From contig CAIRJF010000035.1 of assembly GCA_903878805.1 (NCBI GenBank), positions 62,001-126,000 of the forward strand: 64,000 nucleotides of DNA, in the 5' to 3' direction. Positions 1 through 64,000 of this stretch are shown one piece after another (within the stretch, counting starts at the first letter, position 1; every line of letters starts with the position of its first letter). The DNA comes from an uncultured Verrucomicrobia subdivision 3 bacterium (lineage in GTDB: Bacteria > Verrucomicrobiota > Verrucomicrobiia > Limisphaerales > UBA11358). The position numbers and the translations under genes were made by a program. The notes beneath the pieces are model-generated. The model worked only from the letters and a program-made list of their open reading frames with translations, did no database searches and was not told the origin of the DNA.

Positions 1-20
1 TATTTTTGCGTTGGTTAAAT

Positions 21-494
21 TTATTTACGCGGCATCGCGGCCTTGCCGGTGCGGGTGAGTTCAATCACGCCGAACGAATTCATCAGGTTGATGAATTTTT
101 CCACCTTGCTATCGTTGCCGGTGATTTCGATGGTGAGCGACTTCGGCTGCACATCCACGATCTTCGCGCGGAAAATATCGGTGATCTGCATCACTTCGGC
201 GCGCGATTTGGAATCCACGCCGACTTTCACGAGCACCAGTTCGCGGTCCACAAATTCGCCCTCGCCAAAATTCTGCACCTTGAGCACGTTCGGCAATTTA
301 TTGAGCTGCTTGACGATTTGCTCCAGCGTCGCCTCATCGCCCGTCGTGACGATGGTCATGCGGGAAAATTTCGGGTCGTGCGTCGGGCCGACATTGAGCG
401 TGTCAATGTTGTAGCCGCGGCCGCTGAACAGTCCGGCCACGCGCGTGAGCACGCCGAACTTGTTTTCCACTAAAACTGAAATCGTATGTCGCAT
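21..494 (-). CDS. ilvH: acetolactate synthase small (regulatory) subunit
   Basis: The 157-residue product is the regulatory subunit of acetohydroxyacid synthase, which binds the large subunit in the cytoplasm and mediates valine feedback inhibition in branched-chain amino acid synthesis. The N-terminal ACT domain (residues 1-75) starts RHTISVLVENKFGVLTRVAG and carries the family motif FSGRGYNIDTLNVG. The C-terminal half is the small-subunit C domain. Length is normal for the family (about 160). The ATG start is at 494. The large-subunit gene is not in the window and probably lies beyond its left edge, downstream on the same strand or elsewhere. Confidence 0.95.
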   Translation of the reverse strand: MRHTISVLVENKFGVLTRVAGLFSGRGYNIDTLNVGPTHDPKFSRMTIVTTGDEATLEQIVKQLNKLPNVLKVQNFGEGEFVDRELVLVKVGVDSKSRAEVMQITDIFRAKIVDVQPKSLTIEITGNDSKVEKFINLMNSFGVIELTRTGKAAMPRK

Positions 495-679
495 AAAACC
501 CGTCGGGGACGGACGAAAATCCTAGCAACCGCACGTTCGCCGGTCAAACCGCAAATCATTTTAGTCACGACCGATTCCCGCACCGGTGGTGGCATCAAAT
601 AAAATCTTTAGGCTTTCACGCCGCCGGAAAATCATGAACATTTCCAGCCCTTATCTGTCATATTTTGGCCGGACAACAA

Positions 680-2452
680 ATGCAGTTAAAAATTAAAATT
701 TTATTTTTGCTAGTCGCCAGCGCACTATTCAGCGGTGCGGCGTTCGCGGCCTCGTTCACCGCGTCGCTTGACCGCGACAGCATCGCGGTTGGAGAAAGCG
801 TGACGCTCTCACTTGCGTTTGAGGGCGCGCAGCCGCGCACGATTCCGATGCCGAGCGTGCCGGGATTACAGATTACGCAAGCTGGCACATCACAGTTCGT
901 CAACGTGGTCAACGGCGCGATGACTGCGACCGTCACCGTCACTTTCAATGTGACCGCGACGCAGGCAGGCGAGTTCACCATTCCCGCGCTAACGGCGGAC
1001 GTGAGCGGTCAATCGCTCACCAGTTCGCCACTGAAATTGTCCGTGGCCGCCGCTGCTGCGCCGACGGCTGACGCGGTGAATTCCGGCAACGAAATCGCGT
1101 TCATGAAATTAATTTTTCCAAAACCGAGAATTTACGTTGGCGAAACAGCGGTGGCACGGCTCGAACTTTATTTGCGCGAAGACGTGCAGAACCTCGCGAA
1201 CTTTCAACTGACCAGTTCGCCCACGGAGGGTTTTAGCGCGGGCAAGCTGGTGGAATTGCAAAACCAACGTCGTCGCGTGCAGGTCGGCAACCGCGCCTAC
1301 ACCGTGATTCCGCTGGCGGTTCCGCTCACGGCGGTGCGCGCTGGCGACGTCGAACTGGGGCCGTTCACCGCCAACGCCGTCGTCGTTTTGCCCTCGGAAA
1401 ATCAGGGCGGAAATCCGTTTTTCCGGATGTTCAATCAGGGCGAACAGCGGCAGGTCACACTCGCCACGGAAAAAGTGGTCGTGCCTTCATTGCCCTTGCC
1501 AACCGCCGACCAACCCGCAAATTTTTCCGGCGCGGTAGGTGATTTCTCCATGACCGCGACCGCCGGGCCGACCACGCTTACCGTCGGCGACCCCATCACC
1601 ATGCGCGTGCAAATCGCCGGTCGCGGCGCGCTTGACGCGATCACGCTGCCGGTGCAGGACTCATGGCAAAATTTCAAAACGTATCCGCCCACCGCCAAGC
1701 TGGAGACCAGCGACCAGTTCGGTTTCCAAGGAACGAAAACCTTTGAGGAGATCGTCTCGCCGCTGAATTCTGACGTGCACGAGTTGCCGGCGTTTTCGTT
1801 TTCATTCTTCAATCCGGACGATGGAAAGTTTCACACGCTGACGCAGCCCGCGCTGCCGCTCACCATCAAAGCCGCTGGCGCGACGCCGCTGCCGACGCTG
1901 GCTGCGACCAAAACTTCTGCGCCTGAAAATCAACCGCCGCAGGACATTTTGCCTATCAAAGAAAATCTCGGCGCGCTTGAAAAATCCGCCACGCCATTGA
2001 TTGCCTCGCCGAACTTTTTAGCGCTGCAAAGTTTGCCGGTGTTGGCGCTGCTGACCGCAATCGTCTGGCGGAAACGCGCAGATAATCTGGCGAATAATCC
2101 GCGCCTGCGCCGTCAACGTGCTGTGGCACAGGTCGTCGCCATGGGTTTGAACGATCTAAAAAAATTCGCTGCCGAAAACAAGCCCGACGAATTTTTTGCC
2201 ACGCTATTTCGTTTGTTACAGGAGCAACTTGGCGAGCGTCTGGATTGTCCGGCCACCGCCATCACGGAAGCGATTGTCCCCGACCACGCGCTTTTGCGCA
2301 CGGCGCCGTTGGCGTTGCGCACGGCGCTGCACGAGCAATTTCAATTGTGTAATCAAGCCCGCTACGCGCCGGTGCGCGGCAGCAGCGAATTGAATTCCGT
2401 CGCGACACAGTTTGAGAAATTGCTCGGTGAACTCCAGAACTTGAAGTCATGA
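680..2452 (+). CDS. batD: BatD-like protein, first gene of Bat/aerotolerance operon
   Basis: The 590-residue protein has a signal peptide (MQLKIKILFLLVASALFSGAAFA), a large periplasmic region of beta-sandwich repeats typical of BatD (VGESVTLSLAFEG at residues 25-40, VGDPITMRVQIAGRG near 305), one C-terminal membrane segment (LQSLPVLALLTAIVW) and a cytoplasmic tail of about 120 residues. The frame is open from a TTG at 665, but ATG 680 gives a clean signal peptide. The stop overlaps the next ATG (ATGA), so the genes are probably translationally coupled. BatD proteins are thought to work with the VWA proteins BatA/BatB at the inner membrane; the exact role is not established. Confidence 0.88.
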   Translation: MQLKIKILFLLVASALFSGAAFAASFTASLDRDSIAVGESVTLSLAFEGAQPRTIPMPSVPGLQITQAGTSQFVNVVNGAMTATVTVTFNVTATQAGEFTIPALTADVSGQSLTSSPLKLSVAAAAAPTADAVNSGNEIAFMKLIFPKPRIYVGETAVARLELYLREDVQNLANFQLTSSPTEGFSAGKLVELQNQRRRVQVGNRAYTVIPLAVPLTAVRAGDVELGPFTANAVVVLPSENQGGNPFFRMFNQGEQRQVTLATEKVVVPSLPLPTADQPANFSGAVGDFSMTATAGPTTLTVGDPITMRVQIAGRGALDAITLPVQDSWQNFKTYPPTAKLETSDQFGFQGTKTFEEIVSPLNSDVHELPAFSFSFFNPDDGKFHTLTQPALPLTIKAAGATPLPTLAATKTSAPENQPPQDILPIKENLGALEKSATPLIASPNFLALQSLPVLALLTAIVWRKRADNLANNPRLRRQRAVAQVVAMGLNDLKKFAAENKPDEFFATLFRLLQEQLGERLDCPATAITEAIVPDHALLRTAPLALRTALHEQFQLCNQARYAPVRGSSELNSVATQFEKLLGELQNLKS

Positions 2453-3189
2453 AAATCTGGCTCTCCATTTTGATCACGCTGGTCTGCGCCGGAAAAATTC
2501 TGGCGGCGGACGTCGCTGCGGATTTCTCGGCGGCGAACAAACTTTACGCCGAAGGAAAATTTTCCGACGCCGCGAACGCTTACGAAAAAATCATCCAGTC
2601 CGGCGCGCAATCGCCGGCGCTCTGGTTCAATGCGGGCAGCGCGGAATTCAAAGCCGGACATCTCGGCAAAGCCATTGCCGCGTATCGACAGGCCGAATTA
2701 CTTGCGCCGCGCGATGCAGAACTGCGCGCAAATCTGGCGTTTGTCCGTAACCAAGTCCAAGGCGCGACGGTTCGTGAAAGCAGTTGGCAGAATTGGGTCG
2801 GCTCGCTCACGCTCAACGAAGGCACCGTGCTGACCGCGGCGCTATTTTGGCTTACGCTGGGAATTTTTACGGCTCGGCAGCTTCGTCCGGCGCTGGTGCC
2901 GAAGTTGCAAGGCGTCACGCGGATTTTAGTCGTGCTGACCATTTTTTCTGCGACCGTGCTGGGCTTGCAGGCGGCGAATCATTTTTCCAATGGCACCGCC
3001 GTGGTGACGGTGGCCGAGGCGACCGCGCGCAGCGGTCCGTTTGACGAAGCGCAGAGTGCGTTCACCGCGCGCGACGGCTCGGAACTGTCTGTCTTGGATC
3101 AACGCGACGGCTGGGTGCAGGTCGCCAACAACGCTGGGAAAAGCGGCTGGCTGTCCACGAAACTGGTTTCCGTTTTGCCGGGCGCGTGA
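2449..3189 (+). CDS. BatE-like TPR and SH3 domain membrane protein
   Basis: The 246-residue protein has a signal peptide or anchor (MKIWLSILITLVCAGKILAA), two to three TPR units at residues 25-105 (AANKLYAEGKFSDAANAYEK, LWFNAGSAEFKAGHLGKAIA), two membrane helices around 125-175 and a C-terminal bacterial SH3 domain (ATARSGPFDEA...GWVQVANNAGKSGWL). This TPR-TM-TM-SH3 order is that of BatE in Bacteroidetes-type Bat operons. Its ATG overlaps the batD stop. It probably sits in the inner membrane with its SH3 domain in the periplasm. The family assignment is firm, the function is inferred from the operon. Confidence 0.82.
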   Translation: MKIWLSILITLVCAGKILAADVAADFSAANKLYAEGKFSDAANAYEKIIQSGAQSPALWFNAGSAEFKAGHLGKAIAAYRQAELLAPRDAELRANLAFVRNQVQGATVRESSWQNWVGSLTLNEGTVLTAALFWLTLGIFTARQLRPALVPKLQGVTRILVVLTIFSATVLGLQAANHFSNGTAVVTVAEATARSGPFDEAQSAFTARDGSELSVLDQRDGWVQVANNAGKSGWLSTKLVSVLPGA

Positions 3190-3252
3190 GCAAAAAATTG
3201 TTGAACAAATTCAGGAGTCGGTCTGTCCATCGAACAAATCATTTTCAAAAAT

Positions 3253-4242
3253 ATGAGCACAGGAATCAACGCCATCAACGAAGCGGTCAAGGAAGCGAGT
3301 GCGTTCACGCATCCGCTGTTTAACGAACTCGGCAAGGTCATCGTCGGCCAGCAATATCTCACCGAACGGCTCGTCATCGGGCTGCTGGCCAACGGCCACG
3401 TTCTGCTTGAAGGTGTGCCCGGTCTGGCCAAGACGCTCGCCGTGAAATCCATGGCGAACTGCATCAGCGTGAAATTCTCGCGCCTGCAATTCACGCCGGA
3501 CATGCTGCCCGCCGACGTCATCGGCACGCAGATTTACAATCCGCAGTCCGGCGGCTTCACCACGCGCAAAGGCCCGGTCTTCGCGAATCTTGTGCTCGCC
3601 GACGAAATAAACCGCGCGCCGGCAAAAGTTCAAAGCGCGTTGCTCGAAGCGATGCAGGAAAAGCAGGTCACGATTGGCGAAAATACTTTCAAGCTCGAAG
3701 AACCGTTTCTGGTTTTGGCGACACAAAATCCCATCGAGCAGGAAGGCACGTATCCATTGCCCGAAGCGCAGGTTGACCGCTTCATGCTCAAGCTCAAGAT
3801 CGGTTATCCGACGCGCGCGGATGAGCGGCAGATTCTCGAAACGATGGCGAAAACTTCCGGCCAGCCGACTTGCAATGCCGTCGTCACGCCGGCGCAAATT
3901 TTGAAGGCGCGCGAAATCATCAACGACATTTACGTGGACGACAAGGTGAAGGATTACATCGTGGACCTCGTCTGCGCCACGCGCGACCCGGACCATTACA
4001 AGATCGCGGTGAAGGATTTCATCCAGCTCGGCGCGTCGCCGCGCGCGACCATCGCGCTCACGCTGGCGGCCAAGGCCTACGCCTTCCTGAAAGGCCGCGG
4101 CTACGTGACGCCGCAGGACGTGAAGAGCATCGGCATGGACGTGCTGCGCCACCGCGTGGCCATCACTTACGAAGCCGAGGCCGAGGAAAAAACCAGCGAA
4201 ACGGTCATCCAGAAAATCTTTGATGAACTGCCTGTGCCGTGA
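3253..4242 (+). CDS. moxR: MoxR-family AAA+ ATPase
   Basis: The 329-residue cytoplasmic AAA+ ATPase has Walker A GVPGLAKT (residues about 56-63), Walker B VLADEINRAP, sensor region LATQNPIEQEGTYPLPEAQ and the C-terminal lid domain of MoxR proteins. MoxR ATPases are chaperone-like and usually act with VWA-domain proteins encoded beside them, as here (BatA/BatB-like genes downstream). The start ATG at 3253 lies 63 bases after the BatE-like stop. The usual next gene, DUF58, is separated from moxR by about 1.7 kb of foreign-looking sequence. Confidence 0.95.
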   Translation: MSTGINAINEAVKEASAFTHPLFNELGKVIVGQQYLTERLVIGLLANGHVLLEGVPGLAKTLAVKSMANCISVKFSRLQFTPDMLPADVIGTQIYNPQSGGFTTRKGPVFANLVLADEINRAPAKVQSALLEAMQEKQVTIGENTFKLEEPFLVLATQNPIEQEGTYPLPEAQVDRFMLKLKIGYPTRADERQILETMAKTSGQPTCNAVVTPAQILKAREIINDIYVDDKVKDYIVDLVCATRDPDHYKIAVKDFIQLGASPRATIALTLAAKAYAFLKGRGYVTPQDVKSIGMDVLRHRVAITYEAEAEEKTSETVIQKIFDELPVP

Positions 4243-4286
4243 GGAAACGCTTGAGTCAACCAATACGTAAGCGATAATTAAGCGAA

Positions 4287-4619
4287 GTGAAAAATTTCAC
4301 CACAGAAATCAAACATGGCGATTCTCACAAACGTATGAACACATTTAGAATTGGCTACAAAAGTTTTTATCGTGAAACCAGTGACCATCACTCCGATTAC
4401 ATTGAGGCAGATAACAGAATCGCCGCACTGAAAGTTTTTGCCAAAGAACACAAAATACCAAAGGCAAGCCGCCAGCAACCTGACAAATGGAAGTGGTGGG
4501 ATGGCGAATGGCTTTATGAATTTCGGGTTGTTGAACCTGTAAAAATAATTCCGTGTCCGCATTGCAGCGGAAAAGGAGAGATTACGGCTTTTGAGAATGA
4601 ACCCAGCGCCAAAAAATAA
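4287..4619 (+). CDS. small hypothetical protein with C-terminal CxxC
   Basis: This protein of 110 residues from GTG 4287, or 94 from ATG 4335, is not recognised. It is rich in aromatic and charged residues (KWKWWDGEWLYEFRVVEP) and has one CPHCSGKG motif near the C-terminus, which resembles half of a DnaJ-type zinc knuckle. No membrane segment is seen. It overlaps the next gene by about 25 bases, which suggests co-expression. Base composition is visibly AT-richer than the flanking moxR and DUF58 genes, consistent with acquisition. The start is uncertain because no clear ribosome binding site precedes either candidate. Confidence 0.6.
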   Translation: MKNFTTEIKHGDSHKRMNTFRIGYKSFYRETSDHHSDYIEADNRIAALKVFAKEHKIPKASRQQPDKWKWWDGEWLYEFRVVEPVKIIPCPHCSGKGEITAFENEPSAKK

Positions 4620-5793
4620 ATTAGGGACTTTTCCTGAACGCTTGGTGCATCTGATTTCTGAATCAGATTTCATCCGCTTTCAGCACGTTCTGAATGAGCC
4701 AAACATTTTCAAAATTGTTGGCAGGTCGCATTACGAGAGGTGGCATTCTTGTTTTTGGGGTTGGTTGCTTGATCCGAACGGAACGCATTTGCTTTCAGAC
4801 CACGCACTGATTCGTCTTTTGCTCCTTCTCGCCGACGAGCGAATGCTGAAGCCAGCCAGTCAACCTCGTTTCAAACTTCTTCAGACTCTTCCGACTATTG
4901 AGTTCAGAGATGTTCAAGTCACGCCGAACGAGTTTATTTCAAATGAGAGGAGTGTGGATGGAGTTGGACGCTTTGATATTTTCCTTACTGCAAGTTACAA
5001 AGACGGCTTGGGCAGGTCAGGACGGCTAAACGTAATCTTTGAATTCAAAATTGACAGCAAGCCCACCAAGCAGCAATCGAAGAAATATGCAGATTGGATT
5101 TTCTCCGCTCACCCAAAAGACGATAACTTGCTTGTTTATGTTAATCCGGTGTTGGGTGCGAGTTCAGAAGAGACTGTCGGCGACAAGCGATGGCATTGCT
5201 TAGACTACCAATTACTGAACGACAGAGTTCTTGCCCCGCTTTTGGAGCACCCGGCCTTGAATGACAAGGTGAAACCCTTCATCATTCAATACATCAAGAA
5301 TCTAAAAATCCGACAGAAAGGAGTCAAAATGGCTATCACCGACGAAGAAAAGAAAATGGCATTGGCGCTATATGAAAAATACAGCGACGTATTTGACTCA
5401 ATTTACGATGCACTGAAGGCGACGAACGCAATCAGCCACAGCACTTCAGAGACAGCTCCGCCTCGCGGTCGGGCAAAGGGCCGACTTGCAGTAAAGGTTG
5501 ACGGGAAAGTTTTCGCCGGAGAGATGGTCAAAGACCTTTTTGAAAAAGTTCTGCGTCACCTTGTTGATTCAGGTGGCATTCGCAAGTTGCCCTTGCCTTG
5601 GGGGACGACCAATCAAAGATACATTGTCTCAAACGAAAAAAATCCAACGCATCCCAATCGGCGTCCATTCTTCTACCCAGTCAAATACCGACAATATTCC
5701 ATTGAAAGCCATTATGACCGAAAGCGAGCGTTGCAAGTTCTCGACGAGTTGTGTCAAAAGCTTGAATTGAAATTTGAAGTCATTGAGGTCTGA
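4597..5793 (+). CDS. PD-(D/E)XK nuclease superfamily protein
   Basis: The 398-residue protein begins with a region (HYERWHSCFWGWLLDPNGTH, residues 46-66) like the PDDEXK_4 group of uncharacterised nucleases. The putative active site is D127 (GRFDIF) followed by E149-F-K151 (IFEFKID), with a glutamine-rich helix after it (TKQQSKKYADW), as in this fold. The C-terminal 110 residues form a separate basic domain (AKGRLAVKVDGKVFAGE...RYIVSNEKNPTHP) that may bind DNA. TTG 4591 is an alternative start. The gene overlaps the preceding small one, lies inside the Bat operon and is AT-richer than its neighbours. A defence or mobile-element role is plausible but unproven. Confidence 0.72.
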   Translation: MNPAPKNKLGTFPERLVHLISESDFIRFQHVLNEPNIFKIVGRSHYERWHSCFWGWLLDPNGTHLLSDHALIRLLLLLADERMLKPASQPRFKLLQTLPTIEFRDVQVTPNEFISNERSVDGVGRFDIFLTASYKDGLGRSGRLNVIFEFKIDSKPTKQQSKKYADWIFSAHPKDDNLLVYVNPVLGASSEETVGDKRWHCLDYQLLNDRVLAPLLEHPALNDKVKPFIIQYIKNLKIRQKGVKMAITDEEKKMALALYEKYSDVFDSIYDALKATNAISHSTSETAPPRGRAKGRLAVKVDGKVFAGEMVKDLFEKVLRHLVDSGGIRKLPLPWGTTNQRYIVSNEKNPTHPNRRPFFYPVKYRQYSIESHYDRKRALQVLDELCQKLELKFEVIEV

Positions 5794-5953
5794 CGGATCA
5801 ATTCGTTGGAATCAAATCGTTGAGCTTAATTCGGAAAATTCCAAAGCCAAAGATTAAAAAAGTGAAAACTCCAAAGCCTTAACAGGGTTTCAGCCTACAT
5901 TTTAATTCCATCGAATTCGAGGGAATTAGAAGTTTAGCAATTTGCATTTTCCC

Positions 5954-6862
5954 ATGATTCCCCGCGAGATTCTCAAAAAAATCCGGCAGATCGAGCTGCG
6001 CACGAACCGCATCGTGACCGAAACGCTCGCGGGCCAATACCATTCCGTCTTCAAGGGCCAGGGCATGAACTTCGACGAGGTGCGCGAATACCAGCCCGGC
6101 GACGACGTGCGTGCGATTGACTGGAACGTCACCGCGCGCATGAATCATCCGTTCATCAAGAAGTTCGTCGAGGAACGCGAACTCACGCTCATGCTCGTCG
6201 TGGACGTGAGTGGCTCGGGCCTGTTCGGCTCGCGCGACCAGTCCAAGCGCGAACTCGCCGCCGAGATCGCCTCCGTGCTCGCCTTCTCCGCCATCCGCAA
6301 CAACGACAAAGTCGGCCTCATCCTCTTCAGCGACGAGGTGGAAAAATTCATCCCGCCACGCAAAGGCCGCAGCCACGTCCTACGCGTCATCCGCGAAGTT
6401 TTATTTTTTGAGCCGAAGCGGCGCGGGACGGATTTGAAGGTGGCGCTGGATTTTTTCATGCGCGTGCAGTCGCACAAGGCGGTGACCGTGGTGGTGTCGG
6501 ATTTTCTCACGGCTGATGGTGGCGGCGCGTTGCCGAAGGGATTGCAAACGTCGCTGCGCATGGCGAATCGCAAGCACGACGTCGTGGCGGTGCAAATCAC
6601 GGACAAGCACGAGTTGGAGTTGCCCGCACTCGGGCGCTTGATTTTGGAAGACGCCGAGACCGGCGAAGTTTTGGAAGTGAACACCGGTAGTGCCAGCAGC
6701 CGCGACGCGTTCGCGTTGCGCCAGCAAAAGCAAATCGGTGAACTGGCGAAACAATTCCGTTCCTCGGGCATCGATTCGATCCAGTTGCGCACGAACGAGG
6801 CCTACGGCGCGACGCTCGGCAAATTTTTTGAGACCCGTGAAAAGCGGAGGTTGCGCGGATGA
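5954..6862 (+). CDS. DUF58 domain protein of the Bat operon
   Basis: The 302-residue protein has the DUF58 signature FDEVREYQPGDDVRAIDWNVTARM (residues about 38-60, broken here by listing only its start and end) followed by a VWA-like fold with VVDVSGSGLFG. DUF58 proteins are regularly encoded between MoxR and VWA genes. ATG 5954 is preferred over an upstream in-frame TTG (5942) because family members start MxPxEIL. Its stop overlaps the next start (ATGATGA). The gene probably belonged directly after moxR before the 4.3-5.8 kb insertion. Confidence 0.92.
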   Translation: MIPREILKKIRQIELRTNRIVTETLAGQYHSVFKGQGMNFDEVREYQPGDDVRAIDWNVTARMNHPFIKKFVEERELTLMLVVDVSGSGLFGSRDQSKRELAAEIASVLAFSAIRNNDKVGLILFSDEVEKFIPPRKGRSHVLRVIREVLFFEPKRRGTDLKVALDFFMRVQSHKAVTVVVSDFLTADGGGALPKGLQTSLRMANRKHDVVAVQITDKHELELPALGRLILEDAETGEVLEVNTGSASSRDAFALRQQKQIGELAKQFRSSGIDSIQLRTNEAYGATLGKFFETREKRRLRG

Positions 6863-7407
6863 TGACGAATGCCACAGCGCAGTCTGGCACCGCGGCCGCC
6901 AACGACATCCGCGACATCAAGCCGCCCATCGAAATTCCCAATGATTGGGAATGGCTTTGGTGGGTGATTGCTGTGCTGACCATGGTTGCCTTCGCGATTT
7001 TGATCTGGCGCTGGTGGCAGAAGCGGCGCGCGCTGACCGTGTTTGTGCCGCCGGTTCCCGCGCACGTGCGCGCGAAACAAAAATTGGACGAGGCACTGGC
7101 GCTCATCGCGCAGCCGAAGCCATTCGTCATCGCGGTGTCCGATACAGCGCGGGCGTATCTGGAAGAGCGTTTCAATTTCCGCGCGCCGGAGCGGACCACG
7201 GAAGAATTTCTGCGCGAGTTGAGCGGCACGGATCTGCTGGCGAAACCGCAAAAGGAAAGTTTGGGGGGATTTTTGCAGAGCTGCGATTTGGTGAAGTTCG
7301 CCAAATATGAACCGGGCGAAAAGGAGTTGCGTGAATTGCACGGTGCAGCTTTGAACCTGGTTGAGGAGACCAAGCCGGCGGAAGTCCAAAATCCTGAAAC
7401 GAAATGA
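6859..7407 (+). CDS. DUF4381-like membrane protein of the Bat operon
   Basis: The 182-residue protein has a single N-terminal membrane helix (WEWLWWVIAVLTMVAFAILIW, residues 29-50) preceded by a short Pro-rich periplasmic segment (DIKPPIEIPNDW) and followed by a cytoplasmic helical domain (TARAYLEERFNF, TTEEFLRELSG). This is the DUF4381 layout seen between DUF58 and BatA genes. Starts and stops overlap with both neighbours, so it is part of one transcript. No catalytic motif is visible. The function is presumably structural within the BatABDE/MoxR complex. Confidence 0.8.
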   Translation: MMTNATAQSGTAAANDIRDIKPPIEIPNDWEWLWWVIAVLTMVAFAILIWRWWQKRRALTVFVPPVPAHVRAKQKLDEALALIAQPKPFVIAVSDTARAYLEERFNFRAPERTTEEFLRELSGTDLLAKPQKESLGGFLQSCDLVKFAKYEPGEKELRELHGAALNLVEETKPAEVQNPETK

Positions 7408-8402
7408 CGTTTGCGCATCCATGGCTGTTGTTGTTGCTCCTGCTGCTGCCGCTGGCGGCGTGGCTGAAGGGGCGGCGCGGTTCGTCACCGGCGTTTGTCT
7501 ATTCATCGGTGAAACTGGTAGCGGGACTCGCGGGTGCGCGGCGTTCGCGGGCGGGAAATCTTTTGGCGGCACTGCGTTGGTTGGCGCTTGCGCTGTTGAT
7601 TGTGGCGCTTGCGCAGCCGCGCTTGATGAAAAGCACGACCGAAGTGAAAGCCAGCGGCGTGGATATTGTCGTGGCGCTCGACATGTCGGGCAGCATGATT
7701 TCGGAAGATTTTGAAGTGCGCGGCGAACGCGTGAACCGCTTCAACATGGCGCGTTCGGTTTTGAAAAAATTTATCGACCAGCGCCCGAACGATCGCATCG
7801 GCTTGGTTTTGTTTGCGTCGCAGGCGTTCATCGGCACGCCGCTGACGTTGGATCACGATTTCTTGCAGGAAAATCTGGATCGGCTCGAGATCGGCGCGAT
7901 TGAGCAAAATTCCACGGCGATCGGCGACGGCCTCGGCACGGCCATCAACCGGTTACGCGACTTGAAGGCGAAAAGTAAAATCGTGATTCTCATGACGGAC
8001 GGACAAAATAATTCCGGTAAGCTGGATCCGTTGCTCGCAGCGGAAGCGGCGGCGGCGATGAAAGTGAAAGTTTATACGGTCGGCATCGGCGAACAAGGCA
8101 CCGCGCCGATGCCGGTGTTCATGAACGGTCAGAAAGTCGGCTACCAAAATGTGCCGGTGGATGTGGACGAAAACACGCTGCAAAAAATCGCGGCCAAAAC
8201 CGGCGGAAAATATTATCGCGCGGACAACGCGGAAAAGTTCCAGCAGATCTACGCGGAAATCGACAAACTTGAAAAGACGGACGCGACGGTCAAAAAATAT
8301 ACGCAGTTCGACGAACTATTTCCGTGGTTTGTGGCGGGCGGACTCGCGTTGCTGCTGCTGGAACTGGGATTGGGCCAGACCATTTTGCGGAGGTTGCCAT
8401 GA
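7404..8402 (+). CDS. batA: VWA domain membrane protein, BatA-like
   Basis: The 332-residue protein has two N-terminal membrane helices (residues 5-20 and 53-70), a von Willebrand A domain from about 88 to 280 with an intact MIDAS motif DMSGSM and later threonine/aspartate ligands (TPLTLDHD, LMTDGQNN), and a C-terminal helix (WFVAGGLALLLLELGLG). This is the BatA architecture. The MIDAS site should bind a divalent metal and a protein partner in the periplasm. Coding overlaps the neighbours by 4 bases on each side. Confidence 0.93.
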   Translation: MTFAHPWLLLLLLLLPLAAWLKGRRGSSPAFVYSSVKLVAGLAGARRSRAGNLLAALRWLALALLIVALAQPRLMKSTTEVKASGVDIVVALDMSGSMISEDFEVRGERVNRFNMARSVLKKFIDQRPNDRIGLVLFASQAFIGTPLTLDHDFLQENLDRLEIGAIEQNSTAIGDGLGTAINRLRDLKAKSKIVILMTDGQNNSGKLDPLLAAEAAAAMKVKVYTVGIGEQGTAPMPVFMNGQKVGYQNVPVDVDENTLQKIAAKTGGKYYRADNAEKFQQIYAEIDKLEKTDATVKKYTQFDELFPWFVAGGLALLLLELGLGQTILRRLP

Positions 8403-10051
8403 GATTTGAGCATCCAAATTTACTATGGCTGTTGCTGGTGATTCCGCCAGCGCTCGCGCTCTTTTTTTGGTGGAGCGAACGCACGCGGCAAAAATTACTA
8501 ACGCAATTTGTTGAGGCGCGGTTGCTGGCGACCTTGACGGCGGGAATTTCGCCGGCGCGCAGAAAACTTCGTTTTACGTTGATTGTCGCATCTGTGGCGC
8601 TGCTGCTCATTGCGTTGGCACGACCGCAATACGGTTATGACAAAGAAGAAGTGCGGCAAAACGGACTCGATATCGTCGTGGCGGTAGACACTTCCAAATC
8701 CATGCTCGCGACGGACATTCCGCCGAGTCGGCTCGGGCGCGCCAAACTCGCGGCGTTGGAATTGATGCAGACCGCAAAGGCCGATCGGCTGGGACTCGTG
8801 GCGTTCGCGGGCGAGGCGTTTCTCTCGTGTCCAATGACGATTGACGACACGGCATTTCAGCAAAGCGTGCAGGCGCTCGATGTGAATTCCATTCCGCAGG
8901 GCGGCACGGCGTTGGCCGAGGCCATCAAAACCGCGCTCGCCGCCTTCAAAGAAAACGGCAATCACAAAGCGCTTGTGCTTTTCACCGACGGCGAAGATAA
9001 CGACGAAGGCGCACTGGCGGCGGCGCAAGCGGCGGCGAAGGAAGGCCTGAAAATTTTTACCATCGGCATCGGTTCGGCGGAAGGCACGCTGGTGCAAATT
9101 CCCGATGGCAATGGCGGTTCGGATTACATTCGCGATGAAAAAGGTCAGGTGGTGAAAACGAAGTTGAACGAAAGTCTGCTCCAGCAGATCGCCGGCGCGA
9201 CGGGCGGGTTTTATCTGCCTTTGCGCGGCGCGGATACGATCAGCACCCTTTACGAACGTGGCCTCGCGCCGTTGCCGAAATCGGAAGGTGCGGAAAAACT
9301 GGTGCGTCGCTATCACGAACAATTTCAATGGCCGCTGGCGGTGGCGCTCCTGCTGTTGTTTGTGGAATTTCTTTTGCCTGAACGGTCTTTGCGGACGGCG
9401 ACCAAGTCCAAAGTCATCGCTAACGCCATGATTTTATTGGCTGTATTTCAAATTTCATTTTCTGCCAACGCTTCGCCGGCCGGCGCGTTGCGTGAATACA
9501 AATCGGGAAATTACACGAACGCGCTGAACGAGTTCACCAAGCTGGCGGAAGTGCAGACGAACGATTTGCGTCTGGTCTTCAACGCGGGCGACGCGGCATA
9601 TCGCGCGACGAACTTTGACCTCGCGCAAAAATTATTCCAGCAAGTGACGCTCTCGCCGGATCTGAAATTGCAGCAGCAGGCGTTTTACAACCTCGGCAAT
9701 GTGCAATTCCAGGTCGCGAAACAAGCGCAGGATTTGGACGGATTAGAACAAGGTTTTGACGCGGCGGCAAAAATTTATTCACGCGCGGTGCTGCTCAACA
9801 CGAACGATGCGGACGCGATTTTTAATTGCCGATTCGCGCAAGGTGCCGCCGAGCAGGTGCGCGCGCTCAAGGCGGCTTTGCGGTCGGCCAAGGCAAGCGC
9901 GGATCAGGCGGTGCAGCGTGCGGAATTTCACACGGCGTTTGAGATCATGCAAGGCCTGACGCAGAAATATAAAATCGCCGGCAAACAATTTGAAGAGTTC
10001 ACCAAAAAATTGAAGGACATTGATGACATCGCGACTCCTCATCAGCCTTAG
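8399..10051 (+). CDS. batB: VWA domain protein fused to TPR region, BatB-like
   Basis: The 550-residue protein starts at the ATG that overlaps the batA stop (MRFEHPNLLWLLLVIPPALALF). The frame is open further upstream, but only inside batA. N-terminal helices are followed by a VWA domain (residues 85-285) with MIDAS DTSKSM, a membrane helix near 310-325 and a second one near 345-365. The C-terminal region of about 190 residues has TPR-like repeats (NYTNALNEFTKLAEVQ, QQAFYNLGNVQFQVA). It looks like a BatB protein joined to the TPR part usually found in BatC. Confidence 0.9.
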   Translation: MRFEHPNLLWLLLVIPPALALFFWWSERTRQKLLTQFVEARLLATLTAGISPARRKLRFTLIVASVALLLIALARPQYGYDKEEVRQNGLDIVVAVDTSKSMLATDIPPSRLGRAKLAALELMQTAKADRLGLVAFAGEAFLSCPMTIDDTAFQQSVQALDVNSIPQGGTALAEAIKTALAAFKENGNHKALVLFTDGEDNDEGALAAAQAAAKEGLKIFTIGIGSAEGTLVQIPDGNGGSDYIRDEKGQVVKTKLNESLLQQIAGATGGFYLPLRGADTISTLYERGLAPLPKSEGAEKLVRRYHEQFQWPLAVALLLLFVEFLLPERSLRTATKSKVIANAMILLAVFQISFSANASPAGALREYKSGNYTNALNEFTKLAEVQTNDLRLVFNAGDAAYRATNFDLAQKLFQQVTLSPDLKLQQQAFYNLGNVQFQVAKQAQDLDGLEQGFDAAAKIYSRAVLLNTNDADAIFNCRFAQGAAEQVRALKAALRSAKASADQAVQRAEFHTAFEIMQGLTQKYKIAGKQFEEFTKKLKDIDDIATPHQP

Positions 10052-10631
10052 CCTGTTGCTGCTTTGCGTCGCGCCGAAAGCTGGCGCGCAGCTCGCACCC
10101 GCTGAAGATTTTTTCAACAGCGGCGCGCAGGCTTACATTTCCAACAACATTCCGGCCGCGTTGGAGCGGGTGGAAATGGGTTTGAAGACTTACCCCGATA
10201 ACGTGAAGCTGAAGAAGCTTGAGGAATTGTTAAAACAAAAAAACCAACAGCAGCAACAGCAAAATCAGCAACAGCAACAACAGGATCAATCGCAGCAGCA
10301 AAAGTCGGACGATCAGAAAAATCAGCAGCAGAACCAGCAGCAGAAAAATTCTGATGACCAGAAGAAGCAGGACGAGCAAAAGAAAGATCAGTCGGATCAG
10401 AAAAAAGATGAGCAGCAAAAACAGCCGGAACAGCCGAAACCGGCGGAAGATAAAAAGAACGGCGACAAACCGGAAAACCAGACGGGCGAAGGTCAGCCGG
10501 TCAAGCCGGGCGAAATGACCAAGGAAGAAGCGAAGCGTTTGCTGGATGCGCAAAAAGGTAATGAGCAGATTTTTCAGTTGAAGCCGGACGGCAAGCCGCG
10601 CGACCCGAATCGTCCAGTGAAGGATTGGTAA
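10023..10631 (+). CDS. Gln-rich secreted TPR protein, BatC-like
   Basis: The 202-residue product has a signal peptide (MTSRLLISLSLLLLCVAPKAGAQ), one TPR-like unit (residues 30-70), then about 85 residues of low complexity built from Gln, Lys, Asp and Glu (10,230-10,490), and a C-terminal segment with EAKRLLDAQKG and a terminal proline-arginine-rich stretch. This TPR-plus-charged-tail form matches BatC proteins. It starts inside the end of batB (28-base overlap). The CAG/AAA-rich repeats could expand or contract by slippage. Confidence 0.82.
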   Translation: MTSRLLISLSLLLLCVAPKAGAQLAPAEDFFNSGAQAYISNNIPAALERVEMGLKTYPDNVKLKKLEELLKQKNQQQQQQNQQQQQQDQSQQQKSDDQKNQQQNQQQKNSDDQKKQDEQKKDQSDQKKDEQQKQPEQPKPAEDKKNGDKPENQTGEGQPVKPGEMTKEEAKRLLDAQKGNEQIFQLKPDGKPRDPNRPVKDW

Positions 10632-10648
10632 TTTAATTCAAAACCTCC

Positions 10649-10725
10649 GGAGCGCGGCTGTGCGCGAAGCGTCAGCCGCAGCAATATTTTACCGCTGCGG
10701 CTGGTCTGCGACACAGCCGCGCTCC
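10649..10725. terminator. long two-part inverted repeat between convergent genes
   Basis: Outer arms GGAGCGCGGCTGTG (10,649-10,662) and CACAGCCGCGCTCC (10,712-10,725) are perfectly complementary. Inner arms CAGCCGCAGC (10,673-10,682) and GCTGCGGCTG (10,694-10,703) are also perfect. The element fills the gap between the BatC-like gene and the convergent sigma factor gene. It may act as a bidirectional terminator or be a copy of a REP-like repeat; there is no U-tract typical of intrinsic terminators. Confidence 0.6.
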
Positions 10726-10727
10726 GC

Positions 10728-11330
10728 TCAAATATCCCAGTCGCCGGTTTGGAGATACGGCTTCAATTTTTCTTTGAGCGTTTCGCGTCCGCGATGGATG
10801 ATGGATTTCGTCGCGGATAGCGAGCAGCCTAGGATTTCAGCAATTTCTTCGTAACTCACTTCATCCTGTCGGCACAGCAGGATGGCAGTGCGCTGGTTTT
10901 CAGGAAGTTCGGCCAGAGCTTCTTCAATTTTTTTGGCGAGTTCGCTGTGTAAAACATTTTGCGTGGGTAAAAATATTTTTTTGTCCTCGTATTGACGCGA
11001 CGGCTGGTCGTCGTGTTCGGGGTGCGTTTCTTCAAGTGATTCCGCGGGATGGCGCGAGCGGCGGCGGATTTCGTTCAGGCAAAGGTTGCGCGCGATGGTG
11101 AAGAGCCAGGTGGAAAATTTAGCGGTGCGTTCGTAGCGGGCGCGGGATTTCCAGACTTGGAGAAAGGTGTTTTGCGCGACGTCTTCGGTTTCGGTTTCGT
11201 CACGCAAGGTGCGAAAAACAAAGTTAAAGAGCGGTTGTTTGTATTTCTCGACCAGCTCGGCAAACGCGGCGCGGTCACCGCGTTTCACACGCAGCATCAG
11301 CACGGCATCGGGATCGGCTTGGTCGGGCAT
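10728..11330 (-). CDS. ECF RNA polymerase sigma factor
   Basis: The 200-residue sigma-70 family protein has region 2 at residues 20-95 (FNFVFRTLRDETETEDVAQNTF, shown in part, then FSTWLFTIARNLCLNEIRRR) and region 4 at about 130-190 (LPENQRTAILLCRQDEVSYEEIAEILG, shown by its ends, then SIIHRGRETLK). There is no region 3, as in ECF factors. No anti-sigma gene is adjacent. The ATG start at 11,330 lies 82 bases from the divergent glnD start, so they share an upstream region. The regulon cannot be deduced from the window. Confidence 0.93.
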   Translation of the reverse strand: MPDQADPDAVLMLRVKRGDRAAFAELVEKYKQPLFNFVFRTLRDETETEDVAQNTFLQVWKSRARYERTAKFSTWLFTIARNLCLNEIRRRSRHPAESLEETHPEHDDQPSRQYEDKKIFLPTQNVLHSELAKKIEEALAELPENQRTAILLCRQDEVSYEEIAEILGCSLSATKSIIHRGRETLKEKLKPYLQTGDWDI

Positions 11331-11412
11331 CGTCGCGGCAGTTTAGCCAACGGCGCGCGGGCGACAAGGTTTCGCTGGCGGCGGCGGTTTTAAATCATTA
11401 ACTTTTGCGCCC

Positions 11413-14205
11413 GTGCAAGACCTGCTCAAGAAAATCGTGGCCGCTGCCGAAGCGCGCCTCTCTTTTTCACCCAACGCCACTCCGGCGGAAAAGCTCGCGC
11501 GCTATAAAAATTTCCTCAAGGTGGAATCCCACCGCTTGAAGCTGATGCACCGCGCGGGCGCGGACGGAATCGAAATCTGTCAGGCGCGCGCGGCGATTCT
11601 TGACGCGTTGCTGCGGCATCTTTGGGACGCGGCGAAAAACGATTTGGCCGCGCCGAAGGCAAAAGAGGTTCCGCCCGTCGCGCTGGTGGCCATCGGCGGT
11701 TTTGGCCGCGCGGAACTGAACCCGCACAGCGACATTGATTTCATGTTTCTGCACGAAGGCCAGGTCGCGGGGACGAAGCCGCTGCCATTCCTCGCCAAGC
11801 TGATTGACGGCGTGCTATATCCGCTCTGGGACATCGGATTGAAGGTCGGTTACGCGGTGCGCAACCTCGACGACTGCGTGAAGGTGGCAAATTCGGACAT
11901 GCAGTCGAAAACGTCGCTGATTGAGTCGCGGTTGATCGCCGGTAACGCGGCGCTGTTCGCCCGGTTTCAAAAAGCCGTCGTGCAGAAATGCGTGCTGGGC
12001 TACGAAGAAAAATACATCGCCGCGCGGCTCGACGACCAGGCGACGCGCCGATCGAAATACGGCAACTCCGCCTGTATGCAGGAGCCGAACGTGAAGAACG
12101 GCTGCGGCGGCCTGCGCGATTTTCAAAATCTTTTGTGGATGGCCTTTTTCAAGTATCGCACCCGCACGATGCGCGATTTGCAGACGCAGGAATTTGTCAG
12201 CGAGGCGGAGCGCAAGCAGCTTGAGGCGGCTTACGAATTTCTCCTGCGCGTGCGGACGGAGTTGCATTACAACACCAACCGCCCGCAGGACGTGCTGGGG
12301 AAAAATTTGCAGCCGGCGGTCGCCACCAACCTCGGCTACACCGACCGCTCGCCGAGCCAGCGCATCGAGAAATTCATGCGCGACCTCTACGTCCACATGA
12401 GAAATGTCTATCTCATCACGCGGACGCTGGAACAGCGCATGGCGCTGCTCTCGCCGCAACAAACCACGCGGCTGGAAAAATTGCGACGGCTGCTGCCCGG
12501 CGCCGCCCCGCGCAAAATGCCCGAGGCTGTGGATGGATTTCTATTTGTGGCCGGTGAAATCCGCGCGGCGAACAACCGCGTCTTCCGCGATTCGCCACGC
12601 CGGCTGATGCGCGTTTTTCTCCATGCACAGCAACGGCATTTGACACTGCACCCCGACCTCGCGCAGCTCATCCGCAACCAGCTTTCGCTGGTCAACCGCG
12701 AGTTCCTCAACGACGAGCATGTCCGCGAAACTTTTCTGACCATTCTCGAACGGCGTGGCGAGGTGGCGCACATTTTGCGCGCGATGCACGAGGTAAATTT
12801 TCTCGGCAAATACATTCCAGAGTTCGGCAAGCTGACGTGCCTGGTGCAGCACGAATTTTATCACCAATACGCGGCGGACGAACACACGCTCGTCTGCCTC
12901 GAGCAGCTCGATAAAATCTGGGAGGCACAGGAGCCGCCATACAAAAACTACGCGCCCATTTTGCAGAACCTGGAACGGCCGGGACTGCTTTACCTCGCGC
13001 TGCTGCTGCACGATGTCGGCAAGGCCGCGCCGCATGAAAAAGGCCAGCACGCCGAAGTCGGCGCCACGCTGGCCATGCGCGCCGCCAAACGGTTACAGCT
13101 CGATGCCGCCGCCTCGGAAACCGTCGAGTTTCTCGTGGAAAACCACTTGTTGCTCGCGACGGTTTCGCAGCGGCGCGATCTGGACGACCCGACCGTCATT
13201 CGGAATGTGGCGCGGCAGATTGGCACGCCGCAAAAATTAAATCTGCTCGCCCTGCTGACCTTCGCGGACTCGCAAGGCACGAGCGACAAGCTATGGAGCG
13301 GCTTCAAAGACTCGCTGCTGTGGCAGATTCATTCCCGCACCCTCGCGCTGCTCACCGGCGGCACGGAATTCCGCCGCGCCACCGAAAAGGCGCGCGAGGA
13401 AGCCCGCGACCTTGTGCGCGAACTGCTTTCGCGCCACATCACCGACGAGGAGCTGGACGCGCATTTCCGCCAGCTGCCGCAACGCTATTTCGAGATCCAC
13501 ACGCCCGCACAAATTCATGACGACGTGGAATTGGCGCATCGTTTCATGCACCGACTCCTGCTGGAAAACCAGCGCGCGCTTGCGCCCGTAACGGCTTGGA
13601 TTGACGAGCGCGACCGAGGCTACAGCCTCGTAAAAATCTGCACCTGGGATCGCGCAGGGCTGTTCGGAAAAATCGCCGGCTCGTTGAGTGCCGCCGGCCT
13701 GAACATTCTCGCCGCGCAGATTTTCACGCGCGCCGACGGCATTGCGCTCGACACATTTTTTGTCAACGACGCGCGCACCGGCAATCTCGCCGAACGCGGC
13801 CAGCGCGAAATTTTTTCCGATCTGCTGGAGGAAGTCCTGACCGGCGGCACGGTTGATTTCCACCGGCTCATCGCGCAGCAAACGTCGTCACGCTCCACCT
13901 ACTCGGCGTATTTTGGCGAACGGATGCCAACGGAAATTCACTTTGACAATGACGTTTCTGAAGATCGCACCTTGATTGAGGTTGAGACCGAAGACCAGCT
14001 CGGCTTGCTCTACACCATTTCCCAGACCTTCACTGAATTGCATCTGGACATTGCCGCCGCGCGTATCGTGACGGAACGCGGCGCGGCGATTGACAGTTTT
14101 TATGTGAGCGACATCGTGGACGGAAAAATCACCGCGCCGCCGCGACTGGAAAGCATCGCCGCCCGGCTGCGCACGGCCATCGGCGAACTGGAAACAGCGG
14201 CATGA
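11413..14205 (+). CDS. glnD: [protein-PII] uridylyltransferase / uridylyl-removing enzyme
   Basis: The 930-residue protein is the bifunctional nitrogen sensor that uridylylates and deuridylylates PII proteins in the cytoplasm. Domains in order are the nucleotidyltransferase (GGFGRAELNPHSDIDFMF, residues about 96-113), a helical GlnE-like region with NVKNGCGGLRDFQNL near 223-237, an HD domain (LLLHDVGKAAPHEKGQHAE) at about 530-560 and two C-terminal ACT domains (KICTWDRAGLFGKIAG; VETEDQLGLLYTISQTF). Length fits the family. The start is GTG 11,413. It lies directly upstream of the tRNA-Gly gene that hosts the integrated element. Confidence 0.95.
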   Translation: MQDLLKKIVAAAEARLSFSPNATPAEKLARYKNFLKVESHRLKLMHRAGADGIEICQARAAILDALLRHLWDAAKNDLAAPKAKEVPPVALVAIGGFGRAELNPHSDIDFMFLHEGQVAGTKPLPFLAKLIDGVLYPLWDIGLKVGYAVRNLDDCVKVANSDMQSKTSLIESRLIAGNAALFARFQKAVVQKCVLGYEEKYIAARLDDQATRRSKYGNSACMQEPNVKNGCGGLRDFQNLLWMAFFKYRTRTMRDLQTQEFVSEAERKQLEAAYEFLLRVRTELHYNTNRPQDVLGKNLQPAVATNLGYTDRSPSQRIEKFMRDLYVHMRNVYLITRTLEQRMALLSPQQTTRLEKLRRLLPGAAPRKMPEAVDGFLFVAGEIRAANNRVFRDSPRRLMRVFLHAQQRHLTLHPDLAQLIRNQLSLVNREFLNDEHVRETFLTILERRGEVAHILRAMHEVNFLGKYIPEFGKLTCLVQHEFYHQYAADEHTLVCLEQLDKIWEAQEPPYKNYAPILQNLERPGLLYLALLLHDVGKAAPHEKGQHAEVGATLAMRAAKRLQLDAAASETVEFLVENHLLLATVSQRRDLDDPTVIRNVARQIGTPQKLNLLALLTFADSQGTSDKLWSGFKDSLLWQIHSRTLALLTGGTEFRRATEKAREEARDLVRELLSRHITDEELDAHFRQLPQRYFEIHTPAQIHDDVELAHRFMHRLLLENQRALAPVTAWIDERDRGYSLVKICTWDRAGLFGKIAGSLSAAGLNILAAQIFTRADGIALDTFFVNDARTGNLAERGQREIFSDLLEEVLTGGTVDFHRLIAQQTSSRSTYSAYFGERMPTEIHFDNDVSEDRTLIEVETEDQLGLLYTISQTFTELHLDIAAARIVTERGAAIDSFYVSDIVDGKITAPPRLESIAARLRTAIGELETAA

Positions 14206-14287
14206 GTTGGGCAAAGCAGTTGCGGGCGGCGCGGTCGTCTGCTAGAAATTGAGCAAGCGACTGCGGTCAGTCCGCAGCGCAGCGGCG

Positions 14288-14361
14288 GCGGGTGTGGTTC
14301 AATGGTAGAATGTGGCCTTCCCAAGGCTGAGACGAGGGTTCGATTCCCTTCACCCGCTCCA
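14288..14361 (+). tRNA. tRNA-Gly (anticodon CCC)
   Basis: Acceptor arms GCGGGTG (14,288-14,294) and CACCCGC (14,351-14,357) pair perfectly and are followed by T-CCA. The D-loop contains GGTTCAATGGTAGA. The anticodon stem TGGCC/GGCTG encloses the loop TTCCCAA with CCC at 14,320-14,322, which reads GGG. The T arm is AGGG-TTCGATT-CCCT. The 3' 31 bases are duplicated 20.7 kb downstream, so the gene is the attachment site of an integrative element and stays intact on the left side. Confidence 0.95.
14331..14361 (+). repeat. attL core, 3' end of tRNA-Gly
   Basis: The 31-bp left copy of the attachment repeat starts GACGAGGGTTCGATTCCC and ends CACCCGCTCCA. It covers the T arm and the 3' acceptor arm with CCA. 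It is identical to 35,094-35,124. Confidence 0.9.
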
Positions 14362-14386
14362 TTCATAATAAACGACTTATGAATGC

Positions 14387-14406
14387 GTGCAGTAAAAGTG
14401 CAGTAA
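14387..14406 (+). promoter_or_regulatory. tandem GTGCAGTAA sites near attL (candidate Int/Xis arm sites)
   Basis: GTGCAGTAA occurs at 14,387-14,395 and 14,398-14,406, spaced 11 bp, or one helical turn. The same word recurs beside attR (35,005-35,033). Repeats near both ends of a tyrosine-integrase element are typical of arm-type integrase or excisionase binding sites. This is an inference from position and recurrence. Confidence 0.5.
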
Positions 14407-14507
14407 ATTCAACCTCCAAAACAAAGTTTTTTCTCATGCAATTCCCCTGTAAAACGAGGTGCGATATTGAGGCGGTGCGGGGAAAAGAACCGTTAAACCC
14501 AAAAAAA

Positions 14508-14816
14508 TTAGGCTTGTTGAAGAATTTGCGCGGCGCGCGGAGGCAGGCTTGATGGGGTAGTGGCAGTATCGCCATTGCGATGCGGAAACTTTTCGGAATG
14601 AAATCCATTTTGGTCAGTCCGCCACCTGACAAAATCCTGCCAGAAGATCACGCGGCGAAATACGGGAAAACCAGGTAGCCGAAACCACTCCCGCGCCGTC
14701 GAATATGAGATGCCGGCGGCAACGGCAAATTCCTTGGCGTTCAGCGCCTGGTCCAAGCGGCGTTTCTCCAGGACATCCTTTAGCTTGATGCTGCGAAGCT
14801 GTTTATCCTGCGGCAT
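14508..14816 (-). CDS. small HTH protein, candidate excisionase
   Basis: The 102-residue protein starts at ATG 14,816, four bases after a strong GGAGGT ribosome site; the longer open frame to 14,912 is unlikely. A helix-turn-helix region (AKEFAVAAGISYSTAREWFR, residues about 24-43) is followed by a wing-like segment (VFRRVIFWQDFVRWR), the pattern of MerR-like excisionase/DNA-binding proteins. Its place at the attL end of the element fits a recombination directionality factor. The assignment to Xis rests on context and the HTH, not on a recognised ortholog. Confidence 0.62.
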   Translation of the reverse strand: MPQDKQLRSIKLKDVLEKRRLDQALNAKEFAVAAGISYSTAREWFRLPGFPVFRRVIFWQDFVRWRTDQNGFHSEKFPHRNGDTATTPSSLPPRAAQILQQA

Positions 14817-14835
14817 ATTTACCTCCGACCTATGT

Positions 14836-15219
14836 TCATAACTTCGGCTTGGTAAAATTGACTTCAACGGCGACAACGTGAGTCTTGAGCGAGGCCGCAA
14901 AATGCCGGCCAACTGCCCTCACGAAGTTTAAGTCACACTTCTGAATCTTCCGCGCGACAGCTTGGAGGCCACTCCCCAGCACCGTGACTTCGGCTGCGGC
15001 AAAACAGATCAAGAGCTTTTCGGGCGGTGCATCGGCATTCTTTTCCAGCGCCGGATTGGGAATTATCTCCGCACACAGCAATTGCGCGTATGGCAGAAAA
15101 TAGCTGTGCTCGTCGTCGGCAAACACGTTGAGCGCCGCCACGTTCGGATCACCGCCGTAGCAAGGGTTTTCACGCGGGCTAGATACCGATGCTTCGTCTG
15201 GGTTGGGGTTTGTGTTCAT
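14836..15219 (-). CDS. hypothetical protein of the integrative element
   Basis: The 127-residue protein has no recognised function. It has an acidic N-terminus (residues 1-35), a central FLPYAQLLCAEIIPNP segment and a hydrophobic beta-alpha stretch EKLLICFAAAEVTVLGSG. It contains no signal peptide or membrane helix. It lies between the Xis-like gene and the ParA stub on the same strand, 19 bases upstream of the Xis-like start, so the two are probably co-transcribed. I believe similar small proteins accompany integrases in other Verrucomicrobiota, but this needs a search. Confidence 0.6.
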   Translation of the reverse strand: MNTNPNPDEASVSSPRENPCYGGDPNVAALNVFADDEHSYFLPYAQLLCAEIIPNPALEKNADAPPEKLLICFAAAEVTVLGSGLQAVARKIQKCDLNFVRAVGRHFAASLKTHVVAVEVNFTKPKL

Positions 15220-15486
15220 AGGATATTTTGCGTGTTTGTTCGAGGCGATTGCGGGGCGAGAGGGATTGCGTCAGGCGTGGCAATAACAGAATTGATTTTT
15301 CATTCATACATGAAGTGCCGCTTTCAGTCCCCGGCGGATTTTATGTGATTGAGTCTGTTCCTGAGAATGTTTTTCCTCGCTCTCGTTGCCGGCAGCTGCA
15401 TCCACTTGGCTCGCTGTAGTGCCAAATGATTTTCCATGATTGTTAACCACGGATATTGATGGTTGTTTTGGGTCCAAAGCCGGGCA

Positions 15487-15506
15487 GGTTTTGCGAACGC
15501 AAAACC
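15487..15506 (-). other. perfect hairpin followed by oriT-like CCTGCCCGGC
   Basis: Arms GGTTTTGCG (15,487-15,495) and CGCAAAACC (15,498-15,506) are perfect with a 2-base loop. On the minus strand the hairpin is followed at once by CCTGCCCGGCTT, which resembles the nick region of IncP-type oriT sites (inverted repeat followed by CCTG/CCCGGC). It lies near a relaxase remnant, though of the MobF type. It may be an origin of transfer or an unrelated structured repeat. Confidence 0.35.
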
Positions 15507-15520
15507 TTAAGCGCAACCCA

Positions 15521-15599
15521 CAGCAGCGGGCGGCGCTGTCAAGCCAGACCGCAGCGGTAGCGAGGAACGGCTTGCACAGCACGAGCCGCCCGACTGCTG
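15521..15599. repeat. large imperfect inverted repeat inside the parA stub
   Basis: Left arm CAGCAGCGGGCGGC (15,521-15,534) pairs with GCCGCCCGACTGCTG (15,585-15,599) with one bulged base. The stem continues inward with GCTGTCAAGCC pairing with GGCTTGCACAGC. It would form a stable, attC- or oriT-like folded structure. No known family is assigned. Confidence 0.5.
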
Positions 15600-15685
15600 T
15601 TTTTGAGGGCTGGTTTAGAAAATACAGCAAGCAATCATAACATTTGCCGACACCGCCCTTGCCATTGAGGATGAGGTCGAGTCGT

Positions 15686-16141
15686 TTAATCATAGGATTC
15701 TCCGGGTGGTAGCAGTTCAACTTTGGCGATGCGCGGCCCGCGAATTTTCACCGGCTCATTTTCGCTTGGCACGGGCAACGCACCGACGTTTGTGACGGGC
15801 GTGGCAGGTAACGGGGCTTTAGCCGTGGCATTCGGCGTGGTTTTTTTCGCCGTATTCAGGTTGGCATCTGGCGCCGCACGAGGCATGGCAGATGGTTTAC
15901 GCCGTCTTTCCTTCAGGATGCGGTGACAGAAGTTGATGACGCAGGCGTCGGAGGCAGTAATGCCGTTTTGCGTCAACAGTTCGCTAATAGCGCGGTAGGA
16001 AACGCCGCGTTTGCGCAGCGCAGCAATGTCCTCTTTGAGCGAAAGTAATCGCGAAGCACGCGACTTGGCGGTCCGCGCATATTGTGACGCCGCATGACGG
16101 AACCGGTTTAGATCCTCGGGCAGGATGGCGGGACTGTTCAT
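15686..16141 (-). CDS. HTH protein upstream of ParA stub (KfrA/TraK-like)
   Basis: The 151-residue protein starts at ATG 16,141, which overlaps the stop of the preceding small gene (ATGA). Residues about 30-80 form a helical region with a probable HTH (LKEDIAALRKRGVSYRAISE, LLTQNGITASDACVINF). The C-terminal half is a Pro/Ala-rich linker ending in a basic segment. Such HTH proteins with a disordered tail are common just upstream of ParA or in mobilisation operons, where they act as accessory DNA-binding proteins. The stop overlaps the ParA start by 8 bases. Confidence 0.62.
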   Translation of the reverse strand: MNSPAILPEDLNRFRHAASQYARTAKSRASRLLSLKEDIAALRKRGVSYRAISELLTQNGITASDACVINFCHRILKERRRKPSAMPRAAPDANLNTAKKTTPNATAKAPLPATPVTNVGALPVPSENEPVKIRGPRIAKVELLPPGESYD

Positions 16142-16356
16142 ATCGAACTTGGCGTGGATGCGGCACAATTGTTGGCGGCAAACAGCGCGGATGGCGTGAC
16201 ATTTGAGTTGGCACCAAAGTGTGCATCACAAGAAGCGCCGATGTGCGCGCGATTGTTTGCTTCTGACGCCGCATAGTCGTTGCAGCGCGGTTTGCGCCAC
16301 ATCCTTCGCTCGCGAAGGGGTAAGGCTTGTCCTCCATTAAACAGATTGAGAAACAT
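16138..16356 (-). CDS. small hypothetical protein in coupled operon
   Basis: The 72-residue product starts at ATG 16,356, preceded by AAGGAG six bases upstream. It overlaps the upstream gene by 20 bases and the downstream gene by 4, so translation is probably coupled through all four genes of this operon. The sequence is rich in Asn, Ala and Cys with a basic middle (LRERRMWRKPR). No domain is recognised. The ribosome site and the ATGA overlap are the main evidence that it is real. Confidence 0.5.
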   Translation of the reverse strand: MFLNLFNGGQALPLRERRMWRKPRCNDYAASEANNRAHIGASCDAHFGANSNVTPSALFAANNCAASTPSSI

Positions 16357-16591
16357 TTTGGCTCCTTTGCAGCAGCAGTTCATCGCGCCAGTTTTGGAGC
16401 TGCTTAGTGACGATTTTAATGCGGCTGGTTTGTTCAATGGCGGTCACTCCGATTCGCCCAGCGTGATGTTCGCCCAGACTCGACTCCGGAATCTGCATGA
16501 CGGAGTGGGCGGCGTGAGTATTGATGCGTTCGCCGAGTTTGTTTAGGACTTCAATGGCGTTCAGTAACTCAGCTTTGGTTGGTGTCAGCAT
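16337..16591 (-). CDS. small helical hypothetical protein, first gene of backbone operon
   Basis: The 84-residue protein appears helical (KAELLNAIEVLNKLGERINTH at residues 6-26, SRIKIVTKQLQNWRDELLLQ at 55-74) and probably has a coiled-coil character. No function is recognised. It heads a four-gene minus-strand operon (this gene, a 72-residue gene, an HTH gene and the ParA stub). Upstream lies a 10-bp-arm palindrome shared with the divergent relaxase remnant. No ribosome site is obvious. Confidence 0.55.
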   Translation of the reverse strand: MLTPTKAELLNAIEVLNKLGERINTHAAHSVMQIPESSLGEHHAGRIGVTAIEQTSRIKIVTKQLQNWRDELLLQRSQNVSQSV

Positions 16592-16699
16592 AAGTCAGCA
16601 GGGAATGCCGCGCGGAGACCAGCCATTCACCCGGCTGATTTCCAATGACGCGAATTGGTTCGTTATCACACCGCGAGTGAACCAGTTTTTCAGGGATCA

Positions 16700-16722
16700 T
16701 TTTGTGTAATGTTTACACAAAA
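16700..16722. promoter_or_regulatory. palindromic operator between relaxase stub and backbone operon
   Basis: TTTTGTGTAA and TTACACAAAA form perfect 10-bp arms around TGT. The site lies between the divergent relaxase remnant (from 16,754) and the four-gene minus-strand operon (from 16,591). It is a good candidate for the binding site of a plasmid-type repressor, perhaps the HTH protein of the operon. Confidence 0.6.
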
Positions 16723-16753
16723 TTAAGCCGGGGTTTTGCGAGGCTTGTTTCCC

Positions 16754-17011
16754 GTGCTGACGGCCAAGACCCAATACAATTTGACGAACGCCAGGGAATA
16801 CTTTGAGGAACACCTAGGCGTTGGCGATTACTACGATGAAGGGCAGCGCGTGTCCGGTCAGTGGATCGGATTGGCCACTGAACAACTTGACGTGTCCGGC
16901 AACGTTCGCGCGGATGATTTCCTGCGGCTTTGTGAGAATCAACATCCGGCCACAGGTGAGACCTTGACGCAACGGTTGCGGATGGAATACTTTGTGGCCG
17001 GCGGTCGGTGA
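16754..17011 (+). pseudogene. N-terminal stub of MobF (TrwC/TraI-type) relaxase
   Basis: The 85-residue frame starts at GTG 16,754 with LTAKTQYNLTNAREYFEEHL, then GDYYDEGQRVSGQWIG and FLRLCENQHPATGETLTQRL. This is the N-terminus of TrwC-type relaxases, including the Tyr-containing start and the substrate-contact region. A stop at 17,009-17,011 removes the rest of a protein that is normally several hundred residues long, and no later relaxase fragment follows; the glycan cargo begins 230 bases on. The element once had its own mobilisation gene, now lost. Confidence 0.75.
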
Positions 17012-17065
17012 ATGTGTTTGGGCCGGATCAGTGAGCACAAAGTAACAGTCGAGGTGAGAATAGAT

Positions 17066-17090
17066 TTGCGCAAATTGTCCCATGTTTGCG
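17066..17090. promoter_or_regulatory. direct-repeat operator upstream of the SSS symporter gene
   Basis: TTGCG recurs at 17,066 and 17,086 (20-bp period) with the spacer AAATTGTCCCATG between. The same pattern is found at 21,089 and 23,587 within the cargo. A direct repeat with about two helical turns suits the AraC-type domain of the regulator at 19,888-21,060. It lies 150 bases before the symporter start. Confidence 0.6.
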
Positions 17091-17243
17091 TTTAAAAGCG
17101 GTTGTTGCACCATTTTGGCCATCATAGACTGAACTTAACTTCCACGCCCATCAGGCTGCGTCGCCGATACGTGAGGAAACGGTGGAGTCTGGAAAACAGA
17201 AATTGATTCTTAGAACACGAATCAGAGAGCGCTAACCCAAATT

Positions 17244-18836
17244 ATGCCGCACGTCAACCTGCATTCCATTGATCTCATCGTCATGGCCCTCTACGTCGTC
17301 GTTTTGATTGCGTGGGGGCTGTATCATTCCAAGCGGCAGAACGCGGAGGATTATTTTCTGGGTGGGCGCGGCATGGCGTGGTGGTTAGTGGGACTTTCGA
17401 TGTTTTCGACCGTCGTTTCCAGTTCGTCGCTCGTGGGTTGGTCGGGCGACTGCTATAGCACCGGAATTTCCGTTTTTAACTATGGCATCTCGGCGGCGAT
17501 TATTCCGATAATTTTTGTGCTCGTGTTCTTCCTGCCCTTTTATTTGCGGAACAAGGTTTATACGCTGCCGGAGTTTCTCGAGGGCCGTTTCGACGCGCGC
17601 AGCCGCTATTACCTCTGCACTATCGCGCTGATTAGTTATACCTTCATTGACTCAGCCGTGACGCTCTATGCCGGGTCGTTGATGATCCAGATGATCTTTC
17701 CGTCGGTGGACTTAAAGATCCTGATCTGGGGCCTGGCCATCGTGGCAGCCAGTTACACGCTGGTTGGCGGGTTGTCGGCCGTGATGTTTGCGGACGTGTT
17801 GCAGGCGGCCGTCTTGTTCGTGGGATCCGTGGTTTTAACTTACATCTCCTTTGACAAAGCGGGCGGCTGGTCGGCGGTCATGCACGCCGTGCCAGCGGGG
17901 CATACCAGCCTGATACGACCCGTTGACGATCCTTCCGTGCCGTGGCCGACCCTGTTCATCACGCTGCCCTTGCTGGGCTTTTATTACTGGGGCACGAGTC
18001 AGGCGATGGTGCAGCGCACGTTGAGCGCCAAAAACATCAACCACGGCCGCTGGGGCAACCTCTTTGCCGCTGCCCTGAACTTCGTCATCTTTTTCGTGAT
18101 GGTCATTCCTGGCTTGAGCGGGCGCGTGCTGTTTCCCCACCTTGACAAGCCGGACCAGATTTACCCGAAAATGGTGTTTGAAATCCTCCCGCCTGGCTTG
18201 ACGGGGTTGGTCGTGACCGGCTTTCTGGCGGCACTGACCGCCGCGCTGGCTTCGACCCTGAACTCGGCAGCGACCATCTTCACCATGGATATCGGCCGGA
18301 AAATCAAACCGGACATGACCAGCAAACAACAGGTGCTCGTAGGTAATATCGCGGGCCTTGTCATCATCTGTATTGCCGCCTTGTGGGCGCCGCAAATCCA
18401 AAAGTTTGACTCCGTGGTCAAATATTTCCAGCAATTGCTCTCCTTTGTGGTGCCGCCGGTGGTAGCCGTCTTTGTGCTGGGTTTGTTCTGGAAACGCGCC
18501 AGCGGGACGGGCGCCTTTGCCGGCCTGATGAGCGGATTGGGCATGGCGATTCTGCTCGCGCTAGATCGCAATGTCTACAACTGGACGCCGCTGGCCGGGA
18601 TGCATTTTCTCTATGTCGCCCCCATTATCTTTGTGGTGTCGGCCGTCATCATCGTCCTCGTCAGTCATATGACCATTCCTCCCAGCGAAGCTAAGGTTAA
18701 TAATTACGTTTGGAAATTCAGCGCCTTCGCCGAAGAATCGGCGGAATTGGCGGTCTTACCCTGGTATCAGAACTACCGCATCCTTTCCGTGGCCTTGCTG
18801 ATCTTTACCGCCATCTTTGTCTATATCTGGAGATAA
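17244..18836 (+). CDS. sodium:solute symporter (SSS family)
   Basis: The 530-residue polytopic membrane protein has about 13 predicted helices. Family features are the N-terminal YFLGGRGMAWWLVGLSMFST (residues 37-56), VYTLPEFLEGRFDARSRYY at about 108-126 and FLAALTAALASTLNSAATIFT at about 330-350. SSS transporters take up sugars and other small solutes with Na+. It is the first cargo gene, ends 10 bases before the GH130 gene and is preceded by the cargo operator, so a sugar or short oligosaccharide is the likely substrate. Confidence 0.93.
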   Translation: MPHVNLHSIDLIVMALYVVVLIAWGLYHSKRQNAEDYFLGGRGMAWWLVGLSMFSTVVSSSSLVGWSGDCYSTGISVFNYGISAAIIPIIFVLVFFLPFYLRNKVYTLPEFLEGRFDARSRYYLCTIALISYTFIDSAVTLYAGSLMIQMIFPSVDLKILIWGLAIVAASYTLVGGLSAVMFADVLQAAVLFVGSVVLTYISFDKAGGWSAVMHAVPAGHTSLIRPVDDPSVPWPTLFITLPLLGFYYWGTSQAMVQRTLSAKNINHGRWGNLFAAALNFVIFFVMVIPGLSGRVLFPHLDKPDQIYPKMVFEILPPGLTGLVVTGFLAALTAALASTLNSAATIFTMDIGRKIKPDMTSKQQVLVGNIAGLVIICIAALWAPQIQKFDSVVKYFQQLLSFVVPPVVAVFVLGLFWKRASGTGAFAGLMSGLGMAILLALDRNVYNWTPLAGMHFLYVAPIIFVVSAVIIVLVSHMTIPPSEAKVNNYVWKFSAFAEESAELAVLPWYQNYRILSVALLIFTAIFVYIWR

Positions 18837-18846
18837 TCTTATCCTT

Positions 18847-19854
18847 ATGAAACTCGAAAAGTATTCCGGCAACCCCATTCTCTCACCGAATCCCAAGCAG
18901 CCGTGGGAAAGCCTCGTCGTCTGCAATCCCGGCGTGATCTATGACCAGGGCGCGTTCAAAATGCTGTATCGCGCGGCGGGCGACGATTCCGAGCATATCA
19001 TTCGGTTCGGCCTCGCGACGAGCCAGGATGGTTTCAATTTCAAGCGGTCGCAAAAAGGCCCGATCCTTTCGCCCAGCGCCGACGGCGAGGACGCTGGCTG
19101 CATTGAGGATCCACGCATTGTAAAGACGAACGGCCATTTTCTAATCACCTACGCATATCGCCCGTATTTTCCGCAAAAATACTGGCTCGCGCCGAACAAT
19201 GCCGCGTTCAATCCGCGCGATAAAAACCAACCCCGCGCCTTTGGTGAAAACATGACTTCGTCCGGCTTGCTGATGTCGGAGGATTTGAAAACTTTCCGTC
19301 GTCTGGGTCGCATCACCGACCCGACGCTGGATGACCGCGACGTGATTCTTTTCCCCGAGAAGGTCAACGGGAAATACGCCTTGCTTCGCCGGCCCATGCA
19401 GTGGGCCGGCGCGAAATATGGCACCAAATATCCGGCAATTTGGATTTGCTTTGGCGATGACCCGCTCAAGTGGGGCAAGGATTATCTCCTGGCCAAGGCC
19501 AAATTCCATTGGGAACGCAAAATCGGCGGATCCACGCCGCCGCTCAAGCACAGGAAAGGGTGGTTCGTGATTTATCATGCGGTGGATGCCAGGGGAATTT
19601 ATCACGTGGGGGCCATGATGCTCGACTTGAAAAATCCCCGCAAAGTGATCGCCCGCACCCCCGAGCCCATCATGTCGCCTGAAGCGGAATATGAGTGGCA
19701 GGGCCTCTATCCTCATGGCGTGGTGTTCCCGACGGCCAACGTGGTCGTGGATGGCAAACTTTTTGTCTATTACGGTTGTGCTGACAAATATATTGGTGTC
19801 GCCACCGCCGATTTCGACAAATTGGTCAATTACGTGTTGAGGGTTGGAAAATAG
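18847..19854 (+). CDS. GH130 family phosphorylase/glycosidase (beta-mannoside type)
   Basis: The 335-residue protein has a five-bladed beta-propeller pattern of GH130: NPILSPNP near the start, CNPGVIYDQGAFKMLYR at residues 26-42, the IEDPR motif at 86-90 and repeated blade motifs (HWERKIGGSTPPL, YPHGVVFPTANVVVDGKLF, YYGCADKYIGVATAD). GH130 enzymes are mostly phosphorylases or hydrolases of beta-1,4- or beta-1,2-mannosides. It has no signal peptide, so it acts in the cytoplasm on imported oligosaccharides. It is coupled to the symporter gene (10-base gap). The linkage specificity cannot be read from the sequence. Confidence 0.88.
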   Translation: MKLEKYSGNPILSPNPKQPWESLVVCNPGVIYDQGAFKMLYRAAGDDSEHIIRFGLATSQDGFNFKRSQKGPILSPSADGEDAGCIEDPRIVKTNGHFLITYAYRPYFPQKYWLAPNNAAFNPRDKNQPRAFGENMTSSGLLMSEDLKTFRRLGRITDPTLDDRDVILFPEKVNGKYALLRRPMQWAGAKYGTKYPAIWICFGDDPLKWGKDYLLAKAKFHWERKIGGSTPPLKHRKGWFVIYHAVDARGIYHVGAMMLDLKNPRKVIARTPEPIMSPEAEYEWQGLYPHGVVFPTANVVVDGKLFVYYGCADKYIGVATADFDKLVNYVLRVGK

Positions 19855-19887
19855 AACCGGTATTACGAAGCCCCACGTTTTTAACTT

Positions 19888-21060
19888 TCAAGGATTATTG
19901 GCTTTAACGTCGGCGGGCGAGATGCCCAAGATCCGCCGGAAGGCGGCGCGCAAATTTTTTCCGGTGCCAAAGCCACAGGACCGGGCGACTTCCTCAAGCG
20001 ACTGACGGTCGGCAGCGACCAGCATGGCCTTGGCTTTCTTGACTCTCAGGGCGGCCAAATATTCTGCGGGCGATGCCTTCATCTCCTCCCGGAAGTGCAT
20101 TTCCAGCAAACGACGGGAGGCGGCCGCCACATCGGCGACCGCGTCCATTTTGAAAGAATCTTTGAAATGCAATTCCATGAAATCAATAGCCTTTTTGACG
20201 ATGGGATCGGCGATGTGAAGCAAGTTGGTGGATTCCCTGGCCATCACTTCCCCCGGCTCAATCAAAATAGGATCTTTCGGCGCCGCGCCGCGCCGCATTA
20301 ACCGGTCAAGCAAGGCGCCAGATTCGTAACCCATGCGATACGCGTTGATGCACACACTGCTTAATGTCGGAGCGCAGTATTCGCAGACGGAAACATCATT
20401 GTCGGATGAGATCACCGCGACATCATCGGGAACTCGCAGACCGATATCCTGGCAGGCATCCAAAATCATCAATCCGCGGTAGTCATGACTGGCAAAAACC
20501 CCGACCGGCAACGGCAGCGATTCCAACCAGGTTTTAAGCGGCTGGAAACGCTCGTTCCACAAAGCATCCCGGTGAATGTGGGGCAGGCTGAAGTGGCTGA
20601 TTCTGATGCCGGATTCACCGGCCGCTTGTTTGAAACCTGCCAGCCGCTCATCGCAATACCAGCGACCTCTGACTCCGTGGAAAGCGAGATTTTTCAGCCC
20701 CCGTTCAATGAGATGTTTGGCGGCCAGACGACCGATTTGCCGGTCGTTTTGCGTGACCCGGGGAATCTGCGGATTGAACGGAAGATCGGAATCGATGTTC
20801 ACGAATGGAATGCGGGAGGTCAAAAGCGTATCCAGTAATTTCTTGTCATCGGACTGGAGAATGATTCCATTGCCCCTCCAGTGTTTCAGGCCTTTGAGAT
20901 CCAGCGGAAAATCATTCGGGTTGCGCGCGCCTATGGGACAAGCTATGGTGATCCAGTTTCCCTGTTCGCGCGCATAATCATTTACACCGTTCAAAAACCG
21001 GGTCAGCCCCCAAGGTTTGGAGCCAGGCAAAGCCAGGGCAATTCGGGGGCGGGCTTTCAT
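19888..21060 (-). CDS. XylR-type transcription regulator (LacI-like sensor + AraC HTH)
   Basis: The 390-residue protein begins with a periplasmic-binding-protein-like sugar sensor of the LacI/XylR type ([69 protein letters not shown]). Its last 110 residues form an AraC double HTH ([24 protein letters not shown], given in part). ATG 21,060 is preferred over an upstream in-frame TTG (21,096). It is convergent with the GH130 gene and divergent from the pseudopilin gene. The direct-repeat operator at 21,089 lies in its own promoter region, so it probably autoregulates and controls the cargo. Confidence 0.92.
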
Positions 21061-21088
21061 AATCACATTTGCGGAAATCTTCCTAAGA

Positions 21089-21116
21089 ATGCGCAATCTG
21101 ACCCTTGTTGCGCAAT
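21089..21116. promoter_or_regulatory. direct-repeat operator in the regulator/pseudopilin promoter region
   Basis: TGCGCAAT occurs at 21,090-21,097 and 21,109-21,116, 19 bp apart, with CTGACCCTTGT between. Aligned with the site at 17,066 it shares TGCGCAA, TG, CCC, TG and a second TTGCG. It sits between the divergent regulator and pseudopilin genes. Confidence 0.6.
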
Positions 21117-21139
21117 GGCAAAAGGTTTACTTTAATCGT

Positions 21140-21970
21140 ATGCCATTTCGAATAACCAGCGGAAAACGCATCCGCCATCGTCACCTTGGCGGGCCAGGCA
21201 GTCCCGGTTTTACCCTGATTGAATTACTCGTGGTCATCGCCATCATCGCCATTTTGGCGGCCATGTTGCTGCCCGCCTTGGCCAAGGCCAAGGAACGAGC
21301 CAAGATGATTGGCTGCAATAATAACATCCGCCAAGTGGCGCTGGCGTTCATAATGTATGCCAATGATTATGGCGACCAACTGCCTCCCTTAAATAGCGGC
21401 AACTTTAGTTCAGCCTATACTACGACAACGGGAACATGGTGGTTCAATATTTTGAGTCAGGGAAAATATTTTGGAGGCGATGGCGGTAGCGTGTCCAACG
21501 GTGTTTGGGTTTGTCCTAGTGTACAAATACCGGCCGATATCTCTTCAGGCGTGACCGCCTCATATGGCCAGCAAATGGGGGGGTATGGCCCGTTGGAAGG
21601 ACAGAACGAAACTCAAGGCATCATTCGTTATGGGATTTCCAGCAGCGGCGCCCCATTGGGTAGCAAGAAATTATCGCAAATCACCCGCACGAGCCAAATC
21701 TGGTTGATGGGGGATGTAGGTGTTCCAAAAAAGCGGCCTTGGCCTGATACGCAGCCGACTTGCGGTTATTATACCGAAATCACCACCAAACAACCGACCC
21801 CCGGGGTCGGCTGGACAATTTATCCTGCAGGCACACAGAAACAACCAGCTGTCCGGCATTCAACCTCATCCCGAGCTGTGCTCTCGTTTTGTGACGGTCA
21901 CACGGAGTCGTGGAAGTGGGCGGATTTTCGTGCAAATTTAAGCGATGTCTTTGCGATCAACTCCTATTGA
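21140..21970 (+). CDS. DUF1559-type pseudopilin (type II secretion G-like)
   Basis: The 276-residue protein has a prepilin peptidase site after a 24-residue basic leader ([23 protein letters not shown]), a long N-terminal helix ([22 protein letters not shown]) and a C-terminal H-X-G-DGH-type motif ([11 protein letters not shown]), all typical of the numerous prepilin-like proteins of Planctomycetes and Verrucomicrobia. It is exported and processed by the pilin pathway, and its role is unknown. In these phyla such genes often follow XylR-like regulators, as here. ATG 21,140 is chosen because it gives the expected short leader. Confidence 0.88.
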
Positions 21971-22042
21971 TTCAGTGGCCATGCATCGCCGAGCACAAAC
22001 GACTGCCGCAGCGGTTTATACTCGAGTTACGTGTCGTACAAT

Positions 22043-23545
22043 ATGAGAAATTGGTTTTGTTTGATCACACTTTCCTGCTCCTTAATGGGTTTTAGATCCT
22101 CGGCTTCCGAATCGGTTTCAGTTGTTGTCGATCCGGCAACTGCTCTCTGCACGAACTTCATGGGGTTCGGCGTTCAGTGGAGCCCATATCCCTGGTTTGA
22201 TATTAGCGAGGCGGCGTGGCAAAGAGTGTTTGCGCGGCTGGATTTCATGCGCGTGCCCCTGGTGCGGGTAATGGACCGCGCCTACCATTATTGCGACGGC
22301 TTTGATGCTCAGGGCAAACCCATTTATGCGTGGGAAAACAACCACATGAAGAAGTTGTATCGGTTGCTGGATTATTGCGAAAAAAACCATGTCCAAGTAG
22401 TCATTGGCGAATGGGACGATCCAGCGGCACCGGGTGACCGCGCCGATATCAATAGCGACCGGTTGCAACCATATCATATTGGATGCACGGATCCGCGCTG
22501 GAGTCAGTTGGTCGGCGATTTTCTGGACCAGCTGATTAATAAAAAGCACTACACCTGTTTGAAGTATTATAACCTGATCAATGAGCCGAATGGCGACTGG
22601 TCTCATTGTGCTGATTTTAACAAGTGGAAGGCGGCGATCCAGAACCTGCACGCAGAACTCGAAAAAAGGGGATTGAATCGATATATCCAGATCACCGGCC
22701 CCGATGTGACCTGGGTGAGGGATTATTATTGGATTGATCGCGCAGTCTTGGAATGTAGCGCCAGCCTTGGTGCTTATGACGCCCATGAGTATGTCGCCAG
22801 CGAAGATCTGGAGGCTGGTTATATGGAAAAGGTTCTGGCGATGAAGCGCGAGTATATCAATCGCTACGATCCCAACGGGAGCAAAAAGCCTTTTTTCATG
22901 GGCGAAATTGGCATGAATCGGCGCGGCCCGGTTGAACCGCAAGGCGGCGAGGACAGTCACCCAAAGGTTTATGAGCCCATCTACGGCGTGTGGATGACGG
23001 ACTATTGCATTCAAGCCGCCCGCGCCGGGCTGGCGGGGGCGATTGCCTGGGACTTGGATGACGCCATGCATATCTATTCCGATGAAGGAACGGGCTGGCC
23101 GGACATGCACCAGACATTGTTTAAGAAATGGGGGTTTTTCAACAGCCTCGCCGAGGAAATCGGTCACCCGGAAGATGCAAATTTGCGGCCATGGTATTTT
23201 CCATGGTCGGTCATGGCTCGCAGTTTTCCTGGCGGCTGCGAAACACTGAAGATGTCGGATTCAAACCTTCCCGGTGTGCGCACCCTGGCGGCGAAAACTG
23301 CCACCGGAGATTATTCGATCGCCATGGTGAATGATTCTGACCGGCCGTGTGAATTGCGAGTCATTATCCCCAAATGGCAACGGGGCAAGGACTTCCTGGA
23401 ATATGATTTTTCAGCCAACCGTCAGCAGAAAGATCCGAATGGCTTTCCGGCACCAACCAGGCTTCATCGGGCTGCCAATTTCGCCGCGGGCATGAAATGC
23501 GAGCTGGATAAGAGAAGCGTGGTCATTATTACCTCAATTCGTTAA
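22043..23545 (+). CDS. secreted clan GH-A glycoside hydrolase (GH5/GH39-like)
   Basis: The 500-residue protein starts with a signal peptide (MRNWFCLITLSCSLMGFRSSAS) and folds as a beta/alpha barrel. Clan GH-A catalytic residues are visible: acid/base E181 in NLINEPNGDW and nucleophile E288 in FFMGEIGMN. Other barrel motifs are MGFGVQWSPYPW and AIAWDLDDAMH. A C-terminal beta-sandwich (residues about 400-500) ends the protein. It should cleave polysaccharide outside the cytoplasm. Together with GH130 and the esterase, a mannan-type substrate is suggested. The exact GH family needs a profile search. Confidence 0.82.
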   Translation: MRNWFCLITLSCSLMGFRSSASESVSVVVDPATALCTNFMGFGVQWSPYPWFDISEAAWQRVFARLDFMRVPLVRVMDRAYHYCDGFDAQGKPIYAWENNHMKKLYRLLDYCEKNHVQVVIGEWDDPAAPGDRADINSDRLQPYHIGCTDPRWSQLVGDFLDQLINKKHYTCLKYYNLINEPNGDWSHCADFNKWKAAIQNLHAELEKRGLNRYIQITGPDVTWVRDYYWIDRAVLECSASLGAYDAHEYVASEDLEAGYMEKVLAMKREYINRYDPNGSKKPFFMGEIGMNRRGPVEPQGGEDSHPKVYEPIYGVWMTDYCIQAARAGLAGAIAWDLDDAMHIYSDEGTGWPDMHQTLFKKWGFFNSLAEEIGHPEDANLRPWYFPWSVMARSFPGGCETLKMSDSNLPGVRTLAAKTATGDYSIAMVNDSDRPCELRVIIPKWQRGKDFLEYDFSANRQQKDPNGFPAPTRLHRAANFAAGMKCELDKRSVVIITSIR

Positions 23546-23586
23546 TGGGTGTTGGAAAAATGAAACCGGCCATATTTCTAATCAAT

Positions 23587-23611
23587 TTGCGTAAAAATGC
23601 CCATGTTTTCG
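23587..23611. promoter_or_regulatory. direct-repeat operator upstream of the CBM-like secreted gene
   Basis: TTGCGTAAAAATGCCCATG starts at 23,587 and is followed by TTTTCG. It matches the site at 17,066 at 19 of 25 positions by eye, including TTGCG, AAA, CCCATGTTT and the final CG. It lies 180 bases before the gene at 23,768. Confidence 0.58.
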
Positions 23612-23767
23612 CAAATGGGCTGTTGAAGCGAAGGTGATCAATGATTACTTTATATCAAACCACTACTCTAATGAGTTCGCGTCATCGAATTGTGGATTTT
23701 CGCATGAATATAACAATCGAAACCGTGCTGATCGTAAATCCAAACCAGTAAACCTCAGTATAACTAT

Positions 23768-24589
23768 ATGAAATACCTATTAATTGCTTCCCTATTAGCC
23801 ACCGGATCGTGCTTGACAGCCATGGCGCAGACCAACGTCCTGGTAAATCCAGGATTTGAAACTGGCCTGACCAACTGGTCAACCTTCGCGTATAATGTGG
23901 GTTATGCGCATATTATTCCCTCCGCCCAGATCCTGACCGTCTTTCCAAGCTGGCTATCCCAGGGCAATTTAACCAATGTTTATGCCGGGTCCGGTGCCGC
24001 CCTGTATGAATCGTATAGCTATTATAATTCAAACCCTTATGGCGGGCTGTATCAGTCCGTTACCAATAACAATTCCGCAGTGTATAACATCAGTGTTTAC
24101 GCTCTGGATGCCTGGGCGACCGACGGCGGATCATACCCTAATGGGGATGGGGCAACCAATCAAAATGTTCTGACATTAAAGGTGGAATACCGTGATGCTC
24201 TCAACAATCTCCTGGTAGGTTCTTCGCAAACTTTCGGTATCACCAGGGATGCCAATTACCATCTTTGCAGCGCCTCGTTCACCAACACAGTTCCGCCATC
24301 TACTGCCTATGTGAACGCTATTCTAGCCATCAATAAGGATAATGTTGCCATTCTACTGGATGATGCGTCGCTGGTGGCAGTTCCCCCGCCGCCGACTCCG
24401 CCGGCGATTGCCATTGCCACTGTTGGTGGACAAGAAATGTTTGTCACTTATCCGGCTGCTGGCGGCCTTTTTACTCTCGAAACAGCTACCAACGTAGGCG
24501 GTCCGTGGGTGCCAGCTACCAACGGCGTGCCAGCCATCTCTTATCTTTTCACCAATACCGGACCGGCGACGTTCTTCCGTTTACATTGA
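23768..24589 (+). CDS. secreted CBM4/9-like carbohydrate-binding protein
   Basis: The 273-residue protein has a signal peptide (MKYLLIASLLATGSCLTAMAQ) followed by a jelly-roll domain of the CBM_4_9 type (NVLVNPGFETGLTNWSTF at residues 23-40, ILLDDASLV near 195). A short Pro linker (PPPPTPP) leads to a C-terminal beta domain that resembles the sorting or fibronectin-like tails of verrucomicrobial secreted proteins (LETATNVGGPW). Its N-terminal domain is clearly related to that of the large protein at 28,002. It probably binds the polysaccharide at the cell surface. Confidence 0.75.
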   Translation: MKYLLIASLLATGSCLTAMAQTNVLVNPGFETGLTNWSTFAYNVGYAHIIPSAQILTVFPSWLSQGNLTNVYAGSGAALYESYSYYNSNPYGGLYQSVTNNNSAVYNISVYALDAWATDGGSYPNGDGATNQNVLTLKVEYRDALNNLLVGSSQTFGITRDANYHLCSASFTNTVPPSTAYVNAILAINKDNVAILLDDASLVAVPPPPTPPAIAIATVGGQEMFVTYPAAGGLFTLETATNVGGPWVPATNGVPAISYLFTNTGPATFFRLH

Positions 24590-24656
24590 CCGGGGATTTA
24601 TCGGCTCAACCATTATTGGGTGGAGCATCAAGCTCTTTGGGTGGGGTCAATGCAAC

Positions 24657-24691
24657 CCGCCGCCTGAATCTAATGGTCCGGCGGCGGTTTT
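24657..24691 (+). terminator. intrinsic terminator after the CBM-like gene
   Basis: CCGCCGCC (24,657-24,664) and GGCGGCGG (24,680-24,687) form a GC-rich hairpin followed by TTTTAT. It ends transcription after the gene that stops at 24,589 and shows that the next gene cannot start at the ATG at 24,673, which lies inside the hairpin. Confidence 0.75.
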
Positions 24692-24759
24692 ATGTTCACT
24701 TTATGGCCAGGAAGCAAACCAGTACCTCCGGAATGCCCCGATTGCGTCCAGCCATCACC

Positions 24760-26322
24760 ATGTCGCCACGCATAGCGATCGTTGCCTCCTTTTTGACGGG
24801 CTGCAGTCTGCATGCCGCCTTGTGGCTTCCTCATACCTTTTCCGATCACATGCTTTTCCAGCAAAAGCAGCCGATTGTCGTCTCAGGGAAAGCAAATCCG
24901 GGCGCCGAGGTGATTGTGAATCTGTTCAACGAGCAGACAATGCAGTCGCTGAGGTCCGGCCATGCTAAATCCAAGTCGGACGGAAAATGGAACGTTTCCC
25001 TTTCGCCCCTGTCCGCATCCTACACCAACTATTGCATTAAGGTAACCAGCGCGGGCGACTGTTATTGGATTCATGACGTTTTAATTGGTGAGTTATGGCT
25101 GTCGGGTGGACAGTCAAATATGGACCTGCCCCTTCGTTATATTCTGGGCGGTGGAACGCTCATGACCTCCGCCACAAATGACGCATTAAGAATTTTCTAT
25201 CAGCCAATCATCGATGGCAGTTGGTATCAGGGTGTTCCTGAGGCGCCGTTGGATGACATCGCCGGCGCTGAATGGATGAAGGCGAATTGTGAAAGGAATG
25301 TGGAAAACTGCTCAGGCATTGCCTACTCCTTTGCCCTGAATTTATTTAAATCCCTTAACGGCGACGGCCAACAGGTGCCGGTTGGCATCATCAACACTGC
25401 CGTTGGCGCTACCAGCATCGATTGTTGGATGAGTCACCAGGCAGCGGAAGCCGATCCTGAAATAAGATCAAAATTGCCTCAGCATTGGAACCAGGGTGAA
25501 TGGAGCGAGAGCCAATACCATGAGCCCTGGAATCAGGCGACCGCCTTGTTCAACCTGAAAATAGCGCCTCTGACCTCGCACGCGGTTCGTGGTTTTATAT
25601 GGTGTCAGGGTGAAAGCGATGCCGGGTTGGGTGAGCCTGGTGCGCAGTTTTATCAAAGGGCTCTGGCGGCGTTGATAGGTGACTGGCGTAACCAATGGGG
25701 CAAACGTAACCAGCCCTTTATTCTCAGCCAGCTGGCCGCCTACGACGATAATGGCCACCTGCCGCCCGAACAGCGCCCCTCCTGGGCCTTTCTACGCGAG
25801 GCTCAATATGAAGTAACGAAACGAATACCGAATACCGCAGCCATACCCATTCACGATGTTCCATTGACCTGGAATACAGGCGATTCTAATTACAAGGCAC
25901 CCATTCATCCCCTGGACAAGTTGCCAGTGGGGGAACGAATGGCGCTGGCGGCCCGGGCGATTGCTTATGGGGAAAAAGTTGATTTTCAAGGTCCGGTTTT
26001 TGAGCGTATGGAAATGTCTGGCGACCGGATCGTGGTTCATTTCCGAAACGCCGCCGGACTAAAATTTCTGACCGGCAGCGGCCTGCATGGCTTTGCCGTT
26101 TGCGGCGCCGACCGGAAATTTATGAATGCGACGGCGCAAATTGTCGGAGACACGGTTGAAGTTTCGAATCCGCGAATCAAGTCACCGGTCGCGTTAACGT
26201 ATGGCTTCTCCAGCATGAATCACTGCGCCAACCTTTTCAACGGCGCCGGCCTGCCCGCCGTGCCGTTTCGCACCGACCGGATCAAATCAGAATTTGTCGA
26301 TTGTTGTGATGGCGATGATTAA
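24760..26322 (+). CDS. sialate O-acetylesterase-like carbohydrate esterase (lipoprotein)
   Basis: The 520-residue SGNH-type esterase belongs to the SASA family. Motifs are LPHTFSDHMLFQQKQPIVVSG, the serine block GELWLSGGQSNMDLPL, VPVGIINTAVGATSIDCWM, IWCQGESDAG and the His block NYKAPIHPLDKLPVGERMA. The N-terminus MSPRIAIVASFLTGCSLHA has a lipobox (LTGC), so the enzyme is probably a surface or periplasmic lipoprotein. ATG 24,703 or 24,733 is possible. SASA enzymes remove acetyl groups from sialate or from plant polysaccharides such as acetyl-mannan and xylan; the latter suits the cargo. Confidence 0.87.
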   Translation: MSPRIAIVASFLTGCSLHAALWLPHTFSDHMLFQQKQPIVVSGKANPGAEVIVNLFNEQTMQSLRSGHAKSKSDGKWNVSLSPLSASYTNYCIKVTSAGDCYWIHDVLIGELWLSGGQSNMDLPLRYILGGGTLMTSATNDALRIFYQPIIDGSWYQGVPEAPLDDIAGAEWMKANCERNVENCSGIAYSFALNLFKSLNGDGQQVPVGIINTAVGATSIDCWMSHQAAEADPEIRSKLPQHWNQGEWSESQYHEPWNQATALFNLKIAPLTSHAVRGFIWCQGESDAGLGEPGAQFYQRALAALIGDWRNQWGKRNQPFILSQLAAYDDNGHLPPEQRPSWAFLREAQYEVTKRIPNTAAIPIHDVPLTWNTGDSNYKAPIHPLDKLPVGERMALAARAIAYGEKVDFQGPVFERMEMSGDRIVVHFRNAAGLKFLTGSGLHGFAVCGADRKFMNATAQIVGDTVEVSNPRIKSPVALTYGFSSMNHCANLFNGAGLPAVPFRTDRIKSEFVDCCDGDD

Positions 26323-26378
26323 ACCAATACCAATGGCAGCGTTTAAAACTGTTGCTGCGGTTTTTAATTATACCGGCA

Positions 26379-27932
26379 ATGGGTAAAGCCTTTATTAAAA
26401 ATTTCAAACACCCCGTGAGACGCATCCTGGAGCAGTTCAAGGTGGCCACGGATAAAAAGGATTTTCAGCTGGGCATTGCCCTTCTGGAAAGGGCGGTTCG
26501 GTTGGAGCCGGGCAATGTCTTCCTTCGGGTGGCTTTAGGCGGTGCGCACGGACTGCACTTGGACTATGTCGCCGCCGAGAAATGTTTTGAACAGGCATTG
26601 AAAGCCTCTCCCCGTCCAACCGAAACGCTGGCGGCGATCGGCCGGCAGTGTCAGCACTTCCACACCCCTGAATTGGCGCAAAGCTATTGGCAGCGGGCGA
26701 TCGGACAGAAAGATGCCACCTCCGACATGTTCGCCGAACTGGCTGAATTGTATGAACGCCTTAGAAGAACCGAGGATGCCCGCAGTTTGATTGACCGGGC
26801 AATGCACCTGAATCCTGATTGTCCAAGCGCCCTGTTAGTCAAAGCCCGGCTGGAACGGCAGGGGGGAGATTTGGAAAGTGCGGAGAAAATCCTTCAGGCT
26901 TTTCCGGCCAACGCCTCGCCTGACACCCGGGTGCGAGCCTGGTATGAACTGGGTGATGTTTTGGATCGTTTGGGCCGATATGATGAGGCGATGGCCGCGT
27001 TTCATAAGGCGAAATGGATGTTGCGCCCCTATGCTGGCGAACTCCAAGCAGCATTGGGGGTCATGCGCGCTCGCATGGCTAGGACCGTAAGCCTCGCGAC
27101 GGCGGATGTGTTGAAGTGTTGGGCTGGAGAGTTTTTGCCGGACGCACCGCCTCGCCGGCTGGCCTTATTGGGTGGGCATCCACGTTCGGGAACGACTCTG
27201 CTGGAGCAGGTTTTGGATTCTCACCCCGATGTCATCTCGGCGGAGGAGACCGAGGTATTTCTCGATGAGGCTCTCACTCCCTTGTTGCGCAGCGGCTCGG
27301 AGAATCCATGCTTGGAGAACACCTTTAACACGCTGGCGGCTGCTTCCCCGGGCCAATTAAAACAATTGCGGGCCAATTATTTTCAAGCCATGGAAACGAT
27401 CCTCAATCAGCCCATCGCTGGTCGCGTGCTCATTGATAAAAATCCTTCACAGACATTTTTGGCTCCGTCCTTGATCCGCTTTTTTCCGGAAATCAAGTTT
27501 TTGATTGCCTTGCGCGATCCGCGGGATGTTGTTCTCAGCTGCTTCATGCGATACTTGCCGCAAAATCAGGTTGCCACCGCGTTTTATAGCCTGGAAGGTG
27601 GCGTTTCGGAATATGCCACCGTCATGAGCCTCTGGCAAACGGTGGCCTCGCGCATGCCCAATCCTTGTCTGGAAGTCCGTTACGAGGACATGGTGGAAGA
27701 TCTTGAATCTGTGGCCCGCAAGACCTTGAATTTTCTGGGCGTATCCTGGGATGCGCGCGTTCTTGGATTTGATGAGCATGCCCGTAATAAAATGGTGCGT
27801 TCACCCACCTATGCCGACGTGACCCAGCCGGTATACAAACGCGCCCGCGGTCGGTGGCGCAATTATCAGAAACACTTGGAGCCACACCTGGCCAAGCTGG
27901 AACCTTTTGTAAAAGCTTTTGGCTATGAATAA
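26379..27932 (+). CDS. TPR-sulfotransferase fusion protein
   Basis: The 517-residue protein has five or more TPR units in residues 20-220 and a sulfotransferase domain (Sulfotransfer_3 type) after about residue 255. The 5'-phosphosulfate loop is PRSGTTLLEQVLDSHP (starting near 268) and the 3'-phosphate motif is DPRDVVLSCFMR. PAPS is the expected donor. No signal peptide is seen from ATG 26,379; the frame is open from TTG 26,352. TPR-sulfotransferases usually modify proteins or polysaccharides. Its place in a glycan-use cargo is unusual. Confidence 0.85.
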   Translation: MGKAFIKNFKHPVRRILEQFKVATDKKDFQLGIALLERAVRLEPGNVFLRVALGGAHGLHLDYVAAEKCFEQALKASPRPTETLAAIGRQCQHFHTPELAQSYWQRAIGQKDATSDMFAELAELYERLRRTEDARSLIDRAMHLNPDCPSALLVKARLERQGGDLESAEKILQAFPANASPDTRVRAWYELGDVLDRLGRYDEAMAAFHKAKWMLRPYAGELQAALGVMRARMARTVSLATADVLKCWAGEFLPDAPPRRLALLGGHPRSGTTLLEQVLDSHPDVISAEETEVFLDEALTPLLRSGSENPCLENTFNTLAAASPGQLKQLRANYFQAMETILNQPIAGRVLIDKNPSQTFLAPSLIRFFPEIKFLIALRDPRDVVLSCFMRYLPQNQVATAFYSLEGGVSEYATVMSLWQTVASRMPNPCLEVRYEDMVEDLESVARKTLNFLGVSWDARVLGFDEHARNKMVRSPTYADVTQPVYKRARGRWRNYQKHLEPHLAKLEPFVKAFGYE

Positions 27933-28001
27933 TATTATTTGGGCGTTCACAACCGGGGCAGTCCACTGGCCTGAAGTTATGAATTATCCGTCGGTAGCCA
28001 T

Positions 28002-30506
28002 ATGAAGAAACAACTTTTATTTTTGGTTGTGGCCATCGCCATCGGGGTCACCGCCAAGGCAGAACTTTTAACCAATCCCGGTTTCGAAAATGGTTTGGCC
28101 GGCTGGAATTATGGGACCGCCAGCACAGCCACCATAATCCTCAACAGCCAGCTGGTTTCCACCTTTCCCGGCTGGCTCGCCCAAAACAACCTCACCAATG
28201 CGCATTCCGGTTCTCTCGCGGCAATTTACGAAGCGTATGACTTGAGTTATGCCAGCCACGGGTATCTCTATCAGATTATAACCAATGTCAGTCCTTCTGG
28301 TTACAATTTTAGCGTATGGGCCGAGGATGCCTGGTCTAACGGAGGACTTGGTAAGACCAATTCGAACTCTCTCTCATTGAATCTTGAGTCATATGACGCC
28401 ACCGGAACCAATAACCTCGGCACCCAAACCGGCATTTGTGCAATTCTTAAGGATGCCCATTATCATCAATTCAGCTTCACTTTTACCAACCTACCCGGCA
28501 CCGCCATGGTCCGGCCGGTGATCAGCTTCGCCAATTCGGTGTCGGCCATCTTGGTGGATGATGCGTCTTTGACCAGCCAATCATTGCCGGTGATTGGCCC
28601 GCTGCAGATCATCCAGTTGAATTCAGCGCAAGCGTGGCAGCGCTTGGAATTTCAAATAACCAATGTGCCAACCGCCGGCAATCCATTCAACCCCACCATC
28701 ATAAGCTTGGACGCAACCTTCACGTCTCCATCCGGGAAGACGTCCGTCGTGCCGGCATTTTGGTATCAAGGTTATAATCGTTCGCTGGCGAGTTCCACCG
28801 AGGTCGATACGCCCACTAGCGCTCCGCAGTGGCGAATCCGTTTTACTCCGGTTGAAGCGGGTGCTTACACGCTCTCCCTGGCAATTCAGACGAACGGCCT
28901 GGCTTACGGGACGTTTACGACCAACTTTACCGTGGTATCCAACTCGGCTCCGGCTCGTTTTGGATACGTTGGCATTGCCTCGGGCAATCGCTACTTCCAG
29001 ACCGGGGACGGACAGGCGCTTCCGCTGAATGGGTCGTGTGTGTGTTGGCCCGGAACCAAAGCGACGTATGATTATGATTCCTGGTTTTCCTTGATGAATA
29101 CCAACCGGGAAAACTTCGCAAGAATCTGGATGTGGCCCCCTTCGCAAGGATACTTCGGCATAGAATGCACCCCGGGGACGCTTAACAACTATTCGCTTAA
29201 TAATGCCTGGCAGTTGGATTATGTGTTCCAGCTCGCCGAACAAAAAGGTATATATTTGCAGCTCTGCCTTGATTTCCATGGCATGTTTTGGATAACCAAT
29301 GCCTCGAACTATAATAATGATTGGCAGTATAATCCTTACAACAGTGCCAATGGCGGCCCCTGCACCCAGCCCGATGCGTTTTTCACCAATAGCACGGCAC
29401 AAACGCTTTATCAATACCGCCTGCGCTACCTGATTGGCCGGTATGGCTACAGTCAGAATCTTTTGGGCTGGGAATTTTTTAATGAGATTGACAATGCGTT
29501 CACAAATATCACCGGTGCGCCCGCTTCTCAATCCGTCAACTACAACGACTGCCTTGTCTGGCACACGAACATGGCCGGTTGGATGAGAAATCACGATCCC
29601 AATCACCATCTGCTGACCACCAGCGTCGGTTGGTCACACGTGTTCACCAAGTTTTTGAATCTACCCCAGCTGGATTATAACCAGGATCATGTCTATGGCG
29701 TATCCGGTCCAGCCACCTATCTGGCAGGCGACTCAGCCTCGTTCCTCGCCACCTATGGAAAACTGGTGCTGATTGGCGAATACGGCATAAGCTATAACGG
29801 ATTGAATGCCGACACCCCGGGTGATCCTTACTCGCGCGGATTCCGGCAGGGTGTCTGGGGCGGGGCGCTTGGCGGTTCTGCCGGCACCGCCATGTCCTGG
29901 TGGTGGGACAGTTTTAGTTCACAAAATTTCCAGGTGTATGGCTCGCTGGGGAAAATACTGGCCAATTCCGGATGGGGAGCGGGCCCGTGGACGCCAATCT
30001 CGTTTACCAGCGGTTATGCCATTGGTATGAAGGGTTCCAGCAATTCATTGGTTTATTTGACCGCGAGCGGCTCCACCTGGCCAACCGGTGCCACCACCGC
30101 ACCAGCTTCATTGCCCGTTCAAACGGGGAAAACCCTCACGCTAAATAGTTGGCCGGCTGGCACATATTCCGCACAGTGGTTTGATCCGCTGACTGCTACT
30201 CCCATTGCAACAAATACCGCCACCACCGCCAGTGGCAAGCTTACCTTGGCACTTCCCGATTACCGCGATGATTTGGCAGCCATCGTCACTCTGGCCACGC
30301 CGGTGATTACTTCCCTGACACCGCTGAATCCTTCCATGGAATGTTCCAGCAACATTACCTTCACGGTCGCCGCAACTGGAACCGCACCGTTATCCTATCA
30401 GTGGAGCACAAACAACACGCTGGTCGGGGGGGGCAACCTCTTCCAGTTTTACTTGGAACAATGTTCACTTTCCAGGTCCGGTCACCGTTTCGGTCACGGT
30501 TACTAA
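28002..30506 (+). CDS. large secreted glycoside hydrolase-like protein, N-terminal part (frameshifted)
   Basis: The 834-residue frame has a signal peptide (MKKQLLFLVVAIAIGVTAKA), a CBM_4_9-like domain (residues 20-190) related to the protein at 23,768, a DUF5060-like beta domain (about 205-310) and a clan GH-A-type barrel (about 320-700) with candidate acid/base in GWEFFNEIDNAF and nucleophile in LVLIGEYGISY. It ends in the start of an Ig-like domain. The last 26 codons after the G8 run at 30,426-30,433 are out of register. Removing one G joins this frame to the next (30,508-31,263), giving one protein of about 1,086 residues. It is probably a surface endo-glycosidase. Confidence 0.8.
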   Translation: MKKQLLFLVVAIAIGVTAKAELLTNPGFENGLAGWNYGTASTATIILNSQLVSTFPGWLAQNNLTNAHSGSLAAIYEAYDLSYASHGYLYQIITNVSPSGYNFSVWAEDAWSNGGLGKTNSNSLSLNLESYDATGTNNLGTQTGICAILKDAHYHQFSFTFTNLPGTAMVRPVISFANSVSAILVDDASLTSQSLPVIGPLQIIQLNSAQAWQRLEFQITNVPTAGNPFNPTIISLDATFTSPSGKTSVVPAFWYQGYNRSLASSTEVDTPTSAPQWRIRFTPVEAGAYTLSLAIQTNGLAYGTFTTNFTVVSNSAPARFGYVGIASGNRYFQTGDGQALPLNGSCVCWPGTKATYDYDSWFSLMNTNRENFARIWMWPPSQGYFGIECTPGTLNNYSLNNAWQLDYVFQLAEQKGIYLQLCLDFHGMFWITNASNYNNDWQYNPYNSANGGPCTQPDAFFTNSTAQTLYQYRLRYLIGRYGYSQNLLGWEFFNEIDNAFTNITGAPASQSVNYNDCLVWHTNMAGWMRNHDPNHHLLTTSVGWSHVFTKFLNLPQLDYNQDHVYGVSGPATYLAGDSASFLATYGKLVLIGEYGISYNGLNADTPGDPYSRGFRQGVWGGALGGSAGTAMSWWWDSFSSQNFQVYGSLGKILANSGWGAGPWTPISFTSGYAIGMKGSSNSLVYLTASGSTWPTGATTAPASLPVQTGKTLTLNSWPAGTYSAQWFDPLTATPIATNTATTASGKLTLALPDYRDDLAAIVTLATPVITSLTPLNPSMECSSNITFTVAATGTAPLSYQWSTNNTLVGGGNLFQFYLEQCSLSRSGHRFGHGY

Positions 30507-30507
30507 C

Positions 30508-31263
30508 GTGTATGGCTCGGTGAGTTCAAATTCTTTTGTGGCCATTATGGATACCCTGCCACCGATTATAACAATTAACGGCTCCAGCCCATTAACCGTT
30601 GAATGCCACAGCAGTTTTACGGATCCGGGTGCAACCGCGTATGATGCTTGTGCCGGCAGTGTAGGCGTGAGTGTTGGCGGTAGCGTGAATGTGAATGATC
30701 CGGGCAGTTACGTGTTGACCTACACCGCCGATGATGGCAATGGCAACACCAATTTTACCACCCGAATCGTCAACGTGGTGGACACCACTCCGCCCACGAT
30801 CACCCAATGCGCCTCACCCATGACTCTCATTGCCGGCATCAATGGCATGGTGACCATGCCGGACTTGACCAGTTTCGTCAGCGCGATTGATGCTTGCAGC
30901 GGAAACGTGACTATCAGCCAATCACCGCCGGCAGGTGCTTCTTTGGGCGTTGGAACCAATACCGTGGTCATTGCCGCAGAAGATGGTAATGGCAATACGA
31001 ATATTTGTGGCACTACCATAACCGTACTGCCGCTCATGACACCGGTGATTCTCAATGGAAACTGGACCAACGGCACTCTGCAGTTGATATTCACAGGGCA
31101 GGCCGATCAGACCTACAAAGTGCTTGCCACGGGTGTTTTGACCGTGCCGCAAACCGGTTGGTTAATGCTGACCAATGGCACCTTTGGAACGAATGTCGCA
31201 ACCTATGTTGACCGGGCGGCGACAAATTATTCAGTGCGTTTCTACCGCATTAGCTCGCTATAG
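30508..31263 (+). CDS. C-terminal part of the frameshifted secreted hydrolase (DUF5011/HYR domains)
   Basis: This 251-residue frame continues the preceding gene in another register. Read from the G8 run at 30,426, the frame gives TSSSFTWNNVHFPGPVTVSV, completing the Ig-like fold begun upstream. It then has a DUF5011-type domain (VECHSSFTDPGATAYDACAG, VLTYTADDGNGN), a HYR domain (TTPPTITQCASPM, TNTVVIAAEDGNGNT) and a C-terminal beta tail. These are extracellular adhesion or spacer modules. The ATG at 30,508 is unlikely to be a true start; the segment is either silent or joined by frameshift. Confidence 0.75.
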   Translation: MYGSVSSNSFVAIMDTLPPIITINGSSPLTVECHSSFTDPGATAYDACAGSVGVSVGGSVNVNDPGSYVLTYTADDGNGNTNFTTRIVNVVDTTPPTITQCASPMTLIAGINGMVTMPDLTSFVSAIDACSGNVTISQSPPAGASLGVGTNTVVIAAEDGNGNTNICGTTITVLPLMTPVILNGNWTNGTLQLIFTGQADQTYKVLATGVLTVPQTGWLMLTNGTFGTNVATYVDRAATNYSVRFYRISSL

Positions 31264-31267
31264 GTCA

Positions 31268-32082
31268 GCACAGCATGGCCAATTCTGGTATTGTGACGGC
31301 GTTACCCGGGAGGAGCACCGCCGGATCATTGCCGCGAGAAAAATGTGGAACGGCGTTTGTATTACGAATTTCTCTGGGAGACCGGGGTAGCCCAGAGCGA
31401 TGCGGCGCAGTTTTGTGCGGAGCAGATTGACTGGCCGCGCCGCATCCTGGCCTATCAACGGCAAAAGACCGGCTCATGGGCACATTTGCAAATTGGCCGG
31501 CCGCTGGAAGAACTGCTGCGGCAGCTGCCGGCCAACGGCTTTCTGTTTGGGAAGATCGCCAGGACCAAGAATTCGGCCCGCTCCGCCGAGTTCCGCCGGC
31601 GCTGCCGGATATTGAAGTTGAACGGCATTTCGCTGCACAGTTACCGGTATGCGTGGGCCGAGCGGGCGCAATCCTGCGGTTATCCCGAGCGCTGGGCGCA
31701 AAATGCCCTGGGGCATAATTCACGGGCGATCCACCAGGCTTACGCGAAGGGCGGGGTGGCGATTTGTCCGCCGCTGGATGACTACGAACGGATCGCGAAT
31801 AAAATACCGGTTGCCTTCGCGCCGGTGGAGGAAGTGCCGGACCAGGCGAAACCAATTGAAGGGCCGGTGGCATTGTCCACGCAGGGAATTGAGTGGCGGG
31901 GTCAAGCATCCACCTTGCGTTCGGTTTTGGCCGAACAGCGGCCGGTGAAGTGGAGCAGGAATGCGAGTCGGTCACGGCCGTCTGATTTTGTGTGCGGAAC
32001 GATATTGCGGATTGTCGGATTTCTCGGTATGCCCTCGGCCTCCATCTTGACCCGCCGACCGGCTTCGGCTGCTTGCTTTTAG
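31268..32082 (+). pseudogene. degenerate tyrosine recombinase (second integrase)
   Basis: Residues QFWYCDGVTREEHRRIIAAR lie in one frame (about 31,271-31,345). After a frameshift near 31,350, LYYEFLWETGVAQSDAAQF continues in another frame. The rest has the catalytic-domain pattern of tyrosine recombinases: YQRQKTG, LHSYRYAWAERAQ (H-x-x-R box), ALGHNSRAIHQAYAK (H and Y). The N-terminal core-binding domain and the first catalytic arginine region are missing. It begins 5 bases after the stop of the hydrolase gene, so the cargo seems to have been spliced against it. It is a relic of a different integrase than the one at 33,965. Confidence 0.75.
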
Positions 32083-32219
32083 ATTTCGCGCACGGAAGGA
32101 TTTTCACACGCAGGGAGAATTGTGATTGACGGATTTTGCAGTTGGGAGTAGCCGCAGTCTTCACATCCGAACCAGAGCCGAAAATTTATGGTGCTGGCGG
32201 CGTCGGCATGATGTCAAAT

Positions 32220-33236
32220 TTATGCCAGAAGTTTTTTTACGTCGGCAATAAACACGGGCAAGTAGGATTCGCCCAAGTGTTGCCGGTCATCGGAAAGCGT
32301 GCGGTCAAAGCCGGCGCGTTCGAGAGCTGGCCGCACTTTGGTCATGAGCTGACGAACTTCAGACGCTTGCAGCAACGATTCCAAATCGTTCAATTTCGGA
32401 TCATTCAACCGCAGCCAGATTTGCTCCAGCGCACTGAAAAATGGCGGCCATGTTATCCATCGCGGGGCGGGCTGGTCGGCGCGATTGAGCAGCCGCAGCC
32501 ATTCGGCTGGTTTGAGCCAGTAGCGTTTTTCCCGATTGGCCGAGCGCACTTGAATCACACCTGACCGGCTCATGTCCACCAGCGTGCCTTGCACTGCCCG
32601 CTCAAAATAATACCCCTCACGCGCAATCTGCGCGGGATGAGCCGCCTCATGCGTCAGCAGATAAAACACAATTTCACACCGAACGCTGATGCCAAACAAT
32701 GCGCGGAGTTGCAGGATCAGGCTGGCCGTTTCCGCCGGCCGGAATTCTTGTGAATAACCGCGCAATCGCAGCGGCCCGCGCTGCCATCCGTAACGCGCGA
32801 AGATCGCTTCAGGTTCGCCGACCACAGGAATCGGCTGGCCGTCTTCACTGAAAAACAATGGCTCGTTGGCGGCGGGGAGTGGATGCAATGCGGCAAGCTG
32901 TTTCCATTTCGGCGTCTCCGTTCCTTTCGCCAACACCCCGGCGACCGCCGCCAGCACCCGTTCGCCGGCGAATTTCTCCACGCGGAGAATGCGCTTGAGC
33001 CGCATGACATTGATGAGCCAGCCGTTTGCTTGCAGCCAGTCGAGCATTTCATCAAAGAGGCGCGGATCGTAACGGCCCACCGTGCAGGTCAGCAATAAAA
33101 GCGCTTCCAGGTCAACGACCCAATCATCGTTTGCGCGCACCTGACCGGCCACGCCCAGGGCAGACCACTGCCGCCAGAGGAAATCCAGCAGCAAAGTCAA
33201 ATACTCGCCCTTAAATTTTTTTAACGACGGATTCAT
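32220..33236 (-). CDS. partner protein of nucleotidyltransferase, probable winged-helix protein
   Basis: The 338-residue protein is not recognised by name. It is helical, with an N-terminal region (FKGEYLTLLLDFLWRQWSALG) and a middle part (residues about 180-245) that looks like a winged helix (LRALFGISVRCEIVFYLLTH, YYFERAVQGTLVDMSRSGVI, ANREKRYWL). It overlaps the end of the nucleotidyltransferase gene by 26 bases, so the two are coupled. ATG 33,236 is preferred to the in-frame TTG at 33,242. The pair resembles an AbiE-like toxin-antitoxin arrangement with the order reversed. The antitoxin or regulator role is inferred. Confidence 0.65.
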   Translation of the reverse strand: MNPSLKKFKGEYLTLLLDFLWRQWSALGVAGQVRANDDWVVDLEALLLLTCTVGRYDPRLFDEMLDWLQANGWLINVMRLKRILRVEKFAGERVLAAVAGVLAKGTETPKWKQLAALHPLPAANEPLFFSEDGQPIPVVGEPEAIFARYGWQRGPLRLRGYSQEFRPAETASLILQLRALFGISVRCEIVFYLLTHEAAHPAQIAREGYYFERAVQGTLVDMSRSGVIQVRSANREKRYWLKPAEWLRLLNRADQPAPRWITWPPFFSALEQIWLRLNDPKLNDLESLLQASEVRQLMTKVRPALERAGFDRTLSDDRQHLGESYLPVFIADVKKLLA

Positions 33237-33816
33237 GGCCAAGTTGCGTGAGCAATTCTTGCAAGATCATCCTGAAGCCTTCCGAGACATCGTGGGTCAT
33301 CGCCCAGCGCGCGGCGGCTTCAAGTTCGGCGGCATTCGGATGGAGCGCCTTGAGATCGTTCAGATGCGTGCCGTCCCGTTGATCGGCGGCGGCGTAGAGC
33401 TTGAAATGAATTTGGTCGAGACGGCCAATGAAATGGACAGTCAGACGTGATCCATATTCCTTTGCAGTCAATCTGCCGCTGAAGCCCGCCGGCAAACCCA
33501 TCTGAAAAAGCCCTCCTTCACCACGGCTCGGCCCGTTGTTGAGCCAGTTATCAAACAAACCCAAATCACGCGCAACCTGGGCGGCCGCCGTGAGCAAAAA
33601 TTCAGGCAGCGGGTCTGGGCTGGCCAATTCATTCGTGGCATTGAGCAGCGCCACGACATCCACGTCTCTGGTGGTGCGTTGGCGCAAGCCCATTGCAATC
33701 AAGGCCGAGCCACCGCAGACCACCAAACGGACTGGCTCGGTTTGAGCCAAGTCAAGGCGTCCGGCCAACAGCTTGAAAGCCTGATCAATGTTATTTTGAG
33801 TGATTACCGATTGCAT
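33211..33816 (-). CDS. DUF6036-like nucleotidyltransferase, candidate toxin
   Basis: The 201-residue protein has a minimal nucleotidyltransferase motif: VVCGGSALIAMGLRQRTTRDVDVVAL (residues about 30-55, given by its start and end), with the G-G-S helix and the D-x-D metal pair (DVDV). It lacks a second conserved domain, as in AbiEii/MenT-like and DUF6036 proteins. Its ATG abuts a perfect palindrome. Being followed by an overlapping winged-helix-type gene on a mobile element, it may be a toxin-antitoxin or phage-defence component. No activity can be deduced. Confidence 0.72.
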   Translation of the reverse strand: MQSVITQNNIDQAFKLLAGRLDLAQTEPVRLVVCGGSALIAMGLRQRTTRDVDVVALLNATNELASPDPLPEFLLTAAAQVARDLGLFDNWLNNGPSRGEGGLFQMGLPAGFSGRLTAKEYGSRLTVHFIGRLDQIHFKLYAAADQRDGTHLNDLKALHPNAAELEAAARWAMTHDVSEGFRMILQELLTQLGHESVVKKI

Positions 33817-33860
33817 AATGCTATTTATTATACTCTATATGCGAATAATAAATAGCATTA
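33816..33860. promoter_or_regulatory. 16-bp-arm palindrome at the start of the nucleotidyltransferase gene
   Basis: Arms TAATGCTATTTATTAT (33,816-33,831) and ATAATAAATAGCATTA (33,845-33,860) are perfectly complementary with a 13-base spacer. On the minus strand the spacer and proximal arm contain GAGTATAATAAATAG, a good -10 element (TATAAT), ending at the start codon; this would give a leaderless or nearly leaderless mRNA. It is an obvious operator for autoregulation. Confidence 0.75.
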
Positions 33861-33964
33861 CGCAGACCGAATGCAACATTTTTTTACCGAGGGCAGGTCT
33901 CTATTTTCACAAAAGCCAAAAAACGATAATAGCGCACCTTGCTATTTTCGCGGTTGAAACCGCG

Positions 33965-34999
33965 TTAAGCCGCAAATTGAACCGCATCCCGCCATTGCGC
34001 CACGTCCTCGACCTTCTCACGCTGGTAAATTTGATGAATCAATTCCGAGGCGTGATTGACCAGCCGCATGGCCGCCTCACGCGGCACGCCCGCACGCCGC
34101 AGCCGATTGACGTAGGTGACGCGCAGGCAATGGAAAGTCAGATGCGTTTTCTTGGTCTTGATAAAAAATTGCTGCCATCGCCGCGACGGTTGGAACGGGA
34201 ATTCGACGGTGAATTTTTGTTTCGATTTGCGGATGCGTTCCAACAGCGGACGCAAAGCCGTCGGCATCGGCACGGAGAACGCCCGATCTTCGCCGCCCTT
34301 GGGCGAGGGGAACGTGATTTTATTTTCCACAAAATCAATGCAGTTCACCGGAATCCGCGTCTCGCGCAACCGACAACCGGTGTGCAGGGAAATATCAAAA
34401 GCCGTCTGCATCCATTCCGGTTCATCTTTCAACGCTGCCCGAATTTCGCTGATTTCGGCATCGGTCAATTCCGGCTTTTTAGCCGCCTTGTCCCGTTTCA
34501 ATTTCATGCTCACCAGCGGATTGGCGTCGGCATGGCCGAGCCGCACCGCTTCACCCATGATCAGGGCAAAGGTTTTTAATTCAAAAATCGCCGTGTTGCG
34601 CCCAACTGTTTTGCCAGTTTTTTTCTTGTAGCTCGTGCGCCAGTCCAGATATTCAAGGGTGTTGCGGTAGGTGATGGCACGGGGCGAATGGTAGTGCTTT
34701 TCTTGCAGCCAGAACGCCAGCCATTTCCACGCATCAAGGTAGCGCTCCAATGTGAGCGGGCTTTCGCAATGCCGTTCCAAGTATTGCGGCACCCAGGAAT
34801 CCCAATTGCCGCCGGTGATCTCGCCGGCAGTGCGATTGAGTTCTTTGGCTTCAAGCTGCGCCCGCAGGGCGCGCGCCTTGACGGTTTCGCCGGGATTGTC
34901 CGCCCGGAAGCCGGTGGATTTGTTGCGTCGTGTGCCGTCGGCGTCAACGAATTGAACAAACCAAAACGGCGAGTTTTGCTTTTTGTAAATGGATGCCAT
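33965..34999 (-). CDS. int: tyrosine integrase of the tRNA-Gly element
   Basis: The 344-residue tyrosine recombinase has an N-terminal arm-binding-like region (MASIYKKQNSPFWFVQFVDA), a core-binding SAM-like domain (residues 65-160) and a catalytic domain from about 175. Catalytic residues are R in HTGCRLRET, K in SPKGGEDR, H-x-x-R in HCLRVTYVNRL, H in LVNHASELIHQIY and Y in QIYQRE. It lies 95 bases from attR with its start facing the end. GTGCAGTAA repeats occupy its upstream region. It appears intact and should catalyse integration at tRNA-Gly. Confidence 0.92.
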   Translation of the reverse strand: MASIYKKQNSPFWFVQFVDADGTRRNKSTGFRADNPGETVKARALRAQLEAKELNRTAGEITGGNWDSWVPQYLERHCESPLTLERYLDAWKWLAFWLQEKHYHSPRAITYRNTLEYLDWRTSYKKKTGKTVGRNTAIFELKTFALIMGEAVRLGHADANPLVSMKLKRDKAAKKPELTDAEISEIRAALKDEPEWMQTAFDISLHTGCRLRETRIPVNCIDFVENKITFPSPKGGEDRAFSVPMPTALRPLLERIRKSKQKFTVEFPFQPSRRWQQFFIKTKKTHLTFHCLRVTYVNRLRRAGVPREAAMRLVNHASELIHQIYQREKVEDVAQWRDAVQFAA

Positions 35000-35004
35000 A
35001 GCCA

Positions 35005-35033
35005 GTGCAGTTTGTGCAGTAAGCTTACTGCAC
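35005..35033. promoter_or_regulatory. GTGCAGT repeats near attR, upstream of int
   Basis: GTGCAGTTT (35,005), GTGCAGTAA (35,014) and the inverted TTACTGCAC (35,025-35,033) form a cluster. The last two make a palindrome around GC. The same word occurs twice near attL. They are candidate Int/Xis sites that could also control int, whose start is at 34,999. Confidence 0.5.
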
Positions 35034-35093
35034 TACATTGAAAAAGTCCAGCAAATAAGGCTATTATGCACCACTTTACACCACTATGCCTGT

Positions 35094-35124
35094 GACGAGG
35101 GTTCGATTCCCTTCACCCGCTCCA
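35094..35124 (+). repeat. attR core, duplicated tRNA-Gly 3' end
   Basis: This is a perfect 31-bp copy of 14,331-14,361. It holds only the T arm and 3' acceptor half with CCA, so it is not a tRNA gene. It marks the right end of the element. The next 170 bases hold no clear gene; a 23-codon frame after AAGGTG at about 35,177 is too short to judge. Confidence 0.9.
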
Positions 35125-35295
35125 ATCTTCATAATTCCCAATAAAACAAAGGTTTTAGAGGGTTTTCGCTTCTCCAAAAGGTGAAAATGAATAACAAACG
35201 AATAACACGCACGCTTTCGGTTTATTTGTTTTTAGTGGTTGTTTTGGTCGCTTTTTAATTCCGAGCATTGGACAGCTTTTGTCCGGCCTCGTCGG

Positions 35296-35463
35296 CTAAA
35301 CTTCCCCCATGAATGCGCCCTTCACGCGCCGGCGCGCTTCCAGTGCCATGCGGATGATGGCCTCCATGTCCTTGTCGGTGATTTCCATCTCCGGGTCGGG
35401 GAACAGCAGCTTGATCATGCCGCTCACGGTTTTCAGGACTGCCCAGACAAAATATTTTTTCAT
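35296..35463 (-). CDS. small conserved-looking protein (55 residues)
   Basis: The short gene starts at ATG 35,463 with MKKYFVWAVLKTVSGMIKLL, has an acidic middle (DPEMEITDKDMEAI) and ends in a basic helix (MALEARRRVKGAFMGEV). It is only six bases after the stop of the preceding gene on the same strand, forming a three-gene cluster. No function is recognised. The N-terminal 20 residues may associate with the membrane. Confidence 0.5.
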   Translation of the reverse strand: MKKYFVWAVLKTVSGMIKLLFPDPEMEITDKDMEAIIRMALEARRRVKGAFMGEV

Positions 35464-35469
35464 GATGCT

Positions 35470-35703
35470 TCAGACGGTGGCGGGATTTTCCGCCGCAAAT
35501 TTTTTCCGGCGTTCCGCCAGTGCGTCGGCCATTTCGATGGTCGTGCGCTTGTTGAGTTGATAACCGGCCAACAAAGCCGTGAAAATGCCAAAAAGAATTC
35601 CGACCACGATGCCGCCGCACACGCGATAACCTTGGATGGCATCCGCGTGTCCGGCAGCTTGGTGCGGCAACATGGCGATGCCGGCGAGCGCCGTGAAAAT
35701 CAA
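35470..35703 (-). CDS. small membrane protein
   Basis: The 77-residue protein from TTG 35,703 (or ATG 35,673) has a hydrophobic segment GIVVGILFGIFTALLAGYQL and a charged C-terminus (ALAERRKKFAAENPATV). It overlaps the stop of the upstream DUF2007-like gene, consistent with coupling. No function is recognised. Confidence 0.55.
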   Translation of the reverse strand: MIFTALAGIAMLPHQAAGHADAIQGYRVCGGIVVGILFGIFTALLAGYQLNKRTTIEMADALAERRKKFAAENPATV

Positions 35704-35909
35704 AGCTCATCTTCCCGTTCGGCGTAGAAGAGCTGGAAGGCGCGGTCATAGTCCGTTTCCGGCACGAAAACATTGGCGGGGCGGCTCAAGTCGCCGTCGT
35801 CCGGCAGGGTGGTGTCCACGAAATTTTGCGTGGCGGCGATGCCGTGCTTTTCCAGCATCATCACGAGCATTTCGGCGTTGACGAACGGGCCGGTGTAAAA
35901 AAGTTTCAC
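35700..35909 (-). CDS. DUF2007-like small protein
   Basis: The 69-residue protein starts at GTG 35,909 with KLFYTGPFVNAEMLVMMLEKHGI, the pattern of DUF2007 (putative signal-transducing, ferredoxin-like fold) proteins, followed by VFVPETDYDRAFQLFYAERE. It is the first of three small overlapping genes. The role is unknown. Confidence 0.65.
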   Translation of the reverse strand: MKLFYTGPFVNAEMLVMMLEKHGIAATQNFVDTTLPDDGDLSRPANVFVPETDYDRAFQLFYAEREDEL

Positions 35910-36022
35910 GCGCGTTGGCGGGCTTGAACGATTGACGCAATATGGCCGAGGCGCACGGCGGTGACGATGAAATTTTCCCCGCTTGTCGAATTTATTTTGC
36001 GTGGTAGCTTGGATTCATCTGC

Positions 36023-37027
36023 ATGAGCGACCGACCGTTAAAAATGGTGACCTGTCCGGGCTGCGACGCGAAGACGTTCATCCCCGGCGATTTGCCGCCG
36101 CTCGCCTCTGAGCCGTGTAAAAAATGCGGCCACGCCATCATGATGCCGATGATGCTGCGGCAGTTCGAGCTACGCAGCAAAATCGCGTCCGGCGGGATGG
36201 GCGTGGTTTATCGCGCGTGGGACACGACGCTCGAACGGCTCGTAGCCGTCAAGCTGATGAAGAAGGAGCTACTCGACGAGCCGAAGATGCTCGAAAGTTT
36301 TTACCTCGAAGCCCGCGCCTGCGCGAAGCTGAATCATACGAACATCATTCACATCTATACTTTTGACGAATGGGAAGGCGAACGGTATCTCGTGATGGAA
36401 ATTGCGGATCAGGGCAGCCTCGACGCGCGCATTGAAAAACTGCATTTGCTGCCGGAGTTGCAAGTTCTCGATGTCGGCATCAAAATCGCGTCGGCGTTGG
36501 ACATGGCGTTGAAATACGATCTGCTGCACTGCGACATCAAGCCGGGAAATATTCTATTCAACGCCGACCACGAGCCGAAGCTGGTGGATTTTGGCTTGGC
36601 GCGCAAAACGGATGCGGAAGCCGAGGGAACTGAATTCACGCGCGGCACGCCGTATTATGTCGCGCCGGAAAAAATCAAGCACGAGCCGGAAACTTTTTTG
36701 TCCGATATGTATTCGCTCGGCGCGACGCTCTATCACGCCATCACCGGTCATGTGCCGTTCGACGCGCCGACGGTGGAGGAAGTGGTCATAGCGCAGGTGC
36801 AGACGCCGCTCACACCGGCGAACGCGGTCGTGCCGGAAATTTCCCAGCTCACCAGCGACGCGCTGGGGCAGTCACTGGCCAAGAATCCGAGCGAACGGTT
36901 TTTGAGCTACGATGAATTCATCATGGCGCTGACCCGCGCCCGCAGCGAACTGCTCGTCAGCCAGTATTCCGCGCCCGAGCAAACCCAGCAGCCCAAGCGC
37001 ATGACCAGTTGGTGGAAGCGCAAATAA
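36023..37027 (+). CDS. Ser/Thr protein kinase with N-terminal zinc ribbon
   Basis: The 334-residue protein has a zinc ribbon (C11-x2-C14, C32-x2-C35) followed by an eukaryotic-like kinase domain: glycine loop SGGMGVVYRAWD (residues 56-67), VAVK with K77, catalytic loop HCDIKPGNILF, DFGLARKT and an APE-like YYVAPEKIK. The C-terminal 30 residues are a basic tail with no membrane helix, so it is cytoplasmic. The HRD arginine is replaced by Cys (HCD), so activation-loop control may differ. An intrinsic terminator follows directly. Confidence 0.92.
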   Translation: MSDRPLKMVTCPGCDAKTFIPGDLPPLASEPCKKCGHAIMMPMMLRQFELRSKIASGGMGVVYRAWDTTLERLVAVKLMKKELLDEPKMLESFYLEARACAKLNHTNIIHIYTFDEWEGERYLVMEIADQGSLDARIEKLHLLPELQVLDVGIKIASALDMALKYDLLHCDIKPGNILFNADHEPKLVDFGLARKTDAEAEGTEFTRGTPYYVAPEKIKHEPETFLSDMYSLGATLYHAITGHVPFDAPTVEEVVIAQVQTPLTPANAVVPEISQLTSDALGQSLAKNPSERFLSYDEFIMALTRARSELLVSQYSAPEQTQQPKRMTSWWKRK

Positions 37028-37029
37028 AA

Positions 37030-37053
37030 AAGGCGGACGTTGCCGTCCGCCTT
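37030..37053. terminator. bidirectional hairpin terminator after the kinase gene
   Basis: AAGGCGGAC (37,030-37,038) and GTCCGCCTT (37,045-37,053) form a perfect 9-bp stem. The kinase gene ends just before it and the opposite-strand gene ends at 37,071. A-rich and T-containing flanks suit termination on either strand. Confidence 0.75.
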
Positions 37054-37070
37054 CGTTGAAATCGGGTTTT

Positions 37071-37427
37071 TTATTCGGCCTTCTTCTTGTGCTCGTGGAG
37101 CGTGGTGGCGTTGAGTTTTTCGCCATCTTTCTTGAAGTTGCCCGCGACGACATCACCCACGGCGAAATCTGCCAGAGTCGCCGGCTTGCCATCCTTGGTG
37201 ATTTTGGTGGTGGAGGTGACATTGAACGTCTTCGTGCCGACGGTCACGGTCATCGCCGTGGTGTCAACCGCTACGATTTTACCGTGAAATTGGTTGTGTT
37301 TCTTGCCGGTGGCGGGCAGGTTGAAAGCTGGGGCGTTGGTGGAGGTTGAATCTTCCGCGCGAACAGCGGACGGAACGGCAATCAAAGCCGCGGCGGCAAT
37401 AGTCAATAGTGCGATACTTTTTTTCAT
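37071..37427 (-). CDS. small secreted OB-like protein (DUF5666-type)
   Basis: The 118-residue product has a signal peptide (MKKSIALLTIAAAALIAVPSAVRA) and then a beta-rich domain of about 65 residues (FHGKIVAVDTTAMTVTVGTKTF, TKITKDGKPATLADFAVGD) like DUF5666 periplasmic proteins. The C-terminus is His/Lys-rich (TLHEHKKKAE). The start ATG is at 37,427. The role is unknown; the domain type often occurs in metal- or envelope-related proteins. Confidence 0.78.
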   Translation of the reverse strand: MKKSIALLTIAAAALIAVPSAVRAEDSTSTNAPAFNLPATGKKHNQFHGKIVAVDTTAMTVTVGTKTFNVTSTTKITKDGKPATLADFAVGDVVAGNFKKDGEKLNATTLHEHKKKAE

Positions 37428-37497
37428 AATTAATGGTTGTGGTTTAAACTGTCAGGGCAACAGACTGAACAAGCGGGCAAAAAGTTTCAAGAATCTT

Positions 37498-38010
37498 TCA
37501 CCAAGCGCCCTCGGCTAGCAGCTCCGTGATGTTCTGCGCCAGGTTTGCCGCCAGCAGCGGCGCGGCCTGCCGCTCGGAACTTGCAAAATCGGGGCCGACA
37601 TTCACGAGCGTGTGGCCTTTCACATCGCGGTCAAACACCACTTTGCCCGAGGCGCGTTCGCGGACAGTGACGTGCGCGACCACCTCCACGCGATAATTTT
37701 GCATGGTCGAGGAATCGGCGTTCAAGTTGCCCAGCCCGACGCGGTTGTATTTGGTGATGACGCCGCTGACCGTGAGGTCGCCCGGCTCACTGGTCGCCAG
37801 CCGGTAAGTTCCGTCGGCTTGAAATTTTTCGCGCAAAGCCTGCGTCACGTCGTCGCCGAGACGCGGCTGGAGGGTCTGATTATTGAACGGCTGCACCGCC
37901 ACGGTCTTCTCACCGGCCACATCGCCGTTGACGGAGCCTAGGTGATAACCGGCGCAACCGGATAAAAAAATCGCCGCGAGAACGGGAAGAAATAATTTCA
38001 ACGCGCGCAT
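37498..38010 (-). CDS. lptE: LptE-like LPS assembly lipoprotein
   Basis: The 170-residue lipoprotein (lipobox LSGC at residues 16-19) matches LptE, the outer-membrane partner of LptD. It has the family pattern CAGYHLG...KTVAVQPFNNQTLQPRLGDDVTQAL and later GVITKYNR and VVFDRDVKG. LptE helps insert lipopolysaccharide. It follows the BamD-like gene by 6 bases on the same strand, so the two envelope-assembly genes form an operon. No lptD is nearby. Confidence 0.85.
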   Translation of the reverse strand: MRALKLFLPVLAAIFLSGCAGYHLGSVNGDVAGEKTVAVQPFNNQTLQPRLGDDVTQALREKFQADGTYRLATSEPGDLTVSGVITKYNRVGLGNLNADSSTMQNYRVEVVAHVTVRERASGKVVFDRDVKGHTLVNVGPDFASSERQAAPLLAANLAQNITELLAEGAW

Positions 38011-38016
38011 GGCGGG

Positions 38017-39006
38017 TTACTTTTGTGAGATGGCCGACAGCTTCAGTTTCAAAAACTCGATGCGCTGGCGGGCCGACGCGGCGAGCGGCGAATTGGCGTC
38101 GAGCTGCAGCACGTCGTTGTAATAAATGACCGCGCCGGCCCACTTGTGGCTGGACTCGTAAAATTGGGCGATCTCGAAACTGCCGCGCACCTGTTCGGCC
38201 TTGAGCCGGACGATGGCGGCTTGGGCGGTGGGCACGCGGGCATCGTCGGGATAGACAACTATGAAGTCCGTGTAGGCGGCGATGGCCTGGGCGGCCGCGC
38301 TCTGGTCGTATTCGGCGGTGTCAGCCTGTTTTTGCCACGCGACCCCGGCGCGATACATGGCATCAGCGGCGACGAGCGGCTGATTATTGTAGCGGTCGGC
38401 GGCGACGTTATAGGCGCCCACGGCATCGGGGTAACTTTTTTGTTTTTCACGCGCCGCGCCGACATTCAACTGCGCGTGCGGGGCAACTTCGCTGTAAGGC
38501 CCGTTGGCGACAATTTTTTCATAAAGCTTCGCCGTCTCGTCCATCGAGGAATAAAGCGGAATCGTGTTCCACAGCTTGAACCATTCGCCGTTCAAAAAAC
38601 GCCCGGCAATGGCGAACTGGCGCCACAAAACCTGATTGTATTCCGCGCTCTTGGGATACTTCTCGATGATGCGCTGGTAGGCGTTGAAGGCGGCCTCGTC
38701 CTTGCCGTCCGCCTCGAGACAGCGGCCAATGAGATACTCCGCGCGCGGCGCATAATCCGAAAACGGCCACACGCGCACCACGCGCCGCGCCGCGTGCAGC
38801 GTGGTGGAATAATTTTTTGCAGCGAACGCGTCTTCCGCCACTTGCAACTGGTCTTTTGCGCGGGTGCGCTGCCATTTGCCGGTCTCACCGTAGGGTTCGT
38901 AATACCAGCCCTCGCCCGGCACATAGACGAGGGGCGCAGGCGAACGCAGCGGCAGCAACACCACGGCGGCAATCAGCAAAAACCAGAAACCAGACCGGCG
39001 ATTCAT
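38017..39006 (-). CDS. BamD-like outer membrane assembly TPR protein
   Basis: The 329-residue protein has a signal peptide (MNRRSGFWFLLIAAVVLLPLRSPA) and TPR repeats in BamD/YfiO order: AEDAFAAKNYSTTLHAARRVV, APRAEYLIGRCLEADGK, AAQAIAAYTDFIVVYPDD and AQFYESSHKWAGAVIYYNDVL. There is no lipobox Cys at the signal end, so it may be soluble in the periplasm. It is longer than E. coli BamD, with a central insert around residues 110-200. It is upstream of the lptE-like gene in one operon. Confidence 0.82.
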   Translation of the reverse strand: MNRRSGFWFLLIAAVVLLPLRSPAPLVYVPGEGWYYEPYGETGKWQRTRAKDQLQVAEDAFAAKNYSTTLHAARRVVRVWPFSDYAPRAEYLIGRCLEADGKDEAAFNAYQRIIEKYPKSAEYNQVLWRQFAIAGRFLNGEWFKLWNTIPLYSSMDETAKLYEKIVANGPYSEVAPHAQLNVGAAREKQKSYPDAVGAYNVAADRYNNQPLVAADAMYRAGVAWQKQADTAEYDQSAAAQAIAAYTDFIVVYPDDARVPTAQAAIVRLKAEQVRGSFEIAQFYESSHKWAGAVIYYNDVLQLDANSPLAASARQRIEFLKLKLSAISQK

Positions 39007-39049
39007 TGGCGGGAACGGTAGCGGCCAGTTTTCCTCAAGTCAAAACCAT

Positions 39050-39553
39050 TCAGCCCCGGTAAATAATCAGCACGCCGTAGTCCGTCATGACTTTTTGCGC
39101 GCCCACGTCAAAATGGTCGTAGGTGATGGGATGCACGCCGATAAGGTTGGTCTCGGTGATTTCGTGCAGCGCCATGGAAACTTTTTCATCAAATTTGTCG
39201 TGGCCGGACTCGATGCAGGCCGCGCGGCGGATGGTCAGGATGCGCAATTTTTTTCCCGCGCCTTTCTGGACGACTTCCAACGGTGGCCTGGGCTTGTCAA
39301 TCAGCGATTCGCCGGGCTTGTCGCGCACCGGCACTTTCAAATGCAGCGGCGCTTTCGCGGCGGCGGACAACGCCACCGGACTCGCGGTCATCGGCGGCGG
39401 CGTGACCACCGGCAACGAACCCGTGGTGACTTTGCCGCTCGACGGAATGGTGATGTGCTCGCCGCAGGAAGGGCAGTCAATCTCCGACCCGACGCCGGAT
39501 TGATCCACCGCCATTTCCTGGTCGCAGTTCGGACAGTTGAAGACGATGTCCAT
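39050..39553 (-). CDS. zinc-ribbon protein of unknown function
   Basis: The 167-residue protein begins with a zinc ribbon (FNCPNCDQEMAVDQSG, IDCPSCGEHITIP; four Cys at residues about 8, 11, 28 and 31), followed by a Pro/Ala linker and a C-terminal domain of about 90 residues (LRILTIRRAACIESGHDKFDE, NLIGVHPITYDHFDVG). The N-terminal ribbon resembles that of other verrucomicrobial regulatory proteins. No enzyme motif is seen. It is alone on its strand, upstream of the BamD-like gene by 44 bases. Confidence 0.75.
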   Translation of the reverse strand: MDIVFNCPNCDQEMAVDQSGVGSEIDCPSCGEHITIPSSGKVTTGSLPVVTPPPMTASPVALSAAAKAPLHLKVPVRDKPGESLIDKPRPPLEVVQKGAGKKLRILTIRRAACIESGHDKFDEKVSMALHEITETNLIGVHPITYDHFDVGAQKVMTDYGVLIIYRG

Positions 39554-39735
39554 AATTTTTAGCAGGATTTATTTTTGCCAGCCTAAATCCGCGCCGCCAC
39601 TCTAACCAGAAAAAAATCAATCCATTTTCCGCGCGCCGCTCGCCGGAACGCCGCCGCCGGTTTTAAGCGTTGAATTGAAACCTCAATTCAATACGCTATG
39701 GCTGTTTTAAATTTGAAATCAAAAAACTTTTGCTG

Positions 39736-40680
39736 ATGAAAAAGAAACAACTTACTTCCGTCGTCACCGGCGCTGCCGGTTTTCTTGGCTCGCACCTGAC
39801 CGACTTGCTCCTTTCGCGCGGCCACAAAGTCATCGGCCTCGATAATTTTGTCACCGGCAGCGCGGACAACATCGCGCACCTTGGCGGCAATAAAAATTTC
39901 AAATTCATTCAGCAGGACGTCACCGAATTTATTTTTCTCGAAGGCGCGGTGGATTACGTTTGGCATTTCGCCTCGCCCGCCAGCCCGATTGATTATTTGC
40001 AGATTCCGATTCAGACGATGAAAGTCGGCTCGCTCGGCACGCACAAAGCGCTCGGCCTCGCGAAAAACAAAGGCGCGCGTTTTCTCGTTGCCTCCACTTC
40101 CGAAATTTACGGCGACCCGCATGTGCATCCGCAGACCGAAGAATACTGGGGCAACGTCAGCACCATCGGCCCGCGCGGCTGCTACGACGAAGCCAAACGT
40201 TTTGCCGAAGCGCTGACCATGGCTTACCACCGCGAGCACAAAGTCGAGACGCGCATCGTCCGCATCTTCAATACCTACGGACCGCGCATGCGCATCAACG
40301 ACGGTCGCGTCGTTCCCGCGTTCGTCAGTCAGGCCATCACCAATAAGCCCATCACCATTTTCGGCAAAGGCACCCAGACGCGCAGTTTTTGTTACTACGC
40401 CGATTTGATCGAAGGCATTTATCGCCTCATGATGAGTGATTACGATTTGCCCGTGAACATCGGCAACCCGACCGAGATGACCATGCTCCAGTTCGCCGAG
40501 CAAATCATCAAAGCGACGAAATCAAAAAGCAAAATCGTCTTCAAACCGTTGCCGCAGGACGATCCGAAGCAACGCAAGCCCGACATCACCAAGGCAAAAA
40601 AAATCCTGAAGTGGGAACCGAAAGTGAAACTTGCCGATGGCCTGACGGATACGATCGCTTATTTCCGCACGAAAGTTTGA
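39736..40680 (+). CDS. NAD-dependent epimerase/dehydratase, UDP-glucuronate decarboxylase-like
   Basis: The 314-residue extended short-chain dehydrogenase has the nucleotide motif [11 protein letters not shown] (residues about 9-19), [39 protein letters not shown] and the catalytic YDEAK, all characteristic of UDP-glucuronic acid decarboxylases (UDP-xylose synthase). It would make UDP-xylose for surface glycans. ATG 39,736 is preferred to TTG 39,730. Length is normal for a soluble decarboxylase. A hairpin follows the stop. Confidence 0.92.
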
Positions 40681-40696
40681 GCGGCGCACAGAATGT

Positions 40697-40736
40697 CCGG
40701 GCGTGAAGCCTTTCCTCGCATGAAAGGCGAGCCCGG
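40697..40736 (+). terminator. two-part hairpin after the decarboxylase gene
   Basis: Outer arms CCGGGC (40,697-40,702) and GCCCGG (40,731-40,736) enclose inner arms GCCTTTC (40,708-40,714) and GAAAGGC (40,722-40,728). There is no strong U-tract. It probably ends the preceding transcript before the ars operon. Confidence 0.5.
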
Positions 40737-40818
40737 CAACGTTTCGCCATTTTGTTCATGCCCGCCGCTGGCAAAAGCCTAGCAGAAATTTACTTGCGCG
40801 CCGCAATGCTTTATGGAA

Positions 40819-40848
40819 TTGTTATTTCGTTATTTGGCAAAATATAAA
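40819..40848 (+). promoter_or_regulatory. candidate promoter of the ars operon
   Basis: TTGTTA (40,819-40,824) and TATAAA (40,843-40,848) are spaced by 18 bases. The -10 box ends two bases before the ATG at 40,850, so transcription should start within the first codons; the in-frame ATG at 40,862 may then be the true, leaderless start. The AT-rich -10 area is also where ArsR would bind. Confidence 0.5.
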
Positions 40849-40849
40849 T

Positions 40850-41212
40850 ATGCGCGAGTTCATGGCCATCACCAAGGCGTTGTCCGACCCGAACCGGGTG
40901 CGGGTGCTGCTGGCTTTGCGACGCGGTGAACTGTGTGTCTGCCAGATCACAGAATTGTTCGGTCTGGCGCCATCCACCATTTCAAAACATCTCTCCGTCC
41001 TCAATCGCGCCGGGTTGATTCTTTCCCGCAAGTCAGAGCGCTGGGTTTACTACCGTTTGCCCGACAAGTCTGCTCCCGTTGTCGTGCGCGAAGCGTTTGA
41101 TTGGGCGAAAAAATCGTTGGGCAAATCGGCCGAAGCCGAAGCTGACGCCAAACGGCTGGACAAAATTTTAAAAATGGATTTGAAGGAAATCTGCCGTCGG
41201 CAATGCCGTTAG
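40850..41212 (+). CDS. arsR: ArsR-family arsenical repressor
   Basis: The 120-residue winged-helix protein has the ArsR pattern ALSDPNRVRVLLALRRGELCVCQITEL with Cys ligands in ELCVC (DNA-recognition helix region) and a HTH LAPSTISKHLSVLNRAGLI. The CVC pair suits binding of As(III), which would release the repressor from DNA. ATG 40,862 is an alternative start (see the promoter entry). It is 6 bases before acr3 and heads the arsenic operon. Confidence 0.92.
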   Translation: MREFMAITKALSDPNRVRVLLALRRGELCVCQITELFGLAPSTISKHLSVLNRAGLILSRKSERWVYYRLPDKSAPVVVREAFDWAKKSLGKSAEAEADAKRLDKILKMDLKEICRRQCR

Positions 41213-41218
41213 AAAATC

Positions 41219-42295
41219 ATGAGCAACGCGCCCGATTCGCCTAAACGCCTCGCTTTCTTCGAGCGTTATCTGACGCTCTGGGTTTTCCTGTGCATGATTG
41301 TGGGCATTGTAATCGGAAAGTTTCTACCCGATTTTACGGCGACGTTAAGCAAAATGGAATTTGGCCAAGGCTCGCAGGTGAACATTCCCATCGGCGTCCT
41401 ATTATGGCTCATGATTTACCCGATGATGCTCAAGGTGGACTTCGGCGCGATTGGCGGCATCGCGCGCAAACCCAAGGGATTGATGGTGACGTTGTTCGTA
41501 AATTGGTTGATTAAGCCGTTCAGCATGGCGTTGCTTGCCTGGATTTTCATGCAGCATGTTTTCGCGGCATGGATTGATCCGGAGACGGCGAAGAATTACA
41601 CCGCCGGTCTCATCATTCTTGCGGCAGCCCCTTGCACGGCAATGGTGTTTGTGTGGTCGTATCTGACGGATGGCGACCCTGCCTACACACTCGTTCAAGT
41701 CGCGGTGAACGACCTCATCATGCTCGTGGCTTTCGCGCCGATTGTGATGTTTCTCTGCGGTGTGGCAAATGTTATTGTGCCTCCCAAAGTCCTCTTCACA
41801 TCCGTCGTCGTTTTCATCGTGATTCCGCTTGCGGCTGGCTGGTTCACACGCAAAGCACTGCTTAAAACACGCGGCAAGGATTGGTTTGAAAAAAAGTTTT
41901 TGCCAAAATTTCATCCGGTCATGATTGGCGCGCTCTTGTTGACGCTCGTGCTGATTTTTGCGTTCCAATCGAAAAACCTTACCGCCCGCTGGCTCGCCGT
42001 GCTACTGCTGGCCGTGCCAATTGTCATTCAAGTCTATTTCAACTCCGGCCTGACTTATCTGCTCATGCGGCGGTTTCGCGTGGAGCACAATGTCGCCGCG
42101 CCCGGCGCGCTCATCGGTGCGAGCAATTTTTTTGAACTGGCCGTGGCCGTCGCCATCACGCTGTTTGGCGCGGATTCTCCGGCGGCGCTCGCCACCGTCG
42201 TCGGGGTATTGGTGGAAGTGCCGGTCATGTTGTCCGTTTGCAATATGTGTAACCGGTCACGCGGTTGGTATAATCAAAAATGCGCCATTGCGTGA
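41219..42295 (+). CDS. acr3: ACR3-family arsenite efflux permease
   Basis: The 358-residue membrane protein has ten predicted helices and ACR3 motifs: LTLWVFLCMIVGIVIGKFLPD at the N-terminus, LLWLMIYPMMLKVDFG, IILAAAPCTAMVFVWSYLT with the conserved Cys, and VAVAITLFGADSPAALATVVGVLVEVPVML (listed by its parts) near the C-terminus. It exports arsenite across the inner membrane. Only six bases separate it from arsR. The length and motifs show no damage. Confidence 0.95.
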   Translation: MSNAPDSPKRLAFFERYLTLWVFLCMIVGIVIGKFLPDFTATLSKMEFGQGSQVNIPIGVLLWLMIYPMMLKVDFGAIGGIARKPKGLMVTLFVNWLIKPFSMALLAWIFMQHVFAAWIDPETAKNYTAGLIILAAAPCTAMVFVWSYLTDGDPAYTLVQVAVNDLIMLVAFAPIVMFLCGVANVIVPPKVLFTSVVVFIVIPLAAGWFTRKALLKTRGKDWFEKKFLPKFHPVMIGALLLTLVLIFAFQSKNLTARWLAVLLLAVPIVIQVYFNSGLTYLLMRRFRVEHNVAAPGALIGASNFFELAVAVAITLFGADSPAALATVVGVLVEVPVMLSVCNMCNRSRGWYNQKCAIA

Positions 42296-42310
42296 TCGCG
42301 CCTGACACTT

Positions 42311-42826
42311 ATGAAACTCTCTGAATTGAAAAGCAGTCTTAACCAACAGCCCAACGCGAATGTCCGTTTTCATTTGCCGAACGGAGATTTTGTTCCAGTT
42401 CATGCGCACGTCACCGAAGTGGCGCGGATTGACAAAAGATTTGTGGATTGCGGCGGCACATTGCGAAACGATTCCTTGTGCCGTTTGCAAACGTGGTTTG
42501 CCGACGATGTCGATCACCGGCTTACGGCAGATAAATTGTTGAAGATTCTGGAAAAGGCGAAATCATTTCTTGGGTCGGACGATCTTGAAGTGGATGTCGA
42601 ACACGAAGTCGGTTTCATCAGCCAGTTTCCGCTCGAATCCGTCGAAGTTTTGCCGGACGAAATTATCCTTCATCTGACCAAACGCCACACGGCTTGTCTG
42701 GCGATGGACAAATGTTTGCCCGCCGCCAAACCCGCGCCGGAATTCAGTCCGTTGAAATTTAATTTCCGCGAGCCGTCGTCAGACTGTTGCACACAAACTA
42801 AACCAGCCGACCAAATCAAATCATGA
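42311..42826 (+). CDS. DUF6428-like protein of arsenic operons
   Basis: The 171-residue soluble protein starts [20 protein letters not shown] and contains a beta-rich core ([40 protein letters not shown]) seen in DUF6428 proteins encoded in ars operons. The C-terminus has a CC pair (SSDCCTQTK) that could bind arsenic. It starts 16 bases after acr3 and overlaps arsC by 4 bases. The function is unknown; the location supports an arsenic role. Confidence 0.78.
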
Positions 42827-43266
42827 AAAAGAAAAAAATCCTATTCGTTTGCATCCACAACAGCGCGCGCAGCCAGATGGCCGAGGCGTTTTTGAACCAA
42901 ATCTGCGGCGAAGAATTTGAAGCGCAAAGCGCGGGCATTGAACCGGGGAAATTAAATCCCATCGTGGTCGAGGCGATGCAGGAAGTCGGCTTGGACATTT
43001 CCGGCAACCAAACCAAGGCGGTTTTTGATTTCATCAAGTCCGGCCAACTATTTTCTCACGTCATCACGGTTTGCGACGAGGCGAGCGCGGAGCGCTGCCC
43101 GATTTTTCCCGGTGTTACCAAACGGCTGCATTGGGGTTTCACCGACCCGTCGAGCTTCACCGGCACGCACGAGGAAAAACTGGCGAAGACGCGCACAGTC
43201 CGCGACACCATCAAGCAGCAGATTGAAAAATGGTGCGCAGAAGTTTGCTGCCCAACCGCCGCCTGA
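42823..43266 (+). CDS. arsC: arsenate reductase, low-molecular-weight phosphatase type
   Basis: The 147-residue protein has the LMW-PTP loop CIHNSARSQ (C10, R16) and later Cys residues [11 protein letters not shown] used for intramolecular disulfide transfer in the thioredoxin-coupled class. It reduces arsenate to arsenite for export by ACR3. The extra CC near the C-terminus (AEVCCPTAA) is unusual. It is the last gene of the ars operon, its start overlapping the DUF6428-like gene. Confidence 0.93.
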
Positions 43267-43322
43267 AATGAAGAGTTAGAGTTGCGGCAATTCCTCAAGT
43301 CGGCAATCATCGCGGGGTTGCA

Positions 43323-44180
43323 ATGCTTTTCCGCGCCCGACAATTTGAATTCGTTTTTCCGCGACCGGCGCTCGTCATGGGCGTCGTCAACGTCACGCCG
43401 GATTCGTTCTCCGACGGCGGAAAATTTTTTGACGCCGAGGCCGCCGTGGCGCACGCGCTGAAACTTGTGGCCGAGGGCGCGGAAATCTTGGACATCGGCG
43501 GCGAATCCACGCGGCCGGGCGCGACGCCGGTGAGCGAGGCAGAAGAATTGCGTCGCGTGATTCCCGTCATCCAAAAACTTTCGGCGCAGGTCAAAGTTCC
43601 CATCTCGATTGACACGACCAAACCCGGCGTCGCGCGCGCGGCACTCGCGACGGGCGCGAGCATCGTCAACGATGTCGGCGCGGCCACGCATACGGAAGAT
43701 TTTTCGATGTGGAAAATCGTCGCGGAAAACCACGCCGGTTACATCGTGATGCACGCGCAGGGTTCACCGTTGACGATGCAGGAAAACCCCGTCTATCGCG
43801 ATGTCGTGCGCGAGGTGAACGGGTTTTTTTCCGAGCGGCTCGGGCTGATGATGAACGAAGTCGGCGTGCCGATGGAGCAGGTGATTTTGGATGTTGGCAT
43901 CGGTTTCGGCAAAACGTCGGAACATAATTTATCGCTGCTCACGAGTCTGAAAGCGTTCGCGCGCTGGCGGCGGCCGCTGTTGATTGGCGTTTCGCGCAAA
44001 TCGTTTCTTGGAAAATTATCCGGCGCAGACGTGCAAAATCGGTTGCCCGCGGCGCTCGCCTGCGCGATTCTGGCGGTCGGCGACGGCGCGCAGATCATCC
44101 GCACTCATGATGTAGCGGAAACGGTGGCGGCAGTGCGGATGGCGGAAATTATTTTTGCCCGTAAAAAAAATGTGGAATGA
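43323..44180 (+). CDS. folP: dihydropteroate synthase
   Basis: The 285-residue TIM-barrel enzyme has both family signatures: VMGVVNVTPDSFSDGGKF (residues about 18-35) and GAEILDIGGESTRPGA (about 52-67), followed by SIDTTKPGVARAAL and GVSRKSFLG. It condenses p-aminobenzoate with dihydropterin pyrophosphate in folate synthesis. Its end overlaps the start of cdaA by 11 bases. The folP-cdaA-ybbR-glmM order is a common bacterial layout, so it is the head of that operon. Confidence 0.95.
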   Translation: MLFRARQFEFVFPRPALVMGVVNVTPDSFSDGGKFFDAEAAVAHALKLVAEGAEILDIGGESTRPGATPVSEAEELRRVIPVIQKLSAQVKVPISIDTTKPGVARAALATGASIVNDVGAATHTEDFSMWKIVAENHAGYIVMHAQGSPLTMQENPVYRDVVREVNGFFSERLGLMMNEVGVPMEQVILDVGIGFGKTSEHNLSLLTSLKAFARWRRPLLIGVSRKSFLGKLSGADVQNRLPAALACAILAVGDGAQIIRTHDVAETVAAVRMAEIIFARKKNVE

Positions 44181-45039
44181 CCTCGAAAAAGGCTGGCAGC
44201 CCGCCGTGGAGATTTTGATCCTCGCGGTGCTGATTTATTTTGCCTTCAAGTTCGTGCGCGGCACGCGCGGCTGGCCGGTGGTCATTGGTTTCGTCGTGGT
44301 GCTGCTGGCGTTGAAAGCGGTCACGACAATTTTAGATTTGAAAGTGTTAAGCTGGTTACTCGACAGCGCATCACTGTTCATCGCGGCGGGCGCGATTGTT
44401 ATTTTCCAACCGGAACTGCGTCGAATGCTCGCCGAGCTGGGCAACCTGCCGCTGTTCGCTAGCACGAGCGAGCAGCGCGAAAGTATCGAGGTCATCATCC
44501 AAACGGTCGAACGTCTGGCTGATGTGAAAATCGGCGCGCTCATCGCGATTGAACAATCCATCCAATTGCAGGAAGCGGTTGAGTCGGGAATCAAAATTGA
44601 TTGCGATGTGACGCCGGAAATGCTCGAAACTATTTTCTTTCCGAACAACGCCGTTCACGATGGCGGCGTCATCATCAAAGGCGACCGCATCGCCTACGCG
44701 GCGTGCATTTTTCCGCTGACGCAGCGCGGTGATTTGAACAAATCGCTCGGCACGCGTCATCGCGCGGCGATTGGCTTGAGCGAGGAGACGGACGCGGTCA
44801 TTGTCGTCGTGTCCGAGGAGACCGGCATGATTTCGCACGCCTACAAAGGCCAGCTTGTGCGCGGCGTGACGATTGAGGAACTGCGCGCGTTTCTGGTTTC
44901 CGTAATTTTGCGGCCAGCCCGGACGAACAACATTATCAAATGGCTGCGCACCTGGCTCATCGAAAAAAATAAACCCACCGGCCCGGCGGTCATCACGCGC
45001 CACGAACCGCGCCCCGCGCCCAAATCCAGCGCCAAATGA
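44170..45039 (+). CDS. cdaA: diadenylate cyclase (c-di-AMP synthase)
   Basis: The 289-residue protein starts at ATG 44,170 (an upstream in-frame start falls inside folP). Three N-terminal membrane helices (residues 10-90) precede the DAC domain, whose active site is HDGGVIIKGDRI and GTRHRAAIGLSEETDAV. It makes cyclic di-AMP at the membrane, a signal for osmotic and wall homeostasis. It overlaps its putative regulator ybbR by 4 bases and is next to glmM, which is known to interact with CdaA in other bacteria. Confidence 0.93.
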   Translation: MWNDLEKGWQPAVEILILAVLIYFAFKFVRGTRGWPVVIGFVVVLLALKAVTTILDLKVLSWLLDSASLFIAAGAIVIFQPELRRMLAELGNLPLFASTSEQRESIEVIIQTVERLADVKIGALIAIEQSIQLQEAVESGIKIDCDVTPEMLETIFFPNNAVHDGGVIIKGDRIAYAACIFPLTQRGDLNKSLGTRHRAAIGLSEETDAVIVVVSEETGMISHAYKGQLVRGVTIEELRAFLVSVILRPARTNNIIKWLRTWLIEKNKPTGPAVITRHEPRPAPKSSAK

Positions 45040-45461
45040 AATTTCTCGCCTCATTCCGTGACTGGCTGGTCGAGGACATCGGCTGGAAATTTTTTTCGCT
45101 CGTGCTCGCTATCGCCATCTGGCTGACCGTCCACAAAGTTTTGCTGGAGACGGCGTTGCCGGTGGCCAGCAGCGGCGGCAGCACGCTCACTTACGGCAAT
45201 TTACCGGTGCTGATTGTCGCGACGGCGGCGGATGTCCATCTTTACCGCGTTGCGCCGGAGACCGTCAACGTGACCGTGACCGGTTCGCCGGAGACGATGG
45301 CCGTGTTGCAGGCCAACCAGATTCGCGCGACGGTGGATCTGACGGGCATTGATTCCGCCAAGGATTTGAAGCGCAACGTGGATGTTTCCGTGCCAGCCGG
45401 CGTGACGGTCGTCAGCGTCGCCCCGGCCAGAGTCGGCATCATCGTGCCGCCCGCACCGTGA
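45036..45461 (+). CDS. YbbR/CdaR-like protein, short form
   Basis: The 141-residue protein has one N-terminal membrane helix (WKFFSLVLAIAIWLTVH, residues 17-33) followed by one YbbR-like beta domain (PETVNVTVTGSPETMAVLQ...ATVDLTG). CdaR proteins usually carry several YbbR repeats; here only one is present. It is encoded between cdaA and glmM and overlaps cdaA, so it probably modulates the cyclase from outside the membrane. Confidence 0.85.
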   Translation: MKFLASFRDWLVEDIGWKFFSLVLAIAIWLTVHKVLLETALPVASSGGSTLTYGNLPVLIVATAADVHLYRVAPETVNVTVTGSPETMAVLQANQIRATVDLTGIDSAKDLKRNVDVSVPAGVTVVSVAPARVGIIVPPAP

Positions 45462-45476
45462 GGAAAAAATAATTTC

Positions 45477-46859
45477 ATGAGTTCACCCAAAAAAATCTTC
45501 GGCACGGACGGCGTGCGCGGCACCGCGAACGTTGAACCCGTCACCGCTGAAACCGCGCTCAAACTCGGCCGCGCGGCGGCCCACGTTTTCAAAAATCTTG
45601 AAGCCCACGCGCGCGGGCGCGGCAAACACAAAATCGTCATCGGCAAAGACACGCGGCTCTCCGGCTACATGCTGGAGAACGCCATTTCCTCCGGCATCCT
45701 TTCGATGGGCGTGGACGTGCTGTTCATCGGGCCGCTGCCCACGCCCGGTGTGGCCTACGTCACGCGCAGTCTGCGCGCCGATGCGGGCATCGTTATCACC
45801 GCGTCGCACAATCCGTATGCGGACAACGGCATCAAGTTTTTCCGCGCGGACGGCTTCAAGCTCGACGACAAAATTGAAGGTGAAATCGAAACCCTCGTTT
45901 TCTCCGGCGCGATTGAAAAAGTCCGGCCCAGCTCCGACCAGATCGGCAAGGCTGTGCGCATTGACGATGCGCTCGGGCGCTACATCGAGTTTGCCAAATC
46001 CAGTTTTCCGAAAGGCCTGACCCTCGAAGGCCTGCGCGTCGTCGTGGACTGCGGCAATGGCGCGGCTTACAAATCCACGCCCGCCGTCCTGCACGAGCTC
46101 GGCGCGGAAGTCATCGTCTACGGCCATCGTCCCGACGGCATGAACATCAATCACGACTGCGGTTCCATGCACCCCGCGCAGATGTGTCACAAAGTCGTCG
46201 AACATCACGCGCATCTTGGCATCGCGCACGATGGCGACGCCGACCGCGTTTTGTTGTGCGACGAAAAAGGCAAATTGATTGACGGCGACGACATCATGGC
46301 CATCGCCGCGCTGGAAATGCTCGCGGAAAATACTTTGGCCAACAAAACCCTCGTCAGCACCGTGATGAGCAATGCCGGCCTCGAAGCCGCCATCACCAAG
46401 GCCGGCGGCAAAATGCTCCGCACCGCCGTTGGCGACAAAAACGTGATCGATGAAATGCTGCGCGGCGGCTACAACTTCGGCGGCGAGCAGAGCGGACATC
46501 TCATCTTCCGCGATTACGGCACGACCGGCGACGGACTCGTGGCCGCGTTGCAAATCCTGCGCATCCTCAAGCAAAAGGGCCAGCCGCTCTCCCAGCTCGC
46601 GAAATGCTGGACGCGTTTCCCGCAACTTGTGACCAACGTGAAAGTTCGCGAGAAAAAACCCTTCGAGCAGCTCGATGGCGTGAATCAACTCGTGGCCGAG
46701 GCGGAAAAGGAACTGGCCGCGCAAGGCGGACGCCTGCTGTTGCGCTACTCCGGCACGGAACCGAAAGTGCGTTTGCTCGTGGAAGGTAGCGACGCGGCGA
46801 CGCTGAAAAGCTGGTCGCAAAAAATCTGCGGGGCGATTGAAAAGCAGATCGGGGCGTGA
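45477..46859 (+). CDS. glmM: phosphoglucosamine mutase
   Basis: The 460-residue enzyme converts glucosamine-6-P to glucosamine-1-P for UDP-GlcNAc synthesis. It has the start KKIFGTDGVRGTANV, phosphoserine loop TASHNPYADNGIKFF (residues about 102-116), metal loop DGDADRVLLCDE and C-terminal RYSGTEPKVRLLVEG. The ATG is at 45,477. Length is normal. It closes the folP-cdaA-ybbR-glmM operon. Past the stop lies a GC palindrome (46,940-46,953) and T6 run, then the gene cassette. Confidence 0.95.
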   Translation: MSSPKKIFGTDGVRGTANVEPVTAETALKLGRAAAHVFKNLEAHARGRGKHKIVIGKDTRLSGYMLENAISSGILSMGVDVLFIGPLPTPGVAYVTRSLRADAGIVITASHNPYADNGIKFFRADGFKLDDKIEGEIETLVFSGAIEKVRPSSDQIGKAVRIDDALGRYIEFAKSSFPKGLTLEGLRVVVDCGNGAAYKSTPAVLHELGAEVIVYGHRPDGMNINHDCGSMHPAQMCHKVVEHHAHLGIAHDGDADRVLLCDEKGKLIDGDDIMAIAALEMLAENTLANKTLVSTVMSNAGLEAAITKAGGKMLRTAVGDKNVIDEMLRGGYNFGGEQSGHLIFRDYGTTGDGLVAALQILRILKQKGQPLSQLAKCWTRFPQLVTNVKVREKKPFEQLDGVNQLVAEAEKELAAQGGRLLLRYSGTEPKVRLLVEGSDAATLKSWSQKICGAIEKQIGA

Positions 46860-46939
46860 ACGAATAATCTTTGACAGCCATTCGCTAGTCAGATTATATC
46901 AAACCATGATGATCAGGGCCGTTGTCAAAACCAACTTAC

Positions 46940-46968
46940 CCGCCGCGCGGCGGTGGCTCAGCTTTTTT
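46940..46968 (+). terminator. candidate terminator after glmM
   Basis: The palindrome CCGCCGCGCGGCGG is followed after a few bases by CAGCTTTTTTC. It could end the glmM transcript. It also abuts the left border of the gene cassette and so may have served as the secondary insertion structure. Confidence 0.45.
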
Positions 46969-47000
46969 CGTTAGGCGTATCGGGCACATCACACAAAAAT

Positions 47001-47183
47001 ATGAACACAACAACAGCCAAAAGATTCGGGATTCTGTTTTATAGCATCGCCACCGTTCTAGTTTTGCTCGGCGTCGCACTGAATGTTTCCGGTTCTTTGC
47101 GTGTCGGCACTCTGCTGATTGTGTTGAGCATTACGATGGCGTGCAGCACAGCAGTCAGACTTGTACATTTGAAGAGATGGTAG
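47001..47183 (+). CDS. small two-helix membrane protein (cassette gene)
   Basis: The 60-residue protein starts at ATG 47,001, thirty bases inside the cassette. It has two membrane helices (FGILFYSIATVLVLLGVALNV and LRVGTLLIVLSITMACSTAV, residues about 9-29 and 32-51) and a short basic tail. No function is recognised. Its short leader after the cassette border is typical for cassette-borne genes. Confidence 0.65.
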   Translation: MNTTTAKRFGILFYSIATVLVLLGVALNVSGSLRVGTLLIVLSITMACSTAVRLVHLKRW

Positions 47184-47235
47184 TCATGGATGATACGTTT
47201 AGTTTCACATTTGTAGTGCGACAAAAGTGGTGATG

Positions 47236-47379
47236 TTAGTAGTAGACTTCGTTGGGGGTTTTAAAGCCTAGTCTTAACCGAGGACGATTGTTCAACTGTT
47301 CCGCAATGCGATCGCATTGCGGCTGGGTAAGCTGACTCAGGTTCGTGCCTTTGGGGAGATATTGGCGGATGAGGCCATT
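47236..47379 (-). pseudogene. IS30-family transposase, C-terminal remnant
   Basis: On the minus strand the sequence encodes NGLIRQYLPKGTNLSQLTQ, then EQLNNRPRLRLGFKTPNEVY and a stop at 47,236-47,238. This is the conserved C-terminus of IS30 transposases. About 47 residues remain; the rest is absent. The element's end probably lies in 47,185-47,235. Insertion and deletion here seem to have fused two cassettes or removed one attC. Confidence 0.78.
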
Positions 47380-47646
47380 GATAGCTTTCAGCCATTCAGC
47401 GTGTCAGCTTTGGGTGGTCTTATTCATAGTTTGGAGTCACATTTCCATTTAATTGCAAAGCGGAGCAGTCAGCTTGAGAGAGCGTTTTATGACTTTTGGA
47501 ACGCGGGAGAGGTTGTTTGGGTATCCAGTATTGAGTTTGGTCAGAAGACACCTCAGAGTCAGTTGGATGATATTGAGAAGCATTTGTTGCCAGCATTGAG
47601 AGTTGCTTTGCAGAAGGAAATAGAGAATGAGAACGCCGTGGCCTAA
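47317..47646 (+). pseudogene. 5'-truncated cassette gene of unknown function
   Basis: The frame is open from GTG/ATG-like codons at 47,317, but its first 20 codons are the reverse of the IS30 remnant. The genuine part seems to begin near 47,380 (SFQPFSVSALGGLIHSLESH) and continues with a charged helical sequence (SQLERAFYDFWNAGEV, QLDDIEKHLLPALRVALQKE). There is no internal Met, so the start was probably lost. The stop TAA lies in the attC R'' box. Confidence 0.5.
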
Positions 47647-47696
47647 CCAGTCGCCGGAGCCAACGTGGACGGCCACCTAGCCGTTGGCGGTTACGG
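47641..47696 (+). other. attC-like recombination site
   Basis: R''-like GCCTAAC (47,641-47,647), stem arms GCCAACG (47,659-47,665) and CGTTGGC (47,682-47,688), and R'-like G-TTACGG (47,690-47,696) give a 56-base imperfect palindrome in the size range of short attC sites. The mismatch in the last box is expected, since those bases come from the flanking chromosome. Confidence 0.6.
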
Positions 47697-48656
47697 CACC
47701 GTCAAAATCTCCGTTCGTAACTGGCCGAGGTATTGATTCGGCAAACGCGGGTCAAGGGAACCGGCCACGGTCTTTTCCAAATCCACATGGCCGTCGGCAA
47801 AGGTCACATTGGCTTTTTGCGCGTGGCGGAAATGGCCGTTCGGCTGCGTCGTGCTGTTGTCCACGTAATACCATTCTTGAAAGACCGGGTTGCCGCCGGA
47901 AAACGGGTCCACCTGCGCGGCATCGGCAAACAGCGCGGTGCTGGCGGGATGTCCCAGGCCTTTCTCATCCGTCACGGGGTGGCCCGGCCCGCCAAAGACA
48001 AAGCCATTGCAGCCGTAGCTGAAAATGACGTTCGTGCCTTTCAGCTTGAATTGTGGTGAGCTCCACGCGGACGAGGGACACAGCCGCACGTCGGTGCCTT
48101 TGAAATACGCATACAGCGTGCCGGGGGAGAGATCAAAACTGCGCGTGCCGTCCGTGCCATTCGCAATCCACCCGAACCAATAGAGCTGGCCGTTGTTGAC
48201 GTTGGCATTTTGCAGGTAGCGGAAGGAATGGCCGGTGTTATCGCCCCAATACATCTGTGCGCCCAGCCCGAGCTGGCGGACGTTGCTCACGCAATCGGCG
48301 CGTTGCGCGGCAACTTTGGCGCGGGCGAGCGCGGGCAGCAGCATGGCGGACAGGATGCCGATGATGGCAATGACGACGAGGAGTTCAATGAGCGTGAATC
48401 CCGGCGCGCGGCGCGTGGCGTGTGGTGTGGGTGGCGAGGAAAAATTCTTTTCGGTGCGGAATTTATCCACGCACGGTTTGCAGATGCAGGCGCGGTTGCG
48501 GAATTTTTCCGGCACGCGCGCGAGGATTTCGGCGGACATGTCCTCGCGCACGCACCAGCACTGGCCTTTGTAGGCCGCGGGCGTGCAGAGCTGGCAATCG
48601 TTCGCCGAGCCGCACAGCGGGCAGGTGTCCGGATTGAAAAAATCTTGTAAGTTCAT
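47691..48656 (-). CDS. CWC cysteine-rich domain fused to DUF1559-type pseudopilin
   Basis: The 321-residue protein has an N-terminal cysteine-rich domain of the CWC type ([33 protein letters not shown]; residues 12-66), a short linker and then a prepilin signal ([21 protein letters not shown]) at about residue 85. A pilin-type C-terminal half has [13 protein letters not shown]. The CWC domain would stay in the cytoplasm until the peptidase cuts it off, giving an 85-residue leader. There is no Met between the parts. It overlaps the upstream secreted-protein gene by 4 bases, and both lie behind a B12 riboswitch. Confidence 0.85.
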
Positions 48657-49636
48657 GGCAGGTCGGCGCGCACGCGGTAGAAGGCATTATTCGCGGGCGC
48701 ATTGGTGTCGGACAAAATCAACGTGCCGCCCGTGCCCAGCAGCGTCGGCATAGCGTTGGTCCACGATTGAAAATTCGTCGTGCGCTCGAGGGTGTAGAGC
48801 CAGTTCGTGTCGCTACCAAACTGCACGCTGGCGGCGACCACGGTTTGAACTGTGCCCAGCGGCAGCGCCGAGGCGAAGGCGAGATTATCCACCGTGCCGT
48901 GGGCGAGAATCGAACCGGAGTAATCGGGATCCTGACCGTTGTCGCTGTAGCTGTTGATGGAAATCGCATCCACGCGGAAATCATCAAATTTTGAATCAAG
49001 ATAGGAATCTTCCACCGGGCCGAACGGCGCGCCGTCCGCCGTTATCAGCGTGTGCAAGGTGTGGTTGGTGGCGGTGTAAACCAATGTGACACGGTAAAGG
49101 GTGTTGGTCGTCATTTCCAACGGCTGCGTGAAACCGCCGCCGGAGTAATTGGTCTGCGACGAAATCATGAGCGTGGAAACCGTCGCGCCGTAATCATTGA
49201 TGTCGTTGGGAAAATAATCAAACTCCACAAGGTCGGGAAAATAGGCGTAACCGCGAAAGAAATTTCCGCTGGTGGCCTCGGCGGTATTGATGAGGCCGAT
49301 GGCCAGTTCGAACGTGAGCGGTTTGTCTGGCGTCGTGCCGATGGCGAGGTCGTTCAGGCGCAGGTCGAACAGGATACAGAAGTCATTGGTCTTGGAAAAG
49401 ACCGCGCCGAGCGGATGGTAAAAATAACTGTTCGTCTGCGACGAATCCCACGTGACGGCGAGATTCTGGTGCGCGGAATCCCATTGAAAAAGATTGGTAT
49501 CACCGAAAACCTGCCAGCCGTCCGCCGCCGGATTGTTGGTAAATTTTTCGTTGATGGTAAAGGCCAATGCGGACGTGACGAACAGGCTGGCGAACGCCAG
49601 CGACAAACCGATTTTTTCATTTAACTGATCTTTCAT
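48653..49636 (-). CDS. secreted protein controlled by a cobalamin riboswitch
   Basis: The 327-residue protein has a signal peptide ([18 protein letters not shown]) and a beta-rich, concanavalin-like domain ([54 protein letters not shown]). It ends in the FQSWT/NAFYRV tail frequent in verrucomicrobial secreted proteins. No enzyme residues are seen. The cobalamin riboswitch and terminator at 49,712-49,985 lie directly upstream on the same strand. A role in B12 acquisition is inferred from this control only. Confidence 0.8.
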
Positions 49637-49711
49637 TTGGTTCGGCGAATAAAAATTTGCGGAACGGTTTTGGTTGAGAGACCAGCGCGAGGCCGGAAGA
49701 TTTTGGAAAAT

Positions 49712-49747
49712 AAAAAACCTCCAGACTTCGCAAACGAGGAATGGAGG
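49712..49747 (-). terminator. intrinsic terminator in the riboswitch leader
   Basis: On the minus strand CCTCCA (49,747-49,742) and TGGAGG (49,723-49,718) form a stem followed by TTTTTTATTTT. It lies between the cobalamin aptamer and the coding start at 49,636, so it is probably the expression platform that stops transcription when B12 is bound. Confidence 0.75.
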
Positions 49748-49837
49748 AAATTCGACGAGCCGTCCAGAAATCGTCTGGACAGACTGGCCTCATCCTTCTC
49801 TTTGCGGAGAAGCGCCCCTTACGCGGGGCCGACGAGT

Positions 49838-49985
49838 GCATTCAAACCGGTATCCTGACTTCGGCTTCAAACCTCACTCCCGTCTTCCCGGACTTTCGTC
49901 CAGTGACCTTGGGAGTTTGTAGCCGTTACAGTGGCGCAACCGTCCCGGATTCACACCGGGTTCCCTGACATTTGACTGCGATGCT
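49838..49985 (-). promoter_or_regulatory. cobalamin (B12) riboswitch
   Basis: On the minus strand the region holds the conserved B12 elements: GGGAACCCGGTGTGAATCC, the B12 box CGCCACTGTAACGGC and, at the 3' end, GAAGTCAGGATACC. Order and spacing match the family. It controls the minus-strand operon of the secreted protein and CWC-pseudopilin, not the plus-strand ABC-F gene. Confidence 0.93.
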
Positions 49986-50176
49986 GGCGGAAACTTTTCC
50001 GCCGCTTTCAAAGAGCGCGGCTATCTTTCACAGAATAAAAAATTATTCCAAGCAAAAAATTATTTTTGGCGGACGCGGCGCGGCAAAGCCAAAAATGCGC
50101 GATTGACGCCGCGCAATCCTGGCCTACGCTTTTCGTCCGTGTCGGCCAGACGGCGCGGCCAATTTATTTTTATTCC

Positions 50177-51787
50177 ATGCTGACTATCCGAGATTTGAAA
50201 ATGACGTTCGGCGGACGCGTGCTGTTTGAAGACGCGTCGTTCGCCGTGAATTACGGCGACCGCGTGGCGCTCGTCGGCCCGAACGGCGCGGGCAAAACGA
50301 CTTTGTTTTCCATCATTCTTAAACAACTTGAGCCGGACGCCGGCGAAGTATTGCGCGATGAATGGACGATGGTTGGCCACTTGCCGCAGGAAGCCGAAGC
50401 GAACGGCGATGAAACCATTCTCGATGTGGCGACCGGCCGCGTGGATGAGTTGCCGCGACTTGAAAAACGGCTGCACGAACTGGAAAAAGCCGGTGACGTG
50501 TCCTCGCCCGAATATCTTGAAGCTCACGCCAAGCACGATGCGCTCAACGACGCGCAAGCGGAAGTTAAGGCAAAGAAAATGTTGCGCGGCCTCGGCTTTC
50601 GCGAAGCGGACTTCGACCGCAAGGCGAACGAAATGAGCGGCGGCTGGATCATGCGCGCGCGTTTGGCGCGGCTGCTCGTGATGGAACCGGATTTGCTTTT
50701 GCTCGATGAACCGACGAACCATCTGGATTTGCTCGCGTTGTTGTGGCTGCAAAATTATCTGAAGAATTATTCCGGCGCCGTGCTGTTGATTTCGCATGAC
50801 CGCGAATTCATGGACGAAGTCGTGACGCAGGTGCACGAGATTTCCGAGCGCAAATTGATTCCTTACACCGGCAATTACGGCGATTACTTGCGGCAACGCG
50901 AAGAACGCTACGAACAACAGCTTGCCGCCTACAAAAATCAGCAGAAGGAAATCGCGGACTTACAGGCGTTCGCCGACCGCTTTCGCTCGATTCCTTCGAA
51001 GGCGTCGCAGGCGCAAAGTAAACTTAAGCAGATTGAGCGCATGGAACTTATCGAGAAACCCATGGCGCCGCGCAAGCCGTTTCGTTTTCAGATTCCGCCG
51101 CCGCCGCGTGGCGGTCAGCGCGCTGCGTCGCTGGTGGGCATTCACATGGCCTATGGCACGCACAAAGTTTATTCCGGCCTCGACCTAACGATTGAGCGTG
51201 GCGAACGCACCGTGCTCGTGGGACCAAACGGCGCGGGCAAATCCACTTTGCTGAAAATTCTCGCGGGCGTGGTCGAGTTTCAAAAAGGCGAACGCGACCT
51301 CGGCCACAACGCGAAGATTGGCTACTTCAGCCAGCATCGTGCCGCCACGCTTGATCCGGAAAAATCCGTGCTCGATGAAGTTCTCGCCGTTGCGCCCGAA
51401 ATGCGTGAAGACGAGGCGCGCGCTATTCTTGGCTCGTTCATGTTCCGCAAGGATGACATTTACAAGCTCACCAAAGTTTTGAGCGGCGGCGAAAAAAGCC
51501 GGTTGAATCTCGTGAAATTTCTCGTGGATCCGCCGAATCTTTTGCTCATGGACGAACCGACCACGCACCTCGACATTCACACCGTCGAATCGCTAACGCT
51601 CGCGCTGGAGCGCTACGAAGGCACGCTCGTTTTCATTTCGCACGACGTCCATTTCATCCGCCATCTCGCGACGAAAGTGCTGCACGTCAACGCCGGCACT
51701 GTGACGCCGTATGTCGGCGGATACGATTATTTTCTGGAGAAAACCAAGATGGCCGACGACGCCCGCGCCGCGCTCACGGCGGGTTGA
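50177..51787 (+). CDS. ABC-F family ATP-binding protein
   Basis: The 536-residue soluble protein has two ABC ATPase domains: Walker A GPNGAGKTTLF and GPNGAGKSTLL, signatures MSGGWIMRARLARLL and LSGGEKSRLNLVKFL, and Walker B LLLLDEPTNHLD and LLLMDEPTTHLD. The domains are joined by a charged linker with the ABC-F pattern. There are no membrane segments. ABC-F proteins act on the ribosome (translation factor or antibiotic protection). ATG 50,177 starts the first domain; earlier in-frame codons are not part of the protein. Confidence 0.93.
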   Translation: MLTIRDLKMTFGGRVLFEDASFAVNYGDRVALVGPNGAGKTTLFSIILKQLEPDAGEVLRDEWTMVGHLPQEAEANGDETILDVATGRVDELPRLEKRLHELEKAGDVSSPEYLEAHAKHDALNDAQAEVKAKKMLRGLGFREADFDRKANEMSGGWIMRARLARLLVMEPDLLLLDEPTNHLDLLALLWLQNYLKNYSGAVLLISHDREFMDEVVTQVHEISERKLIPYTGNYGDYLRQREERYEQQLAAYKNQQKEIADLQAFADRFRSIPSKASQAQSKLKQIERMELIEKPMAPRKPFRFQIPPPPRGGQRAASLVGIHMAYGTHKVYSGLDLTIERGERTVLVGPNGAGKSTLLKILAGVVEFQKGERDLGHNAKIGYFSQHRAATLDPEKSVLDEVLAVAPEMREDEARAILGSFMFRKDDIYKLTKVLSGGEKSRLNLVKFLVDPPNLLLMDEPTTHLDIHTVESLTLALERYEGTLVFISHDVHFIRHLATKVLHVNAGTVTPYVGGYDYFLEKTKMADDARAALTAG

Positions 51788-51801
51788 ATTGCGAAGAAAA
51801 A

Positions 51802-53022
51802 TTATCTTGCCGCCGCCGGCTCGTTAGTCAGCGCCGCATCCCAATCTTTCCACACCGGCTCGTAACCAAGTTTGCGAATCAGTTCCGCGACTTCCTGCGC
51901 CGGACGTTCGTCGCCGATGTTGAACTGGCCGGTCGCATTCGTCGGCCGGTTTTCCTGCGGTGCCCATTCGCTCGCGCCCGAAGCGATTTCCTTGATGATG
52001 CCGCGTTCGGTATGATGGATTTTTTCTTTGCCCGCGCCCGTGTAACCGCCCGGCTCGGTGCGCGCGCCAGCGCTCATCATCGTTATGCCCAAGGGAATCA
52101 AGCCATCGCGCAGCTTCGGCGTCTCTCGCGTCGAGAGCACGATGCCGACATCGGGGAACATGATGCGAAATGCGCAGATGAGTTGCGCCAGCTCGCGGTC
52201 GCTCATGTGCGTGAGCGGCTCGAACTCGCCTGCGCACGGACGCAAACGCGGCAGCGAAATCGTCACGGCGGCTTTCCAACAATGGCGCAGCAGATGATCC
52301 GCGTGCGCCGCCACACTTAACGCTTCGTAACGCCAATCGGCCAGCCCGTAAAGCGGCGCAATGCCGAGCCGGCGAAAACCGGCGGCGTAAGCGCGCTCCG
52401 GCGTTTCGAGGCGCCAATCAAAATTCCGTTTCGGTCCGGCGGTGTGCATCTGCGCATAAACCTCGCGGTCGTAAGTTTCCTGATAAACGACCAGGCCATC
52501 CGCGCCCGCCGCGACGAGTGGTAGATATTCTTCTGTTTCCATCGGCCCGACTTCGAGTGAAACGCTCGGCCAATCGGCGTGCAGCGCGGCGATGCAATCG
52601 CGCAGATAATTGTTTGAAACAAATTTCGGATGTTCGCCCGCGACGAGCAACACATTGCGGAAGCCCTGCGCTTTTAATTCCGCCGCCTCGCGCAACACTT
52701 CTTCGATGGAAAGCGTGACCCGCAAAATCGGATTGTCGCGCGAAAAACCGCAGTAGGAACAATTGTTCACGCACTCGTTGGAAAGATAAAGCGGCGCAAA
52801 GAGCCGGATGGTTTTGCCGAAGCGCTGCTGCGTCATCGTGTGTGCGCGCTGGCCGAGAGCTTCGAGATTTTCTGCCGCGGCAGGCGAAATCAGCGCGGCG
52901 AAATCGGCGAGGGAAAATTTATCTTTTGCGGCGGCTTCGCGCGCAGTGGAAGCGCTGGTGGCGAGAGATTTTTTGACAAGCGCAGCCAGCGGCAGGGAAT
53001 TAAATTCAGCAACAAAACTCAC
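51802..53022 (-). CDS. thiH: 2-iminoacetate synthase (thiazole synthesis)
   Basis: The 406-residue radical SAM enzyme has the cluster motif CVNNCSYC (residues about 85-92), the barrel segments LLVAGEHPKFVSNNYL and LVVYQETYDREVYAQMHTAGPK, and the C-terminal BATS domain (SAGARTEPGGYTG, FNIGDERPAQEVAELIRKLG). It cleaves tyrosine to make dehydroglycine for the thiamine thiazole ring. The start is GTG 53,022. No other thiamine gene is adjacent, so thiG/thiS must lie elsewhere. Confidence 0.93.
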   Translation of the reverse strand: MSFVAEFNSLPLAALVKKSLATSASTAREAAAKDKFSLADFAALISPAAAENLEALGQRAHTMTQQRFGKTIRLFAPLYLSNECVNNCSYCGFSRDNPILRVTLSIEEVLREAAELKAQGFRNVLLVAGEHPKFVSNNYLRDCIAALHADWPSVSLEVGPMETEEYLPLVAAGADGLVVYQETYDREVYAQMHTAGPKRNFDWRLETPERAYAAGFRRLGIAPLYGLADWRYEALSVAAHADHLLRHCWKAAVTISLPRLRPCAGEFEPLTHMSDRELAQLICAFRIMFPDVGIVLSTRETPKLRDGLIPLGITMMSAGARTEPGGYTGAGKEKIHHTERGIIKEIASGASEWAPQENRPTNATGQFNIGDERPAQEVAELIRKLGYEPVWKDWDAALTNEPAAAR

Positions 53023-53073
53023 GCAAACACTCTAGCTGAAATCACCGCAAAGTCGAGGAAAGCTGCCGGCAAA

Positions 53074-53319
53074 TCACGGCTCCAACTTGCGTTTGATGAT
53101 CAAGTCCGCAAACTCGCCGACGTTCTTGGCATTCTCCACTTCACCCACGCGGAAGCGCACGCCGAACGCTTTTTCCACCGACACCATCAGCGAGATGTGC
53201 GTGAGCGAATCCCATTCTGGCACGTCTTTCGCGCTGATGGCGGGCGTGAGCACGACCGGCTCCAAAAAAACGGTGTCGAAAATCGTCTGCAATTTGGCGA
53301 TGACTTCAGCTTGGTTCAT
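53074..53319 (-). CDS. acyl carrier protein partner of FkbH
   Basis: The 81-residue acyl carrier protein has the phosphopantetheine site DVPEWDSLTHISLMVSVEK (Ser about residue 39) and the four-helix pattern of ACPs. Its start overlaps the end of the fkbH-like gene by 14 bases, so both are made together. It is probably a dedicated carrier for the three-carbon unit loaded by the FkbH protein, not the fatty-acid ACP. Confidence 0.9.
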   Translation of the reverse strand: MNQAEVIAKLQTIFDTVFLEPVVLTPAISAKDVPEWDSLTHISLMVSVEKAFGVRFRVGEVENAKNVGEFADLIIKRKLEP

Positions 53320-55174
53320 AAGCGCGGCGGATAATTTTTATTTTGGTTTGGGCGGGCTGAAAATTTTCCAGCTTCAATTCAAATTCTCGTTTGGTTTCGG
53401 ATTCGGCGGTCAAAGTGAAACCCATCTTGCCGTAGAAATCACGCACCATCTCGTTCTTAGGCGTCGGCATATAGACGCCTTCCAGCCGCGTGCAGTTTTT
53501 CCCTTTTGCAAGTCGCACGAGTTCGTTCAAAACTTCTTCTTCCACGCCGCGTTTCAATACGCGGCAGCTCATGAGCCAGGTATCAATCTTCATCGTGTCG
53601 CCAACCTTTTCGCCAATGACGATAGAAATTAAACCGTGGTCGCCGAAACGATCTTTCAGCCGCACGCTGAAGCCGGCGAATTTTTTATCATTCATCACCG
53701 CGATGACTTCCGCTTCGCTGCGGCGGTGCGTGGTGAGATTGAACTGATTGCTTTTGTTGATGAGCTGCGAGAGGCGCGGCACATCCACCGGCACGAACTC
53801 GCTCATCACGGATTCCATTTGCAACGATTCGAGATACGACGCCATGTCCGTGACGGTCGCCTCCAGCGCCTTGCGCTGCGCGTCGGAACGATACTGGCTC
53901 GTGCGCTCGGCGTCCTCGCTCGTGATGCTGCGCGGCTCGAGCAAGCGGCAGTCGGCGAGTTGCGCGACGAAATCCGACGGATCGGGGCCGAGCAAAATCG
54001 TCGTCACTTCGGGAACAAATTGCCTCACGATTTCAATCTCCGCCGGGTTGTCGTCGACAAACACAAAACTGTCCAAGCCCAAATTTAATTCCGGCGCCAT
54101 CGCGCGGATATTTTCCGATTTTGGTTCCCAGTTCGCCTTGAACGAAACGATGTCGTCCAAACGCAAAACCATTTCGGGATGTTTCTGAAACGGCTCTTGT
54201 GCCTTGTCTAAATCATTTTTGCTGCACACAGCCAGCAGCACGCCGCGCTGCTTGAGCGACGCGATGTATTTTTGAAACGCCTTGAACGCCTCGCCGCGCG
54301 GCGAGGTGTCGCCAAGCTCGATGCCTTCCAAACCATCGTCCGCCACCACGCCGCCCCAAAGCGTGTTGTCCAAATCCAAAACGAGAACTTTTTTCGGCGC
54401 GCGTTTCAGAGAGAAAATCAACTGTGTCACTTCGCGCGCAAGCTTAACGAGCAGCGCGGACGAACACGGCTGCTTGCTTTCGAACCATGAACGCTCGTCA
54501 CGCGCAGCGAGTCCGCCGAGACGGTTTGCCAGAAATTCCCAATCGCAAATGTGCAAGAAGGACGGGGCGTTTAGCCCGAGTTCAAGATTTACCCATTTAC
54601 GAAACGACCAATTCGAGCCGAGCGTGCGCGAACGGAATGCGCCGAGATCATGCCGCGCGGGCAGCATGAAATTCGTGGTGATGACTTCGGCGCGCGTTTT
54701 TTCATTCACCTTGCGCGCGAGTTCCAAAATGGAATCCACGACATTTTTTGCCGCCGCCTGTTGTAATTCCCGCGCATCCGTCAAATGACCGGTGTAAGTG
54801 CAGCGGCGTTCGGCGGGCAAAATAAATACGACTTGCGGCGCGAAGGTGTAAAGTTCGCTGTTGTCATCCATGATTTCGGAAATGTAATTGTCGTAATCGC
54901 CCTGCCACAACTCGACCGGCAGCCCGTCTATTTCGCAAAGATGCTCGACGAGTTCGTGGAGCGGATACAGACTGTAGCCGCCCAGAATCGCGAGGCGGAT
55001 TTTTTTGGCCGGCGCGTTGGGATTTTCCAATTTGCGCGCATGCGCCTTTTTGCGAAGCGATGAAAGCAAAAATAATTCTTCAAAATCGCGCGCCGATTTT
55101 GTAAGCGATTTCAGTTGCACCCAGAATTCAGGGTCGCCCTTGAGCAGCAAATTTTTTAACAGGCCGATGTCCAT
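53306..55174 (-). CDS. FkbH-like HAD-IIIC phosphatase/acyltransferase
   Basis: The 622-residue protein has an N-terminal SGNH-like region (LAILGGYSLYPLHELVEHL at residues 60-78), the HAD-IIIC domain with KVLVLDLDNTLWGGVVADDG (about 265-284) and FVFVDDNPAEIEIVR, and a C-terminal GNAT-like domain (FGDHGLISIVIGE, NELVRLAKGKNCTRL). FkbH proteins move a glyceryl group from 1,3-bisphosphoglycerate to an ACP. The ACP gene follows at once. No polyketide or peptide synthetase is in the window, so the final product is unknown. Confidence 0.9.
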   Translation of the reverse strand: MDIGLLKNLLLKGDPEFWVQLKSLTKSARDFEELFLLSSLRKKAHARKLENPNAPAKKIRLAILGGYSLYPLHELVEHLCEIDGLPVELWQGDYDNYISEIMDDNSELYTFAPQVVFILPAERRCTYTGHLTDARELQQAAAKNVVDSILELARKVNEKTRAEVITTNFMLPARHDLGAFRSRTLGSNWSFRKWVNLELGLNAPSFLHICDWEFLANRLGGLAARDERSWFESKQPCSSALLVKLAREVTQLIFSLKRAPKKVLVLDLDNTLWGGVVADDGLEGIELGDTSPRGEAFKAFQKYIASLKQRGVLLAVCSKNDLDKAQEPFQKHPEMVLRLDDIVSFKANWEPKSENIRAMAPELNLGLDSFVFVDDNPAEIEIVRQFVPEVTTILLGPDPSDFVAQLADCRLLEPRSITSEDAERTSQYRSDAQRKALEATVTDMASYLESLQMESVMSEFVPVDVPRLSQLINKSNQFNLTTHRRSEAEVIAVMNDKKFAGFSVRLKDRFGDHGLISIVIGEKVGDTMKIDTWLMSCRVLKRGVEEEVLNELVRLAKGKNCTRLEGVYMPTPKNEMVRDFYGKMGFTLTAESETKREFELKLENFQPAQTKIKIIRRAYEPS

Positions 55175-55291
55175 GACGGGTGAGTGAGGTTATTTACCAG
55201 CCGGGAGCGCGCAACTGTTTTCTTTGGCCAATCAGTAGCGACTAAAAATTACGGGCAAACTTCCGGCCTGATATCGCCGCACCGCGCCGTT

Positions 55292-55834
55292 TCATTTTTG
55301 CTCCGGCTTTTTTATCGAAGGCTCGTTAGTGTCCGCGCCAAAATCTATCGAGGCGGAATTGATGCAATACCGCAGACCCTTCGGGCCGGGGCCATCGTCA
55401 AAAACGTGACCGAGATGGCTGCCGCAGTTCGCGCACAGAACCTCCGTGCGCACCATGCCGTAGCTGGTGTCCGTGCGCTCGATGACGTGTCCTTGCGCGG
55501 CGACTTCCGAAAAACTCGGCCAGCCGCAGCCGGAATCAAACTTGTCGTCCGACTTGAAGAGCAGCGCGCCACACGCCGCGCAATGATACTCGCCGGGCGT
55601 TTTCGTGTCCCAGTATTTCCCGGTAAAGGCGCGCTCCGTGCCGGCTTCGCGCAGGACATGATATTGTTCGGGCGTCAAAATTTTGCGCCATTCAGCCTCG
55701 GTGCGTTGCAATGGGAATTTCATGGTGGAGTTGGTTGAATTATTCATGGCGGCCGAGCTGTTGGTCGGCGCGGCGTTGCAGCCAGCGGCAAAGATACTGG
55801 CCGCAACCGCGATAAAAATTAAAGTCGTTTTCAT
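55292..55834 (-). CDS. msrB: peptide-methionine (R)-S-oxide reductase, exported
   Basis: The 180-residue protein has a signal with a lipobox ([13 protein letters not shown]) and then the MsrB domain: zinc Cys pairs [11 protein letters not shown] and [22 protein letters not shown], and the catalytic Cys in [12 protein letters not shown]. It repairs oxidised methionine in envelope proteins. Most MsrB enzymes are cytoplasmic; the lipoprotein signal indicates the periplasm or outer membrane. It is a single gene with no partner msrA here. Confidence 0.93.
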
Positions 55835-55962
55835 TTGATGTTTGCCGCGACCAACCTATCTCACCGATGCGTCCGTTCGTCAAACGCGGACAGCCGTTCC
55901 GCAAAACTTATTTCTTCGGGTTTGGAGATGGGTTAGCCTGATTGCGTTCAAATTCAAATTAC

Positions 55963-57444
55963 ATGAAAATTTCCATTCAGGACTTGATGGCCAAAAGCGG
56001 CGTGGCGTTTGGCACGAGCGGCGCTCGCGGTTTGGCGACGGCGATGACGGATTCCGTCTGCTACGCCTACGCGAAAGGATTTCTTCAATACCTTGAATCC
56101 ATTGGCGAAATCAAGCGCGCGGGCGAACGCGTTGCGGTCGGCGGCGATTTTCGGCCGAGCACCAGCCGCGTGATGGAAGCCGTGTGCCGCGCGGCGGACG
56201 ACCTCGGCTATCGCGCGGTGAACTGCGGAAAAATTCCATCGCCCGCTGTCGCTCTGTTTGGATTTGAAAATAAAATTCCGTCCATCATGGTCACCGGCAG
56301 TCATATTCCCGATGACCGCAATGGAATAAAATTCAACAAGTGCAGCGGCGAAGTTTTGAAGTCCGACGAGAAAGGTATGAGCAGCCAGATTGTCGAACTC
56401 GACGATGCGCTGTTCGGCGCTGATGGCAATTTTGCCAAGGTTAATCCGCCGCACGAAGTTTCGCCCGAGGCTGGCGAAAATTACGTGATGCGCTATTTGA
56501 ATTTTTTCAGTCACGACGAGCTGAAAGGTTTGCGCGTCGGCGTCTATCAGCATTCTGCCGTCGGGCGCGACGTGCTGGTGAAAATCCTTTCGCACCTTGG
56601 CGCGGAAGTTACGCCGCTCGGCCGCTCGGAAAAATTCATTCCCGTGGACACCGAGGCTATCCGGCCCGAAGACGTGCAGCTCGCGCATGAATGGGCAGCG
56701 ACGGGCAAATTCGACGCGCTCGTCTCTGCCGATGGCGACAGCGACCGCCCGCTCTTGAGCGATGAAAACGGTAACTGGCTGCGCGGCGACATCGCGGGGA
56801 TTTTGTGCGCGAAATTTATGGCGGCAGATTCCGTCAGCACGCCCGTGAGTTGCAACACGGCGGTGGAAAAATGCGGCTGGTTTCCGTCCATACGCCGCAC
56901 GCGAATTGGCTCGCCATTCGTAGTGGCTTCGATGATGGAAGCCACGGCTGGCGGGGCGAAACGCGTGGTCGGCTACGAGGCGAACGGCGGATTTTTGCTG
57001 AACTCGGACATCGAAAATGGTGGAAAAATTCTTCGCGCATTGCCCACGCGCGATGCGGTAATCGTGATACTCGGCATTTTGCTGCTGGCAAAATCACAGC
57101 GACAAAAAGTTTCCGAACTGGCGGCGAGTTTGCCCGCGCGGTTCACAGCGAGCGACCGTTTGAAAAATTTTACAACGGAAAAAAGCGTGGCGATTCTGGC
57201 AAAATTTAATTCCGGCTCCGAAGCCGCCGATAAAGCGGCAATTGAAAAAATGTTCGGCGGGATTTGCGGCGCAGTTGCCGGTTTGAATCGCACCGACGGC
57301 TTGCGCATCACGTTTGTGAATGAAGAAATTATTCATTTACGTCCGTCCGGCAACGCGCCGGAATTCCGTTGTTATGCAGAAGCGACGACGGATGCGCGCG
57401 CGCGCGAAATTACTTCACTGGTGCTGACAAAAGTCGCCGGCTGA
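55963..57444 (+). CDS. phosphomannomutase/phosphoglucomutase family enzyme
   Basis: The 493-residue alpha-D-phosphohexomutase has all four motifs: TSGARGLATAM near the N-terminus, phosphoserine loop TGSHIPDDRNGIKF, metal loop DGDSDRPLLSDENG and phosphate-binding RPSGNAPEFRCYAE. The sugar-binding loop EANGGF points to a PMM/PGM-type substrate. It interconverts hexose-6-P and hexose-1-P in the cytoplasm. ATG 55,963 gives the expected N-terminus. The window has a separate glmM, so this is a second mutase. Confidence 0.9.
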   Translation: MKISIQDLMAKSGVAFGTSGARGLATAMTDSVCYAYAKGFLQYLESIGEIKRAGERVAVGGDFRPSTSRVMEAVCRAADDLGYRAVNCGKIPSPAVALFGFENKIPSIMVTGSHIPDDRNGIKFNKCSGEVLKSDEKGMSSQIVELDDALFGADGNFAKVNPPHEVSPEAGENYVMRYLNFFSHDELKGLRVGVYQHSAVGRDVLVKILSHLGAEVTPLGRSEKFIPVDTEAIRPEDVQLAHEWAATGKFDALVSADGDSDRPLLSDENGNWLRGDIAGILCAKFMAADSVSTPVSCNTAVEKCGWFPSIRRTRIGSPFVVASMMEATAGGAKRVVGYEANGGFLLNSDIENGGKILRALPTRDAVIVILGILLLAKSQRQKVSELAASLPARFTASDRLKNFTTEKSVAILAKFNSGSEAADKAAIEKMFGGICGAVAGLNRTDGLRITFVNEEIIHLRPSGNAPEFRCYAEATTDARAREITSLVLTKVAG

Positions 57445-57448
57445 TTTT

Positions 57449-59008
57449 TTAGTGCGCGCCCGGCATCGGCTTCGTTGGTGCGGTCACGCGTTTGAAGAGA
57501 AAAATCAGCGGCATGGTGACGACGGCCATGGCGCCGAAAATAAAAAAATTGTCCACGAACGCCAGCAGGTGCGCCTGCTGGTCGAGCAATGAATACACGG
57601 CGTTGTAAGCCTGTCGCGACGCGGTTACGGAATCGGCGTGGTGCGTCAGCAGTTTGTTTGCGGCATCGAATTGTTGGCGGAAGGCGGGATTGTCCGGCGC
57701 GAGATGCCCGACCATCAGTGCCTGATGCGCCTGCGCGCCGCGCGCGAGCATCGTCGTGACAAACGCGATGCCGATGCTGCCGCCGAGGTTGCGCATGAGA
57801 TTGTAGAGGCCGGTCGCATTGCCGAGTTGTTGCTGCGCCAACTGGCTCATCGTCGCCGTCGTCAGCGGCACAAAAATAAAACTGATGGCAATGCCGTTGA
57901 CGATGCTCGGCCAGATGACGTTGATTTGCGCAACCTGCAAATTCAAATTGCTCAACATGAATGATGAGACGGCCAGCAAGGTAAAGCCCACGCACAGCAT
58001 CCATTTCGCCCGCACTTTGCCCACGATGCGCCCGACAAAAAAGGTCGTGATGAAAGCGGCGATGCCGCGTGGGCTCATCGCGTAGCCGCTTTGCAGCGCG
58101 GGATAGCCCATGAGCGTTTGCAGAAACAGCGGAATTTGCGCGGTCGTGCCGTAGAGAATTGCGCCGAGCGTCGTCATCAGGATGAGGCCGGTGGTGAAAT
58201 TTCGATTTTTGAAAACGCTTAAATCCACGAGCGGGTGTTTGGCGCGAAGCTGCCACCAAATAAATGCCACGAATGACGAAATTGAAGCGAGCGTGAACCA
58301 ACGCACCCAGACTGCACCGAACCAATCGGCTTCCTGGCCTTTGTCCAAAAGGATTTGCAGCGTCGCGAGCCACACGGCGAGCAGTCCAAAGCCGACGTAA
58401 TCAATCGTCGCTGATTTGTTGCGCTGGATGTAAGGCGGATCTTCCACGAGCCATTGCGCGGCGAGAATCGCCAAAATTCCCACGGGCAAATTGATGTAAA
58501 AAATCCAGCGCCATGAATAACTGTCCGTGATCCAACCGCCGAGCGTCGGGCCCAGAATCGGGGCCACCACGACGCCCTGCGCGAAGATAGCCATCGCCGC
58601 ACCGCGTTTCTGACGTGGAAAACTTTCGAGCATGATGGACTGCGCGATGGGAACCATGGCCCCGCCGCCGATGCCTTGCAGAATGCGCGCAAAAATCAAC
58701 GTCGGCAAACTCCACGCCAATCCGCACAACGCCGACGCGATGGTGAACATCGCGATGCACGAGATGAAAACACGTTTGCGCCCGAAATGATTTGCGAGCC
58801 AGCCAGTCGTCGGCAGCACGATCGCGTTCGAGACGAGATAACTCGTGAGCACCCACGTCGCTTCTTCCGGCGTCGCCGACAAACTGCCCGCGATGTGCGG
58901 CAGCGCGATGTTGGCGATGGACGTGTCGAGCACCTCCATGAACGTCGCCATCATCACGCCCATCGCGATGAGCCACGGGCTGTGGCGCGGTTTCCATTCC
59001 AGCTCCAT
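57449..59008 (-). CDS. emrB: EmrB/QacA-type MFS drug exporter (DHA2, 14 TM)
   Basis: The 519-residue permease has 14 predicted helices and the DHA2 motifs MEVLDTSIANIALPHIAGSL (motif D1 region), RKRVFISCIAMFTIASALCG and GWITDSYSWRWIFYINLPVG (motif C region). With EmrA it forms an inner-membrane drug exporter that uses proton motive force. It starts 6 bases after the emrA stop and is the last gene of the efflux operon. Confidence 0.94.
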   Translation of the reverse strand: MELEWKPRHSPWLIAMGVMMATFMEVLDTSIANIALPHIAGSLSATPEEATWVLTSYLVSNAIVLPTTGWLANHFGRKRVFISCIAMFTIASALCGLAWSLPTLIFARILQGIGGGAMVPIAQSIMLESFPRQKRGAAMAIFAQGVVVAPILGPTLGGWITDSYSWRWIFYINLPVGILAILAAQWLVEDPPYIQRNKSATIDYVGFGLLAVWLATLQILLDKGQEADWFGAVWVRWFTLASISSFVAFIWWQLRAKHPLVDLSVFKNRNFTTGLILMTTLGAILYGTTAQIPLFLQTLMGYPALQSGYAMSPRGIAAFITTFFVGRIVGKVRAKWMLCVGFTLLAVSSFMLSNLNLQVAQINVIWPSIVNGIAISFIFVPLTTATMSQLAQQQLGNATGLYNLMRNLGGSIGIAFVTTMLARGAQAHQALMVGHLAPDNPAFRQQFDAANKLLTHHADSVTASRQAYNAVYSLLDQQAHLLAFVDNFFIFGAMAVVTMPLIFLFKRVTAPTKPMPGAH

Positions 59009-59014
59009 GAGAAA

Positions 59015-60238
59015 TTATTTCGCCGCTGGCTTGCGGTTGGTGAAGAATTTGAAAAACCAAATTGCCGCGCCCGCGATAATTACGGCAGTAATCGCCAATA
59101 ACCATGCGGGTAAAACAAATTTACTTACTTGCACACTTGGCGTCACAGAAAGTCCTGGACCAATCACAAAACCTTCCGGCAGCGGTTCGTCGAAAACAAT
59201 TTTTACAGGAACGCGTTGGACGACTTTCACGAAATTACCGGTCGCATTTTCCGGCGGCAACAGACTGAACGACGCGCCGCTGCCAGCTTGGATGCTGTCA
59301 ACGTGCGCGCGAAATTCACGACCGCCGAGCGCGTCAATTTCCACCATCGTCGGCTGGCCAGCGCGCATTTTATCAAGTTGCGACTCTTTGAAATTGGCGA
59401 CGACCCAGACTTCCAACGGCACGATGGAAAGGATTTGCTGGCCGACCTCCAGATAATCGCCCGCTTCAACTTGTTTGCGCGTGATGCGGCCATCGCACGG
59501 CGCAAAAATTTTCGTGTAGGACAGATTTAATTTTGCGGCGGCAACATTTGTCTGCGATTCATTGAGCTGCGAAAATGCCATCTCCTTTTCCGCAAAGACG
59601 GCGTCCAGTTGCTTTTCCGCCTCATCCACTTTGGAAGTTTCTTCGTCCGCGTTGTCCTGCGCGGATTTGAAATCCGCCTGTGCCTTCGTGTTGGCGGCGA
59701 GTGCGGCATCGAACTCTTGCGAGGAAATAGTTTTCTCTTTCACCAAACCCTGCGCGCGGTCGAAGTCGGCCTGCGATTTTTTGGCGGTGGACTCGGCGGC
59801 GTCCGCGTCAGCTTTCGCCTTGCGCGCCGAGGCGGCAGCGGTGGCGACCTTTGCGCGCATCAATTCCACAGCGGCAATGACGGTGCGAAAATTGGCGTCT
59901 TGCGAGACGGCGGCGGAATTTTTCTGCGCAACGGTGATGGCGTAATCAGCGGGATCAAGCTCCACGAGCAAATCGTTCGAGCGAACCAACTGGTTGTCGA
60001 GGACGTGGACGGCGGCGACCTGGCCGGCGATGCGCGGCGCGATGGAAACGACGTGGCCGGCGATGAAGGCATCGTCCGTGGACTCGTGCGTAATAAAGTC
60101 GGCGATGGATTTTAGGCCGAAATACAGCAGCACTGCCAACGCGATGGCGGTCGGCCAGAGCACCAGCGACGTGTTGAATTTTGTTACCGGGTTGACGGTT
60201 ACGATTGGAGTTGGCGTGGTGGAAGGGTTTTCATTCAT
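59015..60238 (-). CDS. emrA: EmrA/HlyD-type membrane fusion protein
   Basis: The 407-residue protein has one N-terminal membrane helix (LVLWPTAIALAVLLYFGLK, residues about 30-48), a biotinyl-lipoyl half (VHVLDNQLVRSNDLLVELDPADY), a long alpha-helical coiled-coil hairpin (residues about 125-240) and the second lipoyl/beta-barrel half (YTKIFAPCDGRITRKQVEAGD). A second C-terminal membrane helix (LPAWLLAITAVIIAGAAIWFF) is unusual for EmrA. It overlaps the RND stop by 8 bases. Confidence 0.92.
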   Translation of the reverse strand: MNENPSTTPTPIVTVNPVTKFNTSLVLWPTAIALAVLLYFGLKSIADFITHESTDDAFIAGHVVSIAPRIAGQVAAVHVLDNQLVRSNDLLVELDPADYAITVAQKNSAAVSQDANFRTVIAAVELMRAKVATAAASARKAKADADAAESTAKKSQADFDRAQGLVKEKTISSQEFDAALAANTKAQADFKSAQDNADEETSKVDEAEKQLDAVFAEKEMAFSQLNESQTNVAAAKLNLSYTKIFAPCDGRITRKQVEAGDYLEVGQQILSIVPLEVWVVANFKESQLDKMRAGQPTMVEIDALGGREFRAHVDSIQAGSGASFSLLPPENATGNFVKVVQRVPVKIVFDEPLPEGFVIGPGLSVTPSVQVSKFVLPAWLLAITAVIIAGAAIWFFKFFTNRKPAAK

Positions 60239-63200
60239 GGGCCGGTTGGAGTTCCCCCAATTCTTTAGGCACTTCGCCGCCGTGGTCCTTCGCGATTAAA
60301 ATGTATATGGCCGGAATCACCAGCAGCGTGAACAGCGTGCCGATGGCCATGCCGGAAACGACAATCAAGCCGATGGAATTTCGCGCCGCCGCGCCAGCGC
60401 CCGTCACCATTGTCAGCGGAAAATGGCCGGCGACGGTCGCGACGCTGGTCATCAGCACCGGGCGCAACCGCAGCAACGAGGCTTCGCGGATGGCCTGGAT
60501 TTTGGTGCGGCCGGAGCGTTGCAGCTCGTTGGCGAACTGCACGATGAGGATTCCGTTTTTGGTGATCAGCCCGACGAGTGTTACCAGGCCGACCTGCGAA
60601 TAAATGTTTAATGTGGTCGTCCAACCGTTCGTCCAGAAAGGCAGGTTGGGGTTGGGCATTTTAAGGAAGCAGAAGATGAGCGCGCCAAACATCGCGAGTG
60701 GCACGCAGCCGAGCAGGATGATCCACGGGTCGCGGAAGCTGTTGAACTGCGCGGCCAGCACGAGGAAAATCAGCAGGACGGACAAAATCATCGCGGGTAA
60801 AAATTTATTTCCTTCGGTGCGCAATTGGCGTGATTCGCCGGTATAATCAAGGCGATAATTGGCGGGCAAAATTTTTGCGCTCTGGGTTTCGAGAAATTTC
60901 AGCGCGGTATCGAGCGGCACGATGGCGACGCCGCTGAGCTTCACGGAGTTCAACTGCTGGAAGCGGTTGAGAGCGCGCGGCGTGGTTTTTTTGGCGAAGT
61001 GCGCGAAGGCATTCACGGGAATAAGCTGGTTGCCGGGGCCTTTGACGTAGGTGGTTTCGAGCTGTTCGGTGTTGAGCCGCGCGCCGCGCCGCATCTGGGG
61101 AATGACTTTGTAGCTGCGGCCGGCGAGATTGAAGCGGTTCACATAATTGCCGCCGACCAGCACGGCGAGGTCGGAGCCAACGGTCTGCAAATCGAGGCCG
61201 AGCGCGGCTACCTTGTCGCGGTCAATGACAAGTTCCACTTCAGGCTGGTCAATCTTGGTGTCAATAATCGGCGGGAAGGCGAACATGCCGTTCGTCGCGG
61301 CCATCGCCTGAAGCTGCTGCGCAAATCCCAAAATCTGTTCCGGCTCGGCGGTGGAGGACAAAACAAACTCGACCGGAAATTGTCCGCCGCCGGGCAACGC
61401 GGGTGGCGTGACCATGAGCAGCCGCAAACCGGGAATGGTATTGACCATTGCCTGAATGCCGGGCTGGATGGCGAAGACGGTGCGCTTCCGTTCGCCCCAC
61501 GGCTTGAGCACCATGCCGCTGAAACCGCTGTCGGGAAACGTGAGTTGAAACGTGTTGCCGGTCTCGGGAACTTTTTCAAACAGCTTGTTCACTTCCTCCG
61601 CGTAAAACACCGTCTGCTCGATGGTCGCGTTCGCCGGGCCTTCGACGATGCCGAAGACGACGCCCTGATCTTCCGTCGGCGCGAGTTCGTTGGCGGACAT
61701 CAAATACATCGGAATCGTCAATAACGACAGACAAACCCACACGACGTAAACCGTCGGGCGGTTCGCAAGTGTCTTGTCCAGCACGCGGCCGTAAAAAACT
61801 TTCAGCCGTTCAAAATCGCGGTTGATGCGGCCGGGCAGACCTTTGCCTTCGGTTTTGTGGCTCAAGAGCCGCGACGCCATAACCGGCGAAAGCGTCAGCG
61901 CCACGATGCCAGAAATCGTCACCGCACCGGCAAGTGTCAGCGCAAATTCACGGAACAATGAACCGGTCAGGCCGCCTTGAAACGCGATGGGCGCATAAAC
62001 CGCCGCGAGCGTGATGGTCATGGCGATGATCGGCCCGACAAGTTCGCGCGCACCGAGCAGCGCGGCGTCGATCGGCGTGCGCCCTTCGCGCACATGGCGC
62101 TCGACGTTTTCCACCATCACAATCGCGTCGTCCACCACGAGGCCGACTGACAGCACGATGGCGAGGAGCGTCAGCAAGTTCAGCGAGAAACCAAACGTCT
62201 GCATCAAAAACACGCCGCCGATGAGCGACAACGGGATTGCCGCCAGCGGAATCAAAACGGAGCGCAGCGAGCCGAGGAACAAAAAGATGACGATGGAGAC
62301 GATGAGCAGGGTTTCCGTCAGCGTCTTCAAAACTTCGTGGATGGCGTCGTCAATATATTTGGTCGCGTCGTAGGCGATGTGCGCGTTCAGGCCGACGGGC
62401 AGTTCCTTTTTGATGGCTTCCATTTCCGTGCGAACGCTCTTGATGACGTCGAGCGCGTTCGCGTTCGGCAGAACCCAGATGCCCATGAACACCGCCTGCT
62501 CCCCGCTAAACCGCACTTCGCTGTCGTAATCTTCCGCGCCGAGTTCCACGTCGGCCAGATCGCCCAGCCGCACGAGCTGGTCGCCGGTCTGGCGCACGAC
62601 CAGATTTTTGAATTCATCCACCGAGCGCAAATCCGTGTTCGCCGTCAAATTCACCTGGATCAACGAACCTTTCGTGTGGCCGACGGCGGCGAGAAAATTA
62701 TTTGCCTGCAACGCCGTGCGCACTTGGGCCGGGCTGATGTTGAATGCCGCCAACCGATCCGGTCGCAGCCAGATGCGCATCGCAAACGTGCGGCTGCCGA
62801 GCAGGTCCGCGCGCTGCACGCCTTCGAGCGCGGCGAGGCGCGGCTGCACGATGCGCACGAGATAATCGGTGATCTGGTTTGGGTCCAGCAGCGGCTTACT
62901 GTCCACCGTGCCGTCGGCATTGGTCGTCAGGATGGCGGAAGAAAAACTCAGATAGGCCGAGGCAAATTGCGAATCCGCCGTCTCCACATTGATTGTGGGA
63001 ATCTCCGCTTCCGGCGGCAAATCGTTGCGGACTTGGTTGACCTTCGAGTTGATTTCGGACAACGCCTTCTTCGCATCGTAATTCAATTTCAACCGCACCG
63101 TGATGGTCGAGAGGCCGAGCTTGCTGGCGGACTCGACGTATTCAATGCCGTCCGCCGCAGAAATCGCGCGCTCCAGCGGCTGCGTCACAAAGCCGCGCAC

Positions 63201-63377
63201 CAGTTCCGCGCTCGCGCCGACATAAACCGTCGTGACCGTGACGACGGCGTTTTCGTTGCGCGGATACTGCCGGACCACGAGCGTGCGCATCGCCTGCAAG
63301 CCCGCGATCAAAATGATCAGGTTGACGACGATCGCCAGAACCGGTCGCCGGATAAAAATGTCGGTAATGGATTTCAT
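60231..63377 (-). CDS. RND efflux transporter, AcrB/MexF type
   Basis: The 1,048-residue inner-membrane pump has the RND layout of 12 helices and two large periplasmic loops. Motifs include FIRRPVLAIVVNLIILIAGL at the N-terminus, NVERHVREGRTPIDAALLGA, VGLVVDDAIVMVEN with the proton-relay Asp pair and GLITKNGILIVQFANELQ. It exports drugs or other hydrophobic compounds with a periplasmic adaptor (next gene) and an outer-membrane channel not seen here. It follows the adaptor gene by 9 bases. Confidence 0.95.
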   Translation of the reverse strand: MKSITDIFIRRPVLAIVVNLIILIAGLQAMRTLVVRQYPRNENAVVTVTTVYVGASAELVRGFVTQPLERAISAADGIEYVESASKLGLSTITVRLKLNYDAKKALSEINSKVNQVRNDLPPEAEIPTINVETADSQFASAYLSFSSAILTTNADGTVDSKPLLDPNQITDYLVRIVQPRLAALEGVQRADLLGSRTFAMRIWLRPDRLAAFNISPAQVRTALQANNFLAAVGHTKGSLIQVNLTANTDLRSVDEFKNLVVRQTGDQLVRLGDLADVELGAEDYDSEVRFSGEQAVFMGIWVLPNANALDVIKSVRTEMEAIKKELPVGLNAHIAYDATKYIDDAIHEVLKTLTETLLIVSIVIFLFLGSLRSVLIPLAAIPLSLIGGVFLMQTFGFSLNLLTLLAIVLSVGLVVDDAIVMVENVERHVREGRTPIDAALLGARELVGPIIAMTITLAAVYAPIAFQGGLTGSLFREFALTLAGAVTISGIVALTLSPVMASRLLSHKTEGKGLPGRINRDFERLKVFYGRVLDKTLANRPTVYVVWVCLSLLTIPMYLMSANELAPTEDQGVVFGIVEGPANATIEQTVFYAEEVNKLFEKVPETGNTFQLTFPDSGFSGMVLKPWGERKRTVFAIQPGIQAMVNTIPGLRLLMVTPPALPGGGQFPVEFVLSSTAEPEQILGFAQQLQAMAATNGMFAFPPIIDTKIDQPEVELVIDRDKVAALGLDLQTVGSDLAVLVGGNYVNRFNLAGRSYKVIPQMRRGARLNTEQLETTYVKGPGNQLIPVNAFAHFAKKTTPRALNRFQQLNSVKLSGVAIVPLDTALKFLETQSAKILPANYRLDYTGESRQLRTEGNKFLPAMILSVLLIFLVLAAQFNSFRDPWIILLGCVPLAMFGALIFCFLKMPNPNLPFWTNGWTTTLNIYSQVGLVTLVGLITKNGILIVQFANELQRSGRTKIQAIREASLLRLRPVLMTSVATVAGHFPLTMVTGAGAAARNSIGLIVVSGMAIGTLFTLLVIPAIYILIAKDHGGEVPKELGELQPAHE

Positions 63378-63386
63378 GCGCGGCGG

Positions 63387-64000
63387 TTAGCTGTTCGGCG
63401 GTGTCGGCGTCAGCGAATTTTCCGGCGTGGCCGCGTTGTTCTCCTGCACCGTCATACCGTTGCGCAATTTGAAGATGCCCGCCGTCACCACGCGGTCGCC
63501 CGCCTTCAGACCCGTCTCCACGCTGGTGAAATCACCGCGCGCCTTGCCCGTGCGGATGAATTTCTGCTGCACCAGAAAACCTTTTCCATTCGGCTCCAGC
63601 ACGAACACCGAGTCGCCGTAGGGCGCGCTCAAAACTGCCGTGGCGGGAATGACGAGCACGGTTTTTTCGCCGGGCAAATGCACGTTCACCCGCACGAACA
63701 TCCCGGCGCGCAGCCGGCCATCGGCATTTTCAAACTTCGCGCGCAGACGCACGTTGCGCGTGACACTGTCGAGGTCGGGGCTGATGACCGTGAGTTCGCC
63801 GTCGAAATGCGCATCGGGATAGGTGTCACAAACCGCGCTTACCTTCAGGCCGGTCTGGAGCTGCGCGAGTTCCTGCTGCGGCAGCGAAAAATCCACATAC
63901 AGCGGCGCGGGCGATTGCAGCGAGACGATGGCTTTGCCCACGTCGAGTTGCTCGCCCAAATTCACGAGCCGGATGCCCAGCCGCCCGGCAAACGGCGCGC
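63387..64000 (-). CDS. RND periplasmic adaptor (membrane fusion protein), partial
   Basis: The gene is cut by the window edge; the last 204 codons or so are visible. Sequence such as GRLGIRLVNLGEQLDVGKAI, FSLPQQELAQLQTGLKVSAV, ISPDLDSVTRNVRLRAKF and DRVVTAGIFKLRNGMTVQ is the beta-barrel and membrane-proximal part of MexE/AcrA-type adaptors. It is the first visible gene of the four-gene minus-strand efflux operon. The N-terminus lies beyond 64,000. Confidence 0.92.
   Translation of the reverse strand, partial: APFAGRLGIRLVNLGEQLDVGKAIVSLQSPAPLYVDFSLPQQELAQLQTGLKVSAVCDTYPDAHFDGELTVISPDLDSVTRNVRLRAKFENADGRLRAGMFVRVNVHLPGEKTVLVIPATAVLSAPYGDSVFVLEPNGKGFLVQQKFIRTGKARGDFTSVETGLKAGDRVVTAGIFKLRNGMTVQENNAATPENSLTPTPPNS

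Follow-up and report, generated by a model that had tools for sequence, protein, structure and literature searches.

Several described systems come close to the locus reported here. In defence and toxin-antitoxin hotspots and in integron cassette arrays, a fixed chromosomal site carries changing small cargo with the units standing in a row. Translational coupling by start-stop overlap and Rho-dependent polarity are known phenomena, and 23S rRNA intervening-sequence or four-helix-bundle elements are a known type. At the protein level, the nearest relatives are type II restriction-modification systems, the PADLOC entry PDC-S26, a single-gene phage defence candidate, and the Pfam family PDDEXK_4 (PF14281). 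We know of no activity for PDC-S26 or PF14281, and no paper on either was found in the literature searched (few subscription papers, no bioRxiv).

The locus lies at the junction between the moxR and DUF58 genes of a Bat operon. Like the hotspots and integron arrays, this junction is a fixed site with changing small cargo and units in a row; it differs from both in being situated inside a packed, conserved operon, in that no integrase was seen in the inserts and in that the unit boundaries are copies of the ends of the neighbouring genes. As in translational coupling, some relatives have a moxR stop that overlaps the start of DUF58, but the frame termed here the relay frame (the frame whose TGA overlaps the DUF58 start) crosses hundreds of nucleotides antisense to another gene, by way of a copied start. 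An insert between BatA and BatB encodes a protein that by eye is of the 23S rRNA intervening-sequence type, but it is antisense in a protein-coding operon and has an open relay frame. No description of a moxR-DUF58 hotspot or of relay frames was found in the literature searched (as above, with few subscription papers and no bioRxiv), and to our knowledge no hotspot has been described that sits within a packed conserved operon and has antisense cargo on relay frames.

The window, the whole 64,000-nt stretch of DNA that was analysed, belongs to a genome (G000) of 2.29 Mb in 40 contigs. Its Bat operon is arranged in the order BatD-like, TPR/SH3, moxR, DUF58, DUF4381-like, BatA and BatB, with the TPR/SH3 gene at 2449-3189, moxR at 3253-4242 (AAA_3 plus AAA_lid_2; Pfam PF07726, E = 6.5e-66), DUF58 at 5954-6862 (PF01882, E = 1.8e-83) and the last three genes at 6859-10051, all on the forward strand. 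An ORF with a long Q/K/D-rich low-complexity stretch is found at the end of the operon (10020-10631). Between the moxR stop at 4242 and the DUF58 ATG at 5954 there are two ORFs, both co-directional with the operon: ORF1 (4335-4619, 94 aa) and ORF2 (4597-5793, 398 aa), which overlap by 23 nt and are followed by a 160-nt spacer (5794-5953). GC content in the insert is 42-47% in 500-bp windows, versus about 57-61% in the adjoining genes. The sequence-only reading of this DNA had placed an inserted, AT-richer gene pair between moxR and DUF58 in an otherwise gapless operon; position and composition hold, and the other junctions of the operon are short, but 63 bp separate the TPR gene from moxR and the 160-bp spacer separates ORF2 from DUF58. 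Translation of ORF2 most likely begins at ATG 4597, inside ORF1, with TTG 4591 as a possible alternative.

ORF2 adds a new member to a candidate family that is already known. It matches PF14281 (E = 4e-13, 50.2 bits against a cut-off of 22.3) and PDC-S26 (best E = 1.4e-26, residues 15-276 against profile positions 10-240 of 397); the PDC-S26 profiles match the N-terminal two thirds of the protein and the C-terminal ~120 residues fall outside. NCBIfam and PHROGs gave no match at E <= 1. The catalytic residues D127, E149 and K151 (numbered from ATG 4597; codons 4975-4977, 5041-5043 and 5047-5049) are invariant in 9/9 aligned sequences, ORF2 and eight relatives, in agreement with the earlier assignment of a PD-(D/E)XK protein with these three residues. 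The AlphaFold2 model is of moderate confidence (pLDDT 66.7, the core better), and its predicted order of helices and strands (H93-100, E102-110, E128-135, E141-150, H158-171, E176-182) would fit an alpha-beta-beta-beta-alpha-beta core. The probable nuclease fold is supported by the Pfam match and the invariant residues. The model topology would agree with it, but Foldseek returned nothing at E <= 0.001 (best E 0.019), and its non-significant matches, MspJI and EcoO109I (E about 0.02), AspBHI and BamHI, were mixed with unrelated folds.

ORF2 has matches at E <= 0.001 in 5/146 genomes, its own included; the match is clear and full length only in G000 and in G092 (74%), where the nuclease is on a different contig from moxR-DUF58, and of the other three matches, that in G010 spans 32 residues at the edge of a contig and two are weak. 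In the GTDB collection at least eight loci carry relatives that match at 53-73% across almost the whole protein, in metagenome-assembled genomes labelled Verrucomicrobia (L146, which is the G092 locus), Deltaproteobacteria (L147, L149), Bacteroidetes (L148), Anaerolineales (L150), Planctomycetes (L151, L152) and Sulfurisoma (L153); none were found among the viral contigs, plasmids or phages searched. Directly 3' of the nuclease in three of these loci is a similar small ORF of ~71-74 aa (L146 7198-7419, L148 6079-6300, L149 3194-3409), which has no Pfam match in L146 or L149 and no counterpart seen in the window. ORF2 probably cuts foreign DNA and is probably co-transcribed with the Bat operon. 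A role in anti-phage defence is plausible from the PDC-S26 profile and the restriction-modification genes beside the L146 homologue, and family and neighbours together suggest that the protein may serve as a solitary DNA-cutting defence.

Upstream of the nuclease, the first part of the insert resembles DNA next to its homologues. Positions 4249-4323 align with L146 5760-5834 with a local score of 74, where 300 shuffles reached 32 at most, and 4270-4323 are 79.6% identical over 54 nt by blastn; the window reading MKNFTTEIKHGD, from GTG 4287, pairs with the beginning of the L146 fragment, MKIFTAEIKHGD. That fragment is a 68-aa methyltransferase piece (PF01555, 3.6e-4, below cut-off) upstream of the nuclease, and in L149 a fuller N6/N4 methyltransferase gene, which matches PF01555 at 3.5e-18 over profile positions 2-180 of 221, extends across the start of the nuclease gene. 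On this alignment, 4249-4323 would be the 5' region and first ~12 codons of a lost N6/N4-type DNA methyltransferase gene, and the window insert would stem from a METHYLTRANSFERASE-nuclease locus. Since 4249-4323 aligns to the L146 methyltransferase, the foreign sequence starts within 7 nt of the moxR stop.

In view of these neighbours, the nuclease might be a type II restriction enzyme that has lost its methyltransferase and is now inactive or reliant on one elsewhere in the genome. There are several points of likeness to type II restriction-modification: ORF2 is of the PD-(D/E)XK family, the L149 methyltransferase overlaps the nuclease from upstream, methyltransferase pieces are present in L146 and L152 (2e-10), a D12-class methyltransferase lies downstream of the nuclease in L147 (3.3e-34), and the L146 homologue has next to it, on the downstream side, an EcoO109I-type restriction enzyme (PF14511, 2.9e-63) and another N6/N4 methyltransferase (5.5e-17). 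The 5' remnant in the window points the same way. The window nuclease differs in having no intact cognate methyltransferase beside it, with about 12 codons left, yet it is full length with invariant catalytic residues; moreover, no methyltransferase was seen by eye directly upstream of the nuclease in L147, L148, L150, L151 or L153, and the L149 methyltransferase found no match in the window genome in a search run without a positive control. We regard an orphaned type II enzyme as doubtful.

The moxR-DUF58 spacing was compared over 96 loci with both genes on one contig, from searches that covered 146 genomes. The gap exceeds 350 bp in 20/27 same-genus loci (window included) and in 20/69 same-order loci; it is at most 120 bp in 42/69 of the latter, including five with a 4-nt overlap. 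When all junctions were scanned in 20 loci, gaps above 350 bp were present at moxR-DUF58 in 14/20 (L076 is listed there as 1967 through merging of a partial copy, the true gap being 2703) and at BatA-BatB in 3/19 (values of -1008 and -999 are artefacts and were scored as not above 350), and at the remaining control junctions there were none (BatD-TPR 0/15, TPR-moxR 0/16, DUF58-DUF4381 0/19, DUF4381-BatA 0/19). The moxR-DUF58 junction is an insertion hotspot: its flanks are conserved, its cargo is variable and the other junctions are mostly empty.

The cargo includes a TdeIII-type restriction enzyme (PF09520, 5.5e-68) with a C5 methyltransferase (PF00145, 2e-79) in G035; a NOV_C protein and a toxin-antitoxin pair in G012; VanY, KilA-N and a toxin-antitoxin pair in G018; an ankyrin-type protein with toxin-antitoxin genes in G001; and an IS200-like transposase in G005. 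A Pfam scan of 60 cargo ORFs, chosen from 308 listed of which many are spurious, returned ParE_toxin for 15, VanY for five and HEAT for two, and other families for single ORFs; there is no integrase among the 25/35 Pfam families listed for them. One cargo ORF matches PADLOC PDC-S22 (5.4e-129). Five toxin seeds located 20 ParE-type toxins or toxin pieces, spread over 18 junctions and without exception antisense to the operon. Sense-oriented cargo was also observed: a PIN-type ORF (by eye) in L113 and, within the paralogous operon of L187, a toxin-like pair.

Some further observations concern such junctions. The "empty" spacers of L005, L009 and L013, about 110 nt long, look like an imperfect inverted repeat (GAAGGAAGAATG... 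/ ...CATTCTTCCTTC) that could be a REP- or MITE-like palindrome, and the L070 junction holds an IS200/REP-associated transposase. A second moxR-DUF58 pair occurs in the window genome, its two genes about 2.9 kb apart (L195, G000:C25:5700-10700). In L046 (G009), a tyrosine-integrase-like ORF near DUF58 (3656-4939, by eye, within 3613-8477) was set aside: the 46-nt direct repeats at 3613 and 8432 resemble, by eye, an attachment site of the tRNA type, and the 17 kb upstream of DUF58 showed no moxR.

Many junctions contain partial copies of the flanking genes. Twenty copies of the DUF58 5' end, all beginning at the ATG and 44-85 nt long, were counted in 18/46 analysed junctions, together with seven copies of the moxR 3' end in six junctions, whose ends lie no more than 2 nt from the moxR stop; weaker internal matches (L045, L100, L103) were not counted as copies. 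DUF58 codons 1 to about 27 of the window correspond to the stretch duplicated in relatives, and the window junction itself has neither a DUF58 5' copy nor a moxR 3' copy.

Across the 41 occupied junctions, the relay frame is free of stops for a median of 690 nt upstream of DUF58. It is open for at least 300 nt in 29/41, as compared with 4/41 and 1/41 for the other two frames, and 17 of these 29 long frames pass through a DUF58 5' copy. An ORF of 146-390 codons begins in 18/20 copies and finishes exactly at the next start codon; the two others are L045 at 512 (34 codons) and L054, where the copy contains N. Relay frames cover 18/20 antisense ParE-type toxins; the toxin of L073 adjoins moxR and the first of L101 is missed by 2 nt. 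Coverage was also assessed by the longest ORF-free stretch. On the operon strand this has a median of 24 nt, compared with 115 nt for the other strand and 139 nt for dinucleotide-shuffled sequence; it is below the junction's own shuffle mean in 40/41 cases. The operon strand is the better covered in 15/18 antisense-toxin loci and the less covered in L040, L073 and L101.

The window is among the 12/41 junctions with a relay frame shorter than 300 nt. Its insert is in sense and is the least relay-like: the longest ORF-free stretch, 164 nt, is the maximum of the 41, yet is below its own shuffle mean of 198, and in the spacer the frame ending on the DUF58 ATGA is open only from 5883 (72 nt), with a TAA immediately before (5880-5882). 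This lone TAA breaks a frame otherwise open from the end of the nuclease gene (5787) to the ATGA, and could be the mark of a decayed relay, or chance.

Relay frames thus exist, and two sets of homologues served as controls, which for the most part agree with the relay reading. In the genus, the antisense frame stays open over the whole toxin and for 250 nt or more past the toxin start in 13/13 junction toxins versus 1/13 elsewhere (Fisher p = 2.7e-6), counted over the 30/37 listed matches that have loci and excluding toxin frames below 240 nt (L119 and L133 at junctions, L144 and L135 elsewhere). The lone positive elsewhere, L120, is antisense between two co-directional transporter genes, which we take by eye to be livH and livM, and has a relay of its own, an ORF at 1438-2118 that overlaps the stop of the first gene and the start of the second. 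Leu/Ser codons that place a stop in the antisense frame number 0/164 in junction toxins versus 11/139 elsewhere (p = 1.5e-4; L120 and L134, antisense among co-directional ORFs, excluded). The second control is the BatA-BatB insert of G001, G005 and G018, a 117-aa antisense gene, presumably four-helix-bundle-like as recognised by eye, on a frame that ends on the BatB ATGA. Over 30 loci of this family, the frame ends at an ATGA in the six most similar (these three plus G015, G058 and G138, the latter placed beside DUF58 by contig coordinates only) and in 0/24 others. In L076, L078 and L083, the antisense gene between BatA and BatB stands between repeats ATTGCCGATTGCCGATTG / CAATCGGCAATCGGCAAT, and in L076 and L078 the relay ORF overlaps both neighbouring genes.

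A relay frame is also present in the paralogous moxR-DUF58 operon of G129 (L187), where a copy of the 5' end of that paralogue itself (MTITELLESVRRVEVRT...) precedes the toxin and the frame ends at a GTGA, the start of a second 5' copy, followed by a sense two-gene pair and then the full gene; in L193 (G121) a DUF58 copy is present and the frame ends at ATGA. Among seven other non-junction toxins, long antisense frames are missing in the closer L184 and L185, free-standing toxin relatives in which the frame closes at the antitoxin side, and in the more distant L189 and L191. Other distant ones have open frames (L188, 276 nt; L190, 329 nt, a broken toxin; L192, 530 nt), which end on no recognised gene start.

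The open antisense frames might instead be a by-product of GC-rich codon usage and the common descent of one ParE-type lineage. Even away from the junction, the phase-0 antisense frame often has no stop across just the toxin (6/13), and the long frames of L188, L190 and L192 occur outside the junction. The toxin and four-helix-bundle controls are both confounded by ancestry, because the junction toxins are nearly one clade, with L120 within it, and the six BatA-BatB-type inserts form a close group, sharing 81-100% identity with the query where the other loci examined reach at most 64%. Against a by-product stand the 13/13 versus 1/13 contrast once at least 250 nt are required, the closure of the L184 and L185 frames, and the like behaviour of an unrelated, four-helix-bundle-like gene (6/6 versus 0/24). 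Two findings at the junction itself argue in the same direction, namely the better coverage of the operon strand than of the toxin-coding strand (15/18) and the exact ending of 18/20 copy-borne ORFs on a start codon. We consider a by-product unlikely.

The copies at the unit boundaries could also be read as attachment-site duplications left by a site-specific recombinase that targets the DUF58 5' end. Their common start at the ATG, their end at nt 81-85 in several genomes and the presence of moxR 3' copies would suit such an enzyme, but the DUF58 copy ends vary from 44 to 85 nt, the paralogous operon L187 copies its local DUF58 5' end instead, and no recombinase was seen in the inserts save the IS200-like protein of L070 (25/35 cargo families listed). 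This explanation appears improbable.

ORF1 and the nuclease had been proposed as a coupled small protein plus nuclease, a two-gene defence module. The two ORFs are adjacent and overlap by 23 nt, and the CxxC protein described in the sequence-only reading is there, its motif at 4554-4577 (CPHCSGKG) being in fact CxxCxGxG. However, ORF1 has no significant match in the eight other nuclease loci, a co-occurrence of 0/8, nor in any other fetched locus outside the junction (183 loci, those eight included); it was found in 1/146 genomes, its own, and not in the phage, plasmid or viral collections. Its only Pfam hit is a sub-threshold one to Anti-TRAP (E = 0.076). ORF1 occupies the place where the rest of the methyltransferase gene would be, and it most likely starts at ATG 4335 and not at GTG 4287, because 4249-4323, with that GTG, aligns to the 5' end of the L146 methyltransferase fragment. 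Because ORF1 lacks a relative and its GTG start region appears to be a methyltransferase remnant, the pair does not look like a conserved module, and a functional two-gene system is quite improbable. Conservation of the pair within the Bat operon, for which only position and orientation speak, is refuted by the occurrence of the nuclease in 5/146 genomes (two clear and full length) and of ORF1 in 1/146. A conserved position would have counted against the sequence-only reading; the data support it in so far as the insert is foreign, accessory and of a nuclease family.

The reading we prefer is that of an acquired methyltransferase-nuclease fragment at a recurrent insertion site that tolerates cargo through readability of the operon strand, and we assign it a probability of roughly 0.6. 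The window insert would be a horizontally acquired fragment with a complete nuclease gene, the first dozen codons of a methyltransferase gene and an orphan ORF. At the junction in general, DNA carrying cargo and a DUF58 5' end would recombine into the DUF58 5' coding region, with the old start remaining upstream. Inserts that leave long untranslated RNA would be lost, because transcription would end or DUF58 become uncoupled, and readable inserts would survive; the site would seem cargo-tolerant because the retained inserts leave the operon strand translatable. The window nuclease and other sense cargo would be translated directly and need no relay, which leaves about 44 nt (to the remnant GTG) plus 160 nt of the window insert untranslated. 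Antisense toxin-antitoxin cargo would ride an open relay frame, usually from a DUF58 5' copy to the DUF58 start codon (ATGA). Ribosomes could traverse most hotspot inserts without interruption, which perhaps keeps the operon working, and translation of the relay frames would prevent Rho-dependent polarity or keep translational coupling. Coupling is not obligatory, since 3/5 empty genus junctions checked are not coupled.

In wider terms, the data suggest a class of operon insertions in which antisense genes, such as ParE-type toxin-antitoxin pairs or the four-helix-bundle-like gene, ride a sense-strand relay frame that spares the operon from polarity, the frame running from a copy of the downstream gene's 5' end, or from the upstream stop, to the downstream start codon. 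Candidates for it are seen at moxR-DUF58, at the paralogous moxR-DUF58, at BatA-BatB and between the putative livH and livM, and we hold the existence of such a class to be slightly better than an even bet. Ribosomes crossing the insert would prevent polarity, and a conserved operon could therefore host defence or addiction genes.

If this is true, foreign genes can lodge in tight, conserved operons, even antisense, without silencing them, because the other strand is kept readable. It would also provide a rule, from sequence only, for detecting such operon insertions, and would hint at where defence genes outside islands may hide. How operons survive insertion would then become directly testable.
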